IMG/VR virus record: IMGVR_UViG_3300017744_000077
Coordinates: 1-32,343 of that record
Length of the DNA: 32,343 nucleotides
Direction: 5' to 3' (one strand)
From: a virus
Part shown: piece by piece, positions 1 through 32,343 of the stretch
How the letters are laid out: each line of letters opens with the position of its first letter
How positions within the stretch are numbered: the stretch's first letter is position 1
Notes under the pieces: model-generated
What the model was told of the DNA's origin: nothing
Database searches by the model: none
The model's input: only the letters and a program-made list of their open reading frames with translations
Made by a program: the position numbers and the translations under genes

Positions 1-1
1 A

Positions 2-556
2 AATACTGTTCCAGGTGGTGCTGTATCAAGTGAAAATTTTGTAAATTTAAGCTTGAATGGACTTAGGTCAGGTACAGGTGGAAACTTGCTTAAAACAAAG
101 ACTGATAGTACTGCAAACCTTGCAGAAGGTGTTAATAATAGCGAAACAGCAATAGATGTAACCGATGGAAGTCAATTTACTGCAGCACAATATATACAAG
201 TTAATAATGAAATTATGAAAGTAATAAGTGTAAGTACTAACACTTTAAATGTAGCAAGAGAAGAAAGTAGTTTAGATAATTTAGCAACAGATGGTAGTCA
301 AAATGTTGGTGATTCACATACTAATGGTACAGATGTATATCATGCAAATCCATTTGTTCCCTATGCTTTTCCTGATGACTTGACTTTTGGTAGTGGTCCT
401 ACTCTAGTAGTAGGATATTTAACATCTTGGCTTGATGGAGTAGATGGTGGTGGTGGATATGGTGGTAATACTACCAACATAGGAATGAAGTTAACATTCT
501 ACACAAATGCAGGTACAGGTAGGGCAGCAGATGTAGATGGATATATAGGAAGATAA
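2..556 (+). CDS. Tail or fibre-type structural protein, 5' truncated by the window edge
   Basis: The reading frame is open from base 2, so the gene begins outside the window; the TTG at 53 is internal. The visible 184 residues are rich in Gly, Asn, Thr and Asp and contain the pattern AIDVTDGSQF..YIQVNNEIMKV..NTLNVARE. That beta-rich repeat type is common in phage tail, fibre and baseplate-associated proteins, where a position such as 'Q(I/V)xxExM' is followed by 'L.V.R'. A Gly-rich loop (GVDGGGGYGGN) lies near the C-terminus. It is followed by the virion protein module, consistent with a tail component. The exact role (fibre, tubular or adaptor protein) cannot be told from this fragment. Confidence 0.7.
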   Translation, partial: NTVPGGAVSSENFVNLSLNGLRSGTGGNLLKTKTDSTANLAEGVNNSETAIDVTDGSQFTAAQYIQVNNEIMKVISVSTNTLNVAREESSLDNLATDGSQNVGDSHTNGTDVYHANPFVPYAFPDDLTFGSGPTLVVGYLTSWLDGVDGGGGYGGNTTNIGMKLTFYTNAGTGRAADVDGYIGR

Positions 557-557
557 T

Positions 558-686
558 ATGATTTATAGAGATAAAATACTTGACATAAAGACTAATAATT
601 TATTATTTTCTTATGGTGAGGTACATACAAATCATATTTGTAATGTTTTTACTTACAATAAAAGGAGAACCAATGAGCGTAGATAG
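558..686 (+). CDS. Small ORF of 42 aa between tail protein and lysozyme-like gene
   Basis: ATG at 558 lies one base after the stop of the tail gene and has a ribosome-binding site (AGGAAG, six bases before the start). The ORF overlaps the lysozyme-like start by 14 bases, the tight packing seen throughout this phage. The product (MIYRDKILDIKTN...) is small and basic at the C-terminus, with no recognised domain. It may be a real short protein or serve mainly to couple translation. A promoter-like sequence lies inside it. Confidence 0.4.
   Translation: MIYRDKILDIKTNNLLFSYGEVHTNHICNVFTYNKRRTNERR
580..609 (+). promoter_or_regulatory. Possible promoter before the lysozyme-like gene
   Basis: A perfect -35 hexamer TTGACA (580-585) is followed after 18 bases by TATTTT (604-609). 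It lies inside the 42-aa ORF, 64 nt before the ATG of the lysozyme-like gene. In so AT-rich a sequence the -10 match is weak evidence. Confidence 0.3.
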
Positions 687-1161
687 TACTCAAATTAAAA
701 ATCTTATTAAAGATGTATGCGTTCAGTTAGGAGAAAAGTATGCGAAAGCTGAGGCTTTGGATATTGTCTATGCAACTGGACTTGTGGAAAGCAAGTACGA
801 ATACATTGAACAGATTGGAGCTGGTCCTGCTAGAAGTTTCTGGCAAGTGGAACCTGAAACGGCTGTCGACAATTGCAAGAACTTTATATCAGCTAGGCCT
901 GAACTTATGCAAAGGGCTGCAGATATTCTTGGAATTGACCCTTATCACTTTATTGACCCTCAGCCTGATAATTGGGATTGGATTCTTCGTACTAATATTG
1001 CTGCTGGTGTTTTGCACTGTAGGATTAAGTACTGGCGTGTACCAGAAGCTATCGAGCCTGGTCCCGAAGGATTAGCAAAGTATTGGAAACAACACTACAA
1101 CACTGTTGAGGGTGCTGGTAGTGTAGAACATTTTTTATTATTAACAAAAGGAAAGATATAA
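673..1161 (+). CDS. Lysozyme/transglycosylase-like virion or lysis protein
   Basis: The 162-residue product has a Glu in the helix 'DIVYATGLVESKYEYIEQ' (E39) followed by 'GAGPARSFWQVEP' (49-61). This matches the lysozyme-like fold pattern, in which a catalytic Glu ends a helix and a G.AR..WQ(I/V)EP segment follows; phage transglycosylase-like proteins carry it. It probably cuts peptidoglycan, either during DNA entry (its place among virion genes) or at lysis. The ATG at 673 is chosen because AAAGGAG sits 7 bases upstream; an in-frame GTG at 613 would add a hydrophobic extension but has no ribosome-binding site. No catalytic residue beyond E39 can be assigned with certainty. The stop overlaps the next start (TAATG). 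Confidence 0.65.
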   Translation: MSVDSTQIKNLIKDVCVQLGEKYAKAEALDIVYATGLVESKYEYIEQIGAGPARSFWQVEPETAVDNCKNFISARPELMQRAADILGIDPYHFIDPQPDNWDWILRTNIAAGVLHCRIKYWRVPEAIEPGPEGLAKYWKQHYNTVEGAGSVEHFLLLTKGKI

Positions 1162-1781
1162 TGGCAACATTGTCGCAAATATTAGCTGGATTAAGAGCAG
1201 ACCAACAGCTAGGTCAAAAAGAAACATTAGGAATGTTAGGTGAATCTATTTTTGAATCAGAGCAATCTATAAAAGAAGGAACTAGAGCATATCAAGAAGC
1301 AGCAGATAAAGCAGGGTTAGACATTCAGAAATACGGAGAGAAAGGAGCAAAGATTGATACTGTTCAAAGAGCTTTGAGTCTTATTCCCGGAGCACAAATT
1401 CCTGCTGCTATTTTAGGATTTGGACTTAAAAGAGCTAGAAAAAAACCGAAATTTACTTTTGATGTAAATAAGGCAGCACCAGGATTTGAAGGTAGACTGT
1501 TTGCAGACCAAGCAGGAAAAGACTTACTTTCATCTGTACAAGGGACTAGAGATATTGTATCGCAAGCATTAAAAGGTTCTTTCTTTAATGATTTAGTTTC
1601 AACAGCTACTAGTTTATATGGTTCATATCAAGCAGCAGAACTAATGGGAACTGTTTCTGAAGGAACTACATTTATGGATTTTTTAAAAAAAGCTGGCGAT
1701 ACTACTCCAGCCGCTCCAGATGTTTCTGATACATTTTTACCTAACCCACAAGACCTTGTTGATAAATATGGAGGTGGATAA
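1161..1781 (+). CDS. Virion-associated protein of unknown function, 206 aa
   Basis: Unrecognised protein. The N-terminal third is polar and helical (QQLGQKETLGMLGESIFESEQ). A hydrophobic Ala/Pro/Gly segment (ALSLIPGAQIPAAILGFGL, about 71-89) could enter a membrane, then comes a basic stretch RARKKPK. The C-terminus is Gly/Pro-rich. Start and stop overlap both neighbours by one base (TAATG on each side), and a ribosome-binding site GGAAAG precedes the ATG. Size and place resemble T7 gp14-type internal ejection proteins; this is an inference from position and hydrophobicity, not from homology. Confidence 0.6.
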   Translation: MATLSQILAGLRADQQLGQKETLGMLGESIFESEQSIKEGTRAYQEAADKAGLDIQKYGEKGAKIDTVQRALSLIPGAQIPAAILGFGLKRARKKPKFTFDVNKAAPGFEGRLFADQAGKDLLSSVQGTRDIVSQALKGSFFNDLVSTATSLYGSYQAAELMGTVSEGTTFMDFLKKAGDTTPAAPDVSDTFLPNPQDLVDKYGGG

Positions 1782-2446
1782 TGGCTATAGAATATAAAAC
1801 ATTGGAACAATTGTTAGAAGAAAGAGGTCTATCTATGGATGCTCTTAAAGACCCCGGTCAAAGATTTGGCTATGGTTCTGGTGGAGAGTATGGACAATTC
1901 TTTTCTCCTTTTGATATAGAAGGGTATCAAGAAGGTATACAATCTTTAAAAGGATTAGAGTCTTCTTTGATGGGAGGAATTGAACAACAGTTTGGATTCC
2001 AAGCAGGAAAGCAAAGAACTGGATTACAGTCTCAGCTTCAGAAAATACAACAAGCTGGAAAACCTAGCGGTCTTACTGGTGGAGCTCAAGATAGATTGAT
2101 GAGCATGGCAAGACAAGCTGGAAGTGAATCATATGGAGACCTAGCAAGACAAACTTCTCAAAGAAGAACTGCTACTCAAGAACAACTAGGTAGTCAATAT
2201 GGTGCATTGCAAGGTATGTTTACATCTTTCTTAGGAGATTCAACAACAAGAGCATTACAAATCACTCAAGCAGACCCAACGGGTGGAAATCAAGGAAGGC
2301 TTGTTACTGCACAAGACATAGAATCTTTTAATTCTAGATTAGGAATGGGAGATAGAATGAGTTTTAATGCTGCTGCCCAAGGTTTAATAGGGCAAGACTA
2401 TCAACAATTAATTGACTTATATGGAGATTACGGACAAAATGGCTAG
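1781..2446 (+). CDS. Virion-associated protein of unknown function, 221 aa, Gln/Gly-rich
   Basis: Unrecognised protein, rich in Gln, Gly and Ser, with helical segments such as EGIQSLKGLESSLMGGIEQQ and a central region of repeated Q-x2/3-Q spacing. The composition suits a long-helix internal virion or ejection protein. GGAGG lies seven bases before the ATG and the start overlaps the previous stop by one base. The end overlaps the next gene by eight bases. It belongs to the same translationally coupled block as the genes on both sides, so a shared structural role is likely. Confidence 0.6.
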   Translation: MAIEYKTLEQLLEERGLSMDALKDPGQRFGYGSGGEYGQFFSPFDIEGYQEGIQSLKGLESSLMGGIEQQFGFQAGKQRTGLQSQLQKIQQAGKPSGLTGGAQDRLMSMARQAGSESYGDLARQTSQRRTATQEQLGSQYGALQGMFTSFLGDSTTRALQITQADPTGGNQGRLVTAQDIESFNSRLGMGDRMSFNAAAQGLIGQDYQQLIDLYGDYGQNG

Positions 2447-3536
2447 AAGAGTTATAAACCCAACATTATCAAAATCTTTAGGACAAACAGCTTTTGAAAA
2501 AGCTATGGATACTTTAAAAGATATTACTACAGAAAACGCAAAAAATAAAAGACAAAGTGAGTTGATTGCATATAATAAAGATAAAGATGCTAAAGACCTT
2601 CTTTTAAAACAACAAGACAATAGTATTAAAATGGAATCAAGTTTTAACAAAGATTACTTTGTAGATGTAAGAACTGAAATAGAAAAAGGAACCATGCAAG
2701 GTTATAATAATGCAGAAGCACTTCTTGGAATAAGAGATGATGGTTCTTCTATATATGACATAAGACGAGATAGAATGGTGGGAGAAGCCAATAAAGATTT
2801 ATATAAAGACTCTAAGGGTTGGATGGATGTTATAAATAAAGGTAGAGGTGCATTGAAAGAAATATCTTCTGACCTTGCTATTACATCAGATATATCACAA
2901 CCTATATCAGAGCATGAAAATGCGAGGGCTAGAACAATTAAGAGAGTAAAAGATGGATTACAGCCTTATTCAGATTTAGAAAAAATGATGACTATGCATA
3001 AAAAGATTGGCTTATCTGATGAATTAGGATATGATGATAAAGAAATAGGAGGATTAACTGCATCTACAATTAATTCTGGTATGAAATCTCTTTACAAAGT
3101 TATGGGAGATTATGAGAGAGTTAACGCTCCTACTGAAGATAACTTAGAAGCATTTATAAACTTACAACCAGCAGGTTCATACGGTTATGATATAACTAGA
3201 TATGAGAAAGCGTCTGTAGACTTTAGAAAAATTTCTACTGAAAATGCAAAAGAAGCATTAAGACAGATAAAATCTACTATACTACTTAGAGAACCAGGAG
3301 AGCAAACATTCTTTCAACAAGTTGGTCCTTATAGAAAACAAGAACTTGTTAATACTATTGGGGGCTTAATTATTGAATCAAACCCCGAGTTAGCTAAGCT
3401 ATCGAGAGAAAAATTAGCCGAAGCCTTAAATAAGGATAAAAATATAAAATATATGTCAGAACAATTTTTAGAATACATTGGTCCTGAATATGTAGACTTT
3501 TTAGAAAAAGCTAATTATAATTTACTAGGCATATAA
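2439..3536 (+). CDS. Virion-associated protein of unknown function, 365 aa
   Basis: Unrecognised, strongly helical and charged protein (many Lys/Glu/Asp, few Cys). The start at 2439 (MARRVINPTLSKSLGQ) is preferred: it overlaps the preceding stop in ATGGCTAG and follows GGAG at 2424. The frame is open upstream to a TTG at 2412 and an ATG at 2421, which would add nine or six residues. The position, directly before the 1579-aa protein, resembles the gp15-gp16 order of T7-like ejection proteins; this is inference only. Confidence 0.6.
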   Translation: MARRVINPTLSKSLGQTAFEKAMDTLKDITTENAKNKRQSELIAYNKDKDAKDLLLKQQDNSIKMESSFNKDYFVDVRTEIEKGTMQGYNNAEALLGIRDDGSSIYDIRRDRMVGEANKDLYKDSKGWMDVINKGRGALKEISSDLAITSDISQPISEHENARARTIKRVKDGLQPYSDLEKMMTMHKKIGLSDELGYDDKEIGGLTASTINSGMKSLYKVMGDYERVNAPTEDNLEAFINLQPAGSYGYDITRYEKASVDFRKISTENAKEALRQIKSTILLREPGEQTFFQQVGPYRKQELVNTIGGLIIESNPELAKLSREKLAEALNKDKNIKYMSEQFLEYIGPEYVDFLEKANYNLLGI

Positions 3537-3537
3537 T

Positions 3538-6500
3538 ATGCCAGAACAAGACAAAAAACCAGATTTTTCAGCTGGATTAAGACTTCCTGAAAAACAGGAA
3601 GTAACCATACCTGATACTTTATCACTTAACTTTTCAGCTGGAGTTTCCCCGACTCCTACGGAAGTAGATACATATAAATCTATAGATGATTTAACCCCTA
3701 GAGACCTTGCTTCAAAATCTAAAGATGCACGCATAGGAGAGTTTTGGGATAAGTACTTACCTGACGTTTTAAAAGAAGGATATAACAACAGCATAGATGG
3801 TATTGCTCAAGAAATACTAACAGGTAACAAAAGATTTGGAGTTCCAAATAGAGATGTTGTTGATAGAGGTATTATGTATGATGTAGGCGTAGCGGCAGCG
3901 TCTTTTCTTTTACCTACCCCTTCAAATGTTGCAACATTAGGATTGGGTGCTGGTACTGGTAAAGTAGCACAAATTGCGGGTGGAAGAAAAGCAACTGAAT
4001 TTATAGCAAATACAATGATAAAAAAAGGGTTTATGTCAAAGGGTTCTAAAAAAGAATTCGTAGACAATGTTTCTAGAATAGCTTTTACAGAAGCAGGTGC
4101 ATTTGGAGCACAGGAAGGATTTTATACAGGAGCAGCTGAAATGAGAGATGCTGTAATAAATTCTGAATTTGATATATCTAAGTATCAAAAGATTAAAGAT
4201 AAAAATAAAAGATATTTAGCAATAATGTCTGACATTGGAAAACAGTCCGACCCACTAGATTACTTGAGAGGTTATGGAGTTGGTGTTGTAGGAGCAGCTG
4301 GTTTTGGTGCTGCTAAATACGCTGGCACGGCTAATAAAGGAATTCTACTAAGCGGTAGAGCTAAAGGAAAATCTAGAGGAATTGAATCTGGAATTGCTGG
4401 AGAGGTTGGAGCAATAATGGCTTCATCTGGACTTATATATGAAAGAGATTTTGATGCAGAACAAAATAGTCCTTTTATGCAAAATTTTGTTCTAGCAGCA
4501 GGTATTGCATCTGCAGCTGGATTACCTAGAAGTACATTTAACTCTTTAAGAGCTTCTTATAAAAAAGGTAAAAGTATACCTTTAACAGAGGTTGATGGAA
4601 AAATACTAAGAGGTTTAAATTGGGATGAAATATCAGAAATTATACCCGAATCTGTTGAGCTCCAAAGATATTTAAGACAAGGTTCAGATGTGTTCAAAAA
4701 AGTATCAGAGCCTTTAATTAGGTTGACAGGAAGAAAAGGAGACCCTAAAATAACAGAACAGGTTTCTTTATCGATAAAAGATTTAAATAAAAAAAGATTA
4801 CCTGCTGGTATGGCAAGTGGACCTTATGCTAACGTAGAAATAGTTGGCTCACCTGTAAAAACAGGAGGAAAGAAAGGTAAGATAACTGTAGAAACTAGAG
4901 CACCGGAACCTATTCCTACAAGCCTTGATGCAAAGATAGATAGAAAGAGCCTGGAAGTTACAGAAACTGGAGCTAAGTTTAATGTAAAGATTGGAAGAAA
5001 TACATACGCTTTAGATGAAGTAAACTCAGAATTGTTTTTAAAGAATTATACCTCACAACCTACATTAGCTAAAAATTTAAAAGATAAAAACAGAGGTTAT
5101 TTTGCTTTAACATTAGAAAGAAGAAGAGCTTTAAGACAACTTAGAGCTGATTCTAATGCCGGTAAAAATGGATTACAAGAAGGAGATTATATAAGAGCTA
5201 TAGAAAATACAGCTAATGAATATAATATTGAAAAATGGAGCAACTTAAAAGAACCTCCTAAGATAAAAGATATGACTGACGTTGAACTCAGATTAGTAAC
5301 AGAGCAGTTTGGAGACATACAGTTTATTAAGAATCATGAAAACTTTATAAGAGATGAATTTGGTTCTGTACTAGATGATATAACTGGAGTAGAAGGGGAA
5401 TCTGTAATTGTAAATTTTGGAAAAACATTAGTTGGTAGCTTAGGAAGTGATTTAAAAAGTCCTGCAGCTAGGACAGCTGTTAGACTTCTTTCTAAATTAG
5501 ATAGAAATATTGTTACTGCTGCTACTACAAGAATAACAGATTTACAAAAAGCTATTGGTATGGATACCTCTGTACTTAGTATGAGAAAAGCTCTTCCTAG
5601 ATTCATGACAGGATATAATCCATTTAGAAACCAAAATATGGAAAATTGGATTGTTGGAAATAAAGTAGAGCTTAGTAATGGAAAAACAATACCTTCCGGT
5701 TTTGATGAATATAGATTGTTAGATGCAAATCCTAAGCACCTAATTACAATGAAATCTAATGCTACTAAAATGATTAAAAAAGGAAATCTAACAGATAAAG
5801 AAGTTTCTTTCTTACAAAGAAGAATAAAAACAGTAGAGCAGATAAAAACCATAATGGATGAGACTTACGACGATGCTATAAAAGCAAAGATAAAGGTTGC
5901 TGGAAGAAAAGAATGGTACATGCCTTTTGTTATAAGTAAACCTATAAGAGATACTATTTATACTGAAACACTTTCCTTGAATGAAAAAATATCAAAACTT
6001 ACTAGAGGAGACTTATCCCTAGACCCCGAAGTTGCTCTTAGGAATGCAGACGAAGCAACAAAAGCAAAAATAAAGAAAAGTGTAGAAGATTTTGTTACTA
6101 AATTAGTCAAGTCTAATGACCCTAATAAACAATCTGTTGGAGAAATTTTTACTGAAACAAGAAGGATTTTAGATAGAAAAGGTTCTGTTTTATCAGACGT
6201 ACCTGAGTATGATGTTTGGGCTGCTGTAAATGCTAATATATATACAGATGGATTTAAAGTATACGCTCCTCTTGAAAAATCTAGAAAAGTAGTTGGTTCT
6301 GCTGGAACTATAGATATTGTAGCTGGACTTGTTGAGTCTAAGTCTAAGATGTTAGACAAAAACTTATTAACTCTTTTTACAGACTATATAAATGGTTCTA
6401 CAAAACGTATTGAACTATCAAAAACATTTATGCCAGACGGAGCATTTTTAGATAAATTAATTTCTAGAATACCGGAAGGAGCAGAGATGTCAGGAATTGG

Positions 6501-8277
6501 TGCTGCCATAGGAAGAAGAGTAGGAAAAAATTCTTTAAACAAAGTAACAGGAAGTGCTGATGTACCCGAGTTTGTAATTAAAGAAAGAGATGCTATTAGG
6601 CTGGTAAAAGAATCTATAACCGGTGAAGATGCTCTTACTAGACAAGGATTATTCTCAAGAGGACTTTATAATGTTTCGGAGCTTGAAATGTTAAGTAAAA
6701 TATCTTTAGGTACAGCAACCATACCAAACATGACTCAGGCTTTTATCTCTACAATACCTCAGTTGGGAGTGGGTTCTGTTGTAAGAGGATTAAGTAATTA
6801 CGTATTTAACCCTCAAGTTAGAGATATGGTAAAACAATCCGGAGTTACAGCTCTTTCTTTGTTTGATGAAATTTTAGGAGGTAGTAGAGCTTTACAGATT
6901 GGTCAAGCTAGGTTGATAAAATTTTCAGACCCTACTCAAGCTTTTATAAAAACTTTTAAAGGTGAAATGGGATTAAAAGATTGGTTTACAATGGGAAAAG
7001 ATGTTGCAGCAAAACCATTTATGGCAATTAATTTATTTAATAAAATGCAAGCTGGAGCTGCTGCTGAAGATTATATTAGAAAGCTAGTGATGATGTATGA
7101 TGGAAAGATGGGGCTGGCTCAAAATTTAGAAGTTACTGCTACAATGCCTTTAATAAATAGAAAAGCTTATGCTAAGAATAAATTAAAAAACACATTTGGA
7201 ATAGATGCAGATGAAGCTTTGAAATATAAGAAATCTATTATAGATAGAACTTATAATCCCGCAAATGCTGGAGAAGCTCAAATGAAAAAAAAGATTTTAA
7301 GAGGTATGGAATCATATGCCAGTGACTCTCAACAAGGAAGAAACTTTGATAAAGATGCATTAGCTTTAAATGATTCTTATTTTAAACCTTTTACGCTGTT
7401 TAAAAGATTCCCTATAAGACAATCTAAATATGCTCTCAAAATAGTTCAAGATGAAATGGCTAATGGTAATATATTGGCTCCTCTTTATTTAGCAGCTAGT
7501 GGTGCTTTCGGTGGTTCTTTAGCTTTAAAAGCTAGAGCAGATGTATTAAAATATGTGTCAGGAGACTTGAGATTTAATAGTGAGGAAGAAAGAACTAAAT
7601 ATGTTCAATTGGGAACAGGAAAAGAAATTTCTTCTGCAATGGCTGCCGGAGGAGTTTTAGGTGCTTATGCAGATATAATGGACAACAACGAACCTTTCAA
7701 TGCTATATCTTTTCTAGTTAAGCCTGTAATTATTGATGATATTGAAAGAATAGGAAGTGTAGCACTAATGGCTAGATTGAATTTTTTTAGCAATGAATAT
7801 GATTTGAATATACAGACTAGGAAAGCTATGATAAAAGCAGGTCCTACTTTTGGAAGTCTGACAAATGCATCATTATCTTGGCGTGCATATAAAGGAGACC
7901 TTCCTGAGTTTTTAGGAGGACCAGAAGGAAAAGAAGGTACGCCGCCACCTAAACTATATAGAGACAATGCGGAAACCAGAAGAAGTTATGTATTCCAAGA
8001 GATACAAAGAGTAATTCTTCTTGGCACTGGCCCAGGAGGTGTTCCTACAGCTAAGTATGAAGACAATGCAGACGAAGCTTATAAGTTAGCTGCAGACTGG
8101 AATAAGTCTCAATACGTAAAAGATATCCCAGCTCTCGCAATTAATCCGTATGAAAAGTCATTAAGGAATCCTTTTAATGAAAAATCTTTACATAAAAAAT
8201 TTGTAAAAGAAGTGAATAAAAACAGAGAATATTACGAAGATAAAGACTTCGACACAACACAATACTTAGAGGACTAA
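3538..8277 (+). CDS. Giant internal virion (ejection-type) protein, 1579 aa
   Basis: The largest gene in the window. Near the N-terminus are several Gly/Ala-rich hydrophobic stretches: AAASFLLPTPSNVATLGLGA (about 115-134), GYGVGVVGAAGFGAAKYAG (about 246-264) and FVLAAGIASAAGLP (about 317-330). The middle and C-terminal parts are long, charged and probably helical. Further hydrophobic segments occur near residues 1085-1130 and 1315-1390. No lysozyme or protease motif is evident. Giant proteins with membrane-active segments among ejection genes are typical of podovirus internal core proteins (T7 gp16 is about 1300 aa), but there the lytic domain is fused, whereas here a lysozyme-like protein is separate. 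A tape-measure role is the main alternative. Confidence 0.65.
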   Translation: MPEQDKKPDFSAGLRLPEKQEVTIPDTLSLNFSAGVSPTPTEVDTYKSIDDLTPRDLASKSKDARIGEFWDKYLPDVLKEGYNNSIDGIAQEILTGNKRFGVPNRDVVDRGIMYDVGVAAASFLLPTPSNVATLGLGAGTGKVAQIAGGRKATEFIANTMIKKGFMSKGSKKEFVDNVSRIAFTEAGAFGAQEGFYTGAAEMRDAVINSEFDISKYQKIKDKNKRYLAIMSDIGKQSDPLDYLRGYGVGVVGAAGFGAAKYAGTANKGILLSGRAKGKSRGIESGIAGEVGAIMASSGLIYERDFDAEQNSPFMQNFVLAAGIASAAGLPRSTFNSLRASYKKGKSIPLTEVDGKILRGLNWDEISEIIPESVELQRYLRQGSDVFKKVSEPLIRLTGRKGDPKITEQVSLSIKDLNKKRLPAGMASGPYANVEIVGSPVKTGGKKGKITVETRAPEPIPTSLDAKIDRKSLEVTETGAKFNVKIGRNTYALDEVNSELFLKNYTSQPTLAKNLKDKNRGYFALTLERRRALRQLRADSNAGKNGLQEGDYIRAIENTANEYNIEKWSNLKEPPKIKDMTDVELRLVTEQFGDIQFIKNHENFIRDEFGSVLDDITGVEGESVIVNFGKTLVGSLGSDLKSPAARTAVRLLSKLDRNIVTAATTRITDLQKAIGMDTSVLSMRKALPRFMTGYNPFRNQNMENWIVGNKVELSNGKTIPSGFDEYRLLDANPKHLITMKSNATKMIKKGNLTDKEVSFLQRRIKTVEQIKTIMDETYDDAIKAKIKVAGRKEWYMPFVISKPIRDTIYTETLSLNEKISKLTRGDLSLDPEVALRNADEATKAKIKKSVEDFVTKLVKSNDPNKQSVGEIFTETRRILDRKGSVLSDVPEYDVWAAVNANIYTDGFKVYAPLEKSRKVVGSAGTIDIVAGLVESKSKMLDKNLLTLFTDYINGSTKRIELSKTFMPDGAFLDKLISRIPEGAEMSGIGAAIGRRVGKNSLNKVTGSADVPEFVIKERDAIRLVKESITGEDALTRQGLFSRGLYNVSELEMLSKISLGTATIPNMTQAFISTIPQLGVGSVVRGLSNYVFNPQVRDMVKQSGVTALSLFDEILGGSRALQIGQARLIKFSDPTQAFIKTFKGEMGLKDWFTMGKDVAAKPFMAINLFNKMQAGAAAEDYIRKLVMMYDGKMGLAQNLEVTATMPLINRKAYAKNKLKNTFGIDADEALKYKKSIIDRTYNPANAGEAQMKKKILRGMESYASDSQQGRNFDKDALALNDSYFKPFTLFKRFPIRQSKYALKIVQDEMANGNILAPLYLAASGAFGGSLALKARADVLKYVSGDLRFNSEEERTKYVQLGTGKEISSAMAAGGVLGAYADIMDNNEPFNAISFLVKPVIIDDIERIGSVALMARLNFFSNEYDLNIQTRKAMIKAGPTFGSLTNASLSWRAYKGDLPEFLGGPEGKEGTPPPKLYRDNAETRRSYVFQEIQRVILLGTGPGGVPTAKYEDNADEAYKLAADWNKSQYVKDIPALAINPYEKSLRNPFNEKSLHKKFVKEVNKNREYYEDKDFDTTQYLED

Positions 8278-8281
8278 GACT

Positions 8282-8941
8282 ATGAAAAGTGAAGACATGA
8301 ACAATAAAACATTAATGGACTATTTCGGAGAAAAGAGTGCAGAATTTGATTCTTCTGGAAGAGTATCTCCAGAGGAAATGGAACAACTAGAACAAATACT
8401 TATGGGTTTAGTAGACCCAGGAAAGAAGCTTAAGCTTGCTGGAACTGCAGCAAAAAGAAGTGGTAAGACCCTTATGAGAATCTTTGACGAATTGATGGGT
8501 AGAGGAGCTAAGCAAGCTGACGACTTAGTCGCTAGAAAACCTATTGATACATCTTATATAACAGGAAAGAATCCGAACGCAGTAACCATGCAGGACGTTT
8601 TAAAAGGTAATAAAAAAGCCTTGGATATTCCCGCTTTTGAAAGACAGCAATTAGGATTAGTCAAAAGAACCGCCGTTCCAGCTTCAAGAAAAAAGAACGT
8701 ATTAAGTCAAGACGATTTGTTTGATGCTAATCTTAAAAAGAATCAGTCTGCAATAGCTAAATTACTATTAAATCGAGACACTAAAACTATAGGAGAGATA
8801 TTCGACGTTTCTAAAAGAGGAACTGAATATTTTCCATCTGTTATAAGACAGCAAGGTAAAGCTGGTCCCGGTATTCCTAGTGATAGAGCTGCAAGCGACA
8901 TAATGAAAGTGTTAGAATCTATTGCAGAAAGTTTTAAGTAG
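8282..8941 (+). CDS. Unknown protein, 219 aa, virion block
   Basis: Unrecognised. The first 55 residues are acidic and helical (SPEEMEQLEQILMGLVDPGK); the rest is basic, with a disordered-looking middle (KPIDTSYITGKNPNA). GAGGACTAAGACT precedes the ATG. It lies four bases after the giant protein and six before the next gene, so it is co-transcribed with the virion block. It may be a minor virion protein or cofactor of its neighbours. Confidence 0.55.
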   Translation: MKSEDMNNKTLMDYFGEKSAEFDSSGRVSPEEMEQLEQILMGLVDPGKKLKLAGTAAKRSGKTLMRIFDELMGRGAKQADDLVARKPIDTSYITGKNPNAVTMQDVLKGNKKALDIPAFERQQLGLVKRTAVPASRKKNVLSQDDLFDANLKKNQSAIAKLLLNRDTKTIGEIFDVSKRGTEYFPSVIRQQGKAGPGIPSDRAASDIMKVLESIAESFK

Positions 8942-8947
8942 GTTACG

Positions 8948-9880
8948 TTGACTAACAAAGAAAATATAGAAACAAAAAATAAACAAAAAACATTGTCAGA
9001 CATTTTAAAAGGTACTGATAATTTTTTATTTAAGACTGGACCTGAAGCTTTAATAGGTGGAATATCAAAAGGATTAGGTTTAGGGGTTGATATGTTGTCA
9101 GACTATATTAAAAATCCTGCTGAAAATATTGCTTTCGATGCAGCTACTTTAGGTCTTGGAAAAGGTATAAAATTTGCTGGTTTAGCTGGAGGTCTTTTAA
9201 ACCCCAAAATTAAAAAAGGCTCAGTCTCTCTTTTTAGGGGCGATGAAAATATTCTACCTACAACTACTGCTATGCAAAAATTAGTTGAAAAAGGTAAACG
9301 TGTTGGTGGAAATAAAAAAATATTTAATAAAGATAGAGATAATTATCCTAAAGTTCTTTATTCTACTTTATTTCCTAATTATGCAGACAGGTATGCTTCT
9401 GGATATTCTCTTTCAGGAAGCAAAGAATTACCTGGAACTGTATCTCAATTTCAAGTTCCTTATGAATATATAATGAAAAAAAATAAACTTGCTAGTGCAC
9501 GACTTGTTAAGGCTTTCGAAAAGGTACAGAATAAAATGGCAGATTCTCCATTTGAATATAATCATAATATGGCTGACTATGATTTAAAACGAGGTGAAAC
9601 TAAGATTATGAGAGATGTTGGACAAGTTATAAAGGGTGCTATTGGTGAAAATAAATTTCCATCTCTATTCGAACTTGAGGAACTTGCTGAAATGGCTGCA
9701 AAAAATCCAGAAGAAATTACAACTAAAGGTATATACAGATTTAGAGAAGGAATTCCTATAAAATTTTTAGAAAACTTAGAGTTTGTTCCTGGAAAAAATA
9801 CATCATACAAACAAAAGGAATTTTTAAACGACCCAAATAGGATAAAAGAATTAATATCCTATTTAAAAGAATTGCGTTAA
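8948..9880 (+). CDS. Candidate ADP-ribosyltransferase-like virion protein
   Basis: The 310-residue protein starts at TTG 8948 (no nearer in-frame ATG; AGG lies five bases before it). An N-terminal half with Gly-rich hydrophobic segments (EALIGGISKGLGLGVDML; GKGIKFAGLAGGLL) resembles membrane-active virion domains. The C-terminal half begins with VSLFRGDE (R97), then VLYSTLFPNYADRYA (136-150) and PGTVSQFQVP (162-171). This order (Arg on a first strand, an S/T strand followed by a helix with A..YA, then a 'V..(I/V).VP' strand) is that of the R-S-E class of ADP-ribosyltransferase folds. A catalytic Glu cannot be fixed; E275 and E278 in LENLEFVPGK are candidates. T4 Alt sets a precedent for injected enzymes of this class. 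The fold assignment is tentative. The stop is shared with the convergent helicase gene. Confidence 0.5.
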   Translation: MTNKENIETKNKQKTLSDILKGTDNFLFKTGPEALIGGISKGLGLGVDMLSDYIKNPAENIAFDAATLGLGKGIKFAGLAGGLLNPKIKKGSVSLFRGDENILPTTTAMQKLVEKGKRVGGNKKIFNKDRDNYPKVLYSTLFPNYADRYASGYSLSGSKELPGTVSQFQVPYEYIMKKNKLASARLVKAFEKVQNKMADSPFEYNHNMADYDLKRGETKIMRDVGQVIKGAIGENKFPSLFELEELAEMAAKNPEEITTKGIYRFREGIPIKFLENLEFVPGKNTSYKQKEFLNDPNRIKELISYLKELR

Positions 9881-11190
9881 AATGGAACGTCGGGCATTTG
9901 TGCTGCGACACTAGCTTCCGCTTCTTCTATAGTATCGTATAAGGTACAAGTATCTGGTGAGAATCCTACAGTAGCCTTCCCAGTAGAGCCATATCTGTTT
10001 TTAGCTACAACAATGTCTAGTCCAAACTTTCCGTGCTTTGCATTTTCAAAATTAACTGTCCAAGGGTAATGTGTAAAAGCTACAATCTCTGCATCTTGTT
10101 CTAGATTACCAGACTCTGCAAGGTCACTAAGCTTAGGAATACGTTCTGTTCTATATTCTATGTTACGATTAAGTTGAGAAACTAATATTACAGACATTTC
10201 CTCTGACTTACATAACCACTTATACTTTCTTGAAGTGTCGCCGATTTTTAATCTTAAATCCCTCATATCATTAGTAGGGTATTCTATAAGTCCTATATGG
10301 TCATCAATAACCACATCTGGCTTTATACGTCGTATCTCTCTAAAAGTTCCTTCTAAATTACTAATATTGTCAAACATAAATAATTTGTCGGTATATCTTT
10401 CTTTAATAACACTTAAGCTTTTCTCAATCTCTGATTTACTAGTGACTGCATTATGTCTTAACATGTGATAAGTTATTCCTTCTGATTCCATAGCAATAAA
10501 CTTCTTCATCATTTCGGTGTTAGGCATCTCTCTATTAAACATAACTACTTTCTTTCCAGCTAAGACTAAATTCCTAGCAATGTTAGCAACGGTAGTAGTC
10601 TTGGCATTACCAGGTCTACCTGCAAATATAGTTATTTCTCCCTTTGTCATGCCTGATATAATATTATCAATAGGCTCAAATCCTGTGGTGGTCAAACTTC
10701 TCTTGCTGAACAAAGAATCCTTAGTCATAGACAACAAAGTGTCCAAGTCAAATTTTTGTCCTGGTTCTAGATTAAGTAAGGAGCTTGCCGTGTCATGCAC
10801 GTTAACTAAAAGACTACTTATGTCGTTTGTGTCGTCAGATGCTTTATTAGCAATCTCTTGAGACTGTCTTATAAGTTTTCTTCTTAACCAATCTGAATGT
10901 AGTTGTTTTGCATACGACTCTACATTTGCCGTAGAAGGCACAGACTCTACTAGTCCAGTAATATAATAAGTAATACCTTTTACCTTACTAGATATGTTAA
11001 CCATGTCTATAGGTATGTTTTCAGATTTTAAATCTATTATAGCATTCCATATCGTTTGATGTTTTTCTATATAAAAAGCGTCTTTATCTATTATATAGTC
11101 TTTTACTACATCTAAACATTTTTCATCTTTTAATATTGAGCCTAGTACAGCTCTCTCTGATTCTTCGTTGAATATTCCTAGTCCTTGCAT
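9877..11190 (-). CDS. dnaB: DnaB-family replicative DNA helicase
   Basis: 437 residues, the usual DnaB size. Residues 1-105 form a DnaB N-terminal domain (NEESERAVLGSILKDE...HQTIWNAIIDL). The C-terminal RecA-like ATPase has Walker A GRPGNAKTT (191-199), a 'FNREMP' strand (218-223) with the family's catalytic Glu, Walker B PDVVIDDHIGLI, and the DnaB motif SQLNRNIE...PKLSDLAESGNLEQDAEIV. The Walker A has Ala196 where the consensus Gly precedes Lys. It unwinds the replication fork; no primase gene is in the window. The start has GGAG ten bases upstream and overlaps the preceding zinc-ribbon gene by 13 bases. It is the last gene of the leftward block and ends tail-to-tail with the rightward virion block. 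Confidence 0.93.
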   Translation of the reverse strand: MQGLGIFNEESERAVLGSILKDEKCLDVVKDYIIDKDAFYIEKHQTIWNAIIDLKSENIPIDMVNISSKVKGITYYITGLVESVPSTANVESYAKQLHSDWLRRKLIRQSQEIANKASDDTNDISSLLVNVHDTASSLLNLEPGQKFDLDTLLSMTKDSLFSKRSLTTTGFEPIDNIISGMTKGEITIFAGRPGNAKTTTVANIARNLVLAGKKVVMFNREMPNTEMMKKFIAMESEGITYHMLRHNAVTSKSEIEKSLSVIKERYTDKLFMFDNISNLEGTFREIRRIKPDVVIDDHIGLIEYPTNDMRDLRLKIGDTSRKYKWLCKSEEMSVILVSQLNRNIEYRTERIPKLSDLAESGNLEQDAEIVAFTHYPWTVNFENAKHGKFGLDIVVAKNRYGSTGKATVGFSPDTCTLYDTIEEAEASVAAQMPDVPF

Positions 11191-11537
11191 TTATGGCACT
11201 CTCCTTTCACCATAGGTATTGTCTTGTATACAGACTGGTCTAAATATCCTGGCTCAAATTTATTACTGTCTTGCATTTCTATTGCCCAAGCTTTTTGACA
11301 TATTGGACATCTAGTAGGAACTCTGACCATAGATACATTCTCACTACTAGGCTTAGCTCTCTGTGCAAAAAAATAAGGATTTTTCTTTCCCATTATATAT
11401 AGGTCTACTATATCTTTATCAAACCAATCCTCATACCCCTCCGGGTCTACTTGTTTTAAATATAGATAGTAAGACATAAACTCACTTTTTTCGTGTTGCC
11501 ACTCTTCTTGTGACTTATAAGTAAAGACACTTCTCAT
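11178..11537 (-). CDS. Zinc-ribbon protein of unknown function, 119 aa
   Basis: The N-terminal 65 residues are helical and aromatic (YYLYLKQVDPEGYEDWFDKD). The C-terminal part has CPICQKAW and a terminal ECHKCKD, two CxxC pairs that probably bind one zinc ion. A good ribosome-binding site (GGGAG, six bases before ATG) supports the start. It overlaps dnaB by 13 bases, so the two are probably translated together. A helper for the helicase, such as a loader or DNA-binding adaptor, is possible but rests only on neighbourhood. Confidence 0.65.
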   Translation of the reverse strand: MRSVFTYKSQEEWQHEKSEFMSYYLYLKQVDPEGYEDWFDKDIVDLYIMGKKNPYFFAQRAKPSSENVSMVRVPTRCPICQKAWAIEMQDSNKFEPGYLDQSVYKTIPMVKGECHKCKD

Positions 11538-11559
11538 TTTATTCTCCCTGTATTTTTAT

Positions 11560-11898
11560 TTAACTTAACTGAAAAGTAAGCTGAATTAATTCTAACAAAT
11601 CTTTGTATCGAATAGTTGCATATATTTCCCCTCTATCTTGTTTAATAAGGGTAATATCGCAATCGTCTGGTGGTAAAAGGTAACTGGCTATAGATTTTCT
11701 TACTTTACATTGAACCTTCATTTTTCTTGAGGTTTCTTCATCTAGTAAGTAGTCTACAATTAAATCGACTTCTGGAGATTCGCCTAAACTTCTTCCGTCA
11801 CTACCCCAAGCTCTCTTTGCATTGAAGCCATGGGATTGTGCGATGTCTACGCACTCCTTCTCGAATCGATTACCTTTTGCTTTTGATTTACATGCCAT
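11560..11898 (-). CDS. PD-(D/E)XK endonuclease, Holliday-junction-resolvase-like
   Basis: 112 residues. Layout matches small Hjc-like or related PD-(D/E)XK nucleases: KGNRFEKECVDIAQSHGFNA (E14 in the first helix), AWGSDGRSLGESPEVDLIV (catalytic Asp in EVDLIV), then MKVQCKVRKS (QxK). The expected job is cutting branched DNA during recombination or before packaging. The ATG at 11898 lacks a ribosome-binding site; instead a promoter-like element lies 22 nt upstream, the same arrangement as at 15322, suggesting a leaderless transcript. Gene order (helicase, annealing protein, exonuclease in the same block) fits a recombination role. Confidence 0.7.
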   Translation of the reverse strand: MACKSKAKGNRFEKECVDIAQSHGFNAKRAWGSDGRSLGESPEVDLIVDYLLDEETSRKMKVQCKVRKSIASYLLPPDDCDITLIKQDRGEIYATIRYKDLLELIQLTFQLS

Positions 11899-11934
11899 AT
11901 TATAATTTACAAATTTGTTATTATTTCAGTCAAC
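11899..11934 (-). promoter_or_regulatory. Leaderless-type promoter, copy 1
   Basis: On the minus strand GTTGACTGAAATAA (11934-11921) contains the -35 TTGACT; TAAATT lies 18 bases further, five bases before the ATG at 11898. A TATAAT lies directly before the ATG but too far from the -35. The same 14-mer occurs at 15345-15358 at exactly the same distance (22 nt) from another ATG. No ribosome-binding site lies between. Transcription would start at or next to the start codon. Confidence 0.55.
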
Positions 11935-12336
11935 TTATTTCAAATGCTTTAATTTTTCTATATCAAATCTTTCTGCAGTCCTTTTAACGAATTCGTCAAA
12001 AACCATAAATGTCTCTTTCCACTCTCCGTTGTAATACACTTTAGTAACTACAGTATTAGCCAACATTATAGATTGCTCTGTACTTGTGCTGTGAGTAGCT
12101 ATAACCCCTAGAGATACTTTCTTTGTAGCTCTCCAGTTATCGACAATCCTTTCTATAACTAGTCTTTGCCCAGTAGGAAATGGTGCGTCATCTTTTTTAC
12201 AGTCTCCTATTAATAAGAATTTATTACCTACTTCAAAGCAAAAGTCAATATCTGTAGGAGAAACAAGCCCATCTTGTAATCCGTCAAATATTATTGATTG
12301 TTTGAATCTTTTTTCGTATAAAATTGGTCTTTTCAT
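11935..12336 (-). CDS. PD-(D/E)XK-like phage protein, 133 aa
   Basis: Central pattern SPTDIDFCFEVGNKFLLIGD followed by CKKDDAPFPTGQRLVIERIVD. The order 'TDID... strand ... (E/D)xK ... GQ(R/K)xx(I/L)ER' is known from uncharacterised phage proteins that look like PD-(D/E)XK nucleases; here D28 or D30, D44 and K46 would be the active-site set, with Asp in place of the more usual Glu. The C-terminal half (NGEWKETFMVFDEFVKRTAERF) is a likely separate helical part. AAGGA is well placed before the ATG. The structured RNA candidate at 12357-12426 ends about 20 nt upstream of this start and may control it. Confidence 0.55.
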   Translation of the reverse strand: MKRPILYEKRFKQSIIFDGLQDGLVSPTDIDFCFEVGNKFLLIGDCKKDDAPFPTGQRLVIERIVDNWRATKKVSLGVIATHSTSTEQSIMLANTVVTKVYYNGEWKETFMVFDEFVKRTAERFDIEKLKHLK

Positions 12337-12419
12337 TTTTTTTCCTTACGAGAATGCCCCTCTAATCGATTATAATTACATTTGCGACATAAGTGTCGTC
12401 TAACCTGCCAAATGTCCAT
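12333..12419 (-). CDS. Possible 28-aa CxxC microprotein
   Basis: ATG at 12419, GAGG ten bases upstream; the TGA overlaps the next gene's ATG (ATGA), a typical coupled junction. The product MDIWQVRRHLCRKCNYNRLE plus GHSRKEKK is basic and has a CxxC and two His, enough for a small metal site. The same bases fold into a strong nested stem structure, so the apparent ORF could be accidental. The structured RNA reading is preferred. Confidence 0.25.
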   Translation of the reverse strand: MDIWQVRRHLCRKCNYNRLEGHSRKEKK

Positions 12420-12426
12420 AGAGGGG
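12357..12426 (-). ncRNA. Candidate structured RNA with three nested perfect stems
   Basis: Three perfect stems are nested in 70 nt: CCCCTCTA (12357-12364) with TAGAGGGG (12419-12426); ACATTTG (12378-12384) with CAAATGT (12409-12415); CGACA (12385-12389) with TGTCG (12394-12398), closing a four-base loop. The two inner stems are contiguous on one side, allowing coaxial stacking. The flanking genes are leftward, so the RNA would be read on the minus strand, as a leader of the gene starting at 12336 or as a processed RNA. There is no U-tract after it, so it is not an intrinsic terminator. It does not match a riboswitch class that I recognise. Confidence 0.5.
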
Positions 12427-12443
12427 TAACCTCATTTGTTATT

Positions 12444-12677
12444 TTAGTTTAATGCTCTTTTTTGAGAAAAAATCATATTTTTATTGCAATCTAACCAAAA
12501 AAAGGACAAATCTATATGGTCATCTACAATACTTATATTGTATCCTTCTTTAATCATTTGGCTAACTACTTTTTTTGTAACTGAAGGGAATGCTCTATAT
12601 CTAACAAAGCATTCATTGGTTGACGTTACTCCCGTCTTCTGTATTTTTTCTCTTATCATCACTTCTTTTTTTGTCAT
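12444..12677 (-). CDS. Small unknown protein, 77 aa
   Basis: Unrecognised. The start is set by GGGAG eight bases upstream. The sequence (MTKKEVMIREKIQKTGVTST...VTKKVVSQMIKEGYNISIVDD) could form a helix-turn-helix-like or winged-helix domain with a final strand, but no family is recognised. It overlaps the 3' end of the upstream gene by 65 bases in another frame, an unusually long overlap; both ORFs have features of real genes, but one could be spurious. Confidence 0.5.
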   Translation of the reverse strand: MTKKEVMIREKIQKTGVTSTNECFVRYRAFPSVTKKVVSQMIKEGYNISIVDDHIDLSFFWLDCNKNMIFSQKRALN

Positions 12678-12867
12678 TTAATATCTCCCTATATCTTTTA
12701 CGTAGTATGTGGACGAGATATTTTTCCTCTCGCCCACTTATATCTACTATTGACTTACGTCCTAGCTTACTAAGACGTTTAGTGACAAGGACCTCTGTTA
12801 TTCCCTTGTCATATCCCAAGAGTTCTTGGAACGAATTCATAATGCTATTCCAGTTAGAAATATCCAT
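12613..12867 (-). CDS. Small basic unknown protein, 84 aa
   Basis: Unrecognised. The middle is basic and probably helical (VTKRLSKLGRKSIVDISGRE; LRKRYREILNDKKR); the C-terminus is charged and disordered. No ribosome-binding site is seen; the start overlaps the upstream stop in TAATG, pointing to translational coupling. Its last 21 codons overlap the next gene out of frame. A nucleic-acid-binding role is possible from charge alone. Confidence 0.5.
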   Translation of the reverse strand: MDISNWNSIMNSFQELLGYDKGITEVLVTKRLSKLGRKSIVDISGREEKYLVHILRKRYREILNDKKRSDDKRKNTEDGSNVNQ

Positions 12868-13100
12868 TAATCACAATTGTCACAAAATCCAGGACCAAGA
12901 GTTTTCTTAGCAGAGTCTATTATATCATCTGCTGCTAAAATTACCTCTTCTTCATGTTTGATAAACTGAGACTGGAATTGAGCTTTTATAGAAGTTCGAA
13001 CACTGGAAAAGCATTCTTCTTCTCCTTCGCATCTATGCTGCTCAATCATCTCAATCAGTGACATTAATTGCTTTTCGTCTAATGTTATAGTATAGTCCAT
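12867..13100 (-). CDS. Small unknown acidic protein, 77 aa, with C-terminal CxxC
   Basis: Unrecognised. N-terminal YTITLDEKQLMSLIEMIEQH looks like a strand and a long helix; the protein ends in GPGFCDNCD, with two more Cys at about residues 24 and 30. It sits between the SSB-like gene and a basic small gene, joined at both ends by one-base TAATG overlaps. The coupling suggests a stoichiometric or functional link with the SSB-like protein. Confidence 0.55.
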   Translation of the reverse strand: MDYTITLDEKQLMSLIEMIEQHRCEGEEECFSSVRTSIKAQFQSQFIKHEEEVILAADDIIDSAKKTLGPGFCDNCD

Positions 13101-13660
13101 TAGAATGGCAATTCGTCTTCCGTCAATGGCTTCTCAACTACCCTGTTTGATTTGAATACGTTGATAGCAATTGGTGTTACTCTTGTCTCTCCAGATTGGT
13201 CAGTCCATTTATCATGAACAACCTTGATAGTAACTGCGTTACCTGAGATATCAGATTCCATTACCATAGGAAGAAGGTATCTTCCCTGGTCGTCCTTTTT
13301 CATCTCGAATCCACAAGCCTCGGAGAAAATCATGTAACCTTTATTGTTACCTTGATTATCCTCTAGCTTAGGATGTTTGTCTTTATCCGGAGTTTTAAAC
13401 CTAAAGTATCCTTTAGACTTAATTTCCCTACCCTTTAAATCTGGGTATCTTTTGTCGTCAAGCTTATAACTAGCTTCAAAGATATCGCTGATATATTGGT
13501 TCTTTACAATAATATCTTTTTTGATAGTTAGTTTACTGACAGTAGCTTCATATGTTCCTTCTTCTATAGTAGCATATTTCTTGCCACTAGTATCGTCAGA
13601 AGGATTATAATAAGCTACATTGTTATCTATGTCATTTAAGACATCTGATACATTACTCAT
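13100..13660 (-). CDS. Single-stranded-DNA-binding protein (SSB-like)
   Basis: 186 residues ending in EDELPF, the acidic Phe-terminated tail by which SSB proteins recruit partners. The body alternates strands and charged loops (GTYEATVSKLTIKKD; GREIKSKGYFRFKT; GNAVTIKVVHDKW), as expected for an OB fold of the kind found in phage SSB-like proteins. It coats single strands made by helicase and exonuclease and would hand them to the annealing protein encoded just upstream (8-base overlap). Ribosome-binding site GAGGAG precedes the ATG. The assignment rests on tail, size and context. Confidence 0.7.
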   Translation of the reverse strand: MSNVSDVLNDIDNNVAYYNPSDDTSGKKYATIEEGTYEATVSKLTIKKDIIVKNQYISDIFEASYKLDDKRYPDLKGREIKSKGYFRFKTPDKDKHPKLEDNQGNNKGYMIFSEACGFEMKKDDQGRYLLPMVMESDISGNAVTIKVVHDKWTDQSGETRVTPIAINVFKSNRVVEKPLTEDELPF

Positions 13661-14303
13661 CTTTAGACTCCTCTATTTTGAGTTTAGACATTACTTTGTC
13701 GTAATTGTCTGTGTTTATTTTACCAGATGATAAAGCAATCTCGACTTTTTCTGCTTCCTGTACATCTAGCTGTGACATGACTAGTAGCAATGCGTCATAC
13801 TGATTTTGACTAAGAGTCTTATCAACGTATTGTTTCCTGTACACGTCATCTGCAACATTACATAGTCTGTTAACTGCAACTTTAAATGCATCTGAATTTG
13901 CGGCTTTTAGGTCATTACCTAAGTCCACGTATCCAGCTCCACTTCTAGCTTGTGCTATTCTATGTGCTGCTACTGAGTCAAAACTACGTGGTATACCTTC
14001 GTCCATAATCTTTAGACGTCCATGTACTACTATAGCCTTGTCTCCAAGTGTCTCGTACTTTATTACTTCCCAAGACCAGACAGGATAATGTTGGTTTAAT
14101 CTCCAACGCATATATCCTTCGTCTACGTAATCAAAACCATTTCTACTTTTAACTACATCTTGAGGAGTAGGTGCTTCTGAGACATTTTGGTGTTTTGAAA
14201 TCAAAGAACTTTCTTCATAGATTTCTGGTCTACTAGACTCTATGTCGTCAGATATTTGTTGAATATCTTGTTTCACTAAGTCTAACTCACTCATTTTACC
14301 CAT
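13653..14303 (-). CDS. Rad52-family-like single-strand annealing protein
   Basis: 216 residues. The central part YVDEGYMRWRLNQHYPVWSW, followed by IVVHGRLKIMDEGIPRSFDSVAAHRIA and DLGNDLKAANSDAFKVAVNRL, has the layout of the Rad52/Rad22 domain: substrate strands, a second strand pair, then a 'K.A.SDA.K.A...' helix. It probably anneals complementary single strands. The C-terminal part is helical and acidic. GGGAG is five bases before the chosen ATG; a second ATG three codons later is possible. Neighbours are the SSB-like protein downstream and the Cas4-like nuclease upstream, both overlapping by eight bases: a typical exonuclease-annealase-SSB unit. Confidence 0.7.
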   Translation of the reverse strand: MGKMSELDLVKQDIQQISDDIESSRPEIYEESSLISKHQNVSEAPTPQDVVKSRNGFDYVDEGYMRWRLNQHYPVWSWEVIKYETLGDKAIVVHGRLKIMDEGIPRSFDSVAAHRIAQARSGAGYVDLGNDLKAANSDAFKVAVNRLCNVADDVYRKQYVDKTLSQNQYDALLLVMSQLDVQEAEKVEIALSSGKINTDNYDKVMSKLKIEESKDE

Positions 14304-15177
14304 TTACACTCCCATTATTATATGGACATAGATTTCTTACGTCACAATAAGATTGACATTTTCTTCCATTCCATGTTTGTTCACTACTACATTTCTGAGG
14401 CAAGTTTCCAGTCTCTAGAGCTTTAGTTAATTCATCTCTAGCTGTTAAAAACCTATTTTCTAATACCTCATCGTCATATTTTGGTACTTCGATTAAATAA
14501 ATATGCTTATCTAATCCTCTATCTCTAGACACTGCTAGACCTCCGTCTCTAAGTGTAACTTGTATGTACATGTTATCGACTTCGTATCCTGATTTTGTCA
14601 AGAGATATCTATACCAGTTTAATTGCCAACCCCAGTCTCCGTATTCTGCTAAACCTTCGTCGCGGTACCATTGTTTAACCATTTTAGGAGAACCTTTTCT
14701 TCCCCATTTACCACTCGATTTGTATTTAGCTCCAGACGGGTCTGGTGTTAGATTGTATGTCATCCCTAATAATTGAGCACATTTATAAGAACCGGTATTT
14801 TTATAGTCTAATAACATCTTAGTTTTCTTGTCATACAAGTCTGCTATTCCAGTTATATTAAACTCTTCTAATTTCTGTTCTAGTAGATGTCTATCGTCTT
14901 CGTGTTTTTCTAGTCTAGAATGGTGCATAGTTCCTGCTAAGGAGAATGCTCTATCTTGTGGGTCTACAAAGTAGTCCTTAGTCCTTTTTAAATAGGATTC
15001 ACAAGTTCCAGTTAGAAGCTCAGTAGTTGATGGCTTTCTATTAGGGTCTCTTTCTTTCGACATTTCAATTAAAGTCGGTAACGACATTCCCATTTCTAGG
15101 ATATCTACATTACCTTCTCTTACATCGTCAAAAGAGACTGTGTTACCATTTGGGTATTTGAAACCAACGGCGGGCAC
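14296..15177 (-). CDS. Cas4/RecB-type PD-(D/E)XK exonuclease with Fe-S cysteines
   Basis: 293 residues. Nuclease motifs are visible in order: GTMHHSRLEKH (82-92), GIADLYD (D113), LLDYKNTG (D124, K126) and QLNWYRYLL (Q185, Y189). One Cys lies early (C59 in GTCESYLKRT) and three late in CQSYCDVRNLC (274, 278, 284), the layout of the 4Fe-4S staple of Cas4/AddB nucleases. It probably resects DNA ends to give 3' single strands for the annealing protein. It is not near a CRISPR array. Translation starts at GTG 15177, with AAGGAG six bases upstream. The start lies inside the RHH gene's end (35-base overlap). Confidence 0.85.
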   Translation of the reverse strand: MPAVGFKYPNGNTVSFDDVREGNVDILEMGMSLPTLIEMSKERDPNRKPSTTELLTGTCESYLKRTKDYFVDPQDRAFSLAGTMHHSRLEKHEDDRHLLEQKLEEFNITGIADLYDKKTKMLLDYKNTGSYKCAQLLGMTYNLTPDPSGAKYKSSGKWGRKGSPKMVKQWYRDEGLAEYGDWGWQLNWYRYLLTKSGYEVDNMYIQVTLRDGGLAVSRDRGLDKHIYLIEVPKYDDEVLENRFLTARDELTKALETGNLPQKCSSEQTWNGRKCQSYCDVRNLCPYNNGSVNG

Positions 15178-15322
15178 TTTTTGTCTCCTTGGAATTGACG
15201 TAGTCTAGCATTAGACTATGTAATTTATCTTTAATTGATACACCTTCTTTTAGGGTTCTAGATTTGAACTTTATCCAAAGTTTTTTATCTACAACAAAAG
15301 AAGTTTGATATCTATTTTTCAT
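15143..15322 (-). CDS. Ribbon-helix-helix DNA-binding protein, 59 aa
   Basis: A 59-residue ORF with the ribbon-helix-helix pattern: strand YQTSFVVDKKLWIKFKSRTL begins the fold, then KEGVSIKDKLHSLMLDYV. The first part is the DNA-contacting strand and helix A, the second is helix B. Arc/MetJ-like proteins of this size bind operators as dimers. The ATG is 22 nt downstream of a promoter element shared with 11898 and lacks a ribosome-binding site. Its 3' end overlaps the exonuclease GTG by 35 bases. It could repress its own promoter and the matching copy at 11921; that is inference from the shared 14-mer. Confidence 0.65.
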   Translation of the reverse strand: MKNRYQTSFVVDKKLWIKFKSRTLKEGVSIKDKLHSLMLDYVNSKETKSARRWFQIPKW

Positions 15323-15358
15323 AAAGCAATATACATATTAAATTTTATTTCAGTCAAC
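15323..15358 (-). promoter_or_regulatory. Leaderless-type promoter, copy 2
   Basis: On the minus strand GTTGACTGAAATAA (15358-15345) holds the -35 TTGACT; TATATT follows after 18 bases and ends five bases before the ATG at 15322. No ribosome-binding site is present. The 14-mer and its 22-nt distance to the ATG are identical to the copy upstream of 11898. Confidence 0.6.
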
Positions 15359-15373
15359 ATAAACTTTATAACT

Positions 15374-15625
15374 TTATAAATTAAGTTCCATTAGTTTACT
15401 ATCAACATCTTGCTTTTCATCGTCGGGTATAGAATCAAAATATTCCGACAAAACACTATAACCCTCTTTATATCTATCTAAGTCATAAGCTAGTTTTTTG
15501 ACTAGTTCTTCTGTTTGAGCTATATATAAAGTTAATTGATTTTGACTAAAACCTATCACTTCAGTTTCTACTTTTAGACTATCTAACAACTTATTGCCAG
15601 TAGTCCTATTATCTACTTTACTCAT
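15374..15625 (-). CDS. Small unknown protein, 83 aa, coiled-coil-like
   Basis: Unrecognised. Residues 27-60 (SQNQLTLYIAQTEELVKKLA...) have the spacing of a long amphipathic helix; the C-terminus is acidic. AAGGAAAG lies well placed before the ATG, which overlaps the upstream stop (ATGA). It is the last gene of a leftward unit, just before the RHH promoter. Confidence 0.55.
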   Translation of the reverse strand: MSKVDNRTTGNKLLDSLKVETEVIGFSQNQLTLYIAQTEELVKKLAYDLDRYKEGYSVLSEYFDSIPDDEKQDVDSKLMELNL

Positions 15626-15777
15626 TTACTTTCCTTGTTATTAATTAACTCTACAAGTTTCTTATCAAACTCTTTTAAAGTCAATTCTCTGTTTAATTTT
15701 ACCGACCCATTTGGGTGGCATGTAAAAAATATTTCTTGCGTCAATCTAGGTATAGTTCCTTTATTCAGTTTTGTCAT
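15622..15777 (-). CDS. Small ORF of 51 aa filling the gap between two leftward genes
   Basis: The product (MTKLNKGTIPRLTQEIFFTC...) reads as a small alpha/beta protein with a charged C-terminal helix (ELTLKEFDKKLVELINN). GGGAGG lies nine bases before the ATG. It overlaps the upstream gene by 17 bases and the downstream start by four (ATGA), so the apparent intergenic gap is completely used. No family recognised. Confidence 0.55.
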   Translation of the reverse strand: MTKLNKGTIPRLTQEIFFTCHPNGSVKLNRELTLKEFDKKLVELINNKESK

Positions 15778-15952
15778 TCTTCCAGTCCTCCCATTGTCCC
15801 CACAATAAATAGTTATTTATTAGTGGTTTTATATTTTCTTTTCGATATTCTTCATCTTCACAAGCGTCTAAAAACCCTTCTTCCCAACCATAAGGAAATT
15901 TGGTTTTGTCTACCCACTCTTTTACTATTTTAGTTATTTCTTTGTCAGTCAT
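15761..15952 (-). CDS. Small acidic unknown protein, 63 aa
   Basis: Unrecognised. A compact, Trp-rich acidic protein (EWVDKTKFPYGWEEGFLDAC; YLLWGQWEDW). Ribosome-binding site GGAGG and an ATGA overlap with the upstream 57-aa gene support the start. Small acidic phage proteins in early blocks often bind and inhibit host proteins; nothing here shows a target. Confidence 0.55.
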   Translation of the reverse strand: MTDKEITKIVKEWVDKTKFPYGWEEGFLDACEDEEYRKENIKPLINNYLLWGQWEDWKNDKTE

Positions 15953-16122
15953 TCTTCCTCCAATTCAAAGTCTGCCCAGTCACGACAATCGCTACATATA
16001 GCTACACCTATGTCTCCGTCTTCTACTAACTCTGTCATAGCACTACCACCACAACAACTGGACATCCAGACACAATCGTCTCTATCTTTAATTTCTATGT
16101 TACCTTCTTCATGCTCTATCAT
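15949..16122 (-). CDS. Small acidic Cys-rich protein, 57 aa, zinc-binding candidate
   Basis: ATG at 16122 directly follows the upstream TAG with no spacer, and the TGA overlaps the next ATG (ATGA). The product contains SSCCGG and AICSDCRDW, i.e. a CC pair and a CxxC pair plus C17, enough for one zinc site, in an otherwise acidic protein ending in EEE. No family recognised. Its exact packing between two genes is strong evidence that it is translated. Confidence 0.55.
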   Translation of the reverse strand: MIEHEEGNIEIKDRDDCVWMSSCCGGSAMTELVEDGDIGVAICSDCRDWADFELEEE

Positions 16123-16443
16123 CTACGACTCTATTTCAGAGTTATCAAATTTGTCTAACTCTTCCCAAGTTTCTGCACTATCATAGTCGTCGCTAGTCAT
16201 ATTATCTAGAGCATAGTCATTATTCTTCTCTTGCTCTGCGTCTAGCTTAGCTTGGTAGTCGTCCTGAAATTTAGGTTTACTATGTTCGTCTAGTTCATAG
16301 TTTTCTCCAGTGTTATTATTAACTAGTTCACTAGCCCAACCTGCCCCTGGTATGTATGTGCATTTTATTCTAAATCCTAGACTATGTAGTTTTGATGTCG
16401 CATTTATTATTTGTGTCTGTAATCTAATTGCTTCTTTACTCAT
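16123..16443 (-). CDS. Unknown protein, 106 aa, acidic C-terminus
   Basis: Unrecognised. The N-terminal half (MSKEAIRLQTQIINATSKLH, GFRIKCTYIPGAGWASELVN) suggests a helix and a small sheet; the C-terminal half is very acidic. The start at 16443 is chosen because GGAGG lies six bases upstream; an in-frame ATG at 16455 would contain that site. It overlaps the end of the upstream gene by eight bases. Confidence 0.55.
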   Translation of the reverse strand: MSKEAIRLQTQIINATSKLHSLGFRIKCTYIPGAGWASELVNNNTGENYELDEHSKPKFQDDYQAKLDAEQEKNNDYALDNMTSDDYDSAETWEELDKFDNSEIES

Positions 16444-16765
16444 TATTACCTCCATCTATTCCCTTGCCTTCCATTCCTGGAAAAGGTCTAGGTTTTTGTT
16501 CTTCTGCAAAGTAGTAGTCATTGTCATAAGTGTCGCAGTTATAATCTCCGTCTAGCCACACTAATAAGTTACTTTTTACTTCGTCGTATATTTCGTCATA
16601 GATAGAATCTAAATCGTAATTTTCATTAAATTCTCTTATTGCGTAATTTACTGCGTCTTCATTATTCTCTGCTTCTACATCTACAGTAGTCTCAAAACTA
16701 GTCATTAAGTCTGAAATGTCATATTCTACTGGAATGCTTACTCTTACTTTATATTTCTTATTCAT
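16436..16765 (-). CDS. Acidic unknown protein, 109 aa
   Basis: Unrecognised. It begins with basic alternating strands (KKYKVRVSIPVEYDISDLM), then an acidic middle (VEAENNEDAVNYAIREFNEN) and a Tyr/Asp-rich region (YNCDTYDNDYYFAEEQ) before a Gly-rich end. Strongly acidic proteins of this size often mimic DNA or bind basic host proteins; this is speculation from charge. The GGAG ribosome-binding site sits seven bases before ATG, immediately 3' of the structured region 16783-16898, which would be its leader. Confidence 0.55.
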   Translation of the reverse strand: MNKKYKVRVSIPVEYDISDLMTSFETTVDVEAENNEDAVNYAIREFNENYDLDSIYDEIYDEVKSNLLVWLDGDYNCDTYDNDYYFAEEQKPRPFPGMEGKGIDGGNNE

Positions 16766-16967
16766 TATTTTCTCCGGTTAAAGTGGTGGATAGGTTTGCC
16801 AACCAATTATACTCGCAATTAAATATCAGGGAAAGGCGGGGTTTAATACCCGCAACTATCCTTATAATAGTTTTTAATTGTTTATATTTATCCACCACAA
16901 GTTTCATATTCTTAACATAATACATATTATATATGTAAAATCCAAGCTTTTTATTGTCATCTGTCAA
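16758..16967 (-). CDS. Doubtful 69-aa ORF across a structured leader region
   Basis: The frame starts at TTG 16967 with AGGA upstream and overlaps the next gene by eight bases. The product (MTDDNKKLGFYIYNMYYVKN...) shows no domain. The DNA carries perfect long-range inverted repeats, which argues for a non-coding leader. In addition the TTG start forms a TTGACA -35-like hexamer. Listed as an alternative reading only. Confidence 0.25.
   Translation of the reverse strand: MTDDNKKLGFYIYNMYYVKNMKLVVDKYKQLKTIIRIVAGIKPRLSLIFNCEYNWLANLSTTLTGENNE
16783..16898 (-). ncRNA. Candidate structured 5' leader with two competing closing stems
   Basis: Perfect inverted repeat GTGGTGGATA (16783-16792) and TATCCACCAC (16889-16898) encloses a second, competing pair GGATAG (16788-16793) and CTATCC (16856-16861); both use the same GGATA bases. 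Inside are hairpins GGTT-TGCC-AACC (16793-16804 region) and GCGGG (16836-16840) with CCCGC (16849-16853). Read on the minus strand the 3' side of the structure ends just before the ribosome-binding site of the gene at 16765, so a switch between two folds could affect translation. No known riboswitch consensus is recognised. Confidence 0.4.
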
Positions 16968-16985
16968 TTATTTTGTCCTTTCTAG

Positions 16986-17007
16986 TCGAGCTGTCATCGA
17001 GCTATCA
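16986..17007. repeat. Tandem 11-bp direct repeat in a 120-nt gene-free stretch
   Basis: TCGAGCTGTCA (16986-16996) is followed without gap by TCGAGCTATCA (16997-17007), differing at one base. It lies between the amidoligase gene's end and the small-gene operon, next to AT-rich sequence containing TATAAT on the minus strand (about 17020). An operator-like site controlling the downstream leftward genes is possible. Confidence 0.4.
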
Positions 17008-17090
17008 TACTAATATTATAAAAATAAATCCAAAAAATAGCAGACAAAACCGATAAAAACGTCGATTCTGTCCACTATTCTCTTTATATG

Positions 17091-18845
17091 CTACAAGGTA
17101 TATTGAAGTAATTCCTCGTTTCTACTATTAACGTCAAATATATTTCCAAGTTCACTTGCATAATATGTTTGTCGTATTCCTGGATAGTCAATTAAAGGAA
17201 ACTGACTACCTAAGCTATCTACGTATTTGAATGACATTGTCTTTTTGTCAAACTCTACTATACTTGTTCTATTGTCAAAACACTGGTCTATATGTTCTTT
17301 ATCTGCGTTTATCTCAACCATTCGAGACTGCATAAATTTTGCAGTTTCGTCAGATATGTTGAAAGTGTCAAATATATTACTTATAGACATTACTGCTTGT
17401 TGTGGTCTCGTTCTCACGTGATTCAACATAGGTTGTAATAGATAAGGTTTATCTCTTTTAGGTAATCTAAGATAACGTCTCATTTTCTCACTATCTTTCA
17501 TATAACCCTCAATCGACACAGAATCTTTACCATAAGTATTATTAGCTTCCATATTTCTTATCTTGTTGTCAATCGCTCTATTATACAACGATTTAAACAT
17601 TCTAGACTGATTAAGGTTTGGGTCGTATGCAAACTCGTCACGCATACTCTGCCCTATTTCATAAGCAGTGTCTACGACATTAGACCAGAATATAGACCAG
17701 TGTCGCATTTTGTCGGGATTCAATGTTCCTGCGTGGTATCTTATCTCTATACCTTGATTGGCTTGAAAGTGACAATGTAGATTAAATCCATGATAACGCT
17801 TATCGTTATATTTGTCGTTTGTAAAAGAACCATTGTCATACCAAAAATCGACGAATGCGTCTCTACTTGTAATATAAGAAAAGTCGTTAAACGACTGACT
17901 GACAGGCTTACACCACCTACCATTTAATCTAGACGGAGGAACCCACGTATAGACGTGAGGCTCTATCAACTTAACTAGTAAAGTTAAGACAGAAAAATGA
18001 TACCAGTCATAATCTCTGCAGTCTATATGTAAATGCATACCACAATGTCTACTTACGTAGGCACCATTCGCATGCTTCAATACATTACATATCGTCTGAA
18101 CGTCCTTATGGAGGATATCGCCTCGTCTAGGTTGCATAACTACTTCTGTCCCATGCTCGTGTTCTCCTCTTCTTACGGAACCGTCTCCAGGAATATGTAG
18201 TCTACCTAAATGCCTATTGTCTTCAGGGTCGTTACTTCTTAACAAAGTATCGGGTTCCCATTCGTTTGATTGGTCATAACCCATTCCTTCTAATCTACTT
18301 TGTGCTATAGACATATCTAGTTCAAATCTCAAATTACCTTCATCTACATAGTTATGGAAATTAGTCTCTATCTCAATTCCCATATATCTTTTAGAAGGTA
18401 TTAATTTGAAAGTGTCTCTAGAATAGCAGTCTTTGTAAGGACTAGTAAAAGACTCTGCAGTTTTAACGTATTCGTTAGAATATACGTCCCATGAAGGATA
18501 ATCGTCAGATGGTTGATAACAATCGTCGCAATAATATTCTCCTTCATTTTCGTCGTAGACAAAATTGTCATGAGAGTCTTCATGTCCACATTCATAACAA
18601 CTAGATATGTTCTCACTATAACAATCGTCGCACCAAGGGTCTGAATTAACCCAATAGATATTGTCTACATGGGTTGTTTCGTCGCATTCTCTACACGTCG
18701 TGTAGTCCTCGTCGCAACTCTCACATATTTCGTCGTTATCGGCATTATAAACCGGTTCGTCTGTAGTTATGTCTGTGCTACAATCTGCACAACACGCAAT
18801 TTCAGACTCTATCGCTTCGTTAATAGCTCTATCTGTCTGTGGCAT
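17091..18845 (-). CDS. Amidoligase-like enzyme with N-terminal zinc-finger array
   Basis: 584 residues. Residues 18-110 carry six CxxC pairs (19/22, 41/44, 51/54, 72/75, 83/86, 106/109), enough for three zinc ribbons or LIM-like fingers. The catalytic part follows: MGIEIETNFH (155-164), GDGSVR (220-225), GTEVVMQPR (232-240), CGMHLHID (268-275) and GIEIRYHAGT (365-374). This is the pattern of the Amidoligase_2 family (glutamine-synthetase/GCS-like carboxylate-amine ligases), predicted to join an amine to a carboxylate using ATP. The next gene upstream encodes a class II glutamine amidotransferase-like protein and overlaps it by 17 bases, the known neighbourhood of this family. AGAGG precedes the ATG. 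The zinc fingers may bind the protein or nucleic-acid target; the substrate is unknown. Confidence 0.8.
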   Translation of the reverse strand: MPQTDRAINEAIESEIACCADCSTDITTDEPVYNADNDEICESCDEDYTTCRECDETTHVDNIYWVNSDPWCDDCYSENISSCYECGHEDSHDNFVYDENEGEYYCDDCYQPSDDYPSWDVYSNEYVKTAESFTSPYKDCYSRDTFKLIPSKRYMGIEIETNFHNYVDEGNLRFELDMSIAQSRLEGMGYDQSNEWEPDTLLRSNDPEDNRHLGRLHIPGDGSVRRGEHEHGTEVVMQPRRGDILHKDVQTICNVLKHANGAYVSRHCGMHLHIDCRDYDWYHFSVLTLLVKLIEPHVYTWVPPSRLNGRWCKPVSQSFNDFSYITSRDAFVDFWYDNGSFTNDKYNDKRYHGFNLHCHFQANQGIEIRYHAGTLNPDKMRHWSIFWSNVVDTAYEIGQSMRDEFAYDPNLNQSRMFKSLYNRAIDNKIRNMEANNTYGKDSVSIEGYMKDSEKMRRYLRLPKRDKPYLLQPMLNHVRTRPQQAVMSISNIFDTFNISDETAKFMQSRMVEINADKEHIDQCFDNRTSIVEFDKKTMSFKYVDSLGSQFPLIDYPGIRQTYYASELGNIFDVNSRNEELLQYTL

Positions 18846-19857
18846 TAGCTTCCTCTTCCCACTTTAAGCTGTCGTAGTATTGTTCTTCAGATATCTGTTC
18901 TTCAGACTTTATTTCGCCTGAGACATTATCTAGAAAATACCACTTCTGCTGTGTTTCGTCCCAAAACCACTCCTCCGGTCTACCTCCATAGACTTGTGAT
19001 AGATGTAATGTCTCGTTATCTATCATAGACTGAGGAACTATAGGTTCCCATTCGTCGTCTGTAAGACTCCAGGCATTCGTCTGAACTTGTGTTGGGTATT
19101 TGTTAATCTGATATTGATATACTCTAGAATCGTATTTAAATGATTCTTTGACTACATTCATTTTCTCGTCAGTAAACTTACTAACGTCAAACGTGTAAAG
19201 TGTATTTTTATTTAAACTAAATACGTCTGCTTCAATGTTATTCGCTATCAATGCGTCTTCAATAAATTCCGATTCACTAGCATAAAATAACGTCTTCATT
19301 GACGGAATGTATGCTACGTGTAAAGGTCTATTACTTTCTCTGCATAGATATAATACCATTGGATTTGCTTTGACAAAAGACAACGCAAAGTCTGAGTCAA
19401 AATCTTTGACTGCTTCTTGTATGTTGTCGTTGTCGTTAATTGCTTTAAATATCAATTGAGAGTCTACCGGACATTGTTTGTCTAATTGAGTCTCCATTTC
19501 TTTGACATTGTAAACACAGCCATTATGAGTACCGACGACGTCGCCTACTCTGAAAGGGTGTGCATTTGATTTGACTATTGCTCCTTGTGTAGCAAAACGA
19601 GTATGTCCTAGCAATATAAATGAATCGTCTTTTAATGACTTAACAGACTCGTTATATTCCAAAGTGTCTACAAATTTACTAGACGGCAATAGTGACTTGT
19701 GAATCCTAGTCGAACTACCGACTCTTGCAATTCCTGACGATTGACTACCTCTAGTCTCGCTATCTATTGCAATTTCCCTCAATACCTTTTTGACAATATT
19801 TAATTGCTTCGTAGTATAAGGTGTCGGTGATTTCGCTATTCCATATATTCCACACAT
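18829..19857 (-). CDS. Class II glutamine amidotransferase-like Ntn hydrolase
   Basis: 342 residues. It starts with MCGIYGIA: removal of Met would expose the catalytic Cys2. Further GATase-II signatures are RGSQSSGIA (36-44), GHTRFATQG (84-92), NAHPF (98-102), GTHNG (109-113) and VDSQLIF (131-137), matching the glutamine-binding pocket of GlmS/PurF-type domains. There is no synthase domain; the C-terminal 140 residues are acidic and Trp-rich. It should release ammonia from glutamine, or act as a thiol peptidase on gamma-glutamyl bonds, for the adjacent amidoligase (17-base overlap). GGAG is eight bases before ATG. Confidence 0.9.
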   Translation of the reverse strand: MCGIYGIAKSPTPYTTKQLNIVKKVLREIAIDSETRGSQSSGIARVGSSTRIHKSLLPSSKFVDTLEYNESVKSLKDDSFILLGHTRFATQGAIVKSNAHPFRVGDVVGTHNGCVYNVKEMETQLDKQCPVDSQLIFKAINDNDNIQEAVKDFDSDFALSFVKANPMVLYLCRESNRPLHVAYIPSMKTLFYASESEFIEDALIANNIEADVFSLNKNTLYTFDVSKFTDEKMNVVKESFKYDSRVYQYQINKYPTQVQTNAWSLTDDEWEPIVPQSMIDNETLHLSQVYGGRPEEWFWDETQQKWYFLDNVSGEIKSEEQISEEQYYDSLKWEEEANATDR

Positions 19858-19860
19858 AGT

Positions 19861-19992
19861 CTAATCTCCTATTTTGGTTATCGTTACATTAATTGTCTTT
19901 CGACAAGTCTTCGTGACAAGGTCATAATCGACGGGAAAGGATTCCGTCTCTATGCTCTCGACAAAGCCTAGATAATAATTATGCCTTGTCAC
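19861..19992 (-). CDS. Small ORF of 43 aa between two leftward genes
   Basis: GTG start at 19992, two bases after the upstream stop; the TAG lies three bases before the ATG of the amidotransferase, whose ribosome-binding site is the ORF's last codons. The product (MTRHNYYLGFVESIETESFP...) alternates hydrophobic and polar residues and may be a small beta protein. AGGGA precedes the GTG by eleven bases. The exact fit in the gap supports it; no family recognised. Confidence 0.45.
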   Translation of the reverse strand: MTRHNYYLGFVESIETESFPVDYDLVTKTCRKTINVTITKIGD

Positions 19993-19994
19993 TA

Positions 19995-20231
19995 TTAATT
20001 TGTCCCTATAAGGGCATAAGAGTTTTTTACTAGTCTAGCTAGTCTTATTGTCCTAGCAGACTGATTAGCTAAACTTCTCTTATTATGTTGCCATACATAA
20101 AATAAATCTTTTGTCAAGTTCTTATACTTGCGTCTTAAAAACCAAGCACGTCTGTTATAATCTAACTTTCTTTGCTCAGAAAGGGACAACGTAATTTGTC
20201 GTCCCTTATTATCTTTCTTCATTACTATCAT
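19995..20231 (-). CDS. Small basic unknown protein, 78 aa
   Basis: Unrecognised, strongly basic (MIVMKKDNKGRQITLSLSEQ; RRAWFLRRKYKNLTKDL; SARTIRLARLVKN). The charge suggests nucleic-acid binding. Two ATGs, at 20231 and nine bases later, are possible starts. It follows the upstream gene with one base between stop and start. Confidence 0.55.
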   Translation of the reverse strand: MIVMKKDNKGRQITLSLSEQRKLDYNRRAWFLRRKYKNLTKDLFYVWQHNKRSLANQSARTIRLARLVKNSYALIGTN

Positions 20232-20232
20232 T

Positions 20233-20553
20233 TTATAGTCTATCTCTCGTTATAATGTGTAAGCATTCTAACCCGTCGTTTACTGATTCATATCCGTTTG
20301 TCATTAGGTTAGCCATCTCTACGCATTCCGTCTTATTAATCTCTAAATCGGCGACTAATATATTTGCGTCTACTCTTACATTTAATATCGCTTTTTTAAT
20401 ACGTTCTAATTCATTGACTATACGTCTACGTTCTTTTATCTGTTCATCTATCATTTTACGTCCTCTCTCTTTCCTAGACATCATAGAGTCTAGCTTATTG
20501 TTTATATACAAAGTCTTAATCAAATCTTTTGTCTGTTTTGTGGGGTTAGACAT
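20233..20553 (-). CDS. Unknown helical protein, 106 aa
   Basis: Unrecognised. Residues 20-60 (MMSRKERGRKMIDEQIKERR, then RIVNELERIKKAILNV) form a basic, probably coiled-coil helix; the C-terminal third is more mixed. It overlaps the upstream gene by one base and precedes the basic 78-aa gene, so it is part of the first leftward transcript from the promoter at 21027-21055. Confidence 0.55.
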   Translation of the reverse strand: MSNPTKQTKDLIKTLYINNKLDSMMSRKERGRKMIDEQIKERRRIVNELERIKKAILNVRVDANILVADLEINKTECVEMANLMTNGYESVNDGLECLHIITRDRL

Positions 20554-20969
20554 TACCCGTCAATCTGTCTGTTACGTCTTGATTGTCTCTTTGCCTTGCG
20601 TAGACTTCTAAGTCCTTTTTCTACGTTTGACGTTTCTAGAACGTGTCTTCGGCTGTGTGTCTCATATTTGTCCATATAATTGCTATCGACTCTTAATATT
20701 GTATTGTCCTTTAAATACTTGTTAGCGTAAAGGGCAATGACTACGTCTGACTCTGCTTTAGACAAGCTCTCGAATACGTCTACGTCTCCTGCTTTGTCCT
20801 GATATCTAGGACGGACAAGCTCTATTGTAACGTCTACCCTTCCTTTATTGTCTTCTATTGCATAAACCTCAATTCCTACCTTTGGCTTCGGGACGTCGAT
20901 TTCTCGTGTCCATAACTGACTGCAACAAGGACATTTATCAGTAATCGTCTTTTTCATTGTTTCCGACAT
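20553..20969 (-). CDS. Unknown protein, 138 aa, with CPCC motif and basic tail; first gene of leftward operon
   Basis: Unrecognised. It begins MSETMKKTITDKCPCCSQLW, with CxCC that could hold a metal, followed by a small alpha/beta region, and ends in a very basic tail (GLRSLRKAKRQSRRNRQIDG). A basic tail suggests nucleic-acid binding. AAAGGA lies six bases before the ATG. As the first gene behind the leftward promoter it is likely expressed early and could be a transcription or host take-over factor; that is inference from position. Confidence 0.55.
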   Translation of the reverse strand: MSETMKKTITDKCPCCSQLWTREIDVPKPKVGIEVYAIEDNKGRVDVTIELVRPRYQDKAGDVDVFESLSKAESDVVIALYANKYLKDNTILRVDSNYMDKYETHSRRHVLETSNVEKGLRSLRKAKRQSRRNRQIDG

Positions 20970-21026
20970 ATTATTTCCTTTCGTCGTTTTTGAAATGCGT
21001 TGTAGATGTAATTATTTGCATAGCAA

Positions 21027-21055
21027 AATATACAACTTTTTGACGACAATAACAA
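21027..21055 (-). promoter_or_regulatory. Leftward promoter of the early block
   Basis: On the minus strand -35 TTGTTA (21055-21050), 17-base spacer, -10 TATATT (21032-21027). Transcription would start near 21020 and give a leader of about 50 nt before the ATG at 20969. This is the best match in the 274-nt divergent region 20970-21243. Confidence 0.5.
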
Positions 21056-21099
21056 GCGACGTTCGGGTTTATTATGTCCAGCCTCAACTATTTTGTCGG

Positions 21100-21160
21100 G
21101 GTGGATTGAAAGCTAGGCGAAAGTCTAGCTTTCAGCTATAGTCCAGCTTACAGGTGGATT
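21100..21160. repeat. Hairpin flanked by 8-bp direct repeats in the divergent control region
   Basis: GAAAGCTAG (21108-21116) and CTAGCTTTC (21125-21133) form a perfect 9-bp stem with an 8-base loop. GGTGGATT occurs at 21100-21107 and again at 21153-21160. The 9-mer AGTCTAGCT of this hairpin recurs in the larger hairpin at 21689-21725 on the other side of the single rightward gene. It may be an operator, replication or regulatory element; no U-tract follows. Confidence 0.45.
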
Positions 21161-21208
21161 CTCACAGGATATAAAAAGAAAAAAAGATTATAAAAGACAA
21201 TATAATCC

Positions 21209-21237
21209 TTGTGCCTTAACTTAGGAATGACTATTTT
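21209..21237 (+). promoter_or_regulatory. Rightward promoter, leaderless type
   Basis: -35 TTGTGC (21209-21214), 17-base spacer, -10 TATTTT (21232-21237), six bases before the ATG at 21244. There is no usable ribosome-binding site, so the transcript would start at the start codon, as proposed for 11898 and 15322. Confidence 0.45.
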
Positions 21238-21243
21238 ATAGGT

Positions 21244-21600
21244 ATGAGTAACAAAATAACGCAGGGATTAGCAGAACTACTAAAAGCCAAAGGTATATCT
21301 GTTAAAGAAATGGAAGCACACAATGTTTCTGTTTCTGTTCCGGCGACAAATGAAGGACGCGTTGTTGCTAACGCGTCGAAGTTGGCACAAAGCAACGATA
21401 AATCCGTCTCAAAAGACGGAAACAGAATCTTGGAATTAGTTCAGGATTCATCAAGAGAGAAAGAGTTAAATTCTCTAATACGTAAACACGAGGGTGTAAT
21501 GACTTATACAAAGCCCCTTAAAAATGCCGAAACCGGCGAAACAGAACAGACTGAAACGTTGCCCCAATTAAAGGACAATTTTGAGTCTAGGAAGGTATAA
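21244..21600 (+). CDS. Unknown protein, 118 aa, lone rightward gene of the control region
   Basis: Unrecognised. The N-terminus MSNKITQGLAELLKAKGISV and KEMEAHNVSV is helical; the middle is charged, and the C-terminus (YTKPLKNAETGETEQTETLP) looks flexible. It faces away from the leftward early block, has its own promoter and sits between two hairpins with a shared 9-mer. Its place suggests a regulator or early protein, but no DNA-binding motif is clear. Confidence 0.55.
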   Translation: MSNKITQGLAELLKAKGISVKEMEAHNVSVSVPATNEGRVVANASKLAQSNDKSVSKDGNRILELVQDSSREKELNSLIRKHEGVMTYTKPLKNAETGETEQTETLPQLKDNFESRKV

Positions 21601-21609
21601 TATAACCAA

Positions 21610-21640
21610 AGCCCCGATTTCTTAGGATGTTATCGGGGTT
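21610..21640 (+). other. Hairpin 1 of a three-hairpin array after the 118-aa gene
   Basis: AGCCCCGAT (21610-21618) pairs with ATCGGGGTT (21632-21640), nine pairs including one G-U, with a 13-base loop. It lies ten bases after the stop codon. No T-run follows, so it is not a classic intrinsic terminator but may act as a 3' stabilising or processing structure. Confidence 0.45.
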
Positions 21641-21644
21641 CCCC

Positions 21645-21671
21645 TATACCGGCTATAATTTAGCCGGTATA
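21645..21671. other. Hairpin 2: perfect 11-bp stem with 5-base loop
   Basis: TATACCGGCTA (21645-21655) and TAGCCGGTATA (21661-21671), loop TAATT. Perfect pairing on both strands; no T-run on either side. Confidence 0.5.
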
Positions 21672-21688
21672 ATGGGTATCGTCGGGGG

Positions 21689-21725
21689 TTAGAGCTAGAC
21701 TGAGTGAGCGATAGTCTAGCTCTAA
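21689..21725. other. Hairpin 3: perfect 13-bp stem with 11-base loop
   Basis: TTAGAGCTAGACT (21689-21701) and AGTCTAGCTCTAA (21713-21725). The arm shares AGTCTAGCT with the hairpin at 21108-21133. The stem would be very stable; no T-run follows. Confidence 0.5.
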
Positions 21726-21781
21726 AGGCAGTCACTATTTATCTAGCGATACAGCTCATTGCTTTTTTTATTATTATATAC

Positions 21782-21815
21782 AAAAAAATACCCCAGGATT
21801 TTACACCCAGGGTAT
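21782..21815 (-). terminator. Intrinsic terminator of the two-gene leftward cassette
   Basis: On the minus strand ATACCC (21815-21810) pairs with GGGTAT (21793-21788), with a short inner GGG/UCC pairing, and is followed by seven T residues (21788-21782). It lies ten bases after the stop of the 64-aa gene. Confidence 0.65.
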
Positions 21816-21824
21816 CTTCGGTTA

Positions 21825-22019
21825 CTATTTACAACACTGACCATGTCCGCAATGCTCGTCTTCTTCGTAGGTTGTACGTTCAAGTGCTTCAATCCTAACA
21901 TCCCAGTCCTTAGCATACTTCATACCTAGGTTGTAACCCTTGCTAAACTCTGTGCTCAATGCCTGTACTATGTTAAGTAGCACACTGAATATCAAAGCCA
22001 TTATTAGTAATTCAATCAT
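21825..22019 (-). CDS. Small membrane protein, 64 aa, with C-terminal Cys/His cluster
   Basis: Residues 2-21 (IELLIMALIFSVLLNIVQAL) form one transmembrane helix; the rest is soluble and ends in EDEHCGHGQCCK, a metal-binding-like Cys/His cluster. AAAGGA precedes the ATG by seven bases. It is the second gene of a leftward cassette with its own promoter (22333-22361) and terminator. It could be a membrane-active early protein, for example an exclusion or lysis-control factor; a holin is less likely with only one segment and this tail. No family recognised. Confidence 0.6.
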   Translation of the reverse strand: MIELLIMALIFSVLLNIVQALSTEFSKGYNLGMKYAKDWDVRIEALERTTYEEDEHCGHGQCCK

Positions 22020-22040
22020 TGTATTTCCTTTCGTTGTGAC

Positions 22041-22056
22041 GGGAGCCGAAGCCCCC
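22041..22056 (-). other. UUCG-tetraloop hairpin between the two cassette genes
   Basis: In the minus-strand RNA GGGGGC-UUCG-GCUCCC pairs completely (one G-U); on the plus strand the same bases would have an A-C mismatch, so the fold belongs to the leftward transcript. No U-run follows. It may stabilise or separate the two coding regions of the transcript. Confidence 0.5.
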
Positions 22057-22066
22057 GCCGTTATTG

Positions 22067-22291
22067 TTATTTAGATTCTCTCCAACCCTGTACTCTTTTG
22101 CCGTAGTGGGAGTTAGATTTTACAATCTCAAGTACTAAGTTGCCATCATCCGTATATGATGTCTCATATATTTCATAGTAATCATCATCATTGTACTGGG
22201 CTAAGGTTCTTATTATGATACGCTTCTCTGTATCAATCTTGGTCCCATTCTCTGCTATGCGTACTATATCATCTATACTATTTGTTTCCAT
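22067..22291 (-). CDS. Small unknown protein, 74 aa, first gene of leftward cassette
   Basis: Unrecognised. The start at 22291 (METNSIDDIVRIAENGTKID) is set by AAAGGA seven bases upstream; the frame is open further upstream but lies in the leader. After a short helix the protein alternates strands (KRIIIRTLAQYNDDDYYEIY; GNLVLEIVKSNSHYG) and ends basic: a likely small beta-sheet protein. It is transcribed from the strong promoter at 22333-22361. Confidence 0.6.
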   Translation of the reverse strand: METNSIDDIVRIAENGTKIDTEKRIIIRTLAQYNDDDYYEIYETSYTDDGNLVLEIVKSNSHYGKRVQGWRESK

Positions 22292-22332
22292 TGTATGTCC
22301 TTTCATTGTTATGTTTATTTCTGTCATGATAG

Positions 22333-22361
22333 ATATTAGGGGAGCCAATATTAAGAGTCAA
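22333..22361 (-). promoter_or_regulatory. Near-consensus leftward promoter
   Basis: On the minus strand -35 TTGACT (22361-22356), exactly 17 bases, -10 TAATAT (22338-22333). The start would be near 22326, giving a 35-nt leader to the ATG at 22291. It is the closest match to the bacterial sigma-70 consensus in the window. Confidence 0.7.
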
Positions 22362-22378
22362 GTAAATAATGCAAATAA

Positions 22379-22865
22379 ATAAAAATAAATAGCGAGGGAG
22401 AATATACAATATTTAACGAAGGTTATCAGAAAACCAAATTTTCAACCTTTTTTTGGAATTTCCAATTAGGAATACCCCCGCCGGCTTTTTAAAACACAAA
22501 AGGGACACACAAAAACCTGCTATTTTTCAACCAAGTAGCAAATTTAGGGGTTATAACGGTATATAATATAAATTTCGGGGCTTTCAAAAATTTTGCGATT
22601 TGTTTTTTAGGAACACCCTCTCCGAGCATCGAACATTATTTTAAATTAAGATTTAATAATTTAAGCATTTATTGAACATCGAACATTAGTGTTTTTTTTC
22701 GTCCTTCGGACTGTTAAAGTTAGTCTGTTTGCTTTACTTGAGTCAATATATTTCTTTATTGTTAACCCTTTTTTTGTATTTGTAGCCAAATATAGAATAT
22801 TGAGTACTAAGAACATTGAGTTATTGACGTGTCGTGCGTTTTTTTAACAAAAATACAAGTTTTAT
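22379..22865. other. Gene-free AT-rich region between divergent promoters; possible origin or packaging region
   Basis: About 490 nt without a credible ORF on either strand. It holds several T tracts (around 22447, 22690, 22766 and 22832), a 12-bp direct repeat CATCGAACATTA at 22627-22638 and 22677-22688, and between these repeats a very AT-rich stretch of A/T runs. A small stem GTCC-TTC-GGAC follows a run of eight T near 22700. Repeats flanking an AT-rich segment are what a replication origin would look like, and a packaging start is also possible since the packaging genes lie downstream; nothing proves either. Confidence 0.4.
22627..22688. repeat. Direct repeat CATCGAACATTA, two copies 50 bp apart
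   Basis: Copies at 22627-22638 and 22677-22688 are identical over 12 bases, and GA-CATCGAACATTA matches one base more to the left with a single difference. The 38 bases between them are almost only A and T. The second copy has an internal GAACAT repetition. Confidence 0.55.
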
Positions 22866-22893
22866 TTGACTTGTGTAGTAGTTTTTATGTAAT
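22866..22893 (+). promoter_or_regulatory. Rightward promoter of the packaging/structural block
   Basis: -35 TTGACT (22866-22871), 16-base spacer, -10 TGTAAT (22888-22893). The start would lie near 22900, with a leader of about 25 nt carrying GGGAG before the ATG at 22925. The TTGACT hexamer is shared with the leftward promoters. Confidence 0.5.
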
Positions 22894-22924
22894 TTGCATA
22901 CACAATTAACAATATGGGAGTATT

Positions 22925-23230
22925 ATGAAGAAAAAAACAATGGGATTACATATAGGTGGTCATGATTATAATATATTAGAACTATCATTGGAACATGAGG
23001 ATAGTAGTAAAGAATTATACGGCAGACATCTAGTAAAAGAGAATTTAATACTTATTAATAAGGATATCCACGATTCAAGAAAGAAAGAGACCTTGATGCA
23101 TGAGATATTACACGCATTGTTCTATAATTATGGATTAGAGCACGATGAAAGCAAAATAGATGCAATCTCCAATGGATTGTTTCAACTAGGCGTAGCGGAC
23201 TATTTATGGAAGAAATCACAGAAAAAATAA
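22925..23230 (+). CDS. ImmA/IrrE- or SprT-like HExxH metallopeptidase-family protein
   Basis: 101 residues. KKETLMHEILHALFYNYGLE carries HEILH (59-63), the zinc-binding HExxH of metallopeptidases, and the downstream HDESKIDAISNGLFQLG (73-89) supplies the acidic third-ligand region. The short form is typical of phage-encoded minimal peptidase-like proteins. It may process a phage or host protein; the substrate is unknown. GGGAG lies six bases before ATG, and the gene is first behind the rightward promoter. The 3' end overlaps the next small ORF by 25 bases. Confidence 0.7.
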   Translation: MKKKTMGLHIGGHDYNILELSLEHEDSSKELYGRHLVKENLILINKDIHDSRKKETLMHEILHALFYNYGLEHDESKIDAISNGLFQLGVADYLWKKSQKK

Positions 23231-23370
23231 TAAAAGCCAAAGACCAGCGAAATTATGCGTTGGTTCAGAAGCTTCAACAGCAACTGGATGCATTCATAAT
23301 AAGAAAGCTAGAAGATAAACGAGATATGGAGGATTTTCCAAAACATGGAACAAAAAAAAGAAACAGCTGA
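23206..23370 (+). CDS. Small coiled-coil-like ORF, 54 aa
   Basis: The ORF fills the gap between the metallopeptidase and Nmad1-like genes, overlapping them by 25 and 26 bases in other frames. The product MEEITEKIIKAKDQRNYALV followed by QKLQQQLDAFIIRKLEDKRD reads as one long amphipathic helix. The ribosome-binding site is weak (GGA). Similar helical small proteins are common in phage operons; function unknown. Confidence 0.5.
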   Translation: MEEITEKIIKAKDQRNYALVQKLQQQLDAFIIRKLEDKRDMEDFPKHGTKKRNS

Positions 23371-23704
23371 AAATACAGTATTACATATAAAAGACAACTT
23401 TCCTGAAACAGAACACGAATTTCAAAAGATACTTAATACTATGTATATGACATTTTGTAAAAAACAATTTGACTACGGTCCTGGCAATATTGCTATGGGA
23501 ACTCAATTAAAATCAGAGGAAGAAGTCAATATAGCCTTATTAGGTATTATAGTAAGGTTGAATGATAAGATAAACCGACTAGTTAACCTATCAACTAAAC
23601 ATAACTTCAAGGCACAGAATGAGCCTATAGAAGACGCGTTTTTAGATACTGCTGTATATGCAGTGATGGCGTTAATAGTTAAAAACCAGAAATGGGGTAA
23701 ATAA
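23345..23704 (+). CDS. DUF1599 / Nmad1-like all-helical protein
   Basis: 119 residues. The pattern MTFCKKQFDYGPGN, then NIALLGIIVRLNDKINRLVN and NEPIEDAFLDTAVYAVMALI, is that of the DUF1599 family, also called nucleotide modification associated domain 1 (Nmad1). The family is all-helical and resembles MazG-type nucleotide pyrophosphohydrolases with 'K.xDYG..N', 'R..DK..RL' and 'E.i.Dt..D...Ya' signatures. It is thought to act on nucleotides in phages with altered DNA or to clean the nucleotide pool. GGAGG lies 12 bases before ATG. Its stop overlaps the next start (TAATG). Confidence 0.7.
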   Translation: MEQKKETAENTVLHIKDNFPETEHEFQKILNTMYMTFCKKQFDYGPGNIAMGTQLKSEEEVNIALLGIIVRLNDKINRLVNLSTKHNFKAQNEPIEDAFLDTAVYAVMALIVKNQKWGK

Positions 23705-23820
23705 TGGCTAAAGCTAAAAAAACAACCGCAAAGAGAACTCGCAAGGTATCTTTTTGGGATAGAGTAGCAAACGGAGTAGAAAAACTATTTTCTTCCGCTT
23801 TTCCTAAGAGAGGTAGATAG
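23704..23820 (+). CDS. Small basic protein, 38 aa
   Basis: The ORF is joined by one-base overlaps at both ends (TAATG upstream, TAGTG downstream), which strongly supports translation. The product MAKAKKTTAKRTRKVSFWDR plus VANGVEKLFSSAFPKRGR has a Lys/Arg-rich start and an amphipathic helix with aromatic residues. This could bind DNA or insert into membranes. No family assigned. Confidence 0.55.
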   Translation: MAKAKKTTAKRTRKVSFWDRVANGVEKLFSSAFPKRGR

Positions 23821-24548
23821 TGCCAATAAATAGGTGGACAGAACATGAACTTGAAATTTTAGATAAATATTCTAAAACAAACAAGTCTGCATTCGAATTA
23901 TATCAAATGATTAGAATCCAAGGATATAATAGAACGTATAAAGCAGTGACTAGAAAGATAGAGTCTTTAGGTTTAAGAAAACCTGAAAGATATTCTACTG
24001 GACATGATATGACTATTGGTTACCTAGATATTGAATCAACAGGTTTTAGTGCTAATATTGATACAATGTTGTCTTGGTGTATAAAAGGTAGAAGTAATAA
24101 GAAGGTAGAAGGTGCTTGGATAACAAGAGAAGAGCTTATGTCCAAAAATCAAGATGCTAGAATATTAGAGCTATTAGTAGATGAAATGAATAAGTATGAT
24201 GTTATATATACTTACTATGGAACACACTTTGATATTCCGTTTATTAGGACTAGAGCTTTACACCACGGAACATTTTTTCCGTTACACAACCAAAAATCTC
24301 ATAAAGACTTGTATTATCCTGTAAAATCAAAGTTAAAGCTTCATAGCTCGTCATTAATGGCAGCAACTGAATTCTTTGATATAAAGGGAAAAACAAGGGT
24401 TGAGCCTAAATATTGGGCACAAGCTAGATGGGGAGACGAGAAGTCTATAAAAAAGATATATGAACACAATGTGGCTGACGTAGTAATTCTAGAAAAATTA
24501 CATAGAAGACTAGAAGAATACATCAACCCTACAGTTAACCCGCTATAA
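23820..24548 (+). CDS. DEDD-type (RNase H fold) exonuclease with N-terminal HTH
   Basis: 242 residues, GTG start with GAGAGG six bases upstream. Residues 5-52 (RWTEHELEILDKYSKTNKSA...YKAVTRKIESLGL) form a Myb/homeodomain-like helix-turn-helix. The exonuclease domain follows: GYLDIESTG (D70, E72), YYGTHFDIPFI (D139), and YEHNVADVVILEKLH (H216, D220), the three Exo motifs of the DEDDh/DEDDy class (YprB-like RNase_H_2 family). It would cut 3' ends of DNA or RNA; the HTH may guide it to DNA. The place between the Nmad1-like gene and terminase suggests a role in DNA processing or host DNA degradation. Confidence 0.8.
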   Translation: MPINRWTEHELEILDKYSKTNKSAFELYQMIRIQGYNRTYKAVTRKIESLGLRKPERYSTGHDMTIGYLDIESTGFSANIDTMLSWCIKGRSNKKVEGAWITREELMSKNQDARILELLVDEMNKYDVIYTYYGTHFDIPFIRTRALHHGTFFPLHNQKSHKDLYYPVKSKLKLHSSSLMAATEFFDIKGKTRVEPKYWAQARWGDEKSIKKIYEHNVADVVILEKLHRRLEEYINPTVNPL

Positions 24549-24559
24549 TAGGAGACGAA

Positions 24560-24793
24560 ATGGCTGAAAAAGAACAAATGATGAAAATCATGCATAATGA
24601 AAAAGAATATGAGTTTTTACATTCTGAACTATCAGATGAAGCAAAAGCTCAGTTTTTAAGAGCGAATCAACTTGGAGCAGCTTGCCAACAAGCAGAGCAA
24701 GACTTAATGGAGAAACGCTTTCTTTTGAATAACTATATAAACTTCGTTGTTGATGAACTTAACAAAGATGTTGACGACAAAGAAGAAAAATAG
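24560..24793 (+). CDS. Small unknown phage protein, 77 aa, DUF6447-like
   Basis: MKIMHNEKEYEFLHSELSDE is a strand-turn-strand followed by a helix (AKAQFLRANQLGAACQQAEQ) and a further helix with a Lys/Asp-rich end. The layout (short hairpin 'v.g.eY....ls.eak', then a helical coil) recalls small phage proteins of the DUF6447 type. Role unknown. GGAGACGA precedes the ATG. It sits seven bases before the terminase small subunit gene. Confidence 0.55.
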   Translation: MAEKEQMMKIMHNEKEYEFLHSELSDEAKAQFLRANQLGAACQQAEQDLMEKRFLLNNYINFVVDELNKDVDDKEEK

Positions 24794-24800
24794 TTAAATT

Positions 24801-25565
24801 ATGAAAACAAGAACAGTAAACGGCGACACTAAATACTTATTTGATAACGTAGAAGAGTTTGCAGAATATAACCCTTCCGTCTCTCTTTGTGAAGACTGGA
24901 GACATGCTTCTGTAGATGATTGGATTGTGTCAGATGATGGGCAGGTTTGTCAAGTACTGTATGTCGGGATATTAAAAAGACCCGACAGAAAAAAAGAGAC
25001 TACATTTATTAGAACTATAATAGGTTCTTTTGTTTGTGGTCCAAACGTTACTATGACGGGAGAAATGCGTACTAATATGCATACATTTGCAACAGATGGC
25101 AAATCTCCCTCAGTACGTAAGAAAGAAAGAGTAAAAGCAACAGAAAAAGAATTTTTATTTGCTAAGTATGTAGCAAAGGGAGATGATGTTGTAGATGCTT
25201 ATATGACTGCTTTTCCTAGTAAAAAGAAATCATATGCAGCTTCTCAAGCAAAACTGTTGCTAAAAACCGATAGGGTGAAAAACTTGATTAGAGAAGAAGT
25301 AGATAAGCATTTAAACGAAGCAGAGATTACGCCTAAGTATCTTTTAGAAGAAATGAGAAACGTAATAGATAAATCTGAGTCTAGCGATAGAGATAAGATT
25401 ACAGCACTAACAACATTAATGAAAATATCCGGAATGATGGATACTGAGAAAAAATCAGAATCTGTTACATTATTCCAAGGATTTTCCAAGGAGCAACTAA
25501 ATGCAATTCAAGAATCCAAATACGAAAAATTGGCTGAAGTTAAAGCAGATATCGAAGAAAAATAG
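24801..25565 (+). CDS. terS: Terminase small subunit
   Basis: 254 residues. The first 100 residues are unusual for TerS and may be an extra domain (KYLFDNVEEFAEYNPSVSLC...). From residue 113 the DNA-binding part follows: ATEKEFLFAKYVAKGDDVVD, AYMTAFPSKKKSYAASQAKL and LLKTDRVKNLIREEVDKHLN, a helix-turn-helix of the Terminase_2 type. A helical oligomerisation part follows (DRDKITALTTLMKISGMMD). It recognises the packaging site and recruits the large subunit. No strong ribosome-binding site is seen before the ATG, which lies seven bases after the previous stop. The 3' end overlaps a zinc-ribbon ORF by 65 bases. Confidence 0.8.
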   Translation: MKTRTVNGDTKYLFDNVEEFAEYNPSVSLCEDWRHASVDDWIVSDDGQVCQVLYVGILKRPDRKKETTFIRTIIGSFVCGPNVTMTGEMRTNMHTFATDGKSPSVRKKERVKATEKEFLFAKYVAKGDDVVDAYMTAFPSKKKSYAASQAKLLLKTDRVKNLIREEVDKHLNEAEITPKYLLEEMRNVIDKSESSDRDKITALTTLMKISGMMDTEKKSESVTLFQGFSKEQLNAIQESKYEKLAEVKADIEEK

Positions 25566-25728
25566 ATGTCATATATGTCACTATCATCTTAAAAAGACTG
25601 GTGTTTATATATGGGATGCTCGTAAAAAAGATTGTAGCGGTATTAAATGTTTTAACTGTTTAACCATATATTCCCCAAAATTTTTAATTATGGAGATGGG
25701 AATACCTAATACAGTAGGGTATTCTTGA
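25501..25728 (+). CDS. Zinc-ribbon protein, 75 aa, start nested in terS
   Basis: The ATG at 25501 has a perfect AAGGAG seven bases upstream, inside terS and in another frame, so a 65-base overlap is likely real. The product has RCHICHYH (C23, C26) and IKCFNCLTIY (CxxC), a zinc ribbon of the two-CxxC type. The first 21 residues are basic. It overlaps the next start by one base (TGATG). It may be a DNA-binding accessory factor of packaging; this is by position only. Confidence 0.6.
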   Translation: MQFKNPNTKNWLKLKQISKKNRCHICHYHLKKTGVYIWDARKKDCSGIKCFNCLTIYSPKFLIMEMGIPNTVGYS

Positions 25729-26123
25729 TGAGGTTGGCTGTATATGGAACGCTTAGAAGAGGGTATCCCGATACTGGTAAAGTAGAAGGATTTAGTTTAG
25801 TCTTTCCTGGAACACAATCTTTTCCCGCTATTATTAAAAACGAAAAAGGAAAAGGTGCTGTAGTTGAGTTAGTCGATGTGACTTTAGAAGACCTTAATAT
25901 GTACGATGAATATGAAGGTGTAGCAAATGGACTATATATAAGAACAACAGCTCCTGTTGAGATGGATAATGGAAAAACAGAAAAAGCTTGGATATATGTA
26001 GCAGGTCCACAGCTTTGGGAAAGTTCTAATTCTTTTACAGAAGTACCTGACGGAGATTGGCACTCAATAAAAACATTACAAATGCTAGATAGGGTTTATG
26101 AAAAAGAATTCCAAGAAGCCTGA
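25728..26123 (+). CDS. Gamma-glutamylcyclotransferase-like (AIG2/BtrG-type) protein
   Basis: 131 residues. The start is RLAVYGTLRRG (YGTLRxG at 6-12, the substrate-binding signature), and MYDEYEGVANGLYIR contains the catalytic Glu (E63 in DEYEG), as in AIG2/YtfP/BtrG proteins. These enzymes release amines from gamma-glutamyl amides with formation of 5-oxoproline. In one phage with an amidoligase and a glutamine amidotransferase this enzyme could remove or remodel gamma-glutamyl tags. The ATG at 25728 overlaps the preceding stop by one base; a TTG three bases earlier is possible. The 3' end overlaps terL by 26 bases. Confidence 0.85.
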   Translation: MRLAVYGTLRRGYPDTGKVEGFSLVFPGTQSFPAIIKNEKGKGAVVELVDVTLEDLNMYDEYEGVANGLYIRTTAPVEMDNGKTEKAWIYVAGPQLWESSNSFTEVPDGDWHSIKTLQMLDRVYEKEFQEA

Positions 26124-27684
26124 ATTATTTAATATAGTTCCACCAGACTTGTCACAAAAAGAACAAGCCTTAGAACTAGCTAGGAAAGACATTATAACCT
26201 TTGGTCAAATGTTTTTACCTGAAGATTTTATGAAATCTACTCCAGCTCCTTATCAATACGAGTTAAGCGACTTGTTGTTAGGAGATGAAAAAAGAGCTTG
26301 CATTATATTACCTCGTGGTCATGCAAAGTCTACATTAGCAAAAACAGCGTTATTATATCAATTATACTTTGCTCCTCCAGAAAAGAAACAATTTATTGCT
26401 TGGGTGTCTGAAGAGCAGTCTCAGGCAATTGACCATATTAAATACATTCAAAACCACATAGATGTTAACCCTGCCTTACAATATTACTTCGGAGATTTAA
26501 AAGGTAGTAAATGGACAGAAAAAGAGTTTACTACTGCTAGAGGAGATAGGATTATCGCTAAAGGTACAAGTCAACGTTTACGTGGTCGTTCTCAGTTAGG
26601 CTTAAGATATACTAATATTATACTTGATGACTTTGAATCAGAATTAAATACTAAAACACCAGATAGAAGAAGGGAAATTAAAGAATGGGTAATGTCTACG
26701 GTAGAGCCCGCATTAGAAAACTCAAAAGAAAACGAAGGGTCAATATGGCTTATTGGTACAATAGTCCACTACGACTCTTTTCTTCAAGGCGTATATGACG
26801 GATATCTAGATGCTGAAAAAGAAGGAAGAAAATCTGCTTGGAATGTATTATATAAAAAAGCTATGGTTGATGGAATTCCTTTATGGCCAAACTACTTTAC
26901 AAAGAAAAAATTAGACGACATTAAGTCAAGGTTCTCAGAAATGGGATTAACTCACAAGTTTGCTCAAGAGTACATGAATGAGGCTAGAGATTTAGAAACT
27001 GCTAAATTTAAAATTGATAGAATAAATAGGTATAGAGGACATATAGAAGAAAGAGGAGGATTTAATTATATGATGATTGATGAATCTGCTATTCCTGTAA
27101 ATGTATATATGGGAGTTGACTTGGCTTATGAAACAAATGCTAAAAGCGATTTTCAAGTTATAGTTACAATTGCAATAGATAGTGATAGAAATATATATTT
27201 AGTAGATTATTATAGAGAACACTCTCCTTTATATGATATGCCTAGAGAAATTATAGATATTGCAAGAAAGTATCATCCGGTAAGAAGAGTTAATGTAGAG
27301 AAGGTTGGGGCTCAAGGTATTATTAAAGACCATGTTAATAAACTAGCTGGTAGTGATAGAAAATTAGCTCCGGGTTTATCACAAGGAATTAGACCTCCAG
27401 GAGGTATCAAAAAAGAAGATAGGCTTGAAGCACTGTTATGTCCTATAGTTAATAGAAGAAAGCTTTTTATAAAAAAAGAACATGATGCTATTGTCGATGA
27501 GATGTTTGAATTTCCAAAGGGAAGAAACGACGACCTTCTTGATGGTCTATGGTATGCTGTAACGACAGCAAAGCCTCCAAAGAGTTCTGCTATAGATATT
27601 GACAAATTAGGTGAAAGACTAGAAAAAAGAGAAAGTAATTTAGCTAATAGAACTATTAATTGGATAACTGGACAAAAAGTTTAA
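26098..27684 (+). CDS. terL: Terminase large subunit (packaging ATPase-nuclease)
   Basis: 528 residues. The ATPase domain has Walker A LPRGHAKST (71-79) with Ala76 in place of the usual Gly before Lys, Walker B TNIILDDFESE (D177, D178, E180) and the coupling segment WLIGTIVHYDS. The C-terminal RNase H-like nuclease has MGVDLAYETNAKSDF (D341), YLVDYYRE (D370) and GRNDDLLDGLWYAV with the last metal-binding Asp pair. The enzyme translocates and cuts the genome at the portal. A short AGGG precedes the ATG. An intrinsic terminator begins inside its stop codon. Confidence 0.95.
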   Translation: MKKNSKKPELFNIVPPDLSQKEQALELARKDIITFGQMFLPEDFMKSTPAPYQYELSDLLLGDEKRACIILPRGHAKSTLAKTALLYQLYFAPPEKKQFIAWVSEEQSQAIDHIKYIQNHIDVNPALQYYFGDLKGSKWTEKEFTTARGDRIIAKGTSQRLRGRSQLGLRYTNIILDDFESELNTKTPDRRREIKEWVMSTVEPALENSKENEGSIWLIGTIVHYDSFLQGVYDGYLDAEKEGRKSAWNVLYKKAMVDGIPLWPNYFTKKKLDDIKSRFSEMGLTHKFAQEYMNEARDLETAKFKIDRINRYRGHIEERGGFNYMMIDESAIPVNVYMGVDLAYETNAKSDFQVIVTIAIDSDRNIYLVDYYREHSPLYDMPREIIDIARKYHPVRRVNVEKVGAQGIIKDHVNKLAGSDRKLAPGLSQGIRPPGGIKKEDRLEALLCPIVNRRKLFIKKEHDAIVDEMFEFPKGRNDDLLDGLWYAVTTAKPPKSSAIDIDKLGERLEKRESNLANRTINWITGQKV

Positions 27685-27726
27685 ATATCTCTTGACTAAA
27701 GAAGAGATATTTATTTATTTTTTAAG
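27683..27726 (+). terminator. Intrinsic terminator after terL
   Basis: AAATATCTCTT (27683-27693) and AAGAGATATTT (27702-27712) form a perfect 11-bp stem with an 8-base loop, followed by a T-rich tail (ATTTATTTTTTAAG). The TAA stop of terL (27682-27684) is part of the first arm. It separates the packaging genes from the portal gene, though the portal is still downstream in the same direction and may be reached by read-through or its own promoter. Confidence 0.75.
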
Positions 27727-27746
27727 TAAAACTAATTTAGGATTTT

Positions 27747-29747
27747 ATGGCAGAATACGACGAAAATAAAAGTAAACCTCAAATTTCCAGAGAATTATTT
27801 AGAAGATGGAGAGACGCTAGGCAGCAATGGGACGCCGAAGCTAGAAATGCGGTAGACTTTACACTTGGGAATCATTTTACAGAAGAAGAATCTACAGCTT
27901 TACAATCTGTGGGTCAAGCAGACTTTGTTATAGACAGAGTTTATGCAGCAGTTGACAAATTAAAATCTTTGTTAACAGCTAGACCTGCTAGATTTTCTGC
28001 TATTGCTAGAGAAGATTCTGATAATAAGCTTTCTAATATATGGAAAACAATATTAGAGTACGTTTGGGACATATCAAACGGAGACTCTACTTTTAAACAA
28101 GTAGTACACGATTACGCTGTCACTGGTTTAGGGTACATGTATGTATATGTAGACCCAGAAGCCGACTATGGAAGAGGTGAAGTAAAATATACTCACGTCG
28201 ACCCTTTCAGAGTATATGTAGACCCTGCATCAAGAGATAGGTTCTTTAACGATGCATCAGGAATTATATTGTCTACGTTCTTAACAAGACAGCAAGTTTT
28301 AGATTTATATCCTCAGTTAGAAGAATCTATTGACGATATAGAGGTTGGAGTTAATTCATTATACGGAGAAGACTATCCTTCTTCAAGCTTAAAGAATTCT
28401 CAAAATGTACTTACTCCAGCAGAAGCAAAGAATTTAGATTACAATGTTAATCAAAAATATCAGATATTAGATAGGTTTTATAAATTAAAAGTTCCTTTCT
28501 ATAGAATATTTAATGCTATAGATGGAAGCGAAAAAATCGTAGACCCTGATGTATATTCTGTTATTATAGAAGATGAACAGACTATAGCTGCAATAGAAAG
28601 AGGTGCTATAGAAGTAGAAGAAGTAATGCAAACAAGAATTGCACAATGTAGTACAATTGGAGATGTTTTATTATATGAACGTATTTTAAATACAGATATA
28701 TATCCAGTTGTTCCCTTTGCAAATATTTGGACTAATACTCCCTATCCAAAGTCGGATGTGAACAAGGTTAAGGACTCTCAAAGGCTTTTAAATAAGTTAT
28801 TCTCTTTAACCTTGTCGCACGCTCAGTCTGCAGCTGGATTAAAACTTTTAATTCCAGAAGGTAGTGTTGATAGTGTTAGTCAGTTAGAAAAAGATTGGGC
28901 AAACCCAAACGCGGTTATAGAATATAATCCAGAGTTTGGTGAGCCTCACTACCCACAACCAGCTCCTTTAACTAGTGAGTTTTACTATTTAATAGATAGG
29001 GTAGAGAAATATATAGATTTAAATTTTGGGATACCTGAATTATTACAAGGATTTAAGGACGGGGCTCCTGAATCTGTTAGAGGAACCGCTCTTTTATCAG
29101 AGATGGGAGAATCTAGAGGTAAATCTAAATTAAGAGATATTGAGTCAAGTTTATCTATGGTAGGTCAAGTTGTTTATAACTTAGCTAAAGACCATTATAA
29201 ATTTGCAAAGACTTTTAGAATTGTACAACCAAACAATGATATTACTGAATTTGCAGTTAATATGAGATTGTATGATGATAAGAAGAATGAAATAGCGACC
29301 ATGAAGAATGATATTCAACTAGGTCAACATGACATTCGCATAATATCAGGTTCAACTTTACCAAGTAACAAGGTGGCAGAATATAATATGTACCTTGATG
29401 CTTACAAGTTAGGCCTGGTAGACGATGTTGAGGTTTTGAAAAAAAGCGAAATCTTCGACAAAGAAGGTGTTCTTCAAAGAAAAGGTGCAATGGCACAAAT
29501 GCAACAGTATATTACACAGCTTGAAAATCAAGTAAAGAAACTGAGTGGCGATTTACAAACATCTGAACGTGAGCAGGTATCTGCTAGAAAACGTACAGAG
29601 GTTGAGAAGTTTAAATCTGGGTTAAACGAGATTTCTTCTGCCAGCAAGGTTAAAGAAAAAGAAAAGGTAATGCAGTTAGGCAATTTGGTAGACCGAATGA
29701 ATCAATCTTTGGAGGAAGATAATAACGAACCTGGTTCCGAGCAATAA
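27747..29747 (+). CDS. Portal protein
   Basis: 666 residues, of the long portal type. Features: N-terminal helical wing (RELFRRWRDARQQWDAEARN), YVWDISNGDSTFKQVVHDYA, then the conserved GLGYMYVYVDPEADYGRGEV and HVDPFRVYVDPASRDRFFND, typical of P22/SPP1-like phage portals. The stem-crown part follows (ESVRGTALLSEMGESRGKSK), and a C-terminal coiled coil (MQQYITQLENQVKKLSGDLQ) ends in an acidic tail. It forms the dodecameric ring for DNA entry and tail joining. TTAGGA lies five bases before the ATG. Confidence 0.9.
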   Translation: MAEYDENKSKPQISRELFRRWRDARQQWDAEARNAVDFTLGNHFTEEESTALQSVGQADFVIDRVYAAVDKLKSLLTARPARFSAIAREDSDNKLSNIWKTILEYVWDISNGDSTFKQVVHDYAVTGLGYMYVYVDPEADYGRGEVKYTHVDPFRVYVDPASRDRFFNDASGIILSTFLTRQQVLDLYPQLEESIDDIEVGVNSLYGEDYPSSSLKNSQNVLTPAEAKNLDYNVNQKYQILDRFYKLKVPFYRIFNAIDGSEKIVDPDVYSVIIEDEQTIAAIERGAIEVEEVMQTRIAQCSTIGDVLLYERILNTDIYPVVPFANIWTNTPYPKSDVNKVKDSQRLLNKLFSLTLSHAQSAAGLKLLIPEGSVDSVSQLEKDWANPNAVIEYNPEFGEPHYPQPAPLTSEFYYLIDRVEKYIDLNFGIPELLQGFKDGAPESVRGTALLSEMGESRGKSKLRDIESSLSMVGQVVYNLAKDHYKFAKTFRIVQPNNDITEFAVNMRLYDDKKNEIATMKNDIQLGQHDIRIISGSTLPSNKVAEYNMYLDAYKLGLVDDVEVLKKSEIFDKEGVLQRKGAMAQMQQYITQLENQVKKLSGDLQTSEREQVSARKRTEVEKFKSGLNEISSASKVKEKEKVMQLGNLVDRMNQSLEEDNNEPGSEQ

Positions 29748-29775
29748 AGCTAAATCAGGAGAGGAGAAAAAAACA

Positions 29776-30549
29776 ATGGCAAAAGAACAAGAACAACAAC
29801 AGGTTGAAAAGCAAGACCCAATAGTAGAATCTGTGGTGGAAGAAAGTCTTTCATTACAAGAGGATATCGTTGAAAATGGTGTAGAAGCATCAGAAGAAGT
29901 GAATTGGGAAGTAGAAGCTAAAAAGTTTCAATCAATGTACGACAAAAAAACGGCAGAACATGAGAATCTTAGACAGGAATCAGATGATTTGATTCAATTA
30001 AGAGATACTTTAAATTCTAGACCGGAACTAGTAGACGTAATTGAAAAAAATCTTGCTGGAGAATCAGTTGAGGGCAAAAAAACGGAACAAAGTACAACTC
30101 CGGAAAGTTTTGACCCTTGGGACGCCTACTACAAGCCTGAATCTGAATCCTACAAATTTAGAGTAGGACAAGAGAAAAAGCTTGTACATGAAACAGTAGA
30201 TAACGAACTAGCTAAACTACAAAATCAGATGGCGATGAATAATTTAAAATCAGAATTAGTTTCAGAACATAATCTTGGAAAAGAAGATGCAGAAAGGTTT
30301 TTACAATTTGCGACTACACCAAAAGCTAACCTTCCAATTGAAACACTTATTAAAGTGTGGAAAGAAAAAGAAGGTAAGTCTAGTGGAGTAAAAACAGAAA
30401 ATGAAAACTTAGCTGCTGTTCAAAAAGCTAAATCTATTCCTAAACCAGCAGGAGTACTTCAGGGCGGTAAACAACCGGAAAAATCTGAAGGAGACCAGGT
30501 TTGGGAAAGAATTATGAAAACCGGAAGAGGCGGTAGGTTAGCTAAATAA
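29776..30549 (+). CDS. Capsid scaffold protein
   Basis: 257 residues, highly acidic and helical, with Gln/Glu-rich N-terminus (KEQEQQQVEKQDPIVESVVE), long helical middle (FQSMYDKKTAEHENLRQESD) and a basic C-terminus (RIMKTGRGGRLAK) that may contact the capsid protein, as in many scaffolds. It directs procapsid assembly and leaves before packaging. Its place between portal and capsid gene is the classical scaffold position. GGAGAGGAG precedes the ATG. Confidence 0.8.
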   Translation: MAKEQEQQQVEKQDPIVESVVEESLSLQEDIVENGVEASEEVNWEVEAKKFQSMYDKKTAEHENLRQESDDLIQLRDTLNSRPELVDVIEKNLAGESVEGKKTEQSTTPESFDPWDAYYKPESESYKFRVGQEKKLVHETVDNELAKLQNQMAMNNLKSELVSEHNLGKEDAERFLQFATTPKANLPIETLIKVWKEKEGKSSGVKTENENLAAVQKAKSIPKPAGVLQGGKQPEKSEGDQVWERIMKTGRGGRLAK

Positions 30550-30566
30550 CAGTTTAGGAGACTAAA

Positions 30567-31940
30567 ATGGCTATAAATAGCGGAATACTAAAAGCTTCCA
30601 ATGTTACAGCTGCGGCATCAAGTGCCGGTTATGGGCAGGCCCCAGACCAAAGAAAACTGTATGATTTCTCTGATAGAGTTGCGGAATTAACTCCAGAAGA
30701 ATCACCTTTTTTCACTTACTTGGCGAATGTTTCTAAGGTTGCGACTGATGATAATGTTTTCAGATTTCTTGAAAACAGAACTCAAATCAATCACACCGAT
30801 AGAAGCTTCTTATTAGCAGCAGATGTAAATGGCGGTTCAGCAGTTGAAAAAAATGTAGTTTACGCTTTCACCGTAGATACAGCAGCAGGAGCTGCAGTAG
30901 AATTCCTTACAAAAGGAATGGTTTTTGCAGTAAACTCTTTAGATACAGCAGCAGGATATACTCAAGTCTTAGTAAGAGTTGAATCAGGACCAACAGCAGT
31001 TGGCTCAACTTCAACCTTCCAAGGTAGAGTAATCGGATTATCTGATGCGAATACAGCGACTGGTTATAATGTAGTTTCAGACAATGATGTTGCCCAAATT
31101 ATTGGTACATCATTTGAAGAAGGAACAGCATCACCAGACACTTTTTCAGACACATTAGATGACGGATTTGGTTATACACAAATCTTTAAAACAGCTTGTG
31201 AACTAACAAACACAGCAATCGCAACACGTCACCGTGGATATGCGAATGAGTTTGATAGAATATGGGCTCAGAAATTACGCGAGCATAAAATTGACATCGA
31301 AAGAGCTATGCTTTTCGGTCAAAAAGCTCGTTACCAAGGCGTTCAGTATACTGAAGGTTTGGTAGGAAATATCTTAAAAAATGTTGCACCAGTAGCAGAC
31401 GACTCTGCATTATCTTATTCTTCAGGAAAAGGATATTACAGAAGTACAACTACAGCTGAGTTAACATATGATAGATTACTATCAGACATGGAAGTTATAT
31501 TTGACCCAGCAAGAGGCGGAGCAAGTGAAAAACTTGTTATGGCTTCTTTGCCGGTAATTTCATTTTTTAACAAAATGGGCGACGGTGCGTTTATTGATGC
31601 ATCAGTTGGTCACGCAAATGGTCCTTACAGAGTAAACATGGATAACGTAGAAGGTTCATTCGGACACAAGTTAATGGAAATTAACACTGTGCACGGAAGT
31701 ATGTTCTTAGTTAAACAACCACTCTTTAGAGGAATGGCAAGCGGAATGATGCTTATGGCTGACATGAGTCAGTTAGCATACAGACCGTTAGTAGGTAATG
31801 GTTTAAATCGTGATACTCAAATCATGACAAATGTACAAAGTGCAGATGAAGACTTGAGAAAAGACATGATTCTTACAGAAGCAGGTCTTGAAATTACATT
31901 ACCAGAATCTCACGCTCTATATAACGTGGAGGGACTGTAA
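30567..31940 (+). CDS. Major capsid protein, HK97-fold-type
   Basis: 457 residues. DFSDRVAELTPEESPFFTYL (32-51) and RFLENRTQINHTDRSF are characteristic of a family of phage major head proteins (SU10/DUF5309-like), with HK97-like A-domain strands in the C-terminal half (KLVMASLPVISFFNKMGDGA; MFLVKQPLFRGMASGMMLMA). The first 30 residues would be the N-arm. It forms the shell. GGAG precedes the ATG; one base separates its stop from the next start codon. Confidence 0.9.
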   Translation: MAINSGILKASNVTAAASSAGYGQAPDQRKLYDFSDRVAELTPEESPFFTYLANVSKVATDDNVFRFLENRTQINHTDRSFLLAADVNGGSAVEKNVVYAFTVDTAAGAAVEFLTKGMVFAVNSLDTAAGYTQVLVRVESGPTAVGSTSTFQGRVIGLSDANTATGYNVVSDNDVAQIIGTSFEEGTASPDTFSDTLDDGFGYTQIFKTACELTNTAIATRHRGYANEFDRIWAQKLREHKIDIERAMLFGQKARYQGVQYTEGLVGNILKNVAPVADDSALSYSSGKGYYRSTTTAELTYDRLLSDMEVIFDPARGGASEKLVMASLPVISFFNKMGDGAFIDASVGHANGPYRVNMDNVEGSFGHKLMEINTVHGSMFLVKQPLFRGMASGMMLMADMSQLAYRPLVGNGLNRDTQIMTNVQSADEDLRKDMILTEAGLEITLPESHALYNVEGL

Positions 31941-31941
31941 G

Positions 31942-32343
31942 ATGAAATCAGACTACTTAAACAGCAATAGTGGTGTTAGCAACCTTGACCTTAAAATTGT
32001 TAAGGTTAACGCAGATTGTGCTTTAACTGATGCACATAGTGGTTCTTACATCTTAGTAAACCCTACAGCAACAACAGAAATTGACCTACCAGCTTTAGCT
32101 AGTGTGGCAATTGGATGGCATTGCTCAATCATTTTAACAGAAGATACAGACGGTAGTGATACTGGAATGAATCAAAAAGTCAACATTGACTTTGGCTCAG
32201 GAAATGATGTCGTTGGTCTTATAGGTGATACTGGAGACGGTACTGCTGGAGATATGGCTGTTAATAACGATGACTTTATTGCTTGTTCTGCAAGCGCAAG
32301 TCCTGGAGATATGTTTGATATCTTTACAGATGGCGAAAGATGG
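31942..32343 (+). CDS. Head decoration or fibre-type protein, 3' truncated by the window edge
   Basis: 134 residues are visible from ATG 31942 to the window end with no stop. The sequence MKSDYLNSNSGVSNLDLKIV, then GSYILVNPTATTEIDLPALA and WHCSIILTEDTDGSD, is beta-rich and Gly/Asp/Thr-rich, the look of head decoration or fibre proteins of marine phages. The start is one base after the capsid stop. It is likely a head-associated protein or connector; the rest lies beyond the window. Confidence 0.6.
   Translation, partial: MKSDYLNSNSGVSNLDLKIVKVNADCALTDAHSGSYILVNPTATTEIDLPALASVAIGWHCSIILTEDTDGSDTGMNQKVNIDFGSGNDVVGLIGDTGDGTAGDMAVNNDDFIACSASASPGDMFDIFTDGERW

Follow-up and report, generated by a model that had tools for sequence, protein, structure and literature searches.

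The cassette and its genomic setting

The question raised by this locus is whether a small leftward cassette of two genes, flanked by a promoter and a terminator, is inherited as one functional pair or is a place where small genes are exchanged between fixed regulatory elements. The comparison with relatives points to the second answer. The window, i.e. the whole stretch of DNA analyzed, is a virus record of 32,343 bases whose profile matches indicate a capsid protein of the SU10 type and a terminase of PHROG 38. Cultured phages gave distant matches only, with identities of 20.6–22.0% for the portal and 23.1–32.1% for the capsid protein. In the phage collection, the segment 20000–32343 of the window had no DNA match, and genes A and B had none by tblastn at E 1; in the genome_contigs collection, no relative of TerL or of protein B was found. 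Searches of the window for Rfam families and tRNA gave no matches.

The cassette has a rightward 118-aa gene on one side and, on the other, a 563-base non-coding region preceding a rightward operon, the first gene of which codes for an M78-like peptidase. The five elements of the preliminary description (promoter, 74-aa gene, CUUCGG hairpin, 64-aa gene and terminator) were all recovered, with the coordinates given in Table 1. Its statement that neither protein is recognizable was borne out by the absence of matches in PHROGs, Pfam, NCBIfam and PADLOC.

Table 1. Features of the cassette and of its immediate surroundings (window coordinates).
Feature	Position	Strand	Basis or remarks
Non-coding control region, from cassette to rightward operon	22362..22924	.	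96–97% identity of the window with L018, L020 and L024
Sigma-70-type promoter, TTGACT-17-TAATAT	22333..22361	-	Sequence; recurrence in relatives
Shine-Dalgarno AAAGGA of gene A	22298..22303	-	Sequence
Gene A, 74-aa acidic protein, net charge -5	22067..22291	-	ORF list; no family match
Intercistronic hairpin, GGCGGGGGC-UUCG-GCUCCCGUC	22038..22059	-	Hairpin scan, folding; no U tract after it
Shine-Dalgarno AAAGGA of gene B	22026..22031	-	Sequence; 6 nt past the hairpin
Gene B, 64-aa single-helix membrane protein	21825..22019	-	ORF list, alignment, AlphaFold
Intrinsic terminator, ACCCTGGG...CCTGGGGT + T7	21777..21819	-	Stem-loop scan, folding
12-bp hairpin, AGAGCTAGACT...AGTCTAGCTCT, then CCCCCGAC (about 21677–21689)	21690..21724	-	Just downstream of the terminator

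Two observations were made elsewhere in the window. At 17091–19857 (minus strand), an amidoligase gene adjoins a glutamine-amidotransferase gene, as judged by PHROG matches; a passage of PMC10580990 reports this gene pair from OM43 phages. The motif GCTAGA was enriched in genes (25 co-directional copies versus 13 ± 3.3 in codon shuffles), with 18 of the 25 copies in frame 0 as Ala-Arg. This pattern resembles codon-pair usage, and the motif was set aside.

Mosaic structure of the cassette

The terminase profile matched 125 stretches, the best 80 of which were used; adding 7 more loci and the window itself gave a set of 88. Fifty of these reach at least 600 bases to the left of the M78 peptidase gene, shorter slots being left out, and after collapsing identical ones 44 distinct slots were obtained, 34 of them with both flanks. 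Since the loci are mutually related, the counts and p-values given below are not independent.

The swaps can be seen in two relatives whose TerL, like that of the other relatives in the swap comparison, is 98–100% identical to that of the window. Compared to L020, the window showed 98% identity in gene A, 100% in the hairpin-RBS joint and 46% in the tail of gene B (shuffle, 40%). Compared to L018, the identities were 44% in gene A (shuffle, 46%), 98% in the joint and 94%/83% in gene B. The control region was 96–97% identical to both, and the terminator 96–98% identical in spite of the different genes. The stretch running from the -35 element to the start of gene A was 100% identical in L020 and 66% in L018. 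Considering the close relatives together, control region, joint and terminator were 93–100% identical around the swapped genes. Therefore, breakpoints can be placed in three areas: one at the leader, a second either at the hairpin-RBS joint or in the early part of gene B, and one more at the terminator. By these segment identities, the window combines segments of two relatives as a mosaic, and genes A and B are not one heritable unit, their coding segments having been swapped independently. In close relatives, the punctuation of the slot is kept, and either gene A or the gene B tail has given way to sequence of chance-level identity.

Recurrence of the gene-hairpin-RBS-gene junction

A strict junction, with stop codon, hairpin, RBS and start codon in succession, was found in 20 of the 44 distinct slots (18 of 34 if only those with both flanks are counted), and the format is therefore not shared by all. 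Among the remaining slots, some contain other small leftward genes or hairpins with imperfections, and others run into the end of the contig. The frequency of junctions was 24 in 101 kb of slot versus 19 in 600 kb outside it, in the same loci. All the outside junctions come after one late gene of about 150 aa, so that the outside rate is that of one conserved site. The hairpin found there starts with TGGAGTGGG in 18 of the 19 cases, with varying loops (e.g., L034 and L060), and a different stem occupies the equivalent late-gene site of L064.

In the 24 slot junctions, 14 distinct hairpins were counted; their loops are of 6 types, and their stems show compensatory changes. Several standard pair types occur at stem positions 1–3 and 7 counted from the loop, and G-U pairs outnumber U-G pairs by 9 to 2. 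A second type of joint was observed in L062, L075, L058 and L080, where the place of the simple hairpin, between the same kinds of genes, is taken by a larger one that includes a (C/U)UGGSAACAGAAA-like segment.

Promoter and terminator

The near-consensus promoter described before, TTGACT-17-TAATAT, is present and recurs in relatives, but the match alone is at chance level: 19 promoter-like sites were found in 20000–24500, versus 17.9 expected. The promoter call is supported because the site recurs in relatives at -64 to -74 with the 17-nt spacing. A TTG(A/C)...TA...T site precedes the first gene at 21 of 24 junctions, compared to 25 of 120 control windows, in most cases 64–74 nt before the ATG and with a spacer of 17 nt. 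No such site was found before the first genes of the L063 (two genes) and L069 junctions; in L080, L082 and L083, the first gene of the junction is not the first of its operon.

The terminator stem-loop (21819–21784, minus strand) has 14 pairs followed by the T7 run, and its predicted folding energy was -18.7 kcal/mol (z -3.21; 0 of 200 shuffles as good). The arms of the hairpin that lies just downstream co-vary in relatives (99.2% of the cells paired; in 2 pairs, both partners have changed), and a further copy of it is found past the 118-aa gene in L060, L064, L072 and L075–L078. A pseudoknot between the loop of this downstream hairpin and a CGATA further on, hinted at by some relatives, was rejected, as it is broken in the alignment of L018, L020 and L024.

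The self-contained character attributed to the leftward transcription unit is thus backed by the comparison with relatives. The unit is not part of a longer operon in all of them: L031, L034 and L042 carry two tandem cassettes, with a promoter-like site preceding the second. A gap with a terminator followed by a promoter was found only between such tandem cassettes.

Contents of the slot

In single-linkage clustering of the genes at strict junctions, which perhaps joined MIELL-type and MGLLVMY-type proteins partly through a common tail, the gene B family occurs in second position behind five first-gene families. The existence of five partners for the 64-aa family argues against an obligate pair, and the two genes do not make up one functional pair, as they assort independently in relatives. 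Position is not fixed either for the MTKK family, which provides the first gene at 5 junctions and the second at 3. A scan with the hairpin pattern gave 22 stretches, and 12 loci were inspected; among these, the second gene is a 25-aa membrane protein in L121 and L124, and in L125 a different second gene is followed by a third one. No empty slot was recognized among the 44 distinct slots, which were resolved in part. The extreme turnover of the slot supports the accessory nature that had been suggested for the cassette.

The MTKK family of small proteins (MTKK...NPRFD) was found in 138 stretches, of which 79 loci were kept (L131–L209). It is widespread in unrelated viral contigs, and its PHROG matches are weak. 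Beyond the three loci of the window lineage (L131–L133), 75 of 76 contain no window-lineage protein at 1e-10, and the remaining one has a terminase match to the lineage with 25% identity. The MTKK genes could be located by motif at 38 of these 76 loci, and a hairpin of the slot kind lies within 70 nt of the gene in 1 of those 38.

Folding of the intercistronic hairpin and accessibility of the second start

The intercistronic hairpin of the window consists of 9 pairs closed by C(UUCG)G. A scan of the window for C(UUCG)G hairpins, which required 7 or more stem pairs including 5 or more G-C pairs, found no other. As had been anticipated, it folds well in the minus-strand RNA only. In this leftward RNA, the folding energy was -17.8 kcal/mol (z -4.35; 0 of 200 shuffles as good), versus -8.6 kcal/mol on the plus strand (z -0.37; 66 of 200 shuffles as good), where folding is weaker because two G-U pairs turn into mismatches. 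In every natural context tested, the predicted probability of hairpin formation was 0.99–1.00.

The predicted accessibility of the SD-AUG region of the second genes averaged 0.67 (n = 23 non-redundant junctions), compared to 0.49 for 28 other genes of the window (Mann-Whitney p 6e-4) and 0.39 for the first genes. Low values were obtained for the second genes of L034 (first junction, 0.38) and L082 (0.39). The open starts of the second genes may merely reflect A-rich sequence. In these predictions, accessibility and stable hairpin fit an insulating or stabilizing role, without proving one.

The two proteins

The gene A ORF is nested in a longer TTG-started frame, and the gene was found at 4 viral loci only. 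The PDB sequence search with the gene A protein gave no match, and its AlphaFold model was poor (pLDDT 54.5). Compared to its relative in L009, gene A has about 3 non-synonymous and 2 synonymous differences, and selection cannot be measured from so few.

Gene B was found at 14 viral loci, and a profile search gave again 14. The N-terminal membrane segment and a GYxxGM motif are conserved in the family, and the Cys/His tail, HCGHGQCCK, is variable. Gene B is under purifying selection, with dN/dS of 0.14–0.24 for the whole gene and of 0.05–0.11 for the first 50 codons compared to L007. The AlphaFold model (mean pLDDT 82.3) consists of one helix, residues 2–57, with a disordered Cys/His tail; the PDB sequence search gave two insignificant matches only. 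Basic residues are absent before the membrane segment and present after it, and therefore an N-out/C-in orientation is likely. The gene B product would be a membrane-anchored helical stalk that presents the Cys/His tail. The tail (E)EHCGHGQCC(K/R), encoded at 21825–21860 of the window, is common to two otherwise unlike membrane proteins, those of the window and of L078, and this suggests an exchange inside the gene.

Discussion

The alignments document the mosaicism of the cassette, the recurrence of its joint and the conservation of the joint structure at the level of sequence. The architecture is, with good probability, that of an accessory expression slot with fixed punctuation and exchangeable small genes. 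It would be an early slot of an uncultured lineage of phages with the SU10 type of capsid protein, and would be transcribed by the host RNA polymerase. The leftward sigma-70 promoter, presumably used early, would drive a two-gene mRNA ended by the intrinsic terminator, with a very stable hairpin between the genes and a strong RBS directly after it. Promoter/leader, hairpin-RBS joint and terminator would make up the fixed punctuation, and in close relatives these elements may serve as homologous joints for the independent exchange of coding segments. The hairpin would work at the RNA level, shielding the second RBS from the upstream gene and/or stabilizing the mRNA, and the products of the cassette probably act singly. 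A more specific version can be put forward tentatively, as it is somewhat less probable than not: the slot might be an insulated expression port, in which a hairpin before a standard RBS frees translation of the second gene from the first. The format would then belong to the slot and not to the genes, and small genes drawn from a pan-phage pool would need no re-tuning.

An RNA role of the hairpin has to be weighed against the view that hairpin and terminator are mere homologous DNA joints left by recombination. In close relatives, the 96–100% identity of the joint across swapped genes agrees with this view. However, distant relatives keep the hairpin despite changes of stem and loop, including changes on both sides of the stem (14 hairpins, 6 loop types), and their joints have little homology left to recombine; moreover, the window hairpin is strong only on the transcribed strand, by virtue of its G-U pairs. 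Mere DNA joints are thus considered unlikely. Still less probable is a dedicated two-component system, e.g., toxin-antitoxin, formed by A and B. Two small genes in one operon, coding for a soluble acidic protein and a small membrane protein, would suit such a system, but the A74 gene has two different B variants as partners, five first-gene families occur together with B-type genes, and PADLOC, NCBIfam and Pfam gave no match. Matched-pair inheritance was not observed, and the gene pairings in relatives led to discarding this reading.

Concerning the function of the contents, the small size and single membrane segment of slot proteins recall lysis proteins, either holin or inner spanin, and the 62-aa alternative first gene of L034 matches PHROG 214, 'Rz-like spanin', with 4.9e-5 (that of L002 with 0.0086). 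Yet the L034 match is one of membrane segment plus coiled coil, A and B of the window do not match PHROG 214, the contents vary more than would be expected of genes with an essential late role, and the promoter, of sigma-70-like type, is apart from the late operon, all of which makes a lysis slot improbable. Exclusion, host take-over and defence evasion, named in the preliminary description, are all possible functions. The most likely role for protein B itself is in host-membrane take-over or superinfection exclusion, and even this is only a possibility on the unlikely side. It would agree with the single membrane segment followed, and not preceded, by basic residues, with the early-type promoter, and with the purifying selection on the B family in a slot with high turnover of its content. 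On the other hand, no homologue of known function was found, and the sole hit to the Pfam SieB profile, from the alternative first gene of L002, is non-significant (E 0.065).

Under the slot reading, the locus offers a compact, testable case of phages keeping accessory genes interchangeable, in which gene content turns over almost completely and short RNA punctuation appears to be preserved by structure. The slot would be a hot spot collecting small membrane proteins, possibly of host interaction, in an uncultured phage lineage. If the insulator reading were true, it would be a natural counterpart of engineered expression insulators.

Comparison with known systems

A phage moron carries its own promoter and its own terminator. 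The cassette resembles it in having both, as far as can be judged from the DNA, and in its accessory gene content; phage loci are called 'accessory' or 'moron' in the relevant passage of PMC7067206. The difference is that the cassette is a lasting slot with exchangeable contents, with no empty site recognized, rather than one added gene. A limited literature search found no title on hairpin-RBS joints between exchangeable genes.

In the PeSLs (promoter early stem loops) of T4-like phages, a terminator stem-loop and an early promoter lie within one intergenic gap. They mediate gene shuffling, according to the passage of PMC4503421 that cites Arbiol 2010 and Comeau 2014, the latter naming them in its title a composite promoter-terminator motif. 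The likeness to what is described there resides in regulatory punctuation tied to the shuffling of small accessory genes among close relatives. The window joint differs: located within an operon, between the swapped genes, it combines a non-terminating hairpin with an RBS. The promoter and the terminator of the window cassette lie on either side of the two genes, and the intergenic gap has no U-tailed terminator, whereas the order terminator-then-promoter does occur between the tandem cassettes of L031, L034 and L042.

As to the hairpin itself, phage intergenic regions commonly contain CUUCGG hairpins, one of which stabilizes a T4 transcript, as stated in the part of PMC8948821 that cites Tuerk 1988. 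The window likewise has an intergenic stem closed by C(UUCG)G on the transcribed strand. The mRNA-stabilizing role proposed there for such hairpins of T4 and other phages may, by analogy, be that of the slot hairpin. The slot hairpin differs in its location at the joint of exchangeable genes, where relatives have other loops and stems but still a hairpin.
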